Positions 1 to 47,883 of a stretch of 47,883 nt of DNA are shown one piece after another. The stretch is from Pseudomonadota bacterium (GTDB taxonomy: Bacteria; Desulfobacterota; Binatia; Binatales; Binataceae), in NCBI GenBank assembly GCA_021324885.1, contig JAJPIF010000027.1:1-47883 (forward strand), in the 5' to 3' direction. Below the pieces are notes generated by a model. That model worked only from the letters and a program-made list of their open reading frames with translations. It was not told the DNA's origin and ran no database searches. The stretch's first letter is position 1, and each line of letters starts with the position of its first letter. The position numbers and the translations under genes were made by a program.

Positions 1-1
1 G

Positions 2-2758
2 GAGTTCGCCGCCGATCTCGGACAAGTCTATCGGGGAGAAGGATCGAACGAATACAAGAATCCGCGCGATTTCTTCCAGCGCACTTTCATCACGCATGGC
101 CTGCAGCAACTGCTCGCCGGCGCGATCCAGCGCCTTGCCGGCGCAGGCGGCGATCCGGTCGTCGAGCTTCAGACCAACTTCGGCGGCGGAAAAACCCACT
201 CGATGCTCGCGCTGTATCACCTGTTTTCCGGCACGCCGGTGAAGGAGCTCCCCGGCATCGAGAGTGTGCTTAACGCCGCCGGAGTAACGAGCCTGCCGAA
301 GACCCAGCGAGCGGTTCTCGTCGGAACGGAACTCAATCCAGCAGCGGCGCATCGAAAGCCCGACGGTACGCAGACGAACACACTATGGGGCGAGCTCGCA
401 TGGCAACTTCTCGGCAAGGATGGCTACAAGCTGGTCGCTGAGGCAGATCGCAAAGGCGTAAGTCCAGGCGCCGGCGTTCTGCGCGATTTGTTCGGGAAAG
501 CGTCACCATGCCTGATTCTGATCGACGAATGGATCGCGTTTTTGCGACAGCTTTACGGCGTCGCGGACCTTCCCGCCGGTTCCTTCGATGCGAACATGAC
601 GTTTGCGCAGGCGCTGACCGAGGCTGCGAAGGCCTCGCCGCGCACGATGGTCGTAGCCAGCCTGCCGGCATCGGACATCGAAAAGGGCGGCACGGCAGGA
701 GACGAGGCGCTGGCCCGGATCAAGAACACGTTCGGACGCCTCGAATCGCCGTGGACGCCGGCCAGCGTCGAGGAGGGATTCGAGATCGTCAGGCGGCGGC
801 TGTTCGAGCCGATCACCGAGAAGGAAGACTTCGCGGCGCGCGACGCCGTGGCGCGCAAGTTCAGCGAGATGTATCGGAAAGACCCGCGCGAGTTCCCGTC
901 AGGATGCGGCGAAGGGGATTATCAGCGTCGAATTCAGAGCGCCTATCCGATTCATCCGGAGCTCTTCGATCGCCTGTTTGAGGATTGGTCCTCACTCGAC
1001 AAGTTTCAGCGCACGCGCGGCGTGCTGCGCCTGATGGCGGCGGCGATCCATACGCTGTGGAAGCGCAACGACGCGAGCCTGCTGATCATGCCGGGCAACA
1101 TGCCGCTCGATGAACCGGCGGTTCAATTCGAGCTGATGCGCTATCTCGACGATCCGTGGCGTCCGGTGATCGAGGCCGACATCGACGGGCCGCATGCCGT
1201 TCCGCTGCGGATGGACCAGGAGAATCCGGCGCTGATGCGCTATTCGGCGTCGCGGCGTGTCGCACGGACCATCTTTATCGGATCGGCGCCGAAACTGGAG
1301 GCGGCAAACAAGGGAATCGACGACTCGCGAATCAAGCTCGGATGCGCCCAGCCCGGGGAGACTGTCGCCACGTTCGGCGACGCTCTTCGGCGACTGAGCG
1401 ATCAGACGACGTACCTTTATCAGGACGGGCGTCGCTATTGGTATTCCACCCAGCCTGGCGTCACGCGGCTCGCGCAGGATCGCGCCGCCCAGCAGCGCGA
1501 GGAAGACGTGCTTGAGGAGATCAGACGGCGGCTGCGGCTGGAGGCGCGTAGCAGAGCTGATTTTTCGCGCGTATACGCTTGCGTACCGCACGGTGAGATC
1601 GGCGATGAAGACAGCGCGCGGCTGGTCATAATCGACCCTACCCAGCCGCATATGTCCAAGAACACGACCAGCCCGGCCATTGGTGCGGCGGTGGATTGCC
1701 TCAACAATCGCGGAAGCAGTCCACGGCTCAAGCGCAATACGCTCGTGTTTGTGGCGGGAGATCGAGCGCGGCTCGAAGATCTCAAGAAAGCGGTCCGCGA
1801 TTACCTCGCGTGGCAATCGATCGAGCGCGACGCTGACACGCTGAACCTCGACGCTTTCCAGCGCAAACAGGCACACGACAAAAACGAGGATGCGGAGCGA
1901 ACTGTCGAGCAACGGATTCCAGAAGCGTACTTTTGGCTCTTAGTTCCCTCGGAAAAGAAACATGGGGACGCGTCCCAAGCTCGCCTCGAATGGATTGAGT
2001 TGAAAGCGTCCGGAGCCGACGCTCTGGCTAATCGCGCATCGAAACGACTCAGGAGCGACGGCCTGCTGATCACCAACTGGGCGGGCTCTCTGCTACGGCT
2101 CGAAATGGATCGCGTGCCTCTATGGCGGGGCAATCACGTCGCCGTCAAGCAACTCGCTGACGACTTCGCGCGATACCTGTACCTTCCACGATTACGCGAT
2201 CGCGAGGTGTTGGCCGAGGCCATCTCCGAGGGGCTCGGGCTCATTTCGTGGACACAGGAATCATTCGCCTATGCCGACGCCTGGGATGACGAGAAGCAGC
2301 GATATCGGGGCCTCCGGGTCGGCCAGCGCATCCGCATAAGCCTCGACGGCGACGGCTTACTCGTGAAGCCCGAAGTTGCGCAAGCCCAATTCGCGCAGCA
2401 GGAGGAACGTCGCGATGGCGGCGCTACCGAAAGCGCCCTCCGTCCCGACGCAAATGGGGGAGTTGAGCCCGGCGCTACAGCAGGCCAAAAAACTGGCGCG
2501 GCACCCAAGGCCGAAACATCCCTGCCGCGCCGCTTCCATGGCTCCGTCATTCTGAATCCCCTACGCCTCGGACGCGACGCCGCGGACGTCGCCAATGAGA
2601 TCGTACAGCATTTGATGAAGCAGCCAGGCGCCAAGGTCGAGGTCACCCTCGACATCGCGGCCGACATTCCCGCTGGCGCGCCCGATGACCTTCAACGGAC
2701 CGTCAACGAAAACTGCCGGACCCTGAAGTTCAAGAACTTCGATTTCGAAGAGGAGTAG
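2..2758 (+). CDS. DUF499-family P-loop ATPase, 5' truncated by the window edge
   Basis: The reading frame is open from base 2, so the first ATG inside the window (203) is internal; 918 residues are visible. A Walker A motif TNFGGGKTHS lies at visible residues 58-67, just before that ATG, and a Walker B-like LILIDEW follows about 100 residues later. The surrounding text (FAADLGQVYRGE near the visible start, ELQTNFGGGKTH) is the signature of DUF499 proteins. Known of the family: large cytoplasmic P-loop NTPases that often sit beside DUF1156 methyltransferases and helicases in defence islands. Inferred: ATP-driven component of an anti-phage or restriction-like system whose other genes lie left of the window. 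The last ~120 residues hold a low-complexity linker followed by a short conserved-looking tail. Family assignment is confident; the role is not. Confidence 0.85.
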   Translation, partial: EFAADLGQVYRGEGSNEYKNPRDFFQRTFITHGLQQLLAGAIQRLAGAGGDPVVELQTNFGGGKTHSMLALYHLFSGTPVKELPGIESVLNAAGVTSLPKTQRAVLVGTELNPAAAHRKPDGTQTNTLWGELAWQLLGKDGYKLVAEADRKGVSPGAGVLRDLFGKASPCLILIDEWIAFLRQLYGVADLPAGSFDANMTFAQALTEAAKASPRTMVVASLPASDIEKGGTAGDEALARIKNTFGRLESPWTPASVEEGFEIVRRRLFEPITEKEDFAARDAVARKFSEMYRKDPREFPSGCGEGDYQRRIQSAYPIHPELFDRLFEDWSSLDKFQRTRGVLRLMAAAIHTLWKRNDASLLIMPGNMPLDEPAVQFELMRYLDDPWRPVIEADIDGPHAVPLRMDQENPALMRYSASRRVARTIFIGSAPKLEAANKGIDDSRIKLGCAQPGETVATFGDALRRLSDQTTYLYQDGRRYWYSTQPGVTRLAQDRAAQQREEDVLEEIRRRLRLEARSRADFSRVYACVPHGEIGDEDSARLVIIDPTQPHMSKNTTSPAIGAAVDCLNNRGSSPRLKRNTLVFVAGDRARLEDLKKAVRDYLAWQSIERDADTLNLDAFQRKQAHDKNEDAERTVEQRIPEAYFWLLVPSEKKHGDASQARLEWIELKASGADALANRASKRLRSDGLLITNWAGSLLRLEMDRVPLWRGNHVAVKQLADDFARYLYLPRLRDREVLAEAISEGLGLISWTQESFAYADAWDDEKQRYRGLRVGQRIRISLDGDGLLVKPEVAQAQFAQQEERRDGGATESALRPDANGGVEPGATAGQKTGAAPKAETSLPRRFHGSVILNPLRLGRDAADVANEIVQHLMKQPGAKVEVTLDIAADIPAGAPDDLQRTVNENCRTLKFKNFDFEEE

Positions 2759-2784
2759 TGGGGAGGCGCGTTAAAGAAGTTGTA

Positions 2785-2907
2785 ATGACGGCCAAGGAGA
2801 TCCGAGAGAAGGTTCAGATCGATCCCACGCTAGGCGAATCACTAATCGACGCCGCGGCTTCTATCGAAAACCGGATCACAGTTCCTTGTCACCGATCGAA
2901 TCCTTGA
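2785..2907 (+). other. 40-codon ORF after the DUF499 gene, possible truncated gene start
   Basis: An ATG opens 26 nt after the DUF499 stop and reads 40 codons (MTAKEIREKVQIDPTLGE and onward). Its stop lies inside the 3' end of the convergent SDR gene. An AAGAAG stretch precedes the ATG. The first ~31 residues look like the charged, helical start of a protein; the last few are simply the reverse reading of the SDR gene. Inferred: the start of the next gene in the DUF499 operon, cut off when the SDR segment was joined here. It may equally be a chance ORF. I do not recognise it. Confidence 0.2.
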
Positions 2908-3829
2908 GCAGGAAATCGTTGGTCAGGTCGCCGGCCAGGCGCACGCGGTTGGCGTCAAGCGAGTCGAGGTCCCAACCGCCGGGCCGAGCCATCGTTCGCT
3001 TCAGTTCGGGCTCGGAGTAAAGCCCGACCTCATCGCCGCCGGCGTACAGGGTCCGACCGTTGATATTGGCCGCCGCATCGGTGCACAACCATACGACCAG
3101 CGCCGAAACCCGTTCGGGCTTGTAGTCGGGGCCAAAGCGGTCGCTCATTTCAAAACCAATCGCGAATTTGCCCAACGCGTCCATCAGGGGAATCCATTTG
3201 CGGGCGCGCTCGTTGAATGCCGCGGCCATCCCGGTCTGGGCGCGCGGGCGCACGGCGTTGCAGCGGATTCCAAACCTCCCCAGTTCCCGCGCCAGACTGC
3301 GGGTCAGGGCGACAATCCCTTCCTTGGCGGCCGCGTAGTTGGAATTCATGGGATGGCCCAGTCCGGAATCGGAGGCGATATTGACAATCACGCCGGCGCG
3401 CTGGCGCTTGAAGATGGGGACGGCGTACTTGATCGTGGCAAAACATCCTTTGAGATGCACCGCAATCACCTGGTCCCAGTCTTCTTCGCTCATGTGCTCG
3501 ATTTCATCGATCCTGAAGATTCCGGCGTTGTTGATCAGGATGTCGAGGCGGCCAAACGTTTCGACGGCGGTGTTGATCAGACGCTGCGCCCCTTCCATCA
3601 GGGCCACGCTGTCGGTGTTCGCGACGGCTTTCCCGCCCGCCGCGCGGATTTCGTCGGCGACCTGTTGCGCCACTGTGACGTCCGCTCCCCTTCCGACCGG
3701 CTCGCCTCCGAGGTCGTTGACCACCACGCTGGCTCCCTGGCGGGCGAGCAGCAGCGCGTGAGCACGTCCCATCCCCCGCCCGCCACCCGTGACAATCGCG
3801 ACCTTCCCTTGCAATCGTTGCCTGTCCAT
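2876..3829 (-). CDS. Short-chain dehydrogenase/reductase (SDR)
   Basis: Classical SDR of 317 residues. The Rossmann glycine motif TGGGRGMG is at 14-21, NNAG at 100-103, and the catalytic Y165-AAA-K169 is preceded by Ser153/Ser155. These residues predict an NAD(P)(H)-dependent oxidoreductase acting on an alcohol or ketone; the substrate cannot be read from sequence. The ~50-residue C-terminal tail beyond the usual core resembles SDRs annotated near acyl-CoA or steroid catabolism, which is only suggestive. An upstream in-frame ATG at 3859 exists, but a strong Shine-Dalgarno sequence lies between the two ATGs, so the start at 3829 is preferred. It stands alone: the phosphoesterase upstream on the same strand is 216 bp away. 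Confidence 0.9.
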   Translation of the reverse strand: MDRQRLQGKVAIVTGGGRGMGRAHALLLARQGASVVVNDLGGEPVGRGADVTVAQQVADEIRAAGGKAVANTDSVALMEGAQRLINTAVETFGRLDILINNAGIFRIDEIEHMSEEDWDQVIAVHLKGCFATIKYAVPIFKRQRAGVIVNIASDSGLGHPMNSNYAAAKEGIVALTRSLARELGRFGIRCNAVRPRAQTGMAAAFNERARKWIPLMDALGKFAIGFEMSDRFGPDYKPERVSALVVWLCTDAAANINGRTLYAGGDEVGLYSEPELKRTMARPGGWDLDSLDANRVRLAGDLTNDFLLKDSIGDKEL

Positions 3830-3840
3830 TGAGGCGCGAT

Positions 3841-3847
3841 CCTCCTT
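3841..3847 (-). promoter_or_regulatory. Shine-Dalgarno site that fixes the SDR start
   Basis: The minus strand reads AAGGAGG 11 nt before the ATG at 3829. It lies downstream of the longer candidate start at 3859 and so could not serve it. Confidence 0.6.
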
Positions 3848-4045
3848 TGAATCCTTCATCTACGGCCTTTCAGGTCCTTCGACAATAGGCGAAATGAGCT
3901 ACAGCCAATCGGGCCCCGTCAAACGGCGCCCCGCCAATTAGATTGCTTCTGGTTGGCTAATAACCCATTCCGGCTGCGGTCTTTGGTCATTGGAATTGGC
4001 GTCCAGCGGCGGCTCTTTGACCAGATTCATTCGGGTCGCACCGCT

Positions 4046-4753
4046 TCAGCGATCGGCTGGCGGCACCTTTCCGGTGCGGAGGACGGATGCGAGTTCGGCC
4101 TTGATGTTTTCGCGGATGGGAAGAGACAGGATTTTCGCGACGGTTGCTTCGACCGGGTACTCCAGCGCGCAAAGCCTGATTTCGCCGTCCTGCCATACGG
4201 CGTAGCGCGCTCTGTAATCGCCCGACTTCGATTGCCCAAGGCTGCCCGGATTCGCTACGGTCCGCCCGCCGAAAGTGCGGACGAACTGAAGATGGGTGTG
4301 GCCGGCCAGAATCACGTCGGCACCCGCGCTGGTTTCTTCGGCCTGCGCCCACAGTGGAGAATCAGGCGGGCGGTACTCAAAAAGCGGATCGGAGGGCGTG
4401 GCATGGCAAAGCAGAAATCTTTTGCCCTCCACTGTGCGCCAGATACGCATCGGCAGTTCGCGCAGAAATTGCTTGTCGCCGGGGCCAAGCACGGAACTGC
4501 CGTAGATGCCGGTCGCCTCCGCCATCTGGCGAAACCGGGGCGAGCAGCGGCAATCGACGTCAAATGCCACTGAATTATCATGGTTTCCGCGCACCACGGC
4601 CGACGCGTTGGCGCGGACGAAATCGATTACTTCTGCGGGATTCGGACCGTAGTTCACGAGATCTCCCAGCACCCACAATTCGTCATAGTCGCGGGGCAAC
4701 GCCAACAGAGCTTCGAGGTTCGCGTGAAGATCGGAAATGATGGCGATCTTCAT
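4046..4753 (-). CDS. Calcineurin-like metallophosphoesterase (YfcE/MPP superfamily)
   Basis: A 235-residue cytoplasmic protein carrying the complete metallophosphoesterase ligand set: D8-L-H10, G30-D31, G56-N-H58-D59, a CHATP histidine and AGHTH near residue 150. These bind two divalent metals and hydrolyse phosphomono- or diesters; related proteins act on nucleotides or small phosphodiesters. It is the last gene of a minus-strand operon. Its ATG overlaps the stop of the upstream 75-codon gene as ATGA, which favours this start over an in-frame ATG at 4771. No signal peptide or extra domain is present. The natural substrate is unknown. Confidence 0.88.
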   Translation of the reverse strand: MKIAIISDLHANLEALLALPRDYDELWVLGDLVNYGPNPAEVIDFVRANASAVVRGNHDNSVAFDVDCRCSPRFRQMAEATGIYGSSVLGPGDKQFLRELPMRIWRTVEGKRFLLCHATPSDPLFEYRPPDSPLWAQAEETSAGADVILAGHTHLQFVRTFGGRTVANPGSLGQSKSGDYRARYAVWQDGEIRLCALEYPVEATVAKILSLPIRENIKAELASVLRTGKVPPADR

Positions 4754-4977
4754 AGGGCAGCTCTCATCCATCTCACCTGGCGTAATTCATACACCGAGTG
4801 GCAATAGCCACCCGCGAGTTTATGATGCGGGCCCTCTCGCTCGCAACGAACGCCCATTAACCTCACATAGCCGGGATCCAACCGGTACGGAACCTGGCTG
4901 GCGAGCGTGCCGCAGATCTCCGGCCAGGCCTGCGGCTTGAACTCGTGAATCGATAAATGCGGGCGAGCTGGGGTCAC
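4750..4977 (-). CDS. 75-aa protein of unknown function between rmuC and the phosphoesterase
   Basis: Small protein starting with GTG. The GTG overlaps the rmuC stop as GTGA, and the stop overlaps the phosphoesterase start as ATGA. Two 4-nt overlaps in series are hard to explain unless the ORF is translated and coupled. The sequence is mixed alpha/beta in character, with two cysteines, no membrane segment and no signal peptide; it contains HLSIHEFKPQAWPEIC near the start and GYCHSVYELRQVRW near the end. I do not recognise a family. Context with RmuC suggests, weakly, a nucleic-acid-related role. Confidence 0.6.
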   Translation of the reverse strand: MTPARPHLSIHEFKPQAWPEICGTLASQVPYRLDPGYVRLMGVRCEREGPHHKLAGGYCHSVYELRQVRWMRAAL

Positions 4978-6356
4978 ACGCCGTCGCGCGACGCCAGCAG
5001 CCGCGGGCGGCTGTCAACCTCCTCCAAAGTCGCGACTTCGCGCGGGCTGGCGGCGCCCAGTTCCGACAGCCGCAGCGCCGACGGCATTACGCGGCTGTTG
5101 AATGAGCCTACCGTCGAATTGAACGCCTCCACCGACCTCTCCAGCGATTGTCCCAGCCGGCCCAGATACTCGACCATCCGCGACAGCCGTTCATGCAGTT
5201 CGCGTCCAGCCTGGCTGATCCGCTGAGCATTCTCAGCCATCTGCTGCTCGCGCCATCCATAGGCAACCGCCTTGAGCAGTGCCATCAGGGTGGTCGGCGA
5301 GGCCAGGATAATTCCCTTATTGGCGCTCTCCTCAATCAACTCGGGAGCGGCGCGCAAGGCGGCGCTGAAAAAGACTTCGCCGGGGATAAACAAGACGACG
5401 AATTCGACGCTGCGTCCAAGCCGCTGCGCGTAGCTCCTGGACGCCAGCTCATTGACGCGCGCTCTGACCTGTTGCGAATGCTCCCGGAGCTTGGCCTCGC
5501 GCGCCTGCTCGCTCGGCGCTTCGAGCGCTTCCAAATAGGCCTGCAGCGACGCTTTGGCGTCAACCGCGATTTGCCGGCCGCCGGTCAGATTGATCACCAT
5601 ATCGGGTCGCGCCGCGCCGCCACCCCCGCCTGCTCCAATGCCGATCTGCTCATCGAAATCGCAGTATTCTTGCATCCCGGCCAGTTCGACGACGCGCCGC
5701 AACTGCACTTCGCCCCAGCGCCCGCGCACCACCGGCGACTTGAGCGCCTGTACCAGATTGTTGGTTTCCGTCTGCAGGATGCGCTGGGCCTGCGCCAGCG
5801 CGCCGACCTGCTCGGTGAGCTGGCCGTAAGCCTCGCGGCGCGCGCCTTCAATTTCCTGCAACTGGCGGTCAACTCGGCTGAGCGATTCGCGCACCGGCTC
5901 GACGATTTTCGCGATCGCGTTCTGCGTCCCGGCCAGTCCGGCTTCGGCCTGTTTCTGAACCGCGCCCAGGCGTTCGCTGGCCAGTCTGAGGAAATCCTCG
6001 TTGGTGGCGCGCAAGGCGTCCGCGGCCAGGGAGCGAAAGACTTCCTCCAGGCGCTCGCGATCCTGGTCGAGCAATGCGCGCTGCTGCTCGACACCGCGCT
6101 GCATTTCCGCAATCCGCGCATCGGCCGCCGCCCTGGTGCTCTCTGCTTCCCGCAGGGCCTGCGTGGCGGCGTCGGCTTGCTGCTGCAACGCGGCAATCTG
6201 TGCCCGTAATTCCTGCGCTACCGCTTCCGCCGCCGCGGCCCGTCCTTCAAGCTGTCGAACCGCCTCCTGGCTTGCGGCCCGAACCCGCGCCGAAGCGATA
6301 ATCCATCCCAGCGCCAACGCAGCGCCACTTGCCAACCCCACGACGACCGCTTCCAT
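4974..6356 (-). CDS. rmuC: DNA recombination protein RmuC
   Basis: About 460 residues from the chosen ATG. Layout: an N-terminal membrane anchor (VVVGLASGAALALGWIIASA), a long Ala/Gln/Arg-rich coiled coil of roughly 180 residues, then the RmuC core with the family landmarks RGRWGEVQLRRVVELAGM, PDMVIN...IAVDAKASLQAYLEAL and FVVLFIPGEVFFSAAL. RmuC is a nuclease-fold protein that limits inversions at short inverted repeats in E. coli. The frame stays open upstream to 6557, but that extension is not typical of the family and the ATG at 6356 places the anchor at the N-terminus as expected. A GTG six bases earlier, with GGAG at a better distance, is an alternative. First gene of an overlapping three-gene operon. 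Confidence 0.9.
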   Translation of the reverse strand: MEAVVVGLASGAALALGWIIASARVRAASQEAVRQLEGRAAAAEAVAQELRAQIAALQQQADAATQALREAESTRAAADARIAEMQRGVEQQRALLDQDRERLEEVFRSLAADALRATNEDFLRLASERLGAVQKQAEAGLAGTQNAIAKIVEPVRESLSRVDRQLQEIEGARREAYGQLTEQVGALAQAQRILQTETNNLVQALKSPVVRGRWGEVQLRRVVELAGMQEYCDFDEQIGIGAGGGGGAARPDMVINLTGGRQIAVDAKASLQAYLEALEAPSEQAREAKLREHSQQVRARVNELASRSYAQRLGRSVEFVVLFIPGEVFFSAALRAAPELIEESANKGIILASPTTLMALLKAVAYGWREQQMAENAQRISQAGRELHERLSRMVEYLGRLGQSLERSVEAFNSTVGSFNSRVMPSALRLSELGAASPREVATLEEVDSRPRLLASRDGV

Positions 6357-6687
6357 CCACACTGGAGTACTCCCGTGACCACTACCGGTTGTATGTAATT
6401 GTAGTCGCGGCAACCCTCTAACCACAAACGGCCCGTATCGCTTTGTCCCCAGCAGAAAAGGAGCGAGACCTGAAAACGCGATAAGGAGAAATGCGAGCAC
6501 AAAAATGGGTATGGCCGCAGGATCTGGATTCCCTTTCCCTTTGAGGGATGGGCGCACGGTCAGGTTTTCTTTTTTGCCTGCGCAGGCGGAATTGGTAAGC
6601 TTTTATAAGGCCGATGGGCAGAGAAACCCATTGACCGATTGAAGTTGCGCCGTTTTTGCGGCTCAACTATTGTGAAGATTCGCCTTT
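6357..6687. other. Divergent intergenic region between rmuC and the MoxR/VWA operon
   Basis: 331 bp with no convincing gene. It must hold the promoters of both rmuC (minus) and the 6688 operon (plus). A perfect 12-bp palindrome GCCTGCGCAGGC at 6576-6587 follows a T-rich run on the plus strand. That orientation is wrong for a terminator on either strand, so an operator-like site is possible but unproven. AT-rich sequence around 6590-6612 could hold the plus-strand promoter. Confidence 0.4.
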
Positions 6688-8088
6688 GTGTGTGCTCCGA
6701 TGTCATCTCCTTTACAACGGCGGTTAGTCGATCGCGAGGACAGCCTGGGCCGGATTGCGGCCCAACTCGTTGGGGTAAAACGCCGGCTCAACCTGCTCGC
6801 CGCCCAGCGGATGGCATTCGGCACACTGGGGTTGCTTCTGGGAGCAGGCGGAGCCCTGGTAATAGCGGCATTTTTTCTGAGTACCACGCATTTCCTGATG
6901 CTGGGTTTGCTGCTGGTCGTGCTGCTGGCGGTATCGCTCCCGGTCACGGTCGCGCGCTCGATTCGCCAGTTCGCCGCTTTGCATCGGGCCGCCGCCATCG
7001 CGGATGAGCGCGCCAATCTCAATTCTCGCCTCAGCACCCTGCTGGCTGTCGCGCAAACCGAGGGCAAACATCATCTGTGGCCTTTTCTGGTCGAGGATAC
7101 CGTGTCGCACATCGGCGATTTCGAGCCGAATCGGATCGAACCGCGCCGCGTATCACGCTCGATCTATGGGTTTGCCGCGGCCTGCCTGATCGCTTCGCTG
7201 GCCGGTTTGATGACCTATAGCGCGCGGCGTCATCAGGAAGCTCTGCGCCGGGTGTTGAAAAACCTGACGTTGGAAGTGGACCCTTCGGAGATTGTCCCAT
7301 TCGACAGCCCTTCGGGTCAGGGCGCTGAACTTGAAGGCGATCCGAACACTTTACGAAGTCTGGCCGAGCGACTGGAAGCGGCCAACCGGAGCAGCACCCA
7401 CGCTAATCGCGGCGCGTTCAACCAGTTGAGCCAGAAAGCGCAGCATTTCGCCTCCAGCCTCCAGGATCGGCTGACCGGGCGTGACCTCGGAGAAACGCCC
7501 GAAAAGGTCAAGCTCCGTCTGGCCCAGGCGTTGGGCGACAATCCGCCGCAGGACAACAATTCAGCTCAAGGCGACGCCAGTAACAATGGCACCAACTCCC
7601 AGTCGGGCCAGGCGGGTTTCGGCAGCAACAAAGGCGCATCGCCAGACGGGCAACCAAACCAGCCGCAGCAGGAGGCGCATAACGATATGGGCGCCGGCGA
7701 GCCCGGCAATCAGATGCCGCCGTCGGATCTCCCGTCGTCCAGAAGCTTCGAACCAAACGGTCCTCAAGGTCCGGGCGCCGGCAACACTCCGATGGCGGGG
7801 CAGCAGCAAGGTTCGAGCGATGAGGCCGGGGGCCAGAGCGCGGGCGACGGCAGCGACCCCAGCCATCTGATGGGACCGCCGGACGCGCCTTCCCATAACA
7901 ACGAGAATTTCGAAATCATGATCGACGCGCGGTTATCGGACAAGTCTCCGATCGCCAGCGCCCAGCCCTACGTCCCACCAAAGGTGAAGACCGATTTGAA
8001 TCCGTATCAGCATCCCGATGAACCCCTGGACCGCGGCACCGTCCCCGCCGCCGACCGCGACACCATTCGACGCGTGTTCGAACGATGA
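6688..8088 (+). CDS. DUF4175-like membrane protein heading the MoxR/VWA operon
   Basis: 466 residues from a GTG (an ATG four codons on is an alternative). Two adjacent membrane segments lie at about 43-88 and one at about 160-178. Between them is a charged helical segment with the RLSTLLAV pattern often seen in DUF4175-type proteins. From about 285 to 400 the chain is low-complexity, rich in Gln, Asn, Gly, Ser and Pro, and probably disordered; a short C-terminal segment follows. Such proteins are commonly the first gene of MoxR-DUF58-VWA operons and face the periplasm. It overlaps the MoxR gene by 4 nt (ATGA), so the two are translationally coupled. The family call is moderate; biochemical function is unknown. 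Confidence 0.65.
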   Translation: MCAPMSSPLQRRLVDREDSLGRIAAQLVGVKRRLNLLAAQRMAFGTLGLLLGAGGALVIAAFFLSTTHFLMLGLLLVVLLAVSLPVTVARSIRQFAALHRAAAIADERANLNSRLSTLLAVAQTEGKHHLWPFLVEDTVSHIGDFEPNRIEPRRVSRSIYGFAAACLIASLAGLMTYSARRHQEALRRVLKNLTLEVDPSEIVPFDSPSGQGAELEGDPNTLRSLAERLEAANRSSTHANRGAFNQLSQKAQHFASSLQDRLTGRDLGETPEKVKLRLAQALGDNPPQDNNSAQGDASNNGTNSQSGQAGFGSNKGASPDGQPNQPQQEAHNDMGAGEPGNQMPPSDLPSSRSFEPNGPQGPGAGNTPMAGQQQGSSDEAGGQSAGDGSDPSHLMGPPDAPSHNNENFEIMIDARLSDKSPIASAQPYVPPKVKTDLNPYQHPDEPLDRGTVPAADRDTIRRVFER

Positions 8089-9128
8089 GTACCGCGCTTA
8101 ACGAGATCCCCAGCGTCTCCGATTTTGCCCGCACATTCCGGCGTATCCAGGGCGAGATTCACAAGGTGATTGTGGGCCATGAACAGGCCGTCGAAGAATT
8201 GCTGATTGCGCTGTTCGCCGGCGGTCACGTGTTGATCGAGGGCGTCCCCGGCACCGGCAAAACCATGCTGGTCAAGGCGTTGGGGCAGGCGCTCAATCTG
8301 AGCTTCAGCCGCATCCAGTTCACGGTGGACCTGATGCCTGCCGACATCACCGGCACCCGCGTGATCGTGTCGGGGGAGGACGGCAGGCGTGAATTTCGCT
8401 TCACGCCGGGACCGGTTTTCTGTCACATCCTGCTCGCCGACGAAATCAACCGCGCGACGCCCAAAACCCAGTCGGCGTTGCTCGAAGCGATGGCGGAATT
8501 GCAGGTTACGGTTTCAGGCACGACTTATCCGTTGCAGCCGCCATTTTTCGTGATGGCCACGCTCAACCCGATCGAGATGGAAGGGACCTATCCCCTGCCC
8601 GAAGCCCAGTTGGATCGCTTTTTTTTCAAAGTCAGGCTGAATTATCCGGAGCAATCCGAACTGGTCAGAATCATCTCCAGCACTACCGGACCCGAGTCGC
8701 AAGCGATCCAGCCGGTATTCGAGGCGGCCGAAGCGGCGGGGCGGATTGAAGCGCTCAAACATCTGGTCCGCGAGGTGATCGTGGCGCCGGAAATCGAGCA
8801 GTACGCTGCCCGGCTGATCCGCGCGACGGTTCCGGAAAAATCCAAATTCATCGTCAACAAGGAAGGGCTGGCGCGCGACGAAGCTGTCAATCGTTACGTC
8901 AGCTTCGGCTCCAGTCCGCGCGGCGGTCAGGCGCTGATGCTGGGAGCGAAGGTCTGCGCCTTGCTCGACGGCCGCGCCAACGCTTCCTACGAAGACATCG
9001 AGCGCGTCGCCTATCCGGCCTTGGGCCATCGCCTGACGCTCAACTACGCGGCCGAGGCCGATGGAATCGACCCCGCGCATCTGGTGCAGAAGGTTTTGAA
9101 ATCCGTCCGCGATCTGCGCGGGCATTGA
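8085..9128 (+). CDS. MoxR-family AAA+ ATPase
   Basis: 347 residues. Walker A GVPGTGKT is at 53-60, Walker B ILLADE at 115-120 followed by NRATPKTQSALLEAMAE, and the sensor region reads MATLNPIEMEGTYPLPEAQLD. This is the standard MoxR chaperone-type AAA+ ATPase, which works with von Willebrand A (VWA) proteins in metal insertion, complex assembly or envelope stress. Length and motifs are normal, so it should hydrolyse ATP. It overlaps the upstream gene by 4 nt and the downstream DUF58 gene by 4 nt, inside a plus-strand operon reaching 14492. Confidence 0.95.
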   Translation: MSTALNEIPSVSDFARTFRRIQGEIHKVIVGHEQAVEELLIALFAGGHVLIEGVPGTGKTMLVKALGQALNLSFSRIQFTVDLMPADITGTRVIVSGEDGRREFRFTPGPVFCHILLADEINRATPKTQSALLEAMAELQVTVSGTTYPLQPPFFVMATLNPIEMEGTYPLPEAQLDRFFFKVRLNYPEQSELVRIISSTTGPESQAIQPVFEAAEAAGRIEALKHLVREVIVAPEIEQYAARLIRATVPEKSKFIVNKEGLARDEAVNRYVSFGSSPRGGQALMLGAKVCALLDGRANASYEDIERVAYPALGHRLTLNYAAEADGIDPAHLVQKVLKSVRDLRGH

Positions 9129-10048
9129 CCCCGGTCGTGAGCATGATGCTGGCGCGCGCCTTCGAGCCTTCCTTCCTGCAGCGTTTGGACAATCTGGTGC
9201 TTGGTATAAAGCGCGCGCGCACGGTGCGGCTTGGACGGCGCGCGCTGGGCCGCGTTCAGGGTTCGGGAATCGAACTGGAAAGCTTCAAGGATTACTCCGA
9301 AGGCGATGACCTGCGCTTTCTGGACTGGAACTCGATGGCGCGTCTGGACACGCTTTACACCAAGTCGTACCGGGTCGAGCGGGAGACCGAGGTCAGTATT
9401 CTGATCGACTGCAGCGCGTCGATGGGCCTGCCGGTCAAGGACGACAAGTTCGGGCTGGCGCGCGTGCTGGGTGCCGCGTTGGCTTATGTGGCATTGGGCG
9501 AAAATGATCCGGTGCGGCTGGTCAGTTTCGGCGGTCCGCGCGACCAGCTTTTCTATCGCGCGACCGAATTCTACCGGCGGCGCGAGTCCTACGCGTCGTT
9601 TCGTCCGATGCTGACAGAGATCAAATGCAGCGGAGCCACCGATATGGCCGCCGCGATCGAGCATTTTCTAAACCAGCGCAGGCCTCCCGGAGTGGCATTC
9701 GTCCTTTCCGATTTTCTTATTCCATCGACCCATTACAAGGTCGCGTTTTCTCATCTGATTGCGGCGCGTTATGAGATCAAAGTGATCCAGGTGCTGGGCA
9801 GCCGCGAGTCGATGGGAAGTCTCGGCCCCGGAGCATACCGCCTGCGCGACTGTGAAACTGGTGAAATTCGCGAAGTGACAATCACGCCGACGGTAGCCGA
9901 TGCCTGCCGCCGGCGGGTCGAACAACTGCGCAATGACTTGTACCAGCATTGCACGGCCAACGGCATCACGTACGCGGCCGCGGTCGGCGCCGACAATCTC
10001 GATAACTTCCTGGTACGTGAACTGCCCCGGCTGGGACTGGTGAGATAA
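9125..10048 (+). CDS. DUF58 protein with an intact MIDAS
   Basis: 307 residues. The DUF58 signature DYSEGDDLRFLDWN is at 56-69, and a VWA-like domain follows with an intact metal-ion-dependent adhesion site D95-C-S97-A-S99. DUF58 proteins are the usual partners of MoxR ATPases, and the adhesion site predicts Mg2+-dependent protein binding. No membrane segment is obvious. The start is uncertain: a TTG overlaps the MoxR stop (TTGA), while an in-frame GTG (9137) and ATG (9143) follow within 18 nt. Confidence 0.92.
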   Translation: MTPVVSMMLARAFEPSFLQRLDNLVLGIKRARTVRLGRRALGRVQGSGIELESFKDYSEGDDLRFLDWNSMARLDTLYTKSYRVERETEVSILIDCSASMGLPVKDDKFGLARVLGAALAYVALGENDPVRLVSFGGPRDQLFYRATEFYRRRESYASFRPMLTEIKCSGATDMAAAIEHFLNQRRPPGVAFVLSDFLIPSTHYKVAFSHLIAARYEIKVIQVLGSRESMGSLGPGAYRLRDCETGEIREVTITPTVADACRRRVEQLRNDLYQHCTANGITYAAAVGADNLDNFLVRELPRLGLVR

Positions 10049-10051
10049 GCG

Positions 10052-11920
10052 ATGGGTTTGCTCAGTCCAATCTACCTGCTGTTCGCGCTGAGCATCGGCG
10101 TACTCATCCTGATCTATTTGTCGGCCCGTTCGCGGTCCACTGTGGAAGTCAGCAGCCTGCTCCTGTTCGACGAGTCTCAAATTGCCGTGACCAAGGCGCG
10201 ATTCCTCAAGCTGGACCTGCTGTTCTGGCTGGAAACCGCGGCTTTGGCAGCGCTGTGTTTGGCGCTGGCCGGGCTTTATCTGAAAATGGCTCCGGCAGCG
10301 ACTGGCCATCGGCGGCGCGCGCTGGTGTTTGATCTCGCGGCGGCAATGGGCGCCCGCGACGGCGGTCATACGCGGCTGGATGAGGCGCGCGCACAGGCGC
10401 TGCGGATGGTCAACTCGGCAGCGCCGGGCGAGAGTTTCGCCGTCGTGTCCTATGCCGAGCAGGCTCAGGTCGAACGCTACTTCACCAGCGACCGCCCTGC
10501 GGTCCGCGCTGCGATAAAGGCGCTGCGTCCATATGACGTGGCAAGCGCTCCCGCCGCCATCAACGCCGCGCTGATGCGGGTGCGTGACGCGGACGAGATT
10601 GATCTTTTTGCACCGCGGCTGCCACCGGGTGTCGCTTCGCTGGACCGCGCGGATGCGGTGCGGCTGCATTTCCATCAGATCGGAACGGACGAAAACAATG
10701 CCGCCATCACGGCGCTGGATTCCGGGACTCCGCGCGTTTCGCCTGGCCATTGCACCGTCCGCAACATGTCCAGCTCGGCGGTACTGGTGGATTTGGGAAT
10801 CACGCTGAACGGCCGCGCTTTCGATCGCGCGATGATGATTCTGCCGCCCCATGCACAGAACAACGTCAAATTCGGACCGCTGCCAAGCGGCGGGCTGGTT
10901 GAGGCGTTGATCGGAACGCCCGACGGGCTGATGGCCGATAATTCCCGCTACGCGTATGCGTCCGCGGGCCGTTCACTCAAGGGGCTGATTATCTCGCCCG
11001 ATCCTGCGGTCCGCGACGATTTGGCTCGGGTGTTGCGCGCGGTCGATCCCGGAAGCATCGTCGCCGCCGGCCGCGCCGATGACCTCACACCGTCGATCAT
11101 TGCGAAATCGCTGGGCGGCGCCGTGCCGGACATCGCCATCATTCACGACTCCGCGCCGACGCCAATTGCAGCCGCAGCCACACTGTGGATTTATCCGCCT
11201 GCCCGAGGTCCGTTTCCGGTCAGAGCAAATTTACGCGTGAGCCAGATGGACGATCGCACTGACCTCGGCCCACTTACGCGCCCGCTGCTGCTCGGTCCAA
11301 CCCGGGTCCTGAGTCTGCCGGAATGGATGAATCCAATCGCTCACGGCACCGGGCTGCAACAGCCGGGTCTGCTGACGCTGGCGGCCTTCGGCGTAAACGG
11401 GCAGGGACCGCAGGCGGTGATCGCATTTGACATCCGCAACCATCTTCTGATGGATCCCGATATGCTCGACGCTCTGGTGCTGACCGTGGATTTGGTCAAA
11501 CAGCTTAACCGTCCGAGCGATTTGCAGATCGTCCCGACCGGCTCTTACGTGACGTTGCCGGCCAGTGGACCGGCCAGAATTCGCGAACCCGACGGTTCAA
11601 CCATTGTGGTCCCGCCGGGAGATGGCGGGGTGCTCAGGTTTCGTCCGCTGTATGCCGGGCGTTACGACATAATGGTAGGCGGGCACCGCAAGCTGGTGTA
11701 CGCCAATTACTTTGATGCCGCTGAGTCCGAGTTGTCGGTAAAGCCGGCGCCGCAAAATGGACCGCCGATCTCCTCTGCGCTCGATCTGGACTCGGGCGTC
11801 AGAGCCGCCCGCGTTCAGCCATTGACCCTGGCGCTGGCGGCGTTGGCGATGATGGCGTTTTTGTTGGAATCGGCATTGCTGGTAAGGCGCGCGCTGCGAG
11901 GAGGAGTATCACTTGTTTGA
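10052..11920 (+). CDS. BatA-like membrane protein with a degenerate VWA domain
   Basis: 622 residues. An N-terminal BatA-type segment (LLSPIYLLFALSIGVLILIYL) begins with a membrane helix, a second helix follows at about 58-77, and a third near the C-terminus (LALAALAMMAFLLESALLV). The VWA-like domain starts at about residue 89, but the metal site DxSxS reads D94-L-A-A-A98: both serines are replaced by alanine, so metal-dependent binding is probably lost. The remainder, about residues 200-580, is beta-rich and likely periplasmic. Three bases separate it from the DUF58 stop and it overlaps the next gene by 8 nt. Inferred: a structural, non-metal-binding subunit of the MoxR/VWA complex. Confidence 0.8.
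   Translation: MGLLSPIYLLFALSIGVLILIYLSARSRSTVEVSSLLLFDESQIAVTKARFLKLDLLFWLETAALAALCLALAGLYLKMAPAATGHRRRALVFDLAAAMGARDGGHTRLDEARAQALRMVNSAAPGESFAVVSYAEQAQVERYFTSDRPAVRAAIKALRPYDVASAPAAINAALMRVRDADEIDLFAPRLPPGVASLDRADAVRLHFHQIGTDENNAAITALDSGTPRVSPGHCTVRNMSSSAVLVDLGITLNGRAFDRAMMILPPHAQNNVKFGPLPSGGLVEALIGTPDGLMADNSRYAYASAGRSLKGLIISPDPAVRDDLARVLRAVDPGSIVAAGRADDLTPSIIAKSLGGAVPDIAIIHDSAPTPIAAAATLWIYPPARGPFPVRANLRVSQMDDRTDLGPLTRPLLLGPTRVLSLPEWMNPIAHGTGLQQPGLLTLAAFGVNGQGPQAVIAFDIRNHLLMDPDMLDALVLTVDLVKQLNRPSDLQIVPTGSYVTLPASGPARIREPDGSTIVVPPGDGGVLRFRPLYAGRYDIMVGGHRKLVYANYFDAAESELSVKPAPQNGPPISSALDLDSGVRAARVQPLTLALAALAMMAFLLESALLVRRALRGGVSLV
11898..11906 (+). promoter_or_regulatory. Shine-Dalgarno site that fixes a TTG start
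   Basis: GAGGAGGAG ends 6 nt before the TTG at 11913. No ATG or GTG alternative lies near it, so the next gene most likely starts with TTG inside the end of the BatA-like gene. Confidence 0.65.
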
Positions 11921-14492
11921 GCGGCCTATCCTGCTCTGGCTGTTGGTTCTGGCGCCGCTGGCGGCGGCACCCGGATGGATCGGATGGCGCCGTACCCGGC
12001 GTGCGGCCAGCGCGCTGGCGGCGTTGCTGCGGATGGCGTGTTACGTGGTGCTGGTGGTGATTATCGCCGGCCCCCTGGTTCCCACGAAAGATCGCGCACG
12101 TGGGCTGGCGGTGGTCGCCCTGCTCGACCATTCGCGATCGATAGCTCCGGATCAGCGAGCCTGGATGAACGCGCAGGTTGCCAGCCTGCGCAATATGATG
12201 AGCGATCACGATCGCCTGGCGGTGGTCGAATTCGGACGCAACGTTGAGCTTTCCGCCCCCTTGGGCAATCCTCGTGTTGCCCAGGACACCCCGGTCAAAA
12301 TTGACGGCGGCGCCACCGATATCGCCGGCGCATTGACCGCCGCTAGCGTGATCTTTCCGCCTGAATCTGAAAAAAAGATATTGCTGCTGAGCGACGGCAA
12401 TGAAACCCAGGGAGACGCGCTCGGAGTGCTGCCGGCGCTGGTCGAACAAGGTATCGAGGTGTTCGCCGCGGCGCCACCGCCGACCAGCCGCAAGCGGATC
12501 GCCATCAATTCGTTCGAGGCGCCCAATCCGGTCCGGGCCCACCTGAATTTCGCGCTGCAAATCGCTGTCGAAAGCGACGCCGAGACGCCTGTCCAGGCCC
12601 ATCTTGAACTGCTGCGCGACAAAGCACCGGTAACCGGCGTGGCGGTCAAGCTGCTTCCCGGCCTTAATCGTTTCGAGCTTCCCTACCATATCGACAAGCC
12701 GGGGGCTTATGTGCTCACCGCGCAACTCAGCGCCAAAACTGGTTTGGAAGTGGTCAATCCGCGCGCCGACACCACCGCGTCGGTGATAGCGCCGCCGCGC
12801 ATCCTGGTCGTATCCGGCGACCGTCCGATGAGCCTGGTGAGCGCGCTCAAGCTGCGCGACTACCAGGTGGATATCACCGCGCCGGAGCGGCTGTCCAACC
12901 GCGCCGAGGATTACCTTGACTACCAAGCCGTGATACTAAGCGACGTGTCCGCGGCGACGTTGAGCACGGAGGTGCAAAAGGCGCTCAATCGCTACGTGCG
13001 CGATTTCGGCGGCGGACTGATTGCAACCGGCGGCATACTGCGCGATCAGGGCTTCAGCAGGACGCCGCTGGAGAACGTGCTGCCGACCAAATTCGCGCCG
13101 CAGCCGCCGCCACCCAGCCGCGAACCGCTGGGTATCTACCTGTGCATCGACCGCTCCAACTCGATGAGCTACAACTCGCGCTATCCGGCCGTGCGCGACG
13201 GCGAACGGATCCGCTACGCCAAGCAGGCAGCGATCGCGCTTTTGAACCAGCTTGATGACAGCGACTACGTCGGCGTGATCGCGTTCGATTCGCAGCCTTA
13301 CATCATTTCCCGCCTCCATCCCCTGGGCGTCGATCGCACTCAACTCGAGCAGAAAATCATGCGTCTGGAACCTGGCGGCGGCACCGACTTCAAGGAGACC
13401 CTGGAAATCGCGGCGGCCGATTTGATTGTCAGCGGCCTGTCCGTGCGCCAGATCATTCTGCTGACCGACGGCGATACCAACCGCCAGTATCATGAGCACG
13501 ATCAACTGATCGCCGACCTGGCCCGCGAGCGCATCCCGGTCTCGACTGTGCGCATCGGACCCGATCAGGCCAACCTGCGGCTGCTCGAGGATTTCGCTGA
13601 AGCGACCGGCGGAGTGTTCTACCGGGTCCAGGACATCGAAAAGCTGCCTCAACTGTTCATCCGCCTGAGCCATCAGGCGATGCAGACGCCGCAGCGGCAA
13701 TCCAGGATCGTGGAAGACCCCGACAATTCGATTCTGCGCGGCATCAAGCCCGACCAGATTCCGTCCCTGGAATTTTTCAATGTTACCGAGGCCAAGAATG
13801 GCGCAAGCGTGCCGTTGTCGATTCAACACGGCGACCACGAGGTCCCGCTGCTGGCGGCGTGGCAATACGGCTTGGGCCGCAGCGCTGTTTTTGCCGCCGA
13901 CCCGGATTCCCTCGCCGCTATCGGCTGGATCCATTGGGACCGTTACGCGGAATTCTGGTCGCAACTGGTGAGCTGGACGATGCGTCAGGGTGAGCCCGGT
14001 CCATTCAATCTGGAGGTCGCAAGCACGCGTTCCGGCGATTTGACAATCCAGGCGGAAAGTGCGGATGCGGTGAGGCCGGGCAATCTGATCGCGCGCATCA
14101 ACGGTCCGCGCGGCGCCACCTTCGACGTGCCCTTGACTCAGGTCGGGGACGCGCTGTATCGGGCTCAGGCGCCCGCGCTGCCCGGGGGCAAGTACATCGC
14201 CCAGCTAATCCGCAAGAGCGGCAAAGTCGAACAGGTACTCGACTCCCAGCCGTTTGCCGTTGCCTCGACGCCCGCGGCTGACGCGGATGAACTCAGTCTC
14301 AGCCCGCCCGACAACGAACTGCTGCGCCGGATTGCGTTGGGAAGCGACGGCGCCTTCGACGCGCCATTGCGCCGGATGCTGCGTATTACCGGCCGCACTA
14401 TCACCGTGCATAAATCCGCCGATCCATATCTGATTCCGCTGGCGATGCTGTTGTTGCTGGGCGAGGTTTTCGTGCGTCGTTGCCTGGCCTGA
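11913..14492 (+). CDS. Double VWA-domain membrane protein with a glutamine-amidotransferase-like middle
   Basis: 859 residues, TTG start. Two N-terminal membrane helices (about 5-20 and 38-54) precede a first VWA domain with an intact metal site D72-H-S74-R-S76. A middle part from about 290 contains a class I glutamine-amidotransferase-like fold (RILVVSGD, YQAVILSDV, RYVRDFGGGLIATGG) with no catalytic Cys evident. A second VWA domain has an intact site D413-R-S415-N-S417 and the TDGD strand typical of these domains. A C-terminal helix (LIPLAMLLLLGEVFV) closes the protein. The bulk should face the periplasm. Together with the MoxR, DUF58 and BatA-like proteins it forms an envelope complex of unknown client. 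Two working metal sites here contrast with the dead site in the preceding protein. Confidence 0.88.
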   Translation: MFERPILLWLLVLAPLAAAPGWIGWRRTRRAASALAALLRMACYVVLVVIIAGPLVPTKDRARGLAVVALLDHSRSIAPDQRAWMNAQVASLRNMMSDHDRLAVVEFGRNVELSAPLGNPRVAQDTPVKIDGGATDIAGALTAASVIFPPESEKKILLLSDGNETQGDALGVLPALVEQGIEVFAAAPPPTSRKRIAINSFEAPNPVRAHLNFALQIAVESDAETPVQAHLELLRDKAPVTGVAVKLLPGLNRFELPYHIDKPGAYVLTAQLSAKTGLEVVNPRADTTASVIAPPRILVVSGDRPMSLVSALKLRDYQVDITAPERLSNRAEDYLDYQAVILSDVSAATLSTEVQKALNRYVRDFGGGLIATGGILRDQGFSRTPLENVLPTKFAPQPPPPSREPLGIYLCIDRSNSMSYNSRYPAVRDGERIRYAKQAAIALLNQLDDSDYVGVIAFDSQPYIISRLHPLGVDRTQLEQKIMRLEPGGGTDFKETLEIAAADLIVSGLSVRQIILLTDGDTNRQYHEHDQLIADLARERIPVSTVRIGPDQANLRLLEDFAEATGGVFYRVQDIEKLPQLFIRLSHQAMQTPQRQSRIVEDPDNSILRGIKPDQIPSLEFFNVTEAKNGASVPLSIQHGDHEVPLLAAWQYGLGRSAVFAADPDSLAAIGWIHWDRYAEFWSQLVSWTMRQGEPGPFNLEVASTRSGDLTIQAESADAVRPGNLIARINGPRGATFDVPLTQVGDALYRAQAPALPGGKYIAQLIRKSGKVEQVLDSQPFAVASTPAADADELSLSPPDNELLRRIALGSDGAFDAPLRRMLRITGRTITVHKSADPYLIPLAMLLLLGEVFVRRCLA

Positions 14493-14547
14493 ACGGCGTC
14501 GTAAAGCGGGAAAATCGGCAACGTGCAAGCCATTACTCAGTCAGCAT

Positions 14548-15012
14548 ATGAACCGGGTCAATGGAAAAACTCTACTAATCCGAGCGCTGCGCAGGCGCTG
14601 CCCGGTTTGCGGTCGGGGAGCGATGTTCAGCTCCCATTTCAGGATAAACAGGATTTGCCCGGTCTGTAACGTGACCTTCTGGCGCGATCCAGGCGAAGTA
14701 CTTGGAGCAATGTACTTCGACTGGGCCGTGGCGATGGCTACGTTTCTATTGTGGTGGGGGCTGTTGTCGTGGCGCACGCATCTCTCCGATTCGTCTCAGT
14801 TCATCATTCTCAGCGCGGTCACCGCGACGGCGGTTGTGATTTGCTATCCGTGGAGCCGTAGTTTATGGACCGTGTTGGTTTATCTCTGCGGCGGCATCCA
14901 ATGCCCGCCGCTGCGGGTCTTGCCCGGAGGTAATCACGAACCAATTCGGACAAGTCCGCGCCGAGTCGTAAAGGAAAACGCGCGGCGCGCGCGCCGCCAT
15001 CACAGACGCTAG
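14548..15012 (+). CDS. DUF983 zinc-ribbon membrane protein
   Basis: 154 residues. Two CPVC pairs (residues ~18-21 and ~37-40) form a probable zinc ribbon, followed by two membrane helices at about 55-75 and 85-115. This arrangement is that of DUF983 proteins, small inner-membrane proteins without a firm function, some encoded near cytochrome oxidase genes. The C-terminal ~25 residues are basic and overlap the convergent aminotransferase gene by 4 nt. It lies 55 nt after the VWA operon and may be read through from it. No clear ribosome site precedes the ATG. Confidence 0.8.
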   Translation: MNRVNGKTLLIRALRRRCPVCGRGAMFSSHFRINRICPVCNVTFWRDPGEVLGAMYFDWAVAMATFLLWWGLLSWRTHLSDSSQFIILSAVTATAVVICYPWSRSLWTVLVYLCGGIQCPPLRVLPGGNHEPIRTSPRRVVKENARRARRHHRR

Positions 15013-16178
15013 GATCGCAAAGCTCGCAGCCGACCCAGGCGCTCCGCCGCGCGGAGCAGCGTTTCGTCGCTTTTCGAAAACGTAAAGCGCAGCAGTCTTC
15101 GGCCAAGCTCCGCCCGATGATAAAAGCTGGAGCCGGGGACCGCGGCCACGCCAACTGTATCCAGCAGGAAATCGGCCGCCGACCGGTCGTCGGCAATTCC
15201 CAGATTCTCAGTCTCCGCCATGATGTAGTAAGCGCCTGCCGGCTTGCGGCAACGAAAACCCGCCTCCGTCAGCGCGTTGAACAGTATTTCGCGCTTGCCC
15301 TCATACATCGTCCGCAGACCGTTGTAAAACGACGCCGGGAGCCGCAAGGCAAACGCTCCCGCCTCCTGCAGCGGATGGGGTGCGCCGACGGTCAGGAAAT
15401 CGTGCACCTTGCGGATCGCCGACGTCAGGCGTTCGCATGCGATCACGTATGCCAGCCGCCATCCCGTAATCGAATAGGTTTTGGAAAGACCGCTGATCGT
15501 GATCGTCCTGTCCCGCATTCCCTCAAGGCTGCCGATAGAAAGGTGCTGATAACCGTCGTAGATTATGTGCTCGTAGATCTCATCGGTAATCGCGAGCGCA
15601 TCGAAGCGCCGGCACAGCTCGGCGATCAACTCCAGTTCGGCGCGTGAAAAGACTTTGCCGGCCGGATTATGCGGCGTGTTGACAATTATCGCCTTGGTAC
15701 GATCCGAGAACGCCGCCGTGACTTCGCCGGGATCAATCGAGAAATCAGGCCCGTGCAGCGTCACATATCGCGGCGTGGCTCCGGCGATGATCGCGTCGGG
15801 CCCGTAGTTCTCGTAAAAGGGCTCGAAGATCACCACCTCGTCCCCGGGATTGATCACGGCCAGCAGGCTGGCGATCATTCCTTCGGTCGCGCCGCAGGTT
15901 ACGGTGACGTTGGTATCGGGATCGCACTCCAGACGGTTGTAGGAGCGCACTTTGTCGGCAATCGCGCGGCGGAAGTTGGGCGACCCGTGCGTAATCGCGT
16001 ACTGATTGTAGTCCTCATCGATCGCGCGCCTGGCCGCCTCTTTAATCTCATCCGGAGCGGGAAAATCGGGAAAACCCTGCGCCAAATTTACCGCGCCGCA
16101 AGCCAGCGCGCGACGCGTCATCTCGCGGATGACCGACTCGGTAAACAACCGCGTCTTATGCGAAACATCAGTCGCCAT
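15009..16178 (-). CDS. PLP-dependent class I/II aminotransferase
   Basis: 389 residues of fold-type I aminotransferase. Landmarks: NLAQGFPDFPAP at 31-42, CGATEG at 95-100, NTPHNPAGK at 167-175, D199 and Y202 binding the cofactor, and the Schiff-base lysine K233 in SGLSKTYSITGWR. The overall pattern is closest to the kynurenine/glutamine/methionine aminotransferase group, so an aromatic amino acid or methionine donor is plausible but not proved. All catalytic residues are present. An AGGCAAG ribosome site precedes the ATG. Single gene, convergent with DUF983. Confidence 0.92.
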   Translation of the reverse strand: MATDVSHKTRLFTESVIREMTRRALACGAVNLAQGFPDFPAPDEIKEAARRAIDEDYNQYAITHGSPNFRRAIADKVRSYNRLECDPDTNVTVTCGATEGMIASLLAVINPGDEVVIFEPFYENYGPDAIIAGATPRYVTLHGPDFSIDPGEVTAAFSDRTKAIIVNTPHNPAGKVFSRAELELIAELCRRFDALAITDEIYEHIIYDGYQHLSIGSLEGMRDRTITISGLSKTYSITGWRLAYVIACERLTSAIRKVHDFLTVGAPHPLQEAGAFALRLPASFYNGLRTMYEGKREILFNALTEAGFRCRKPAGAYYIMAETENLGIADDRSAADFLLDTVGVAAVPGSSFYHRAELGRRLLRFTFSKSDETLLRAAERLGRLRALRS

Positions 16179-16239
16179 ACTTGCCTGACTAATCGTAGGG
16201 CGGGCCGCTCTGGCCCGGCCGTCGAGTGGAACACAACTT

Positions 16240-17133
16240 TCAATTGATCTTCGCGATCACCTCGTTGGCGACGCCTTCCATCGCGCGCGTGATCTCATCC
16301 TTGTTCCATTCCAGACCGAAGAGCGTTGACGGAAAGGTGATGCGGGTGACGCCGATATCGCGCAGGCGGCGCGCCGACTCCGGCAAATCGCGCCATCCGC
16401 CGAACCACGTGCTCTTGTCGGATGAACAGTTGAATTCCAGTTCCGCGGGGTTGCGGCCGATGCGCCGGCATTCCTCCAAAGTTGCCTCCCAGGCTTTCAG
16501 CGCGATATCGGCGCTGCTTGCGGGCATCAAACCGTCGCCCAGACGGGCTGCGCGCCTGGTATTGGCCGGCGAATGGCCGCCGATAAAAATCGGAATGTTG
16601 CGGTTTACCGGCTTGGGAAAGCTTTTGAGCGGACCGAAGTTGAAATGCCTGCCGTGAAAACTCGAAGGATTGTCGCGCCAGATCACGCGCAGAGCCTGAA
16701 TTATCTCATCGGTGCGGCTGCCCCGCGTTTTCCAGTCGATGCCCAACGCGTCGAACTCCTCCCTGAGCCATCCCGATCCCACTCCGAAAATCACCCGCCC
16801 GCCCGACAGTACATCGAGGGTGGCCAATTGTTTTCCGATATACAGCGGATGGTGCAGCGGCAGGATGACTATCACGGTGCCGACTTTGAGACGGTTCGTC
16901 AGCGCAGCGACATAGTTAAGCACCGACAAGGGCTCGGGGCAGTCCAGATCCATGTCGCCCGGATATTTGCCGTCGGGACTGTAGGGATACCTGGATTGAA
17001 ATGAAGTTGGAAACGCCACATGCTCGGGCATCCAGATGGAATCGTAGCCCAGTTCCTCGGCTTTGGTGGCGAAGAATTTGACCGATTCAGCATTAAAAGC
17101 CGCGGTGGAAAAAATCGAAAATCCTATTTTCAT
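16240..17133 (-). CDS. LLM-class F420-dependent oxidoreductase, copy 1
   Basis: 297 residues of luciferase-like TIM barrel: MKIGFSIFST at the start, WMPEHVAFP at about 34-42, VGTVIVILPLHHPLYIGKQ, LDVLSGGRVIFGVGSGW at about 105-121, and IGGHSPANTRRAARLGDG. This is the TIGR03619-like group of probable coenzyme F420-dependent enzymes; the substrate is unknown. GGAG sits 8 nt before the ATG. A very similar second copy lies at 19046-19936 on the same strand, with a pseudogene and a secreted protein between them. Confidence 0.9.
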   Translation of the reverse strand: MKIGFSIFSTAAFNAESVKFFATKAEELGYDSIWMPEHVAFPTSFQSRYPYSPDGKYPGDMDLDCPEPLSVLNYVAALTNRLKVGTVIVILPLHHPLYIGKQLATLDVLSGGRVIFGVGSGWLREEFDALGIDWKTRGSRTDEIIQALRVIWRDNPSSFHGRHFNFGPLKSFPKPVNRNIPIFIGGHSPANTRRAARLGDGLMPASSADIALKAWEATLEECRRIGRNPAELEFNCSSDKSTWFGGWRDLPESARRLRDIGVTRITFPSTLFGLEWNKDEITRAMEGVANEVIAKIN

Positions 17134-17235
17134 ATAGTCACTCCGGAATTGCTCGGTCGAAAATTACAGGCGCACCTCAATATGAATATGCGCGAATGAA
17201 TCCGAGCGAGGCTATCGTCGCGCGAATCGAGTTCG

Positions 17236-17611
17236 ATGGTCAAGCTGTTCTTGTGCCTGCGCCACACGGCGAATCTCACCCTCGACTAGGCGCAGCTTTA
17301 CTGGCGCACGAGCCACGGCCCGACGATCCGGGGCGTCGCGCGGGCGATGCGGATGCGGCGCTACCTGCAGGTGCATCGCTTCGAGGACGACCTCGAAGCA
17401 ATGAGCTTCGCGCCTCGGGCGGCACAAAGGTCGAACCGTACAGGGGCATGCGGAGGCATGGTTCGGATCGCGGCGAGACGACGCTGACCGCCAATACGCC
17501 CGAGAGCAGAAGGGCGGGCCAAATCGCGGTCGAGCGCGAGGCCAAGTTCATCGATTTCGCGCGCTCGGCGATGTGGACGGCAAGGAGCGCGTGTTTATCG
17601 ACCGGCGGTGA
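17236..17611 (+). pseudogene. Degraded EthD-domain protein gene
   Basis: Fragments of an EthD-like protein run in order through three frames. From ATG 17236 the frame reads MVKLFLCLRHTANLTLD, hits TAG at 17287, then continues QLYWRTSHGP and MRRYLQVHRFEDDLEAM. Later pieces appear as VEPY (one frame), EAWFGSRRDD (another), ETTLTANTPESR and EAKFIDFARSAMWTA (first of these frames again), and KERVFIDRR ending at TGA 17609-17611. The order and wording match the family, where such proteins are about 115-130 residues. One in-frame stop and at least three frame changes mean it is dead. Known of the family: small dimeric ferredoxin-fold proteins near catabolic oxidoreductases. Overlapping long ORFs here are accidents of these frames. 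Confidence 0.65.
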
Positions 17612-17704
17612 TGGGCGAGCGCGCCGAGCGAAAATGACGGCGTCTTCCTGCACTCATGAAGGCGCTATGAAGTCTCGGTTGCCAGCGCCCAGCCAGGTAA
17701 AAGC

Positions 17705-18769
17705 CTATTTGTTAGCCTGCACCTTAGCGGCGATCGTGCAACTGTCGGTATCGATCGTCGTGTAGCCAGTGTCGGACGACGTGTCAAAGGATCCGCCGTA
17801 GCCCGATCCCGAGATCTCGTTGGCGATGAGCTTGTCATTCACTCCGCAATCGGCCACGCCGACCTGGTAAGGGATCCCGTTGGTTCGCTCGTCGTTCGTG
17901 ATCGTGTTGTTGATGGCCTTGTTGTTTGTTCCACTCGCCCCAGTACTCGGTGCCATCGTGCAGGTCGAGTCAAGGTTGTCAAGGGCGACACCAATATCGT
18001 TCCCGTCGGCCGGCGTCGTGCTTCCGACGACGTTCTTCACCACCTGCACGCCGGTGGTCAGCGAAGTCCCACACCCGCCAAACACGAGAATGCCTGAGGC
18101 GGCGTAGCCGGTTCCGGTGTACGAGTTGCCAGTGACGACGTTGCGCGTCACCTGACCGCTCGCGCCGTAATCGATTTCAATTCCGTTCTGAGCAATTTCG
18201 CCCGTCGGTCCGATGCCGGTAACGATGTTGTTGCTGATCGAGACCGACGCACCCGGCCCAAGCGCGATGATTCCACTCTTCTGGTAGTCAGAGACGGTGC
18301 TTCCCGACACCGTGCCAGTCGCACTGGCGCCGGCGGCGAAAGCGTAATAGGCTATGCCGGCCCCATGCTGGTCCCCGCTAAGCGGATGATCGTTAATGTC
18401 GTTGATGCTGCTGTTTTTCACGTCCACCGAGGTCGCCCCCGGAGTGCATGAAGGCGCGTCGTTCCCGCAATCACCCGCAACGAGAACGCCGTAATAATTG
18501 GCGCCCGAGATATTCGCGCCGTCTACCGCTCCGCTGGCACCCGGGCCGTAGTAAACGCCGATGTTGCACCCTGTTGCGTCGAGAGTGTCGGAATACGTTC
18601 CTGACGGATCGATCACTGCCGCGGTGAGGTTCATGCTGTCTTTATAAAATCCCGTTGGGGTACACGCTGCCCCCGCGTAGCCACCCGACGTGGCCATCAG
18701 GATTCCGGCCAGTACTGCAATCAGCATCGAGAACCGCTTCTTGCCCGGTCCATCACTTGGCGTTTCCAT
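17705..18769 (-). CDS. Secreted right-handed beta-helix repeat protein
   Basis: 354 residues from the ATG at 18769, chosen because GGGAGGGAG lies just upstream; a longer reading to 18826 lacks this. A signal peptide (KKRFSMLIAVLAGILMATSGGYAGA) leads into a Cys-containing mature protein. The body is rich in Gly, Ser, Thr, Asn and Asp, with short repeats of the type xSGIxxxGPxASVSISNNxVTG and QNGIEIDYGASGQVTRNVVTG that match parallel beta-helix rungs (PbH1/NosD-like). Such proteins are extracellular or periplasmic and often bind or cleave polysaccharides; no catalytic triad is evident. Codon use is visibly less G+C-rich than in neighbours, which may just reflect its composition. A TTGACA at 18853-18858 (minus) could be a -35 box, but the -10 is weak. 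Confidence 0.75.
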   Translation of the reverse strand: METPSDGPGKKRFSMLIAVLAGILMATSGGYAGAACTPTGFYKDSMNLTAAVIDPSGTYSDTLDATGCNIGVYYGPGASGAVDGANISGANYYGVLVAGDCGNDAPSCTPGATSVDVKNSSINDINDHPLSGDQHGAGIAYYAFAAGASATGTVSGSTVSDYQKSGIIALGPGASVSISNNIVTGIGPTGEIAQNGIEIDYGASGQVTRNVVTGNSYTGTGYAASGILVFGGCGTSLTTGVQVVKNVVGSTTPADGNDIGVALDNLDSTCTMAPSTGASGTNNKAINNTITNDERTNGIPYQVGVADCGVNDKLIANEISGSGYGGSFDTSSDTGYTTIDTDSCTIAAKVQANK

Positions 18770-19045
18770 TTCTGCTCCCTCCCAAAAGGAAACTTGCTGC
18801 CGCTCAAAATTGGCGAACAGTTGCAAGCGGTACCAAAGCAGGGATCGGTATATGTCAATAACCGGGATTTCCTCTTTGACGTCCCAATTCCACTTGTTTG
18901 ATAGATCGAACGGCTTTACTTTGCAAGTTTTTCGCCCGCGGTGTTCGCGGTGATGCAGGGAGAGGTCGGTTTCACGTCTGGTGGGCTGCCGCCGGCTGAA
19001 GATGGTATGCCGTTTTCCCCATCGATTCTGATCGGGTTTTTTCCC

Positions 19046-19936
19046 TCATTTGATTTTTTCGATCACCTCGTTTGCCACCTTCTCCATCGCGCGGGCGATC
19101 GCATCCGGATTCCATTCCAGCGAGAACATCGTGGTCGGCGCCGATATCCTGACCGCGCCGATGTCGCGCGCGCGTCGGGCCGAATCCGCCAGTTTGTGCC
19201 ATCCGCCCATCCAGACCTCTTTCTCAGCAGCGCAGGCGAACTCGATTTCCGCGGGATTGCGCCCGATGCGCGCGCATTCTTCTTTCATCATCGCGTAAGC
19301 TTCGGCCGCCAGATCGATCGTGCTGCCCGGCATCAGGCCGTCGCCCAGACGCGCCGCCCGCCTGGCATTGGCGGGAGAATGGCCGCCGATCATAATCGGA
19401 ATATCGCCCTTAACGGGCTTGGGGAAACTCTTCACCGGACCGAAGTTGAAATGCCTGCCATGATAGCTGGAAGGGTTATCGCGCCAGACCGCGCGCAGCG
19501 CCTCGATGGCCTCGTTGGTGCGGCTGCCCCGGGTTTTGAAGTCGATTCCCAAAGCGTCAAATTCCTCTTTGAGCCATCCTGATCCGATACCCAGGATCGC
19601 CCGCCCGCCCGACACCACATCCAGCGTCGCGAGCTGCTTGCCGATGTACAACGGATGATGCAACGGCAGGATCACGATGCTGGTGCCGAGCTTGATCCGG
19701 CTGGTCAGCGCGGCGGCGTAGTTCAGCACCGAGATCGGTTCGGGCGTATCCAGGTCGATATCGCCGGGAAAACTGCCGTCGGGCGTATATGGGTAGCGTG
19801 ACTGGAATCCGACCGGAAAGGCCACATGTTCAGGCATCCACAGCGAGTGATAGCCGAAAGCGTCCGCCCTGGTGGCGAAAAATTTCACCACTTCCGCATT
19901 GAAGGTGGTTGAGAAAATCGAAAGTCCAACCTGCAT
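19046..19936 (-). CDS. LLM-class F420-dependent oxidoreductase, copy 2
   Basis: 296 residues, clearly a paralogue of the protein at 16240-17133: long stretches such as LPLHHPLYIGKQLATLDV and GRHFNFGP are identical in both, and the length differs by one residue. Same probable F420-dependent TIM-barrel family, substrate unknown. The start at ATG 19936 is set by GGAGG 8 nt upstream; the frame continues to 19987 without a ribosome site. Differences cluster in the C-terminal third, where substrate contacts vary in this family, so the copies may act on different compounds. Confidence 0.9.
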   Translation of the reverse strand: MQVGLSIFSTTFNAEVVKFFATRADAFGYHSLWMPEHVAFPVGFQSRYPYTPDGSFPGDIDLDTPEPISVLNYAAALTSRIKLGTSIVILPLHHPLYIGKQLATLDVVSGGRAILGIGSGWLKEEFDALGIDFKTRGSRTNEAIEALRAVWRDNPSSYHGRHFNFGPVKSFPKPVKGDIPIMIGGHSPANARRAARLGDGLMPGSTIDLAAEAYAMMKEECARIGRNPAEIEFACAAEKEVWMGGWHKLADSARRARDIGAVRISAPTTMFSLEWNPDAIARAMEKVANEVIEKIK

Positions 19937-20106
19937 GATAGCATCCTCCGGCTTGCGCGCCGCGAATGATTCCATGTTGGGGGCCATCCGCGCAAACCGT
20001 CGGGAGGGGGTGGATACTCGCGAACTAAGACAAAGTTTGGCTAAGATTCATCGAGTTTTGAATGCGTCCGGTGAGCGATACGAGTAAAAACAGGCAGGAG
20101 TCAATG

Positions 20107-20625
20107 ATGGCTGCAGCGCCAGTTGTGGAAAAATGGAAGCAGCTTCGCATCCGCCACGCACATCACCATCCGAGCGTGCGCAACGTCAACCAGATGGCCA
20201 CGCTGACTTTTGGCGAGCGGGTCGCCGACGGCTTTGCCGCGATGATGGGAAGCTGGACCTTTATCATTATCCAGAGCTTCGTGCTGGCGCTGTGGGTGAT
20301 GGTAAACGCGATCGCCTGGTTCCGCCATTGGGACCCCTATCCTTTTATCCTGCTGAACCTGGCGCTGAGCTTTCAAGCCGCCTACGCCGCGCCGATAATC
20401 ATGATGTCGCAGAACCGCCAGGCCGCCAAAGACCGTCTGGCTGCCGAAAATGACTACTTCATCAACGTCAAGGCCGAAGAAGAGGTCAAAGCGATAATGT
20501 CTCACCTCGAGCAGCAGGATGAATTGATGATCGACATCCTGCACCATCTGGAGGTCCAGCATAAGGAAATGCTCGAACGGATTGCATCCCCGCTTGACGG
20601 CGCAGGCGCAAGGCAGGAGAAGTGA
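20107..20625 (+). CDS. DUF1003 membrane protein
   Basis: About 172 residues. After a hydrophilic start with LTFGERVADGFAAMMGSW, two membrane helices at about 45-68 and 77-100 (FIIIQSFVLALWVMVNAI; FILLNLALSFQAAYAAPIIM) carry the DUF1003 signature, followed by NRQAAKDRLAAENDYFINVKAE and a helical tail. DUF1003 proteins are small inner-membrane proteins of unknown role. Two adjacent ATGs (20104, 20107) follow AGGAG at 20096-20100; the second has the better 6-nt spacing. It converges with the next gene, stops 10 nt apart. Confidence 0.88.
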   Translation: MAAAPVVEKWKQLRIRHAHHHPSVRNVNQMATLTFGERVADGFAAMMGSWTFIIIQSFVLALWVMVNAIAWFRHWDPYPFILLNLALSFQAAYAAPIIMMSQNRQAAKDRLAAENDYFINVKAEEEVKAIMSHLEQQDELMIDILHHLEVQHKEMLERIASPLDGAGARQEK

Positions 20626-20634
20626 GCGATGGCA

Positions 20635-21552
20635 TCAGCGGTACGGACGCCAGCCCTGGCCCTGATGGCCGAAATGGAACAGCTCCGGATGGAAGATCTC
20701 GGCGAGGATTTCCGTTGACTCGACCAGCCGCGGACCGGGACGGTTGAAATAATGGTTGCCATCGGCGAGAAAGACGCGCTGGCTCTTGACGGCTTTCAGG
20801 CTGGACCAGAGCGGGTTGCCCTCCAGCACGCCGAGCTCCTGGAACGAGCGCTCGATGCCGAAGCCGCATGGCGATACGAGGATCAGGTCGGGGTCGGCCG
20901 CGGCGATCTGCTCGAATTTGATCCATGGCGAATGCTGCCCAGTGTGGCCGAACAGATTTCGCCCGCCCGCAATTGCGACCAGCTCCGGCATCCAGTTGCC
21001 GCCCGACATTGGCGGATCGATCCATTCGATCACGGCCACTGCCGGACGCGATTTTGCGCTATCGGCGCGCTGCCTGATGCGATCGATTCGTTCCCTCATC
21101 GAAGCCACGACCTGCCCGCCCGCCTGCTCGACTCCGAGCACCGACGCGGTCCGCGCGATGTCGGCCATGACCCCCTCCAACGACGCAGCCCTCAGCGACA
21201 CAACGGTGGGCGCCGTGCCGCCCATCCATTGCGCCAGGGCCGCGGTCAGCTCCCGTTCGCTGACCGCGCAAACCTCGCATTGCGATTGCGTGACGATCAC
21301 GTCCGGCCGCAGGGCCATCAGTTGTTCGGCGTCCACCCGGTAAACGGACAGCGCCTTTTCCAGGATCGATTTGACCCTCCGATCGACCTCGAGACTCGGG
21401 CCCTCGGGATTGAAACGGGGAACCGTCAGCGCGGGCAATCGCGTGACCTGCGGCGGATAGTCGCATTCATGCGAGCGTCCCACCAGGCTGTCAGAAAGTC
21501 CGAGGGCGCAGACGATCTCAGTGGCACTGGGCAGAAGTGATACTATTCGCAT
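20635..21552 (-). CDS. BtuF/cobalamin-type periplasmic-binding-fold protein without a signal peptide
   Basis: 305 residues: MRIVSLLPSATEIVCALG at the start, SHECDYPP at about 28-35, ALRPDVIVTQSQCEVCAVS near 80-98, and a second lobe with DLILVSPCGFG and FLADGNHYFNRPGPRLVES. This is the class III solute-binding fold of BtuF-like cobalamin or iron-siderophore proteins. The predicted start is already the first beta strand, so no signal peptide or lipobox is present; reading further upstream gives no better candidate. No permease or ATPase is adjacent. Inferred: a cytoplasmic corrinoid- or metal-chelate-binding protein, as often annotated in similar genomes. Confidence 0.8.
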   Translation of the reverse strand: MRIVSLLPSATEIVCALGLSDSLVGRSHECDYPPQVTRLPALTVPRFNPEGPSLEVDRRVKSILEKALSVYRVDAEQLMALRPDVIVTQSQCEVCAVSERELTAALAQWMGGTAPTVVSLRAASLEGVMADIARTASVLGVEQAGGQVVASMRERIDRIRQRADSAKSRPAVAVIEWIDPPMSGGNWMPELVAIAGGRNLFGHTGQHSPWIKFEQIAAADPDLILVSPCGFGIERSFQELGVLEGNPLWSSLKAVKSQRVFLADGNHYFNRPGPRLVESTEILAEIFHPELFHFGHQGQGWRPYR

Positions 21553-21712
21553 AGTCGGACTATCCCCTGATTGACGTTTTCGAGCCAATGGTTGTCGCAG
21601 GCAGCTACCTTGGCGCTGTACGCCCTTTTGGCTAGATGGTAACAGATGAGAGCGCCTGCGGCACCACCGGAGAAACACCGCAACCATATTTCATAGCCAA
21701 GCGAGGTGAGCG

Positions 21713-22129
21713 ATGGACACAGAGCTGGTCGAATTTCTCAACACGTTGGGCGAGGCCGAACGCGCCGGCGGCCGCGTTCTGCACGAACTGGAAGAGCAGG
21801 CCGCCTCACTCGAACTCAAGGAGCTGCTGCGCAAGACTGCCCATGACGAGGGCTATTATGCCGGCCAGATTGGCTTGCATATCCGGCGGATCGGCGGGGA
21901 AGCTTCAACGGCAACCGGGGATTTCGTCGAAAAGGTCCGCGCGCTAAGCGACCTCAAGAGCAAGATTGAACTGCTCAATCGCGGACAGCGCTGGGTGATC
22001 CGGAAAATCGAGGAGCGGCTCCCGTCGCTCAACGACGAGGGCCTGCGCGCCTTCCTCCTGGTGATGGCCAAGGGCCATAACATGAACATCCAGGCGGTGG
22101 ACGAAGCCGTCAAATCAGGCTGGGTTTGA
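21713..22129 (+). CDS. Ferritin-like DUF6306-type protein
   Basis: 138 residues, almost all helical, with LVEFLNTLGEAERAGGRVLHELEEQ at the start, a second helix containing H-DEGYYAGQIGLHIRRIGGE (about 44-62), LSDLKSKIELLNRGQRWVIRKIEERLP in the middle and AKGHNMNI near the end. The spaced Glu and His residues resemble a ferritin-like four-helix bundle, and the LNRGQRWVIRK stretch matches what I recall of DUF6306. Function unknown. GAGGTGAGCG precedes the ATG. The P-type ATPase starts 52 nt downstream, so co-transcription is possible. Confidence 0.65.
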   Translation: MDTELVEFLNTLGEAERAGGRVLHELEEQAASLELKELLRKTAHDEGYYAGQIGLHIRRIGGEASTATGDFVEKVRALSDLKSKIELLNRGQRWVIRKIEERLPSLNDEGLRAFLLVMAKGHNMNIQAVDEAVKSGWV

Positions 22130-22181
22130 GACCCGATCGGCACCGCTGAGTTTAACCTCCGCGCCGCGCCAGTTAACTGAT

Positions 22182-24914
22182 TTGCCTGCCGTCGAAATTC
22201 AGACCAGCTCAGCAAGCAACCGCGCCTGGCATGCCCTGCCGCTCGAGGAAATCGCGGCGGAGTTGGGCAGCAGCGCGCTGGGGCTGAGTTCAGCCGAAGC
22301 AGCCCGGCGCCTGGCGCTCGACGGACCCAACCAGATTCGGGAGGCTCAGCGCGAATCGGCCCTCATGATGCTGCTGCGCCAGTTCGGCAGCGTCGTAATC
22401 TGGGTGCTGATCGCGGCCGCGCTGGTTTCGGTTGCGCTCGGCGAGCGCATCGACGGCGCCGCCATACTCGCGATCGTCATCCTCAACGCGATCGTGGGCT
22501 TCGTCCAGGAGTACCGCGCTGAGCAGGCGGTTGCCGCGCTCTCCAAACTGACGGCGCCGCGCGCTCGCGTGATCCGCGACGGGCAGAGCCATGTCGTGCC
22601 CGCCGCCGAGATTGTACGCGGTGATTTGCTGGTGCTGGCCGAAGGCGACCTCGCTGCCGCCGACGCCCGCCTGCTCGAGACGTCGATGCTGCGCGTGAAC
22701 GAAGCGCCGCTGACCGGCGAGTCCGAGCCGGTAAATAAGCGAGCGGGGGTGCTCGAAGCGAAGACGCCGCTGGCCGATCGCACCAACATGCTGTTTCTGG
22801 GCACCAGCGTGGTCAGCGGCAGCGGACTGGCAATGGTGGTGGCCACCGGGATGGCCACCGAGGTCGGCCATATCGCCAGCCTGATCGAAACGGCGAGCGG
22901 CGGCGAAACTCCGTTGCAACGTCGGCTCAACATTCTCGGATTGCGCCTGCTGTGGGCGTGCCTGGCGATCGTCGTGATCGTGTTTGCGCTCGGTCTGCTG
23001 CGCCGCGAGCCGATCCTGGACCTCTTTCTGGAGGCGGTAAGCCTGGCGGTCGCCGCGATTCCAGAGGGTCTGCCGGCGGTGGTCACGATCGCGCTCGCGC
23101 TGGGCGTGCGCCAGATGGTGCGGCGCCGGGCGCTGGTCCGCCGCCTGCCCGCGGTCGAAACGCTGGGCAGCGTACAGGTGATATGCACCGACAAGACCGG
23201 CACGCTGACGGTGGGCCAGATGACGGCGCGCCGCCTGGTGACCGCGCCGCGCATCTTCAACCTGACCGGCGAAGGCTACTCCACTCGCGGCAGTATTCTG
23301 ACCGACGGGGTCGAGGCGCAAGCCAGCACCGATCCCGTACTCGCCGACCTGCTGATCGCTGCCGCCGCCTGCAATGACGCCGAGATCGTGGTGCGCGACG
23401 CTCACGCTTCGATCGCCGGCGATCCCACCGAGGCGGCGCTGCTGGTGGCCGCCGCCAAAGGCGGGGTCAGCCGTGAGCGCCTCGAGTCCACGATGCCCCG
23501 CATTGGCGCCGTCCCTTTCAACTCCGACCGCAAGCGGATGACCGTGGTCCGCAGACGCCGGGAGCTCGTGTGGGCATTCGTCAAAGGCGCGCCCGAGATC
23601 ATCATCCAGCGCTGCGCCAAAATCCGCACCGACCGGGGCGAGGTGCCGATCGCGGCGGAGGACCGCGCCCGGATGCTGGAAGCCAGCGCGCTGATGGCCA
23701 ACGACGCGCTGCGCGTGCTGGCCCTGGCCCATCGCGTGCTGGACTCCGGTGATTCTGCCGTCAAGGCGGAGGACGACGGCGAATCCATAGAACACGAGCT
23801 GACCCTGCTGGGACTGGCCGGCTTGCAGGACCCGCCGCGGGCTGAGGCGCGCGAGGCGATCGAACGCTGCAAACTGGCCGGCATCCGCACCGTCATGATC
23901 ACCGGCGACCATCGCGATACCGCCGCCGCGATTGGCCGCGAGTTGGGCATCGTCGAGCACGGGGGACAGGTGCTGGCAGGCAGCGACCTGGAAGCGATGG
24001 ACGACCAGGCATTGGCCGCCGCCGTCGAAGACGTCTGCGTGTACGCCCGCGTCAGCGCGGAGCACAAGCTGCGCATCGTGCGCGCGTGGAAGGCGCGCGG
24101 AAAAATCGTCGCGATGACGGGCGACGGCGTCAACGACGCGCCGGCCCTGAAGGAAGCGGCGATCGGCGTGGCGATGGGAATCACCGGCACCGAGGTCGCC
24201 AAGCAGTCCGCCGACATCATCATTACCGACGACAACTTCGCCTCGATCGTCGCCGCCGTCGAGGAAGGCCGCGGCATCTACGACAATGTCCTCAAAACGC
24301 TCAGCTACCTGATGGGCGGCAATGCCGGAGAACTGACCGTGATGCTGGTCGCGTCGCTGACCGGATGGCCGCTGCCACTGCTGCCGATCCAGTTGCTGTG
24401 GATCAACCTGGTCACCGACGGACTGCCGGCGCTGGCCCTCGCCACCGACCCGATCGAACCCGACGTGCTGCGGCGTCCGCCGCGCGATCCGCGCTCGGAG
24501 ATCATCGACCGGGCCTTTTTTGCACGGCTGATGTTTACCGGATGTCTGACGGCGGGCGCCGCGCTTACGGCGTTCGCCTGGGAGCTTTACAGCCACGCCA
24601 GCATCACGGACGCGCGTGGCGCGGCTTTCTCGACCCTGGTCATCGCGGAGTTGCTGCGCGCCTTCGGCGCCCGCAGCAACGTACGAACGGTGAGGGCGGT
24701 GGGATTGTTCTCGAACATGCGTCTGTTCCTGATCGTGGCAGGCAGCTTCGCGCTCCAGGTCGCGCTTTACTTTATCACGCCGCTCGAAATCATTTTCAAA
24801 ACCGGACGGGTGACGTCCGCGATGCTGACACGATGGATAATTCTGGGGGCGATTCCGCTGGCGGTCCTGGAAAGTGCCAAGCTCATGCGGCCGGACCCGC
24901 AAGTCTCCGGCTGA
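22182..24914 (+). CDS. P2A-type cation-transporting ATPase, probably Ca2+
   Basis: 910 residues from a TTG; the first ATG is 60 codons later, too late for the N-terminal actuator region, and no clear Shine-Dalgarno helps. Catalytic motifs: TGES 178-181 (phosphatase), DKTGTLT with phosphorylated D337, TGDGVND hinge at about 646-652. Ion-site residues follow SERCA: E295 in IPEGLP (M4), N714 and E717 in GGNAGEL (M5), N742, T745 and D746 in NLVTDG (M6). Together these support Ca2+ (or Mn2+) export through both SERCA-like sites. Ten membrane helices are expected, and length is normal. Most likely an inner-membrane Ca2+ pump. Confidence 0.92.
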   Translation: MPAVEIQTSSASNRAWHALPLEEIAAELGSSALGLSSAEAARRLALDGPNQIREAQRESALMMLLRQFGSVVIWVLIAAALVSVALGERIDGAAILAIVILNAIVGFVQEYRAEQAVAALSKLTAPRARVIRDGQSHVVPAAEIVRGDLLVLAEGDLAAADARLLETSMLRVNEAPLTGESEPVNKRAGVLEAKTPLADRTNMLFLGTSVVSGSGLAMVVATGMATEVGHIASLIETASGGETPLQRRLNILGLRLLWACLAIVVIVFALGLLRREPILDLFLEAVSLAVAAIPEGLPAVVTIALALGVRQMVRRRALVRRLPAVETLGSVQVICTDKTGTLTVGQMTARRLVTAPRIFNLTGEGYSTRGSILTDGVEAQASTDPVLADLLIAAAACNDAEIVVRDAHASIAGDPTEAALLVAAAKGGVSRERLESTMPRIGAVPFNSDRKRMTVVRRRRELVWAFVKGAPEIIIQRCAKIRTDRGEVPIAAEDRARMLEASALMANDALRVLALAHRVLDSGDSAVKAEDDGESIEHELTLLGLAGLQDPPRAEAREAIERCKLAGIRTVMITGDHRDTAAAIGRELGIVEHGGQVLAGSDLEAMDDQALAAAVEDVCVYARVSAEHKLRIVRAWKARGKIVAMTGDGVNDAPALKEAAIGVAMGITGTEVAKQSADIIITDDNFASIVAAVEEGRGIYDNVLKTLSYLMGGNAGELTVMLVASLTGWPLPLLPIQLLWINLVTDGLPALALATDPIEPDVLRRPPRDPRSEIIDRAFFARLMFTGCLTAGAALTAFAWELYSHASITDARGAAFSTLVIAELLRAFGARSNVRTVRAVGLFSNMRLFLIVAGSFALQVALYFITPLEIIFKTGRVTSAMLTRWIILGAIPLAVLESAKLMRPDPQVSG

Positions 24915-25103
24915 ATGACCCCATCCGAGACCTGCGTTGAAATCGCCGCATCAGAAACGCGCCGCTGCCGGTGGAGGTGAGAAGGTGGTCGACGAGCGTT
25001 GACAAAAAAAGTCGCCCGCAGGAATCGCTTTACCCGCTCCGAAAAAAATACCTTCGCCCTGCTCCCGCGCGGCTGAGCCTGGTCGAAGCGGATCGAGGTT
25101 GAA

Positions 25104-25316
25104 ATGACGCTGCAACTGAGTCAACTGATCGCGGCCGGAGTGCTGGCCTCCACCGCCGACGCCGTCTACGTAACGTTCAACCCAGCCGTGATAGCGCGCC
25201 GCCCGGCCCGTGGAGCGAATTGGAGCAGCCCGTGGTATGTGCTGCCGGCATTCGCCGTGATCAGTTACACCAGCAATGCCGGACTGCGAAGCGGCAACGG
25301 ACCATCTGGCCGCTGA
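25104..25316 (+). CDS. Small membrane protein, possibly C-terminally truncated
   Basis: 70 residues. A first hydrophobic helix (LSQLIAAGVLASTADAVYV) and a second (PWYVLPAFAVISYTSNAG) are joined by a basic loop, after which the frame ends in a short non-hydrophobic tail LRSGNGPSGR. GAGG lies 5 nt before the ATG. The layout resembles short three- or four-helix proteins in which the second helix is followed by more membrane sequence, so this copy may have lost its end by a deletion or frameshift. The stop is 17 nt from the convergent SnoaL-like stop. Confidence 0.45.
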   Translation: MTLQLSQLIAAGVLASTADAVYVTFNPAVIARRPARGANWSSPWYVLPAFAVISYTSNAGLRSGNGPSGR

Positions 25317-25333
25317 ATGCGCGCGCGGAAATG

Positions 25334-25732
25334 CTATGCGGGGAAGAATGTTTCCCGGACGTGGTTGGTGTCGTTGTATTCGCGGGCCTGGACGATGCGA
25401 TCGCCCTGGAAGCGAATAAAGAAATGGTAGCGGTTGTTATAGTGCCTGCCATTTCCCGCAATCGTGTCGGCCCGCGCCTGAACCGCGACATAGGGCCCGT
25501 CGGCGACTACCGTATCGAACGTCATGTTGAGCCCGTTGGGAAACCAGCTTTTCATGATTTTGGGGAACCACTTCAGAAATTCGTCGCGTTTTTGCACCTT
25601 GACGCCCGGCGCCCGCATCATGAATTCGAATTCGAAATCGGCGGCGATAAGATCAGCGAGCACAGCGGCGTCGGGATGGTTCATTTGATCGAGAAAAGCC
25701 AGTGCGCGTTGTTTCTGAGTGGCAACATCCAT
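25334..25732 (-). CDS. SnoaL-like (NTF2-fold) protein
   Basis: 132 residues with the NTF2/SnoaL cone fold pattern: helical start ATQKQRALAFLDQM, a two-helix middle (DEFLKWFPKIMKSWFP) and C-terminal strands NNRYHFFIRFQGDRIVQAREYNDTNHV. These proteins are small cytoplasmic isomerases or dehydratases, or ligand-binding proteins; no specific catalytic residue set can be assigned. GGGAGAG precedes the ATG. It stands alone, with a gene-poor stretch upstream. Confidence 0.8.
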   Translation of the reverse strand: MDVATQKQRALAFLDQMNHPDAAVLADLIAADFEFEFMMRAPGVKVQKRDEFLKWFPKIMKSWFPNGLNMTFDTVVADGPYVAVQARADTIAGNGRHYNNRYHFFIRFQGDRIVQAREYNDTNHVRETFFPA

Positions 25733-26387
25733 AGGTCTCTCCCTGAGCGCGGCAAATCCCCCACGAGTTGGTCGCGTGAATTATAAAGTCGGCCTTGAGG
25801 CGTGTCCAAAGCTCCGCCAGCAGGCCTATCAATCGGTGTTTCGTCCCGCGATTTTCCCAGCCAGCCAGGCCCGGATTCCACCTGGCCCGAAGCGCCGATC
25901 GAGCACCCGGCGCGAACAGCGCCGGCAATTTGTCGCCAATTTGCTGACCGAATGTCCCGCCGCGATCGCCACATCGATTTCGTCGATCCGGACCCACGAT
26001 CCAGGCTTGATTTCATATAGAATCTGATCGCCCGGCCTGATAATAACGACGCTGCGCAGTTTCCTTGAGGCCCGCAATACCGCGGACACACTGCTGATAC
26101 CCGGATGGCCCATATTGTGCCATTCAATTTGACTGGTGGTTAAGCCGGAACTCCGCGGATTCTGGCAGACCTGGCAGCCCTGCATTGGCTCCTTCGCCTC
26201 TGTGGATTTTCTAACAAACCAACCTGTGACATGCAAAAATAGTACTTTTACGCATGACTGATACCATCGGGAAATCACGGAAAGAACTTTGAAAGGTGAA
26301 TTCTTTACAGGACGCTGACTGCACAAGGGCTCGTCGAAGCCGCTTCATCTTTAGCGGTGCGCAGCATCCCGACAGGATCGTCCGCAG
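25733..26387. other. 655-bp stretch without a convincing gene
   Basis: A minus-strand frame from ATG 26113 to 25829 codes for about 94 residues (MGHPGISSVSAVLRASRKLR and onward) but matches no family I know and has no ribosome site. Other frames look like chance. The right half (about 26200-26300) is AT-richer than its surroundings and may hold the promoter of the TerC gene. It could be the remains of a lost gene. Confidence 0.35.
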
Positions 26388-27080
26388 GTGAACCTGGCCG
26401 CCGCAGATGCCGCCCGGCTGCTTGAGATCGTCGGGATGAACGTAATGCTCAGCGGCGACAATGCGGTCGCCGTGGGCATGACCGTGCGCAATCTACGCGG
26501 GGCTCAACGGCGCCTGGCGGCGGCAGCCGGCATTGTCGTCGCCGTGCTGCTCCAGACCGCCGCAACCCTGACGCTGGCCGCGCTGCTGCGCCTGCCGGTG
26601 GTGTCGCTTGCTGGAGGACTGCTGCTCTGTATCATCGCAGTGCGTTTATTGCAGGACAACGGGAATGGCGCGCAAATCCCCTTGGCTCATCACTTCGCCC
26701 AGGGCCCGGTTGCCTCAATGGTCAAGGTTGTGGGGCTCTATCTCGTGATGAGTCCCGACAACATCCTGGCGATCGCGGCGGTTGGCCGCGGCCATCCCTG
26801 GCTGCTGACCGGCGGACTGTTGCTGAGCAGCACAGTGATCATTCCCGCCAGCCTGCTTATCGCCAACCTGATGAAGCGCTATCCGTTTATATTGACCGTC
26901 GGTGCTGGCGTGGTCGGATGGGTGGCGGGTTCGATGCTGGCCGGGCCGCTGCACCTTGACCACATCCTGGCCGGCGAACTGACTCGCTTCTTTATCCCAG
27001 CATTAATCACGGCGGCAGTCCTGGCTTCGCCCCTATGGTACCGGTTCCGAAACCGGCAACCCGACGGATTACGATTGTAA
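26388..27080 (+). CDS. TerC-family integral membrane protein (YjbE-like)
   Basis: 230 residues, GTG start, with about seven membrane helices. Two TerC repeats are marked by SGDNAVAV (22-29) and SPDNILAI (122-129), whose acidic residues form the metal site. TerC proteins export or meter metal ions such as Mn2+ and help metalate exported enzymes. The amine dehydrogenase heavy chain starts 40 nt downstream, so both may share a transcript; a link to metal or cofactor supply would be inference. Confidence 0.88.
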   Translation: MNLAAADAARLLEIVGMNVMLSGDNAVAVGMTVRNLRGAQRRLAAAAGIVVAVLLQTAATLTLAALLRLPVVSLAGGLLLCIIAVRLLQDNGNGAQIPLAHHFAQGPVASMVKVVGLYLVMSPDNILAIAAVGRGHPWLLTGGLLLSSTVIIPASLLIANLMKRYPFILTVGAGVVGWVAGSMLAGPLHLDHILAGELTRFFIPALITAAVLASPLWYRFRNRQPDGLRL

Positions 27081-27120
27081 GCGGCGCGCCAACGTGGTAC
27101 TGCACAGCTTCGGAGCTGGA

Positions 27121-28299
27121 ATGTCCAGGAAGGCTTGGTCGTTACTTTTCGTAATTTTCCTGATCTGCGTGACGGCAATGACCGTGCCGGCGCAACCTCC
27201 CCCGCCGGAAGGCGTAAGCGTCCGCGAACTCGGACCAATCCAGCCCCATTGGGTATTTCTGATCAGTCCGGCTGGCGTCGACAGCGAGGAAGCCACCAAA
27301 GTCGAAGTGATCGATGGCGACTCGCTTCAGTTCCTCGGGATGCTTACCGGCGGGGTGCTCGGCACCGCCGCGGTCTCGCCCGATCACCGATTCATTTACA
27401 TGGCCGATACTTTCTACTCGCGGGGCGCGCGCGGCGTGCGCACCGACGTGGTCACCACCTACGACGCGCGGCGGCTGGCTCCCGTCCGCGAGGTCATAAT
27501 TCCGCCCAAGCGCCAGCAAACCATTCCACCCGACAGTTCAGCTCTCGCGCTAACTCCGGACGGGCGCTTGCTGCTGGTCGCAAATCTGACGCCTGCCACC
27601 TCCATGACGGTGGTCGACCTTGGCAGCAACAAGGTGCTGGGCGAAATCGAAACTCCCGGATGCACCGGTATCCTCATTTCAGGCCCTCGCCGCTTCGAGT
27701 CGTTGTGCGGCGACGGCACCATGATCTCGATCGATTTCAATGACAGCGGCAGGATGACCGCCTCGCAGCGGATGGCCAGGCCGTTCTTCGATCCGGAAAA
27801 GGATCCGGTGTTCAGCGTCCCCGCGGTGCTCGGCCACACCGCATACTTCGTCAGCTATCACGCCATGGTCTATCCGGTTGACTGGTCGGTGGAACCGCCC
27901 AAGGCGGGTACGCCGTGGTCGATGCTGACTGACGCCCAGCGGCGCGAGGGATGGCGTCCGGGCGGATATCAACCGCTGGCCGGCTATGCGCCCGGCAATC
28001 TATTCTATGTTCTGATGCATCGAGGCGGCCAATGGAGTCATAAGCAGGCCGGAATCGAAGTTTGGGTTTACAGCGCGCAGCACAGGCGGCGGGTGGACCG
28101 CATTGTGCTTCCCCGTCCGGGAACCGACCTCTACGTGACGCGCGACAGCGACCCGCGGTTGTTCGTCGTCTCGCTGCCTGAACTCAACGGGCCGCCGACA
28201 CCAACCGCGCTGCAATCCTTTTCGACCAGGACTGGCCGATATTTGGGGGTATTGGATCAATTGCCCGGATTTCCATTGTGGATGTTCGGGGCGCCATAG
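27121..28299 (+). CDS. mauB: Methylamine/aromatic amine dehydrogenase heavy chain (MauB/AauB family)
   Basis: 392 residues from the ATG at 27121, picked because GGAG lies 5 nt upstream and a signal peptide (AWSLLFVIFLICVTAMTVPAQ) follows at once; an upstream GTG at 27094 lacks this. The mature protein is a seven-bladed beta-propeller with the family's ordered strands (HWVFLISP, VSPDHRFIYMADTFYSRG, LALTPDGRLLLVANL, GCTGIL, DLYVTRDSDPRLFVVSL). Known of the family: two heavy chains hold two small TTQ subunits in the periplasm; the enzyme oxidises primary amines to aldehyde and ammonia and passes electrons to a small redox carrier. Which amine this one prefers cannot be read. The light chain follows after 22 nt. 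Confidence 0.92.
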   Translation: MSRKAWSLLFVIFLICVTAMTVPAQPPPPEGVSVRELGPIQPHWVFLISPAGVDSEEATKVEVIDGDSLQFLGMLTGGVLGTAAVSPDHRFIYMADTFYSRGARGVRTDVVTTYDARRLAPVREVIIPPKRQQTIPPDSSALALTPDGRLLLVANLTPATSMTVVDLGSNKVLGEIETPGCTGILISGPRRFESLCGDGTMISIDFNDSGRMTASQRMARPFFDPEKDPVFSVPAVLGHTAYFVSYHAMVYPVDWSVEPPKAGTPWSMLTDAQRREGWRPGGYQPLAGYAPGNLFYVLMHRGGQWSHKQAGIEVWVYSAQHRRRVDRIVLPRPGTDLYVTRDSDPRLFVVSLPELNGPPTPTALQSFSTRTGRYLGVLDQLPGFPLWMFGAP

Positions 28300-28321
28300 T
28301 GGCTCACAGCCGCTTGCTCAG

Positions 28322-28840
28322 ATGGAAGAAAGAGTAATGGATGCGCTGGTTGAACGCGTGACTCGAACCGTGGCGATGCGAACCTCGCGCCGCGGAATCC
28401 TTGGAATGCTGGGCAAACTGATTGCCGGCGCGATGGTGCTGCCATTGCTGCCGGTGGAGCGGGTTTCCGCGCGCGCCAATACTGCCGAGGCAGCGGAGGA
28501 AGGCGACCCGCTGAGCTGCGATTACTGGCGTTACTGCGGTTTTGACGGATCGCTGTGCGGATGCTGCGGCGGCAGCACCACGCAATGTCCTCCCGGAACG
28601 ATGATGTCGCCGACTTCATGGGTCGGCAGCTGCAAACATCCGATCGACGGCAAGGATTACATGATCGGCTACCGCGACTGCTGCGGAAAGGATCAATGCG
28701 GTCGCTGCTTTTGCCAGAACAACAAGGGCGACATGCCGTTGTATCGCACCCAGCTCGACAACGGCGTGACCTGGTGCTTCGGCACCGCCAGCTTCGTCGT
28801 CAACTGCACCACCGCAGTCAAACTGGGCCTGAAGAGCTGA
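28322..28840 (+). CDS. mauA: TTQ-bearing amine dehydrogenase light chain (MauA/AauA family)
   Basis: 172 residues. A long leader with a Tat-like TSRRGILGMLG at 21-31 and a hydrophobic core to about 43 precedes the mature domain, which has 14 cysteines in the family pattern (CDYWRYC, CGCCGG, DCCGKDQCGRCFC). The two cofactor tryptophans are W100 (in SWVGSC) and W151 (in TWCFG), 51 residues apart, and the catalytic Asp is D119, 19 after the first Trp. Those spacings equal Trp57/Trp108/Asp76 of Paracoccus methylamine dehydrogenase and Trp109/Trp160/Asp128 of aromatic amine dehydrogenase. An active TTQ subunit is therefore expected. An in-frame ATG at 28337 is an alternative start. Confidence 0.95.
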   Translation: MEERVMDALVERVTRTVAMRTSRRGILGMLGKLIAGAMVLPLLPVERVSARANTAEAAEEGDPLSCDYWRYCGFDGSLCGCCGGSTTQCPPGTMMSPTSWVGSCKHPIDGKDYMIGYRDCCGKDQCGRCFCQNNKGDMPLYRTQLDNGVTWCFGTASFVVNCTTAVKLGLKS

Positions 28841-28857
28841 ATCCCGCGGCTGTTCAC

Positions 28858-29379
28858 ATGGATAGCGCCCAGGTGCGCTTATCAATTCGCGCTTCAAAGC
28901 TGGGGGCCGCCATCCTGGCTGTGGTGGCGATAGTATCCCGCGCAGCGAGCGTCAATGCTTCGGGCGCCCAACTGTTCATCACTCACTGTGCCGTTTGCCA
29001 TCAGCCCAACGGACAAGGCATTCCGGGGATGTATCCGCCGTTGGCAAATTCGGCGGGAATATTTGCGCGTTCCAGCGACGGACGCGCCTATCTGGTGCAC
29101 GTGGTGTCATTCGGGCTGGCCGGTCCGATCGAGGTCGATGGCACGTCTTACAATGGTTTCATGCAATCGTGGGCAGCGCAGCTTTCCGACGAGGACATCT
29201 CGCAGGTCCTCAATTACGTGCTTGAGAATTTCAACTCGAAACTGCTGCCCGGCGGCTTCAAACCATTTACCGCTCACGAAGTGGAACGCTATCGGACTCA
29301 CGCGATGACGTCCGGCGACGTTTACCGCGAGTTGCAAACCCTAGGCGCCGCTGCGGTGAAGGCGGATCCCGCAAGGTAG
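28858..29379 (+). CDS. Exported monohaem cytochrome c in the amine dehydrogenase operon
   Basis: 173 residues. A signal peptide or membrane anchor (LGAAILAVVAIVSRAASVNA) precedes a class I cytochrome c with haem motif C44-A-V-C47-H48 and an axial Met candidate M102 in YNGFMQSW, then LSDEDISQVLNYVL. An extension follows with GGFKPFTAHEVERYR. Inferred: electron acceptor for the amine dehydrogenase or carrier to the oxidase, like the monohaem cytochrome predicted from orf-2 of the Alcaligenes faecalis aau cluster. It is 17 nt after the light-chain stop. Confidence 0.88.
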   Translation: MDSAQVRLSIRASKLGAAILAVVAIVSRAASVNASGAQLFITHCAVCHQPNGQGIPGMYPPLANSAGIFARSSDGRAYLVHVVSFGLAGPIEVDGTSYNGFMQSWAAQLSDEDISQVLNYVLENFNSKLLPGGFKPFTAHEVERYRTHAMTSGDVYRELQTLGAAAVKADPAR

Positions 29380-29383
29380 GAAG

Positions 29384-29869
29384 TTGCTTGCCGCCAAATG
29401 GCAGATTGTGTGCGCAGTTCTCATGATCGCGCTCCCCGCGCATGCCACGCCGCCCGATCAGATTTACACGCTCAACTGCTGGGGATGCCATCAGCCGCAT
29501 GCCCAGGGAATTCCTGGCAGCGTGCCGCGTTTGGCCAACTCGATGGGCTGTTTCCTCCATCTGCCCGAAGGCCGCGCCTATCTGGCCGAAGTCCCCGGCG
29601 TGGCTTCCGCACCGCTGAGCGACGATGAGATCGCGCGTGTTCTCAACTGGATGCTCCTGACCTTCAGCCGGCCCCAGATTCCCAAGGACTTCATCCCCTA
29701 CACCGCGCATGAAATCCACAACTACCGGCGGCACAAGCTGGTCAACGTAACCGCTACGCGCCGCAAACTGGCGGCCGAACTTATGGCGATGGGCTTGCAG
29801 GTATCTGACGACGGCGAATCGGCATCGGCTGGCGCACCAGGCAGCCCCCCTGCACGGCCAAAACCCTAG
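29384..29869 (+). CDS. Second exported cytochrome c-like protein lacking the Met-ligand loop
   Basis: 161 residues from TTG 29384; the next in-frame ATG (29423) would cut the signal peptide. Signal peptide QIVCAVLMIALPAHA, then haem motif C32-W-G-C35-H36. Compared with the preceding cytochrome, the loop between YLAEV and LSDDEI is about 19 residues shorter and contains no Met, so the usual sixth haem ligand is gone; Met54 (ANSMGCF) is the only Met between the haem motif and the last helix. It shares the extension FIPYTAHEIHNYR with its neighbour, showing descent from one ancestor. The C-terminal tail is Pro/Ala-rich. Electron carrier or haem enzyme; see findings. It stops 8 nt before the convergent mauD stop. 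Confidence 0.8.
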   Translation: MLAAKWQIVCAVLMIALPAHATPPDQIYTLNCWGCHQPHAQGIPGSVPRLANSMGCFLHLPEGRAYLAEVPGVASAPLSDDEIARVLNWMLLTFSRPQIPKDFIPYTAHEIHNYRRHKLVNVTATRRKLAAELMAMGLQVSDDGESASAGAPGSPPARPKP

Positions 29870-29877
29870 AGCCTTAT

Positions 29878-30480
29878 TCAGGCCCGTGGCTTGGCATCGC
29901 GCAGGTATTGCTGGATCGAAGCGACGCCGAGTTCCTGCGCCTCCAGGATACTCTCCAGATGCTCGCGCGTGTTGACCAGGCCCTTGGCGCGGATGATTCC
30001 CTGCTCGTCGATCAGCACCGCGTAGGGCAGCTTGCCGATTCGGAAAGTCATGCCCAGTTCCGCCGACAACACCATCGGGTAGTCGTCGATACGCTGCGCC
30101 CTGACGAAACGCTCCTGCTCCGCGCGGTCGCCGTCGCTGGCGAAAACCAGGTGCAGCAGCGGATGCGGTCTGGCGATCGATTTAGCCACCGGAATCAGCT
30201 TCTTGCACACCGGACAGGTGGGCGAAACAAACATCACCAGGGTGCTTTTTCCGTCGGATGATGGACGGCCCAATGAGAGCGGCCGTTGATTGATATCCAT
30301 CAAATCAAACACCGGGGAGCGGTCGCCGGCCTGCGGCCCGCGATCGATGGTCAGCGCACCCATCGGCGCAATCCGCTCGTGCAGAACGCCAATCTGGCGG
30401 ATCAACGCGAACACCACCACGCTAAGACAAAGCACTGCGATCCACAGCACGATTTGCGAGATCAGCACCGCTTCAAGCAT
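29878..30480 (-). CDS. mauD: MauD-like thiol-disulphide oxidoreductase
   Basis: 200 residues: an N-terminal membrane helix (about 5-28), a linker, and a thioredoxin-like periplasmic domain with C89-P-V-C92 in FVSPTCPVCKKLIP. The order and the cis-Pro region (IGKLPYAVLIDEQG) match MauD. MauD is needed for folding and disulphide formation of the cysteine-rich TTQ subunit in the periplasm. It overlaps mauE by 8 nt and is the second gene of a minus-strand mauE-mauD pair that converges on the dehydrogenase operon. Confidence 0.88.
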   Translation of the reverse strand: MLEAVLISQIVLWIAVLCLSVVVFALIRQIGVLHERIAPMGALTIDRGPQAGDRSPVFDLMDINQRPLSLGRPSSDGKSTLVMFVSPTCPVCKKLIPVAKSIARPHPLLHLVFASDGDRAEQERFVRAQRIDDYPMVLSAELGMTFRIGKLPYAVLIDEQGIIRAKGLVNTREHLESILEAQELGVASIQQYLRDAKPRA

Positions 30481-31066
30481 CGATCCGCTCCAGTTGCCGG
30501 ATCCATGGCGCGTTGGCGAGGATGTAGTTCATTGACAAATAAAGCATCATCAACGTGGCCGCTCCACAAACGATCGTGACGAGGTCGATGCTTGCCATGG
30601 GCCGCGATGCGATCGGAAAGGCCACGCCGATAGCGGCTGCGATCAGAATCAGATTTCGCACAATCAGCCATCCACTGAGCGTCTGCCTGAACGCCGGCCC
30701 GAAGCATCCGCAATCGATCTGACGGCGCCCGCGCGCAAGGTTGATTGCAACAGCCGCGGTGAACATCCCAACCATTACGGCCAGGATCGCGGCGGCGCGT
30801 TGTTGCACGGAGGGCACCAGCAATCCGACGGCCGCCGACGACTCAATCGCCGGGATTATCCATGCCGCCGGGCTCGACCAGGCCGCGGGCAGGATTCGGT
30901 AGTTTTCCACCGCTGCGGCGAACTCTCGCAGGTCGGCGAGCTTCATCGCCGCGGACGCCGCGAAAAGCATCGCCAGCGTAAGCGCCAGCGTCCAGCTCAG
31001 GCCAGGGTCCATCGTCGTCATATAGCGCGAGCTGCCGCGTTTCTCCATCGAAAGTTCACTCGACAT
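30473..31066 (-). CDS. mauE: MauE-like membrane protein (DoxX-like)
   Basis: 197 residues with about five hydrophobic segments and the MauE hallmark GRRQIDCGCFG, whose C119 and C121 form a redox-type pair. Known of the family: MauE works with MauD in export and folding of the amine dehydrogenase small subunit. The start could be ATG 31066 or one of three in-frame ATGs down to 31012; none has a clear ribosome site. Divergent from the amidohydrolase at 31171 across ~100 bp. Confidence 0.85.
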   Translation of the reverse strand: MSSELSMEKRGSSRYMTTMDPGLSWTLALTLAMLFAASAAMKLADLREFAAAVENYRILPAAWSSPAAWIIPAIESSAAVGLLVPSVQQRAAAILAVMVGMFTAAVAINLARGRRQIDCGCFGPAFRQTLSGWLIVRNLILIAAAIGVAFPIASRPMASIDLVTIVCGAATLMMLYLSMNYILANAPWIRQLERIDA

Positions 31067-31170
31067 CTCGGTCAGAGTGCGGGATAATCCGGCCAGCTTT
31101 GCCAGGGAAGGTGGCCGTCATGAAATCCGCGCCAGGTCGATTTCGGAGCCGACGCTGAAGGAGAACTCCG

Positions 31171-32322
31171 ATGCGCAAATACCAGGTGATCTCGGGCGAC
31201 GGTCACGTCGAGGTGCCGCTGGACTGGTCCACTCGAGTGCCTGCGCGCTATCGCGAAATGGCACCGCATTTGGTTCGCAACGCCGACGGCAGTGAAACCT
31301 GGATCATGGATCAATGGAAGCGCGACTGCATCGGAAACCTGTACTGCGGCTTGCGCTATGATGAGTTCACGCCCAAAAGCGCGCCGACCTACCATTTCCC
31401 CGACGGCTCGCCGCGTCCAGGGACGGGCGACGGCGCGCAGCGCCTGCGCGAACAGGATCAGGACGGAATCGACGCCGAAGTGCTCTATTACCCGATTTAC
31501 GGGCCGCGCCTGATGGCCAACATGATCCGTAAGGACAGGCAATGCTACCTGGAGCTGATCCGCGCCTACAACACGTTTCTGGCGCAGGAGTATTGCAGCG
31601 TCGCGCCCGACCGCCTGCTTGGCGTAGCCCTGGTGCCCGAAACCGGCGTTGACGATGCCGTCGCCGAAATCGAGCGAGCGCGCAAAATGGGGCTGCGCGC
31701 GGCCTCGCTTACGATGTGGCCCAACGGTAGTCCCGATCCCGCGCCCGAGGATGATCGCTTCTGGGCCGCCGCCCTCGATCTCGACGTCAAGATGGCCGTG
31801 CATGTGAATTTCGGCGGTCCACCCAAAATGGTTGAAGGTGTTACGGCCGAATCGACCGTGTGCGGCACGATGCAATCGGGGCCCAACTGCGGAACCATCG
31901 GCCGCCTGATCCTGTACGTGTTCGACAAGTTCCCGCAACTGCGCTTCTATTTCGCCGAGACCCAGGCCGGATGGCTGCCGCATGGACTGAACTGGGTCGA
32001 TGAATTCTACCTGCGCTGGTACACCTATTTCGATCTCAAGCTCAAAAAGATGCCCAGCCAGTACTGGCGCGACCACTGTCTGTTCGGCTTCGTGCACGAT
32101 CGGCTCGCGATGAAGCTGCGCCATTACAGCAGCACCGACATGCTGATTTGGGGCAGCGATTTTCCGCACAGCCAGGGCACCTATCCCGACTCCCGGGAAA
32201 TCCTGACCGAACTGCTCGAAGACGTGCCGGAAGTTGACCGGCGCAAGGTGCTGGTAACCAACGCCTGCCGCTTCTTCGGTCTGGATCCCGAAGCGGAGAT
32301 TACGCCTACCCCCGGCCATTAA
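31171..32322 (+). CDS. Amidohydrolase-2 family metal-dependent hydrolase/decarboxylase
   Basis: 383 residues. Candidate metal ligands D10-G-H12 at the start, H211 in AVHVNFGG, E263/H271 in FAETQAGWLPH, and D330 in IWGSDFPHSQG. This is the ACMSD/gamma-resorcylate decarboxylase-like group, acting on cyclic or aromatic carboxylates by hydrolysis or decarboxylation; the exact substrate is not readable. GGAG lies 7 nt before the ATG. It starts a plus-strand run with an unknown protein and an LLM oxidoreductase, suggesting a catabolic pathway. Confidence 0.88.
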   Translation: MRKYQVISGDGHVEVPLDWSTRVPARYREMAPHLVRNADGSETWIMDQWKRDCIGNLYCGLRYDEFTPKSAPTYHFPDGSPRPGTGDGAQRLREQDQDGIDAEVLYYPIYGPRLMANMIRKDRQCYLELIRAYNTFLAQEYCSVAPDRLLGVALVPETGVDDAVAEIERARKMGLRAASLTMWPNGSPDPAPEDDRFWAAALDLDVKMAVHVNFGGPPKMVEGVTAESTVCGTMQSGPNCGTIGRLILYVFDKFPQLRFYFAETQAGWLPHGLNWVDEFYLRWYTYFDLKLKKMPSQYWRDHCLFGFVHDRLAMKLRHYSSTDMLIWGSDFPHSQGTYPDSREILTELLEDVPEVDRRKVLVTNACRFFGLDPEAEITPTPGH

Positions 32323-32355
32323 TAGGCTCATCGAGTTTCGGGAGAAAAAGCAAAA

Positions 32356-32892
32356 ATGGCCGCACTGAAGATCACGGTGAATTGCCGCTCGATGCTGATA
32401 AGCACGGCGTTCTTCCGCTTTTCCAAGGGCGTGGAGCACTGCTATTACGCGCTGCTGTTCACCTCCGAACCGTATCTCAGCATGGGCGCGAAGCCATGGC
32501 TCTCATGGCTGGAAATCGGGTTCCATCTGGCGGCGCGTGAAGCTCCGTCCGCCGCCGGCGCGGATCGCATGCTGATTGACGCGCGGCCCGGGCGCAATTT
32601 CGAAATCACCGCGTCGGCTGCGAGCGCCAACCCGCTGGTGCGGCTGCGCGAATTGGTAACCGAACTGGATCGGGTCCGCCGGAGCCTGGGCTCGGCCGGC
32701 GCAAAGGACCGGCTCGCCGCTATCGCCTCCGACCGGCAAGTAAAAGCCATGTTGCTGACGCCGCTGGAAAAGGCCTTGACGGCCAACTCGATTCCAGCCG
32801 ATGGAAGGCAGGCCTATGCGGCTATGATCGATCGCGGACTGCTCGCGATTTGCGAGCCCCAAATCACCTCAATTGAGATGGCGTCGAGCTGA
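32356..32892 (+). CDS. Unknown 178-aa cytoplasmic protein
   Basis: Begins 33 nt after the amidohydrolase, with GGGAG upstream. The first half is beta-rich with aromatic residues (FFRFSKGVEHCYYALLF), the second half is helical. No signal peptide, membrane segment or known motif. I do not recognise it; its place between a hydrolase and an LLM oxidoreductase suggests the same pathway. Confidence 0.6.
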   Translation: MAALKITVNCRSMLISTAFFRFSKGVEHCYYALLFTSEPYLSMGAKPWLSWLEIGFHLAAREAPSAAGADRMLIDARPGRNFEITASAASANPLVRLRELVTELDRVRRSLGSAGAKDRLAAIASDRQVKAMLLTPLEKALTANSIPADGRQAYAAMIDRGLLAICEPQITSIEMASS

Positions 32893-32958
32893 CAACAACC
32901 CGTTGCGGCGAATTACGCGCAAGAGCGGAAACAGACTCAACCGGAGGCTTCGCACTAC

Positions 32959-34137
32959 ATGAAATTCGGAATTTTCCTTCCCCCTTTTCATCCGCCCGGA
33001 CAGGATCCAGCGCTGGCTTATGAGCGCGATTTGGAACTGGTCCAATGGCTGGACGATCTCGGTTACGACGAAGCCTACTTCGGCGAGCATCATTCAGCCG
33101 GATGGGAGATCATACCTTCGCCCGATATCTTTATTGCGGCGGCGGCCCAGCGCACCCGGCGGATCAAGCTCGGCGCGGGCGTAGTCAGCATCCCCTACCA
33201 CCATCCGTTCCACGTCGCCAATCGCTACGCGATGCTCGATCAGATCACCCGCGGACGCGTGATCCTCGGATGCGGTCCGGGCGCGCTGCCGGGCGACGCC
33301 TATATGCTGGGAATCGATCCGGCAACCCAGCGCAAGAAACTGATCGAAGGCGTAAAGGCGATCAAGCGGCTGTTCACCGAAGAGGGCGGCGTGACGATCG
33401 ACGGTTCATGGTTCACGCTCAATGACGCTCACCTGCAGGTCAAGCCGTTTCAAAAACCGCACATGCCGATATTTGTAGCCAGTCTGTTTTCGCCTTCGGG
33501 GATGATGGCGGCAGGCGAGCTGGGCACCGGCCTTTTGACGCTGCTGGGCTTCGTCAAGGGTTTCGGCGAACTGCGCGATCGATGGGCGATCGTGGAGGAA
33601 ACCGCGGCCGAGTTCGGCAATACCGTCGATCGAAGGGATTGGCGTCTCACTCTGCCTTTCCATCTGGCGGACTCGCGCAGCGAGGCCCTAAGCGACGTGC
33701 GCGAAGTCGGCAATCTGCTGGTGCAGCAGTATTTCGCCGTCCCCACGCGGCAGGCAACGCCGGGACAGCCGGGCGCGATTGATGCGATGCCGATCGAGCA
33801 GTTGGCGGAGGAAGGCGGCGTAATCCTGGGCACGCCTGACGATGCGATCGCGAAAATCCGCGAGTTGCAGGAGATAAGCGGAGGGTTCGGCGGTTTCCTC
33901 AACATGGCCGTGGACTGGACCACGCGCGAAAAAACCCGCCGATCCTACGAACTGTTCGCCCGCTATGTCGCTCCGGTATTCACTGAAAATCTCGGCTCGA
34001 TCCCCTATTCATGGCAATGGACGCTGGCACGACGCGAAAAACTCGCCGCGCGGGGAGGAATTGGCGTCAAGCTCGCCACCCAGGAGTACCTGGATAAGAA
34101 AGCGGCCCGCGAAAAGGAAGACGGCGCCGTAAACTAG
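32959..34137 (+). CDS. LLM-class flavin monooxygenase/oxidoreductase, copy 3
   Basis: 392 residues of luciferase-like TIM barrel: MKFGIFLPPFHPPGQ, GYDEAYFGEHHSAGWE at about 35-50, GVVSIPYHHPFHVANRYAMLDQ, ITRGRVILGCGPG and a C-terminal region ILGTPDDAIAKIRELQEISGG. The longer length and EHH motif set it apart from the two short F420-type copies and point to the limonene-monooxygenase/alkanal-type branch, which may use FMNH2 instead. GGAGG precedes the ATG by 11 nt. Last gene of the small plus-strand catabolic set. Confidence 0.9.
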   Translation: MKFGIFLPPFHPPGQDPALAYERDLELVQWLDDLGYDEAYFGEHHSAGWEIIPSPDIFIAAAAQRTRRIKLGAGVVSIPYHHPFHVANRYAMLDQITRGRVILGCGPGALPGDAYMLGIDPATQRKKLIEGVKAIKRLFTEEGGVTIDGSWFTLNDAHLQVKPFQKPHMPIFVASLFSPSGMMAAGELGTGLLTLLGFVKGFGELRDRWAIVEETAAEFGNTVDRRDWRLTLPFHLADSRSEALSDVREVGNLLVQQYFAVPTRQATPGQPGAIDAMPIEQLAEEGGVILGTPDDAIAKIRELQEISGGFGGFLNMAVDWTTREKTRRSYELFARYVAPVFTENLGSIPYSWQWTLARREKLAARGGIGVKLATQEYLDKKAAREKEDGAVN

Positions 34138-34301
34138 TTTCGTTCGTGCACGCAGTCCTGCCGCCAGCCACGGTTCGCGAGGGCGCCGGCCGATCAGTCA
34201 CGAACGGATGAACCACGCTTCCGGAGAAGGCGGAAGATGACCACGAACCGAACGGCGAGCTGCGAAACGGCTGCCTGACGGCCACCCGTCGCGGCGGCAA
34301 G

Positions 34302-34664
34302 TTATGCTGACTTCATCCCCGGAGCGCCGGTGAACATCAGGATGAAGCGCACGCCCTGCGGACCGGCTTGCAGCGGTCCATACACCGTGTTGGGCTCGAT
34401 TTGGATCGCGTCGCCGGGGCCGAAACGCTCCTCGCCGATACTCACCTCGCCGTCCAGTATGTAAACGAGCTCGCGCGCCGCATGGCTGTGCGCTTCGACG
34501 ATCCATTGCGGTGCATATTCAACCACCCGCAGCATCATGCCGGTTTCGGCCGGTTCGAAGTAAGGCTTGGTGCGCACGCCCCAGGCCGTCTTGCCCGAAC
34601 CGGTCGCGGTCCGATTTTCCTCCCAGCCAATGGTGTCTCCCCGCCTGGTGTGAATTGCGCCCAT
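34302..34664 (-). CDS. Single-domain cupin
   Basis: 120 residues. Cupin motif 1 reads EAHSHAARELVYILDG with two His and a Glu as metal ligands; motif 2 is GPGDAIQIEPNTVYGP, in which the usual third His is not obvious. Cupins of this size bind a metal and a small ligand, or are dioxygenases or isomerases. Convergent with the LLM gene at 34137, 164 bp apart with nothing recognisable between. Confidence 0.8.
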   Translation of the reverse strand: MGAIHTRRGDTIGWEENRTATGSGKTAWGVRTKPYFEPAETGMMLRVVEYAPQWIVEAHSHAARELVYILDGEVSIGEERFGPGDAIQIEPNTVYGPLQAGPQGVRFILMFTGAPGMKSA

Positions 34665-34826
34665 TTTCGATCTCCAATCGCGCGAAGTTGAAAATCAGCT
34701 CCCGTTCATCCATTACTCCGCCACGCGGATATGTCGCAACCGCTGGAAGGGCAATGGAGCAGGCCGCACGGTTAGGGCCGGGCGGATGCTGCGCCGCCAG
34801 CTCGAAATCGAGCTGACGGCGTGGGC

Positions 34827-35186
34827 TTATTCCAAAATCGGCTGATACTGAGCGATGCCGGGACTCGGCCTTGACACGGGGCTCGCGGTGGCGGTTGGGC
34901 TCGCCGACGAGGTGGCAGTGGGTGTGGGCGTCGTGGCCGTGGTTGGCGCCGCCGTCGCGGTGGTGGTTACCACCGCCGTCGGCATCATCGTCGGCGTTAT
35001 TCTTACGGTGGGCGCCAGTGTGGTTGTCGGTACGGCAGTCGAGCTGGCTGTTGGCGCCGCGGTCGGCATGACCGTCGGTGTTGCTACGGAGGTTGGGGGC
35101 CTCACTACCGGTCCGCCATTTCCACCGCCGCATCCCGCGACCGCCAGCAACACGACCGCCGCCAGGGCAAAGAGTGTACGTCTCAT
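34827..35186 (-). CDS. Small lipoprotein with a Pro/Thr-rich tail
   Basis: 119 residues. Signal sequence with lipobox LAVAGC (C19) followed by GGGNGGPVVRPP, then an ~80-residue low-complexity run of Thr, Pro, Ala and Val, and a short end PGIAQYQPILE. No folded domain is apparent. Likely anchored in the outer membrane with an extended or glycosylated linker. It begins 12 nt after the stop of the secreted protein upstream on the same strand, so the two form an operon. The Thr/Pro repeats give very long spurious frames on the other strand. Confidence 0.65.
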   Translation of the reverse strand: MRRTLFALAAVVLLAVAGCGGGNGGPVVRPPTSVATPTVMPTAAPTASSTAVPTTTLAPTVRITPTMMPTAVVTTTATAAPTTATTPTPTATSSASPTATASPVSRPSPGIAQYQPILE

Positions 35187-35198
35187 AGGATGCGAACT

Positions 35199-35660
35199 CT
35201 ATTGCTTGCGACAGGTTCCGGCCGCCGCCAGGTTCTCCTGCGATTCGAGAAACCGCAGTTCGGTGCCGCCGTTATCGATCACGAACGCGAGGGGGCATCC
35301 GGTTCCCGTGGGCTGAAAGATATAACCGGTGCTCTGATCGCTGTTGATGCAATAAGTGAGTCCGCTTTGCGCGGTGAAATCCTTAAAAGTCGTCGTATTC
35401 GTACTGTTGTCGTTGTGAGCAACTTCGGACGAGACCGTGCCCGAGCTGGTGAACTGAACTAAGATAATCGACGCCCTAACCGTATTACTGGAATCGGTTG
35501 AGATCTCCGTACAGCCGTAGCTGGCGTTAAAGAGGGTTCCGGAACTCGTGCAATTCGGCGCTGGACTGGGGCAAGTCGCACCGCTTTGGGCATTGGCCGC
35601 ATGCGTAACCATTGGCACCGTCATGATCGCCATCACGAGTGCAATAAAGATCCTGCTCAC
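35199..35660 (-). CDS. Secreted Thr/Ser/Asn-rich protein of unknown function
   Basis: 153 residues. Signal peptide IFIALVMAIMTVPMVTHAANA precedes a mature protein with six cysteines, probably disulphide-bonded, and a beta-strand-rich character (ASIILVQFTSSGTVSSEVAHN; TELRFLESQENLAAAGTC). I do not recognise a family. Codon use is AT-richer than in neighbouring enzymes. Promoter-like sequence with a dyad lies 40-65 bp upstream. Confidence 0.6.
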   Translation of the reverse strand: MSRIFIALVMAIMTVPMVTHAANAQSGATCPSPAPNCTSSGTLFNASYGCTEISTDSSNTVRASIILVQFTSSGTVSSEVAHNDNSTNTTTFKDFTAQSGLTYCINSDQSTGYIFQPTGTGCPLAFVIDNGGTELRFLESQENLAAAGTCRKQ

Positions 35661-35701
35661 TTTTTCTGGCCTCTCCGTTGGTGAAAAGTTCGCGTTAGCT
35701 T

Positions 35702-35722
35702 ACCGATAAAGATGGTATCGGT
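35702..35722 (-). promoter_or_regulatory. Perfect 7-bp dyad overlapping a possible promoter
   Basis: ACCGATA and TATCGGT are exact inverted copies separated by 7 nt, in an AT-rich region upstream of the secreted-protein gene on the minus strand. A TTGACC (35725-35720, minus) begins at the dyad and a weak -10 TAAGCT lies 17 nt on. The dyad would fit between the two boxes like an operator. The -10 match is poor, so the promoter itself is uncertain. Confidence 0.35.
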
Positions 35723-35827
35723 CAATGTACTATATGTAACTTACTGAAAATAAATTTCTGCATGTAATTCCAGTGGTTTATTGGCGAAAATTTATTAAAA
35801 TAGGTGAAACGTGAATATCTCAAGTTC

Positions 35828-36134
35828 CGCGCCGCGCCAGAACCTTCCATATTTCCCGCCTCGCGCACGACTCCATGGCCGCTGAGCAGCGACGAATTGC
35901 CGCGCGACTATTGGGCGATGATGGACCCGATGGTGGCGCTGGCCATGGCCGCCGGTGTAACCACAAGATTCCTGCTCGGCACGGCGATCTGCCTGGTCAT
36001 CCAACGCGACCACCCCCGTCATTGTGGCCAAGGAGACCGCACGCGTCGATTTTCTGTCGGGAGGCCGCTTCATCTTTGGAGTTGGCCGCGAATGCCGAAG
36101 AAATTGGGAACCGCGGTATACCATTTTCCGATAG
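35828..36134 (+). pseudogene. Truncated, frameshifted LLM-class oxidoreductase relic
   Basis: One frame reads SIFPASRTTPWPLSSDELP, DYWAMMDPMVALAMAAGVTT and FLLGTAICLVIQRD, then the match jumps by one base at about 36015 to VIVAKETARVDFLSGGR and FIFGVG before failing at a TAG (36132). This is the N-terminal middle part of an LLM/TIGR03619 oxidoreductase, where ...GICLVIQRDP..TAKEVASLDFLSGGRFIFGVG is the norm. The start of the barrel and everything after the FGVG strand are missing. It is the fourth LLM sequence in the window and the only broken one. Confidence 0.65.
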
Positions 36135-36481
36135 ATTGGAAATTGCACGCGAAAAGATCGCCGCGATCATCCGTATGGAGCCAACGCCGAATCCGCTTCA
36201 CGTCAGCCTGGACAATAAGCTAGGTTTAAGACGGGCCGCGATTTTACTCATGTTGGTTCGGCAGCGATGCTGCCGCGATGGCTTGGTCAGGCGTGTAATC
36301 TTTGCGTTGTACCTCGGCAGAAGCTGACTCTGATCGGACGGGCAACCTTCCAGCCGCACCAGGTTCAGTCATGCAGCACGGGGATTTTGCTGAGGGCGCA
36401 GACTGGGCAGCGCGGACGCTGGCCGATGGCAAAGGAATTGCACGGCAATTTCAGTCGAAATTGGACTCGGAGGTGGAAGCG

Positions 36482-36745
36482 ATGTCGGATTCGGTTATCG
36501 GCAATTCAGGTGCGAACATCGACGCTGCAAAGAAGCAGGGCAGGACTCTTTTCGAACAGGGCCTTGACGCCGCCCGCGAGGGAATCCAGTACGCGCAAGG
36601 TCACGTCGGCGACGGACTTGATGTGGTCAAGTCGGCGGCCAAGACCGTAAGCGAGTTCGTTTACGAGCAGCCGCTGATTGCGGTCGCCGGCGCCTTCATT
36701 ATCGGTTACATGGCGGCGCGTATAATGCGCAGGATTTCATCATAA
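36482..36745 (+). CDS. DUF883/YqjD-like small membrane-anchored protein
   Basis: 87 residues from the ATG at 36482, preceded by GGAGGTGG about 8 nt upstream; in-frame ATGs further upstream (36371, 36302) lack this and lead through low-complexity sequence. A helical, charged N-terminal part (IDAAKKQGRTLFEQGLDAAREG) is followed by one membrane segment EQPLIAVAGAFIIGYMAARIM. That is the layout of YqjD/ElaB-type DUF883 proteins, which tether to the inner membrane and can bind ribosomes in stationary phase. First of five close-packed genes. Confidence 0.65.
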   Translation: MSDSVIGNSGANIDAAKKQGRTLFEQGLDAAREGIQYAQGHVGDGLDVVKSAAKTVSEFVYEQPLIAVAGAFIIGYMAARIMRRISS

Positions 36746-36970
36746 ATGGAAGCTTCCTCATTGGAGGGCGCTAACCGGTGCGCGACCGACCTGAGGCTGA
36801 CTATCCAGCGCTATCCGCTTGAAGCGCTGGGCGCTGGATTTCTGGCGGGTCTTATCATCGGCGGCGGCCATCGCAGCCGAATCGGACAATGGCTGATTGG
36901 TTTTGGCGTGCGCTTCGCCATCAGACAAATAACAACAGCGGTAGTGTCCGAGGCGCTGAGGGCAGTATGA
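36746..36970 (+). CDS. Small glycine-rich membrane protein
   Basis: 74 residues starting directly after the previous stop. The hydrophobic stretch YPLEALGAGFLAGLIIGGG resembles the anchors of the genes on both sides, followed by an amphipathic region WLIGFGVRFAIRQITTAVV. No family name recognised. Its stop overlaps the next start as ATGA. Confidence 0.5.
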   Translation: MEASSLEGANRCATDLRLTIQRYPLEALGAGFLAGLIIGGGHRSRIGQWLIGFGVRFAIRQITTAVVSEALRAV

Positions 36971-37233
36971 CCGATATCGTGGAATTGGAACGCGACGCCG
37001 ACCGCGCCCGCACCAATCTGATGCGCACCCTGGAGGAGGTCAATCGCAAGGCTGCGACGACGGCGCAGGGGCACTTCCTGTCTGACCAGCCGATTCGACG
37101 CTATCCGATAGCCTCGGTGTGCGGGGCCATGGCTCTGGGGTTTGCGGTGGGCGGTTGGAGGACCCCGGCGGTTGTGCTTGGTATCATTGCGCTGGCCAAG
37201 GCGCTCGCAACTGAGCGGGAAAACAAACCGTAA
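36967..37233 (+). CDS. DUF3618-like small membrane protein
   Basis: 88 residues: a charged helix VELERDADRARTNLMRTLEE (about 5-24), typical of DUF3618, then hydrophobic segments with YPIASVCGAMALGFAVGG and TPAVVLGIIALAKALA. The ATG overlaps the upstream stop, and the next gene starts 1 nt after its own stop. Function unknown; such proteins accompany YqjE-like holin-X proteins. Confidence 0.6.
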   Translation: MTDIVELERDADRARTNLMRTLEEVNRKAATTAQGHFLSDQPIRRYPIASVCGAMALGFAVGGWRTPAVVLGIIALAKALATERENKP

Positions 37234-37234
37234 A

Positions 37235-37573
37235 ATGGCGCTCGACGAGAATCCGCAAACGGCTCCCGAAGCAGTCCAGGATGAGCAGCCGCAAAGCTGG
37301 CCGGCTTTGTTCGGCCAGTTAGTGCTGGACTTCACCAAGGTGGTGGAAGCCGAGGCACGTTTGATGCGCGCCAGCATCCAGCCGACGCTAAGCGCGGTCC
37401 TGGAACGCTGGTTGTGGCAGTTGGTTGCCGCTGGTCTCGCGCTGACCGGCTGTATGCTGCTGATCGCTGCCGCGATTTTGCTGATCCACTTATGGCTTGC
37501 GTGGTGGCTGGCGTTCGGCATCACTGGCATCGCGACGCTAACCCTCGCTCTCGTCCTGCTGCTGGTTCGCTGA
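37235..37573 (+). CDS. Holin-X/YqjE-like (DUF1469) membrane protein
   Basis: 112 residues. A soluble helix LFGQLVLDFTKVVEAEARLMRA precedes two membrane helices (LVAAGLALTGCMLLIAAAILL and WWLAFGITGIATLTLALVLLL), matching the phage-holin-3_6/YqjE group. In E. coli, yqjE sits beside yqjD; here the same kinds of proteins form the same kind of operon. Despite the name there is no phage context. Confidence 0.65.
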   Translation: MALDENPQTAPEAVQDEQPQSWPALFGQLVLDFTKVVEAEARLMRASIQPTLSAVLERWLWQLVAAGLALTGCMLLIAAAILLIHLWLAWWLAFGITGIATLTLALVLLLVR

Positions 37574-37578
37574 TACCG

Positions 37579-39036
37579 ATGGCGCCAGTCAGATATGGAG
37601 ACAAAGCCGACCCAGCGCGGGGGGCAATCGTACGCTCGATCAGGTTCGCCGCGCTGTGGAAGGCATGGATCCTGGTCTTCCTGACGGCCGCAGGATGCGG
37701 CAACACGCTGCCGGACAGCCGTCAGATGGTACGCTCTGTCCTCGAGCACAATGACGTAAATTCGCGTGCTGAATCTTCGAAAGGCGGCGATTACGCATCG
37801 TCCGCACCCGCGCGCAGGACCGCGATTCCCGCCGAAACCGCCGAGATTGACGCGCGTCTGCGGCGTCATCTCAAGGTCGAGGCGGCCATCAGCGGAGCGC
37901 CCCTGTTGGGCGGCAACAGGGTCATTCTTTTGCAAAACGGGCCGGCCGCCTACAAGGCGATGTTCGCCGCTATGAGCGCGGCCAGGAATTCGATCAATCT
38001 GGAGACGTTCATTTTCACTGACGACGAAGTCGGACGGCAATTCGCCAACCTGCTGATTGCGGCGCATCGGCGCGGCGTGCAGGCCAACGTGATCTACGAC
38101 AGCTTCGGATCGATGGCGACGTCAAAGCAATTCTTTGACGCCATGCGCCGCGCCGGAGTATCCGTGGTTGAATTCAATCCGCTCAATCCATTGCATGCGA
38201 AAGGCAGCCTGCTCAAATCCGTCAAGCAACGGGACCATCGAAAGCTTCTGATCGTGGACGGCAGGACCGCGTTCACCGGTGGCATCAATATCAGCGGCTA
38301 TTATGAAAAAGGCGTCTCGCGCAGCCCCCGCGCCTCGGACGTGCCCGAGATGTGGCGCGACACCGACGTCGAAATCCAGGGCCCCGCCGTCAACCAGTTG
38401 CAGCGCCTGTTCGTTGCCCACTGGTTCGAGCAAACCGGTCATCTGCTGCCGGTCGCCGATTATTTCCCGGACGAAGACCATCCAGGCGACACCATGGTCC
38501 GCGTTATCGGCAGCACCCAGGACGCCGGCTTCAGCCAGATGTACGTCACCTTGGTCTCGGCAATCTGGCACAGCGAACATCGGGTCTATATCACCACGGC
38601 TTATTTCGCGCCGGATCCGCAACTCCTGCTGGCCCTGGAACAGGCGGCGCGGCGTGGCGTCGACGTCGAACTGATCGTGCCGCGCCATAGCGATTACGCG
38701 GTCGCCCGCTACGCCGCGCAGACCCATTACCAGGAATTGCTGACCGCGGGCGTCAGGATTTACGAACGCGAGGATGTGATCCTGCATGCCAAGACCGCCA
38801 CTATCGACGAGGTCTGGTCCACCGTCGGTTCGACCAATCTGGACTGGCTCAGTTTCGCTTCCGATGACGAAATCAATATCACTGTCCTGGACCCGGAATT
38901 CGCGCAGCGGATGGAACAGGCCTTTTTCGCAGACCGTGAACAATCGCGGGAGATCACGCTGCAAAGCTGGGAGCAGCGTTCTTTTCGGGTGCGGATGCGC
39001 GACTGGCTGGCCGGTACCGTCCAGACCTGGCTGTAG
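37579..39036 (+). CDS. Lipoprotein-type phospholipase D/cardiolipin synthase
   Basis: 485 residues. Two complete HKD motifs: H220-R-K222-LLIV-D227 and H403-A-K405-TATI-D410, each followed by the expected G-S/T-x-N pattern (GGINISG; GSTNLD). The N-terminus is a signal sequence with lipobox LTAAGC instead of the two membrane helices of bacterial Cls, so it is likely an outer- or inner-membrane lipoprotein facing the periplasm, closer to ClsC/YmdC. Predicted to transfer phosphatidyl groups between phospholipids or hydrolyse them. It starts 5 nt after the holin-X stop, so it belongs to the small-membrane-protein operon. Confidence 0.9.
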   Translation: MAPVRYGDKADPARGAIVRSIRFAALWKAWILVFLTAAGCGNTLPDSRQMVRSVLEHNDVNSRAESSKGGDYASSAPARRTAIPAETAEIDARLRRHLKVEAAISGAPLLGGNRVILLQNGPAAYKAMFAAMSAARNSINLETFIFTDDEVGRQFANLLIAAHRRGVQANVIYDSFGSMATSKQFFDAMRRAGVSVVEFNPLNPLHAKGSLLKSVKQRDHRKLLIVDGRTAFTGGINISGYYEKGVSRSPRASDVPEMWRDTDVEIQGPAVNQLQRLFVAHWFEQTGHLLPVADYFPDEDHPGDTMVRVIGSTQDAGFSQMYVTLVSAIWHSEHRVYITTAYFAPDPQLLLALEQAARRGVDVELIVPRHSDYAVARYAAQTHYQELLTAGVRIYEREDVILHAKTATIDEVWSTVGSTNLDWLSFASDDEINITVLDPEFAQRMEQAFFADREQSREITLQSWEQRSFRVRMRDWLAGTVQTWL

Positions 39037-39317
39037 CCGGCCCATCAGCCACCTCCGACCGCGTTCTGGCTCCGCCCCCAAACCGTCGTGCGCCCTCCCC
39101 GGCTGTATAGAAATTACAGGGTTTAAACTGCACATTAGCGGGAACGCCACGTCGTCTAGCCATTACGGCCCATTTCCGCGGTATATTGGTTGCTTCCCTC
39201 ATTGCCTTGAATTCGCGCAAAAACGCCGCCACTCGCCTCAAAGCGCGTTGACCTATTTGATGGCGATTCTCCGAGCGTGGTGATATTTGTTCTGTTTAAT
39301 CGGCTGGGAGGGCAGAA

Positions 39318-40679
39318 ATGAGCTTGGAAACACGCGTTCTCGTGGCCGAGGATGATATCAGCGCCCACGACGGATGGCGCGCGATGCTGACTTCGTGGGG
39401 ATACGATGTGACGATGGCGGAAGACGGGCAGGTGGCACTCGATCTCATCCGCAGGCTTAATCCGCACATTTTGTTAGCGGACGTTAAGATGCCCCGAATG
39501 GACGGGCTGGGTTTGCTGCACAACATCAACGCGCTGGGATTGAGCCTGGCGACGATAATGATTTCGGGAAAGGGGGATTTTGCCGACGCCGTAATGGCGA
39601 TGAAACTGGGCGCGCTGGACTACCTGCGCAAACCGATCGATTGGCCCCACCTGCACAACCTGCTCGACCATCTGGCCCGCCAGGCTGCGCTGTGGGAAGA
39701 AGCTTACCAGCAGCGGCGCCAAAGCGGCTCTTTCCGGGAAACCGGCGGCTTCATCGCGCGGTCGCAACCGATGCGCCGGGTGATGGACTCGATCCGCCAG
39801 ATTGCCGATTCCACCGCCCCGGTGGTGATCAGCGGAGAGAGCGGTACTGGCAAGGAACTTGCCGCCCGGACCATCCACGACCTGTCCTCGCGCCACGACG
39901 GACCTTACATCGGGATCAATTGCGCCGCGATTCCCGAAAACCTGCTGGAAAGCGAACTGTTCGGCCATGAACGGGGTGCGTTTACCGGGGCGGACCGCCG
40001 CCACGAAGGATCCTTCGAGCAGGCCAGCGGCGGCACCCTGCTGCTGGACGAAATCTCTGAAATGAAACCGGAGCTCCAGGCCAAGCTTCTGCGCGTAATC
40101 GAAGAGCGCAAGTTGCGGCGCGTGGGCGGAAGCAGCGAAATCCCGCTCGACGTCCGGATCATCGCCGCTTCCAATCGCGACCTGGCCCAGGTCGTGCGCG
40201 AAGGAAAATTCCGCGAGGATCTTTTTTACCGGCTCAATGTTCTGTCGATTTGGATGCCGCCGTTGCGCGAGCGCACCGAGGATATTCCTCTGCTCGTCAA
40301 CGCCTTCGTCCAGCAGTTTGCCAGTGATTGCAACAAGCGCCTGATTGGCGTCGACGACTCGTGCATGAATGCCCTGATGGCGCATCCATGGCCCGGCAAC
40401 ATTCGCCAGTTGAGAAACGTGATCGAACGGGCGGTGATCTATGCCAAAGGCTCGTTCATAACGGTGTCCGACTTGCCGCCTGATTTTCAGAACGCGCCAG
40501 TGGTGCCTGGCGGCGCCGCGCATCTGCATATAAGGCTTGGCGCCTCGGCTGAAGAAGTCGAACGCGAACTGGTGTTGAAGACCCTGGAGTTCGCGGGCGG
40601 GAACAAGACGCTGGCGGCAAAAATTCTGAAGTTCAGCCCCAAGACCCTGTACAATAAGCTGGCGCGTTATTCCAAATAG
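39318..40679 (+). CDS. NtrC-family sigma-54-dependent response regulator
   Basis: 453 residues. Receiver domain 1-120 with acidic E11-D12-D13 and phosphoacceptor D55; AAA+ domain with Walker A GESGTGKE at 173-180 and the sigma-54-contacting GAFTGA at 220-225; C-terminal Fis-type helix-turn-helix (NKTLAAKILKFSPKTLYNKL). All catalytic features are intact, so it should activate sigma-54 promoters when phosphorylated. GGGAGG precedes the ATG. The hybrid kinase 255 bp downstream is the likely partner. I found no clear -24/-12 sigma-54 promoter in the window. Confidence 0.95.
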   Translation: MSLETRVLVAEDDISAHDGWRAMLTSWGYDVTMAEDGQVALDLIRRLNPHILLADVKMPRMDGLGLLHNINALGLSLATIMISGKGDFADAVMAMKLGALDYLRKPIDWPHLHNLLDHLARQAALWEEAYQQRRQSGSFRETGGFIARSQPMRRVMDSIRQIADSTAPVVISGESGTGKELAARTIHDLSSRHDGPYIGINCAAIPENLLESELFGHERGAFTGADRRHEGSFEQASGGTLLLDEISEMKPELQAKLLRVIEERKLRRVGGSSEIPLDVRIIAASNRDLAQVVREGKFREDLFYRLNVLSIWMPPLRERTEDIPLLVNAFVQQFASDCNKRLIGVDDSCMNALMAHPWPGNIRQLRNVIERAVIYAKGSFITVSDLPPDFQNAPVVPGGAAHLHIRLGASAEEVERELVLKTLEFAGGNKTLAAKILKFSPKTLYNKLARYSK

Positions 40680-40934
40680 CCGCCCTCAGTCGCACACGAA
40701 TTGTAAAAGTGAATCCCTGCGCTCCGACTGGGGAATCGTGGCAGCCCAAAGCGGCGGGCGCCGGCCACGCCGTCGGACGCCCCCCATCAGTCAGCCAAGG
40801 CTTCGCGAGAGGGTTTGACCATGGCAGTTCACCCCTTGCGCAAACAGACCCTGAGTGGACCAGCAGAACGGAAATCGTAATCGTGCTGAGGTTTGATTGT
40901 GCCAAGCCGGTAGAGCAAAGCCCGCACCATTGCC

Positions 40935-42728
40935 ATGCAGCCTGAGGTGGTAAAAAGACGCTTGCTGACTGGTGTGATAAGCGCACCCATCGCACTGGCA
41001 CTTTTGACCACAATCCTACTTTGGCATTTGCACGCGCAAGGCGCTTACAACAGGTCACTCCTGGATACCGCTCACCTGATTGGCGAAGCCCAGTCGGTGC
41101 GGACCGGCCTTGCCAGCGCACAACTCGAATTATCCAAATATCTCTTGTCCGGCAACCTGAGCGATTGGCTGGCTTTGCGTCAGGCCCTCAATGAGACCGA
41201 CACCAGCCTCAAAGTGCTGCTTGACGCCGTCGTCCGCAACCCCGGGAAAAAGAAGCTGATCGAGGTCGCCAACCGTCAGCAACGATGGTCTCGGGCAGTG
41301 GAAAAAGCGGTGGAAAGCGGCGTCTCCCCGGCGCCCTCGAAAGCTGCGCTCGCACACCTCGCTCCGATGACCGGATTTTTGCTGGGTGCGGTCGACGCTT
41401 TCATCGAGAACGAATTCACCTTTATGCAGGCGCAGGTTGCGAGCCAGCGAAATCAACAGATGCGGATGTTCTGGATGGTACCGCTTTGCGCGGGTGTCCT
41501 CGCTCTGGTTCTCATCATCGTCTCGTGGAACGATATAAAGACCGTGGTCGCGCAATATCAGCGGGTGGTCGAAGATGCGGAGCAAGCTAATCTCAAAACC
41601 AACAACTTCCTCGCCACCGTGTCGCACGAGCTGCGCAACCCGCTCAACCTCATTCTGTTATGGTCCCATCTCCTGCTGTCGGACCAACGCGATGAGGACA
41701 AAGTCGTTCGCGGGCTCAGCTCAATCGATCGCGCAGCACAGGCGCAGGCGCAGCTGATCGAGGATCTGCTGGATCTGGCGAAAATCGAAAGCGGGCGCCT
41801 GCATCTCGACCTCCAGCCAACCGATCTGCCGACCTTGGTGAGGGCCGGCGTCAATACGATGGCCGCAGCGGCGCAAGCCAAATCGATCGCCTTGCGCGTG
41901 ATTATCGATCCGCGCGCCGCCACGATCCTGGGCGATGCCCAACGTCTGCAACAGGCGTTGTGGAACTTGCTGTCCAACGCGGTCAAATTCACTCCCGCGG
42001 GGGGTAAGGTACAGGTTCAACTGGTGCGAATAAATTCCCACCTGGAATTGGCGGTCAGCGATACCGGGCAGGGAATCCCGCCTTCCCTCCTACCTCACGT
42101 CTTCGATCGCTTCCGGCAGGCGGATAGCGGGTCGGCAGATCAGAAAAAAGGGATGGGCCTGGGGCTGACCATCGTCAAACATATTATTTCGATGCACGGC
42201 GGTACGATTCAGGCGCATAGCGACGGGGTCGGCCTCGGGACCACGTTCACGATGCGTCTGCCGGTGGCCCTGGAAACCCAGCAGCACTTGAGCCGTCCGC
42301 ATGCCACCGTCGCGCCCACTGCGGAGTTGCCGCGAATCACCCGGCTTTCCGGGTTGCAGATACTTGTCGTCGACGACGACCGCGACGCCACCGAAGCTCT
42401 GCGGGCGGTCTTGAAGTCGCTCGGCGCCGATCCCCTCGTCGCCGATTCGGCCGACGGCGCGTTGGATCTGCTCTCCCAACACAAACCCGACGCGATGATC
42501 TCGGACATTGGGATGCCCGGCCGTGACGGGTTATCTCTGGCCAGGGAAATTAGACAACGCGAGCAGAAAGAAAACTCCCGTCATCTGCCCCTGGTCGCAT
42601 TGACCGCTTATGCCCGCGTCGAGGATCGAATCAAGATCTTCTCCGCCGGCTTCGACAGCCACGTGGTCAAGCCGGTGGACCCCGCCGAACTGGCCGCGGT
42701 AATAAAAAGCGTGGTCGAACGCATCTGA
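40935..42728 (+). CDS. Hybrid histidine kinase with CHASE3-like sensor and C-terminal receiver
   Basis: 597 residues. Membrane helix at about 13-32, a ~145-residue helical periplasmic part of CHASE3 type (AHLIGEAQSVRTGLASAQLELSKYLLSG), second helix at about 181-200, HisKA with phosphorylated H231 in VSHELRNPL, a HATPase with N (LWNLLSNAVKFTP), G1 (VSDTGQGIP) and G2 (GMGLGLTIV) boxes, then a receiver with phosphoacceptor D524 in MISDIGMPGRDG. No Hpt domain is present, so the receiver either regulates the kinase or needs a separate phosphotransfer protein. Likely feeds the NtrC-type regulator upstream. Confidence 0.92.
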   Translation: MQPEVVKRRLLTGVISAPIALALLTTILLWHLHAQGAYNRSLLDTAHLIGEAQSVRTGLASAQLELSKYLLSGNLSDWLALRQALNETDTSLKVLLDAVVRNPGKKKLIEVANRQQRWSRAVEKAVESGVSPAPSKAALAHLAPMTGFLLGAVDAFIENEFTFMQAQVASQRNQQMRMFWMVPLCAGVLALVLIIVSWNDIKTVVAQYQRVVEDAEQANLKTNNFLATVSHELRNPLNLILLWSHLLLSDQRDEDKVVRGLSSIDRAAQAQAQLIEDLLDLAKIESGRLHLDLQPTDLPTLVRAGVNTMAAAAQAKSIALRVIIDPRAATILGDAQRLQQALWNLLSNAVKFTPAGGKVQVQLVRINSHLELAVSDTGQGIPPSLLPHVFDRFRQADSGSADQKKGMGLGLTIVKHIISMHGGTIQAHSDGVGLGTTFTMRLPVALETQQHLSRPHATVAPTAELPRITRLSGLQILVVDDDRDATEALRAVLKSLGADPLVADSADGALDLLSQHKPDAMISDIGMPGRDGLSLAREIRQREQKENSRHLPLVALTAYARVEDRIKIFSAGFDSHVVKPVDPAELAAVIKSVVERI

Positions 42729-42812
42729 GGGCGAGGTAACAGGAGTGAGGGAAGAGCAGTGAGATACGGCAAACTGACCTCGCCCTCTGGCTCCCTTTCA
42801 CTGCTCACTCCT
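42727..42812. repeat. Two interleaved inverted repeats after the kinase gene
   Basis: Repeat A: GAGGGCGAGGT (42727-42737) pairs perfectly, over 11 bp, with ACCTCGCCCTC (42777-42787). Repeat B: AGGAGTGAG (42741-42749) and GAGCAGTGA (42754-42762) both match the 15-nt arm TCACTGCTCACTCCT (42798-42812). The order A-B-A'-B' is crossed, as in a pseudoknot. The first arm begins in the kinase stop codon. No T-run follows, so it is not a standard terminator. Confidence 0.6.
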
Positions 42813-43210
42813 ACATCGGACTCCTTTTCCTGATGTTCAGGCCCTGTCCAAAGGGCGGCGAACACACCGCAAAGCCAGTTCCATCAGGAAGCACTGCAGT
42901 TTCAATGCTAGTGGGTTGGGTCAACCGTGGAATTTTTTACAAGATTGCGCCCTCTTGAGCCGCGGCCCGGTTCCGATCGCTCGAGAACGGTCCACGGCAA
43001 AAGCATTTCCCGCTTTCGTCTCGGTTCAAACGGTTGGTCGGGGACCGGCACGAATCGGTTCTTGTTTTTTGAGGCTTGCGTAAGCACAATAGGCGTGTTT
43101 TGCAGGATTTTGCGCAGCAGCAAACATTGACAATTGCGCCTGCGCATAAGTTGCGCCATTTGCTGCCTTAGAGGCGGATTGTTTCGGAAATGACTGCGGA
43201 AGGAACTTTG
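42813..43210. other. Intergenic region upstream of the small periplasmic protein
   Basis: About 400 bp without a recognisable gene. A TTGACA at 43127-43132 could be a -35 box, but no good -10 lies at 16-18 nt (CATAAG is too close). GCGCA/TGCGC inverted words surround it. The promoter of the periplasmic protein and perhaps the efflux operon should be here. Confidence 0.35.
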
Positions 43211-43594
43211 ATGAGAATAAGAACTGTGGTCACAATCTGCGCCTTTCTGGTTTTCGGCGGACTGCCGGCTGCGCGCCCGGCCATCGTTCATGCGCAGGAC
43301 GCGATGAAAAGCGCGATGATGACGTTCGCGTTCGATCTTCACGAAGGCATGAAACGTTCCACCCTTACGCCGCAACAGAAAGAACAAGTGCGTAATGACC
43401 TCAGGGCCCTGCGCGAGGCCCATCAGAGCGGCGATCGCCGAGCGGCGTTCAGGGCGATGAGGAATTTCCACCAGATCCTGGACAGCGGCGCCTTCCAGCC
43501 CCAGGACCAGCAGCGGATCAAGCAGGATTTGCAAAACCTGCGCAACGCCCGCAAGGAGTCCGGCGGCGGTGGGGGCATGGGCGGGATGCGATAG
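43211..43594 (+). CDS. Small helical periplasmic protein
   Basis: 127 residues from ATG 43211, which has AAGGAA upstream; an in-frame ATG at 43190 would spoil the signal peptide. Signal peptide RTVVTICAFLVFGGLPAARPAIVHA, then charged helices rich in Gln, Arg and Asp (LTPQQKEQVRNDLRALREAH) and a Gly/Met-rich end. The size and helical LTPxQ character recall Spy/CpxP-like periplasmic chaperones, but the LTxxQ repeats are not clear, so this is only a resemblance. It lies 73 nt before the efflux operon and may be part of it. Confidence 0.6.
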   Translation: MRIRTVVTICAFLVFGGLPAARPAIVHAQDAMKSAMMTFAFDLHEGMKRSTLTPQQKEQVRNDLRALREAHQSGDRRAAFRAMRNFHQILDSGAFQPQDQQRIKQDLQNLRNARKESGGGGGMGGMR

Positions 43595-43656
43595 CCGTCA
43601 ATGCGGCCGGTGCTGCGATCGTCACAACACAAAAGCCGGCGGGCCTGAAGCTGGTC

Positions 43657-43661
43657 AGGAG
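43657..43661 (+). promoter_or_regulatory. Shine-Dalgarno site that fixes a TTG start
   Basis: AGGAG ends 6 nt before the TTG at 43668, which places the lipoprotein signal at the N-terminus of the efflux channel. The longer reading from 43569 has no signal peptide. Confidence 0.6.
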
Positions 43662-43667
43662 ATCGCG

Positions 43668-45242
43668 TTGAACCCGCGCAAGCTTCAAATCAGCCTTGCG
43701 GCGCTGTTGCTTCTCAGTGGATGTATGCTCGGTCCGGATTTCAAACCCCCTGCCGCTCCGGTGGCTCGGCAGTGGACCGCCGCCGGCATCCCGGACCTTG
43801 AGGTCAAACGTCAGGAGTATCGCAACTGGTGGACGGTTTTTGACGATCCCGTTCTAACCCGGCTGATCAGGCTCGCTTATGAGCAGAACCTTACGTTGCG
43901 CACGGCCGGGGTGCGCGTGCTCGAAAGCCGCGCGCAGTTGGGCGTCGCGATCGGCGAGTTGTATCCGCAGCAGCAGGCGATCGGTGCCGCGTTGAGCTAC
44001 AACGGACTGCCCATCTCGCTGCCCTACAACCTGAGCGCAAACCACTACTGGTCGGATATCTTCTCGGCGCAGGCCGCCTGGGAGATCGACGTCTGGGGCA
44101 AGCTGCGGCGCGCGATCGAATCGGCTGATGATTCCTTTCTGGCCTCGGTCGCGGATTATGACGATGTCCTCGTGTCGATGACCGGCGACGTGGCTTCCAA
44201 CTACGTCAAGATCCGCACCACTCAAAAACAGATCGCGATCGCGCAGGATAACGTCGTCCGTCAAAAGAAGGCGCTGAAAATCGCGGAGGCAAAATTCGAG
44301 GGCGGGACGGCGACCAGACGCGATGTCTATCAGGCGATCGACGTGCTGGGCGCGACCCAGGCCGCGATTCCGCAACTGACCAGCCAGCTCGATCAATCCA
44401 AAAACGCGCTCAACGTGCTGCTCGGGCTGCCTCCTGGCCATCTGGATCAACTGCTGGCCGGCGAGGATTCCATCCCAATCGCTCCGCGCACCGCTGCCGT
44501 CGGCATTCCCGCGGACCTGCTCCGGCGCCGGCCCGATGTGCGCAAGGCGGAACTCCAGGCCGCGGCGCAATGCGCGCAGATCGGCTTTGCCAGGGCCGAC
44601 CTGTTCCCGCTCTTCAGCCTGACCGGAAACGTCGGCAGCCTTGGCAGCAGCGTGGGCCGCGGACTGGACAGCGTCTTCACCGGTCAGAGTCTGTATTACG
44701 CCGTCGGTCCCGCGATGCAGTGGAACATTCTTAATTATGGACAGATAACCAACAATGTCCGGGTGCAGGATGCCCGTTTCCAGGAATTCCTGATCGGTTA
44801 TCAGAACACCGTGCTCAAGGCGCAACAGGAAGTCGAGGACGGGATCGCGCTTTTCGTCAACGCGCGCAAGGCGGTGGGATACCTGGAAAAGAGCGTCGAG
44901 GCGGCCAACGGCGCCCTGCGCATCGCCATCATTCAATATCGCGAGGGCACCGCTGACTTCACCACGGTCCTCACCGCCGAGCAGAATCTCTATACGGCAC
45001 AAAACAATCTGACGATCGCGCAGGGCAGCGTTCCGCTCGGCCTGATCGCGGTTTATCGCGCGCTGGGCGGAGGATGGCAGATCCGGGAAGGTCACGATTT
45101 CGTACCCGCGCCAACTCGCCAGGAGATGGAGGAGCGGACCAATTGGGGCGGCCTGCTGACCCCGGGCCTGTTGCAGCCCCAAGCGCCGGATTTGCCGTCA
45201 CCGCGGGATGAAGGACCGCTGATTCGTCCTCCGCAATGGTAG
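43668..45242 (+). CDS. NodT/OprM-type outer-membrane efflux lipoprotein
   Basis: 524 residues, TTG start. Lipobox LLSGC with C19, then the TolC-fold repeats: WWTVFDDPVLTRLIRLAYEQN, ...AAWEIDVWGKLRRAIESADDS, IPADLLRRRPDVRKAELQAAAQCAQIGFARADLFP, and a second repeat with QEVEDGIALFVNARKAV and YREGTADFTTVLTAEQNLYTAQNNL. This is the outer-membrane duct of a tripartite RND pump. The C-terminus has a Pro-rich extension of about 25 residues. First gene of an OMF-MFP-RND operon; OMF-first order is less common than MFP-RND-OMF. Confidence 0.93.
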   Translation: MNPRKLQISLAALLLLSGCMLGPDFKPPAAPVARQWTAAGIPDLEVKRQEYRNWWTVFDDPVLTRLIRLAYEQNLTLRTAGVRVLESRAQLGVAIGELYPQQQAIGAALSYNGLPISLPYNLSANHYWSDIFSAQAAWEIDVWGKLRRAIESADDSFLASVADYDDVLVSMTGDVASNYVKIRTTQKQIAIAQDNVVRQKKALKIAEAKFEGGTATRRDVYQAIDVLGATQAAIPQLTSQLDQSKNALNVLLGLPPGHLDQLLAGEDSIPIAPRTAAVGIPADLLRRRPDVRKAELQAAAQCAQIGFARADLFPLFSLTGNVGSLGSSVGRGLDSVFTGQSLYYAVGPAMQWNILNYGQITNNVRVQDARFQEFLIGYQNTVLKAQQEVEDGIALFVNARKAVGYLEKSVEAANGALRIAIIQYREGTADFTTVLTAEQNLYTAQNNLTIAQGSVPLGLIAVYRALGGGWQIREGHDFVPAPTRQEMEERTNWGGLLTPGLLQPQAPDLPSPRDEGPLIRPPQW

Positions 45243-45279
45243 GGGGAGTGAAAGTATATTTGAATATGGAAAGTTCGCA

Positions 45280-45456
45280 CCCTCACCGCAGTCCTCTGCC
45301 GGGCCAGGGAGAGGGAAAAGAAAGGTCCTGCGAGAAGGCCGCTGCGGCCTTGCCAAGGTCGAAAAGCCGCACGGACAGTTCACCACGCGGTTCAATGAAT
45401 CAATTAAAGGAGAGCTCTTTTCTGTCCCCTCTTCTTGTCCGGGAAAAGGGTGAGGG
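45280..45456. repeat. Inverted-repeat element between channel and adaptor genes
   Basis: CCCTCACC (45280-45287) is inverted as GGTGAGGG (45449-45456), and the outer ends are C/T- and G/A-rich as in dispersed intergenic repeats of many high-G+C genomes. A perfect palindrome AAGGCCGC-T-GCGGCCTT sits inside at 45335-45351. The adaptor frame is open across the element but the residues look like non-coding text, which supports a start downstream at 45542. It may also affect transcription or mRNA stability between the two genes. Confidence 0.5.
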
Positions 45457-45541
45457 AGGGGAGCCCCGCTTCAGTCCTGCGGGCACTTTTCGCGATGGGG
45501 CAGGATTGTTTCTCACCACGCTCATCAGACTCCGCGCGTCA

Positions 45542-46687
45542 ATGGCCGCTGTCAGTGCGACAGCAATCCTCGCCGCGATCGTGATCTGCGGATGCAAAAC
45601 CACCCCGGAAATCGCGCCGCTGCCGCCGCCTTCGGTCACCGTCGCCCATCCCTTAAGCCGCGCCGTATCCGACTATTTAGACTTCACTGGCAATACCGCC
45701 GCGATCAATTCCGTCACCCTGGTGGCGCGGGTGGAAGGTTACCTGGAAAAGATCCATTTCACCGACGGCGAGCTGGTCAGAAAAAACCAGGTGCTGTTTA
45801 CAATTCAACAGGACCAGTACAAGGCGCAGTTGAAACAGGCTCTGGCCAGCGTCGAGGCGCAGAAGGCCGCATTGTGGCACGCCAAAGTCGAGTTCGCGCG
45901 CTATTCGCGCCTGCTCAAACAGGACGCCGCGACGCAGACTGAAGTCGATCAATGGCATTACAAACGCGACGCGGCAGAGGCGGACCTGCTGTCGGCCGAG
46001 GCCCAGGTCGTGCTCGCCAGGCTCAATCTCAGCTACACGACCATCACCGCGCCGTTCGACGGACGCATCGGGCGCCATCTGGTGGACCCCGGCAACCTCG
46101 TCGGCTCGATGGGCAAGCAGACGGCGCTGGCCGAAATTAACCAGATAAACCCGCTTTACGTCTATTTCACAATCAATGAACGCGACCTGCTGCGGATTTT
46201 GAAGCGCAAACAGACTTCACCCAACGAACTCCAGAAATACGCGCGCTATATCCCGGTCTATTTCGGACTGTCGAACGAGGAAGGCTATCCGCACCAAGGC
46301 CATCTGGATTTCGCCTCGATCAGCGTCAATCCGACCACCGGCACCCTGCAACTGCGCGGCATTTTTCCCAATCCCGAACTGAGTATTCTCCCCGGCCTGT
46401 TCGTGCGCGTGCGGGTCAAGTCACCCGAAGAACATAACGCCCTGCTGATTCCCGGTGACGCCCTCAGCTTCGACCAGCAGGGCGAGTACGTTCTGGTAGT
46501 CAACCCTGAAAACGCGGTCGAGCGGCGGGCGGTCAAAACCGGCTTCCAGGTCGGCGACATGATGGTGGTGGAAAACGGCCTCAAACCGGATGATTGGGTG
46601 ATTATCGACGGCCTGCTCCAGGCAATTCCCGGCCGCCAGGTAAAGCCGCAACGCTCCACGCTCCGCGCGTCAGCCGTGGGCGGCTGA
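45542..46687 (+). CDS. RND efflux periplasmic adaptor (MFP/HlyD-type)
   Basis: 381 residues from the ATG at 45542; TTG 45506 in the same frame is an alternative. A hydrophobic signal (AATAILAAIVICGCK region) ends in a probable lipid-modified Cys. Domains in order: lipoyl half (VTLVARVEGYLEKIHFTDGE), alpha-hairpin (ALASVEAQKAALWHAKVEF... to ...EAQVVLARLNLSY), second lipoyl half (TTITAPFDGRIG), beta-barrel and membrane-proximal domain ending near ...RQVKPQRS. It bridges the inner-membrane RND pump and the NodT channel. It lies 22 nt before the pump gene. Confidence 0.9.
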   Translation: MAAVSATAILAAIVICGCKTTPEIAPLPPPSVTVAHPLSRAVSDYLDFTGNTAAINSVTLVARVEGYLEKIHFTDGELVRKNQVLFTIQQDQYKAQLKQALASVEAQKAALWHAKVEFARYSRLLKQDAATQTEVDQWHYKRDAAEADLLSAEAQVVLARLNLSYTTITAPFDGRIGRHLVDPGNLVGSMGKQTALAEINQINPLYVYFTINERDLLRILKRKQTSPNELQKYARYIPVYFGLSNEEGYPHQGHLDFASISVNPTTGTLQLRGIFPNPELSILPGLFVRVRVKSPEEHNALLIPGDALSFDQQGEYVLVVNPENAVERRAVKTGFQVGDMMVVENGLKPDDWVIIDGLLQAIPGRQVKPQRSTLRASAVGG

Positions 46688-46709
46688 ATCCCTCACTTCT
46701 CCTCTGACC

Positions 46710-47883
46710 ATGTCCAGGTTCTTCATCGAACGGCCGATCCTCGCCAATGTCATCGCGATCGTCACGATCCTGCTCGGCGCGGTTTGCCTGCTTAATCTGC
46801 CGGTGTCGCAGTATCCGGATATCGTTCCGCCGACGATTGTGGTCAGCACGAATTATCCGGGGGCCAGCGCGGAAGTGGTCGCGACCACGGTTGGGATTCC
46901 GATCGAGCAGGGCGTCAACGGCGTCGAAAACTCCATTTATATGCAGTCCACCAGCGGCAGCGACGGCAGCTATACCCTGACTGTCACTTTCGCCGTCGGC
47001 ACCGATCTCAATGCCGCCATCGCGCTGGTGCAGAACGCGGTCAACGGCGCGCTGTCGCAACTGCCCGCGGCCGTTCAGACCCAGGGCGTAAGCGTGCAGA
47101 AGGTCAGCACCAATGTTCTGCTGATCGGCAGCCTCTATTCCGACGACAATCGCTATGACGAAAGCTTCCTCAGCAACTATGCGATTATCAACCTGCAAAA
47201 CCCGCTCGCCCGTCTGCCCGGAGTCGGACAGGTGCAGGTGCTCGGCGCCGGACCCTACAGCATGCGAATCTGGCTGGACCCCATGAAGCTGAACGCATAC
47301 GGCCTGACCGTGCTGGACGTGCAGAATGCGGTGCAAAACCAGAATATCCAGGTGGCGGCCGGCCAGTTGGGCGGTCCGCCGGTGCCCTCCAACCAGGTGT
47401 TTCAGTTCACGGTCAAGACGCTGGGCCGCCTGTCGGACGTCAAACAGTTCGAGAACATCATCGTCAAAACGCAGCCTCCGGAAACCTTGTCCAATCAGGT
47501 GCAGCAGCCGGTCGAGGGCAGCCAGGCGGCGGCGGTCGTGCGGATCAAAGACATCGCCAAAGTCGAATTGAGCCAGGAGGTCTATTCCACCTTTTCCGGT
47601 CTGTCGGGCAAGAAAGCCGCCCAGATGAACGTCTATACGCTGCCTGGCGCCAACGCCCTCAAGGTCGCGCAGGAAGTGCGCAATCTGATGGGCGAAATGA
47701 GCAAAAAATTCCCGCCGGGACTTAAATACACAGCCCTGCTCGACACCTCAACCTTCATCAAGGATTCGATCCATGGCGTCTATCAGGCGCTGATCGAAGC
47801 CGGCGTGCTGGTCCTGATCGTGATCATGCTGTTTTTGCAGAACTATCGCGCGATGCTGGTGCCGGCGACCACGGTGCCGGTCA
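46710..47883 (+). CDS. RND (HAE1/AcrB-type) efflux pump, 3' truncated by the window edge
   Basis: 391 codons are visible of an expected ~1,050. The start MSRFFIERPILANVIAIVTILLG forms membrane helix 1, then the porter part with SQYPDIVPPTIVVSTNYPGAS, GIPIEQGVNGVENSIYMQSTS, ARLPGVGQVQVLGAGPYSMR and AVQNQNIQVAAGQLGGPP, and helix 2 begins with VLIVIMLFLQNYRAM. Compared with AcrB there is a ~15-residue insertion (PPETLSNQVQQPVEGSQ) just before the IKDIAKVEL strand. A proton-driven exporter of hydrophobic drugs or metabolites is expected; drug range is unknowable from this part. Confidence 0.92.
   Translation, partial: MSRFFIERPILANVIAIVTILLGAVCLLNLPVSQYPDIVPPTIVVSTNYPGASAEVVATTVGIPIEQGVNGVENSIYMQSTSGSDGSYTLTVTFAVGTDLNAAIALVQNAVNGALSQLPAAVQTQGVSVQKVSTNVLLIGSLYSDDNRYDESFLSNYAIINLQNPLARLPGVGQVQVLGAGPYSMRIWLDPMKLNAYGLTVLDVQNAVQNQNIQVAAGQLGGPPVPSNQVFQFTVKTLGRLSDVKQFENIIVKTQPPETLSNQVQQPVEGSQAAAVVRIKDIAKVELSQEVYSTFSGLSGKKAAQMNVYTLPGANALKVAQEVRNLMGEMSKKFPPGLKYTALLDTSTFIKDSIHGVYQALIEAGVLVLIVIMLFLQNYRAMLVPATTVPV

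Follow-up and report, generated by a model that had tools for sequence, protein, structure and literature searches.

A cytochrome c without its methionine hairpin accompanies TTQ amine dehydrogenases that lack mauG and is a candidate for their maturation

MauG is the textbook enzyme that finishes the TTQ cofactor of amine dehydrogenases. The aromatic amine dehydrogenase (AADH) makes TTQ without a mauG gene in its cluster, and how the cofactor is then completed is an old question.

Gene content and layout of the locus

The window, that is the whole stretch of DNA analysed, is a complete contig of 47,883 bases from a genome of 4.53 Mb (30 contigs, 96% complete). A preliminary description had placed genes for a heavy chain, a light chain, two cytochromes c, MauD and MauE at 27121-31066, and open reading frames together with Pfam and TIGR matches bear out all six (Table 1). 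The heavy chain is taken to start with the ATG at 27121, the GTG at 27094 being an alternative. Its gene adjoins that of the light chain, which is the pairing that marks a TTQ amine dehydrogenase. In an alignment that includes the solved MADH and AADH light chains, W100, W151 and D119 of the 172-residue light chain fall, as had been claimed, into the columns of the two TTQ tryptophans and the catalytic aspartate. The same three residues are found in 159 of the 161 aligned rows, a total that includes two references; in the remaining two rows the chain is truncated where its contig stops. The reported lack of mauG and mauF also stood: profiles for MauF, MauG, MauJ, MauM and MauN, built from three to five sequences each, matched none of the open reading frames of the window.

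Table 1 Features of the TTQ amine dehydrogenase locus in the window
Feature	Position	Strand	Match or remark
Heavy chain, TTQ amine dehydrogenase	27121-28299	+	PF06433, 1.4e-41
Light chain precursor, TTQ W100 and W151, catalytic D119	28322-28840	+	PF02975, 4.1e-45
Cytochrome c1, class I monohaem with Met-ligand loop	28858-29379	+	PF00034, 1.2e-12
Cytochrome c2, c552-like, CXXCH without Met-ligand hairpin	29384-29869	+	proposed MauG replacement
MauD, thioredoxin-like accessory protein	29878-30480	-	TIGR02661, 6.7e-70; 234.4 bits against a cut-off of 188.6
MauE, membrane accessory protein	30473-31066	-	PF07291, 3.9e-30

The genes for MauD and MauE are indeed turned against the structural genes, but this layout does not make a third architecture. 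Among 151 mapped loci, MauD and MauE lie opposite to the light chain in only four, namely the window, one locus of the same genus (L024) and two of the same family (L094, L095). In a second congener (G026, L025) the pair is found on a separate contig; gene order is therefore labile within the genus. The turned pair is a local rearrangement, and we rejected the layout as the defining novelty of the locus.

The lack of mauG is no oddity but the more frequent condition among the loci sampled: 124 of the 151 carry a gene like that of cytochrome c2, seven are of the mau type (with MauF/MauJ), and none has both. The set was mapped after removal of a broken light-chain fragment (L106) and without L001-L023, which are short copies of refetched loci or of the same contigs; the loci are not all independent, L038/L039 and L176/L177 being near copies. 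Among the mapped genes, c2 directly follows the light chain in 85 of the 124 c2 loci and c1 in another 36. Within the mapped stretch, 11 of the 124 show no heavy chain and 14 are without MauD or MauE, some of these at contig ends. L038 and L039 carry MauM/MauN-like genes in addition to c2, and in L246, also a c2 locus, a weak MauG-like match (76 bits) is found on the opposite strand.

Relation to the mau and aau clusters

With the mau cluster of Paracoccus denitrificans (L078) the window shares the two chains, the TTQ residues, MauD and MauE; it differs by the absence of mauF, mauJ, mauG, mauM and mauN. Both NCBIfam equivalog cut-offs for MADH were missed (large subunit, 146 versus 454.45 bits; small subunit, 176.7 versus 196.85 bits). 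The best solved relatives of the heavy chain are the AADH heavy chains (1.6e-50), compared with 9.5e-37 for the best MADH, and over the aligned residues the light chain is 53% identical to A. faecalis AADH and 44% identical to P. denitrificans MADH.

A classification of the enzyme as AADH-like was nevertheless dropped, since both trees part the window from A. faecalis AADH. These trees are quick, unrooted and without bootstrap. In both trees the window's family lies outside the single mau clade. In the heavy-chain tree (109 rows from 149 heavy chains and one reference, near copies removed) a branch with support 100 cuts off the seven mau heavy chains, with the window on its other side; one set of 25 rows (98) holds both this clade and the family of the window. 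The window and A. faecalis AADH lie on opposite sides of a starred split in the light-chain tree (97) and in the heavy-chain tree (99), the former comprising few columns and 84 of 161 rows after removal of near copies and of rows shorter than 85 residues. Thus, of the earlier view that the enzyme is of neither described type, the placement of its chains outside the mau clade and apart from A. faecalis AADH holds, and the layout as its basis does not.

The aau cluster of A. faecalis reportedly lacks mauF, mauG and mauJ and is said, in a paper of 2001, to have a small monohaem cytochrome gene, orf-2, following the light chain. The window is likewise without mauG and has a cytochrome after the light chain, and differs by the turned MauD/MauE pair and by having two cytochromes. 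In a paper of 2005, active AADH was reportedly obtained from aauBEDA and orf-2 in P. denitrificans, which has a mauG itself. We predict that orf-2 is a c2. As judged from its sequence, the locus of the window would encode a periplasmic TTQ amine dehydrogenase of a MauG-less, c2-bearing kind; this assignment is one part of a whole proposal to which we give an even chance.

Cytochrome c2 and its co-occurrence with the light chain

The two cytochromes of the locus are of different nature. In c1 the Met column is occupied by methionine in all 42 rows, and c1, where present, would be an ordinary electron carrier. It was rejected as a conserved partner since only 40 of the 124 c2 loci show it. The second cytochrome, c2, is conserved and has no such methionine, a feature that the preliminary description had overlooked. 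Its profile matches cytochrome c552 of Thermus thermophilus, and a structure model (pLDDT 90.3) gave a Z score of 12.5 to 1dt1. c2 has the CXXCH motif and the fold of a c552-like class I cytochrome and resembles c552 in sequence on either side of a gap; what is missing is the hairpin that carries the Met69 ligand in c552. The spacing from R43 to N67 is 25 or 26 residues in c2 versus 43 or 44 in c1, and the missing piece of 18-19 residues, which would bear the distal methionine, is absent from all 124 c2 rows. Outside CXXCH, no column of His, Met, Lys or Cys exceeds 41%. Because the Met-bearing hairpin is missing, the haem iron of c2 is predicted to be open on its distal side. Another ligand is possible, since Tyr7 (84%) and Tyr45 (76%) are conserved in the 124 rows and 23 of them have some methionine, at scattered positions, between R43 and N67. 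In T. thermophilus c552, the C14A/M69A double mutant has a five-coordinate haem (PMC10635480), and the reference list of the same paper names work in which c552 was to be made an artificial peroxidase.

In the two groups of genomes surveyed for this, c2 goes with the light chain almost without exception. In the window's class it is present in 54/54 genomes with a light chain versus 1/94 others, and in the one exception (G058) c2 is cut by the contig end on its upstream side. In a sample of Alphaproteobacteria, where at most ten candidates per genome with E up to 1e-10 were scored, the figures are 12/12 versus 0/373; a genome with a weak light-chain match containing internal stops (G355) is excluded from the 12. 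The c2 profile, A1, has 51 rows (the over-long L072 was omitted from the 52 c2 listed; A2 omitted L039 and L051 out of 40) and includes members of the window's family and of two of the 12 Alphaproteobacteria; all remaining families in the class, and ten of the Alphaproteobacteria, are out of sample. Across 92 clusters, c2 distances correlate with those of the heavy chain (Spearman 0.60) and the light chain (0.53) about as strongly as those of the two chains with each other (0.56). Three genomes (G175, G180, G186) have no canonical c2; in each of them a divergent c2-like cytochrome is followed by two MauG-family proteins side by side. That such tandem pairs simply replace c2 is weakened by this cytochrome, which is without the Met hairpin in each case.

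Candidates for TTQ maturation

Its close association with the MauG-less form makes c2 a good candidate for the maturation factor that is missing, and we consider the chances evenly balanced that it replaces MauG. In such a system the enzyme would consist of the heavy and light chain, with MauD and MauE assisting the folding of the disulfide-rich light chain, as they do in the mau system. c2 would then finish the TTQ cofactor in MauG's place: its haem iron would react with peroxide or oxygen, and the oxidized haem would take electrons from the hydroxylated tryptophan and its partner tryptophan in the light chain, a task for which MauG uses two haems. The proposed job is the same, but c2 is no member of the MauG family, having a single CXXCH, only cytochrome c matches in Pfam and no CCP_MauG match. 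We know of no precedent for a single haem doing the work of the dihaem MauG. A literature search, mostly of papers outside subscription, found no description of c2 and no cytochrome proposed for MauG-less TTQ maturation.

The co-occurrence fits a second role equally well, with c2 as a dedicated electron acceptor, or as a third, haem-carrying subunit, and TTQ matured by something else. c2 is small, likely exported, encoded beside the light chain and co-inherited with the two chains, a partner might supply the missing haem ligand, and a genome with four light chains and one c2 (G033) would suit a shared acceptor too. This main rival is possible but, in our judgement, not probable: c1 with its methionine already suits the carrier role where it is present, a dedicated carrier without a sixth haem ligand would be unusual, and A. 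faecalis AADH hands its electrons to azurin. It also speaks against this rival that c2 is absent from all seven mau-type loci even though acceptors could swap freely.

A hidden mauG would be a third solution, and the preliminary description had asked for a search of the whole genome. None was found on the window's contig; the whole genome yielded a single light chain and a single protein of the CCP_MauG family, unlinked, on a different contig (C16, L002 814-2133). This protein matches PF03150, has two CXXCH motifs and carries a tyrosine in the column of MauG Tyr294, but among solved proteins it matches cytochrome c peroxidases (4e-50) better than MauG (best 3.6e-30). In the window's class CCP_MauG does go with the light chain (51/54 light-chain genomes versus 50/94 others, p about 4e-8), whereas in the window's family strong matches (E <1e-30) occur in 9/16 light-chain genomes versus 11/25 others. 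Moreover, PF03150 found no match in 3/54 light-chain genomes of the class and in 19/50 further ones (a search that left out L039 and L077), some of these assemblies being incomplete. Of the latter 19 genomes, 18 have a strong c2, and in the remaining one (G188, L067) no more than 21 bases of contig follow the light-chain frame. Maturation of TTQ by the unlinked dihaem protein is thus unlikely.

Still less likely is that MauG-less enzymes process TTQ themselves with the help of MauD and MauE only, c2 being incidental. The first hydroxylation of tryptophan in MADH is believed to proceed autocatalytically (PMC7876137), but self-processing leaves the near-perfect retention of c2 unexplained.

Among the sampled genomes the MauG-less form prevails, many of the assemblies that have it are without any MauG-family match, and the survey singles out one small, easily expressed protein, c2. 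It is tempting to speculate that in nature a single-haem, Met-less c2, derived from an electron carrier of the c552 type by loss of the hairpin, matures most TTQ enzymes in place of dihaem MauG, and that the MauG system is one later lineage; this broader reading, taken jointly with the origin of c2, is tentative and falls a little short of an even chance. If true, c2 would parallel in nature the artificial peroxidases derived from c552 and would serve as a protein-modifying enzyme. If c2 is the acceptor instead, it would still stand out as a cytochrome that lacks a distal Met ligand and is linked to a single enzyme.

Structural genes and gene order

The six genes claimed in the preliminary description, encoding heavy chain, light chain, the Met-bearing cytochrome c1, the c552-like cytochrome c2, MauD and MauE, were confirmed in position, and each is supported by a domain search. 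The window light chain keeps the TTQ tryptophans and the Asp; W, W and D occupy these columns in 159 of 161 aligned light-chain rows, the other two being chains truncated by contig ends.

The inverted MauD/MauE layout had been proposed as a possible separate architecture, but this is not borne out by the 151 light-chain-bearing loci that we mapped with profiles constructed in this analysis. L024, from the same genus, shares the order of the window, with MauD and MauE inverted behind the cytochromes. The order in L094 and L095, which belong to the same family, resembles it except that the heavy chain is inverted too, and in L025, another congener, the MauD/MauE pair is on a separate contig. Since the order is rare and varies among congeners, it does not define a type of its own.

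Coordinates of genes at the window locus and at loci discussed in the text
Locus	Feature	Positions	Strand
Window	Heavy chain	27121-28299	+
Window	Light chain	28322-28840	+
Window	c1	28858-29379	+
Window	c2	29384-29869	+
Window	MauD	29878-30480	-
Window	MauE	30473-31066	-
L265	c2-like cytochrome and two MauG-family dihaem genes	4364-7088	
L266	c2-like cytochrome and two MauG-family dihaem genes	3339-7611	
L267	c2-like cytochrome and two MauG-family dihaem genes	5805-9030	
L271	MauE and adjoining Met-bearing c1-like cytochrome	5130-6333	

Distribution of c2 and of MauG-family proteins

c2 and the light chain co-occur genome-wide. In the window's class, a strong c2 (E at most 2.5e-28) is present in 54 of 54 light-chain genomes versus 1 of 94 others. 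In this single exception, G058, a contig end cuts c2 on its upstream side, so the light chain is possibly absent from the assembly only. G028 and G031, which also lack a light chain, yielded only weak matches to the c2 profile (1.2e-11 and 3.1e-8); the match in G028 proved on inspection to be a Met-bearing c1-like protein encoded beside MauE (L271). Among 385 sampled Alphaproteobacteria, 12 genomes have a light chain over the cut-off and the same 12, but none of the 373 others, have c2; one of them (G512) has both a mau-type and a c2-type cluster in its genome. The 12 light-chain genomes among 369 sampled Gammaproteobacteria comprise nine with a c2 locus and three with a mau-type locus. Of 50 further light-chain genomes, 44 have a strong c2; contigs stop at a light chain in three of the other six (G154, G168, G188), and the last three (G175, G180, G186) are those with the tandem MauG-family genes described below.

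At the level of loci, 124 of the 151 have c2, seven are mau-type and none is both. Eight are bare extra heavy-light pairs, seven are truncated near the light chain and five have MauD/E without c2. In two of these five (L032, L070) a contig end limits the locus; G191, the genome that contains L070, has a strong c2 on a different contig. The remaining three come from Polaromonas (L054), Aquabacterium (L065) and a MAG titled Proteobacteria (L059); their genomes encode (at L265, L266 and L267) a short, divergent c2-like cytochrome without Met hairpin, followed by two adjacent genes for MauG-family dihaem proteins, in which the MauG Tyr294 column holds His and Phe instead of Tyr. Speaking against a clean split, the near-identical c2 loci L038 and L039 have MauM/MauN-like genes, and the c2 locus L246 has a weak MauG-like match (76 bits).

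Several unusual arrangements were also seen. Four light chains (L096, L105, L107, L109) occur in G033, a genome from the window's family; three of them are in bare heavy-light pairs, and the genome has a single MauE-MauD-c1-c2 set. Tandem arrays of heavy-light-heavy-MauE-MauD-light-c2 occur in gammaproteobacterial MAGs (L026, L027, L030, L031). The light-chain fragment L106 (G019:C77) is interrupted by a stop and probably represents a second copy in decay. Three mau-type clusters with MauF and MauJ (L182, L213, L215, L269) are close to an ORF that carries seven CXXCH motifs; the contig that L215 and L269 share showed no MauG-like ORF.

A search for mauG elsewhere in the window's genome (4.53 Mb in 30 contigs, 96% complete) gave one CCP_MauG-family protein, encoded on contig C16. 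It has 439 residues, two haem motifs and Tyr at the MauG Tyr294 column, and resembles cytochrome c peroxidases more closely than MauG. Across the window's class, members of this protein family occur in 51 of 54 light-chain genomes versus 50 of 94 others (p about 4e-8), an association that counts against a replacement of MauG by c2. No such association is seen within the window's own family, where strong matches (E under 1e-30) were found in 9 of 16 light-chain genomes versus 11 of 25 others. A match is missing in three of the 54 light-chain genomes of the class and in 19 of the 50 further ones; despite some incomplete assemblies, the latter number is high if a MauG-family enzyme were required.

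Haem site and putative function of c2

The c2 profile aligned to Thermus thermophilus cytochrome c552 as two blocks, skipping the intervening piece (best E 2.7e-25). With the predicted structure (mean pLDDT 90.3), Foldseek retrieved c552 as 1qyz, a malformed recombinant form (3.9e-5), and 1c52 (2.3e-4); comparison with 1dt1 gave a Z of 12.5 over 107 residues (rmsd 2.5). The stretch between a conserved Arg and Asn measures 25 (119 rows) or 26 residues (5 rows) in c2 and 43 (29 rows) or 44 (13 rows) in c1; all 42 c1 rows carry Met in the column of the Met ligand. This column is missing from c2, in which Tyr7 (84%) and Tyr45 (76%) are conserved, and no conserved His, Met, Lys or Cys column was found outside CXXCH (best Met 34%, His 41%); the haem iron is therefore predicted to have no usual distal ligand. 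An open distal side is typical of peroxide- or oxygen-binding haems and unusual in pure carriers. For c552 itself, PMC10635480 describes the haem of the C14A/M69A double mutant as five-coordinate.

The favoured reading is that c2 does the work of MauG through an open c-type haem. This proposal draws on the mutual exclusion of c2 and the mau set at loci, the retention of c2 with or without c1, and the missing ligand together with assemblies devoid of any MauG-family protein. However, these points do not distinguish a maturase from a dedicated acceptor or subunit. For this reason we give a maturase function of c2 about an even chance. The Binatota genome paper names such genes mauABC and supposes amicyanin to be the acceptor (PMC8262859).

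Relationships of the enzyme

Among solved structures, AADH is nearest to the window heavy chain (1.6e-50; best MADH 9.5e-37). The top match of the light chain is a leader-containing MADH chain (1.2e-48), followed by AADH chains (1.6e-40) and other MADH chains (1.5e-37); identity over aligned residues is 53% with A. faecalis AADH versus 44% with P. denitrificans MADH. Neither chain reaches the MADH equivalog cut-offs.

A quick tree of the heavy chains (109 rows, 355 columns) has the seven mau rows alone on one side of a branch (100), and the window's family forms 13 rows (99); both belong, together with a small number of c2-type rows from Alphaproteobacteria, to a set of 25 (98), and A. faecalis AADH is in a separate set of 13 (99). 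The tree of the light chains (84 rows and 111 columns) agrees with it: the four retained mau rows and the MADH reference are one clade (100), and a starred split (97) parts the window from AADH. As the preliminary description had suspected, both trees place the enzyme within neither described type. Because it is set apart from the mau clade and from AADH, it is a lineage of its own, somewhat closer to the mau side, although the single best heavy-chain matches favour AADH.

Across 92 clusters, c2 distances follow those of both chains (Spearman 0.60 with the heavy and 0.53 with the light chain) about as tightly as the distances of the two chains follow each other (0.56). In these unrooted trees the mau clade is surrounded by c2-type rows, a pattern that would be compatible with a single replacement of c2 by the MauG set.
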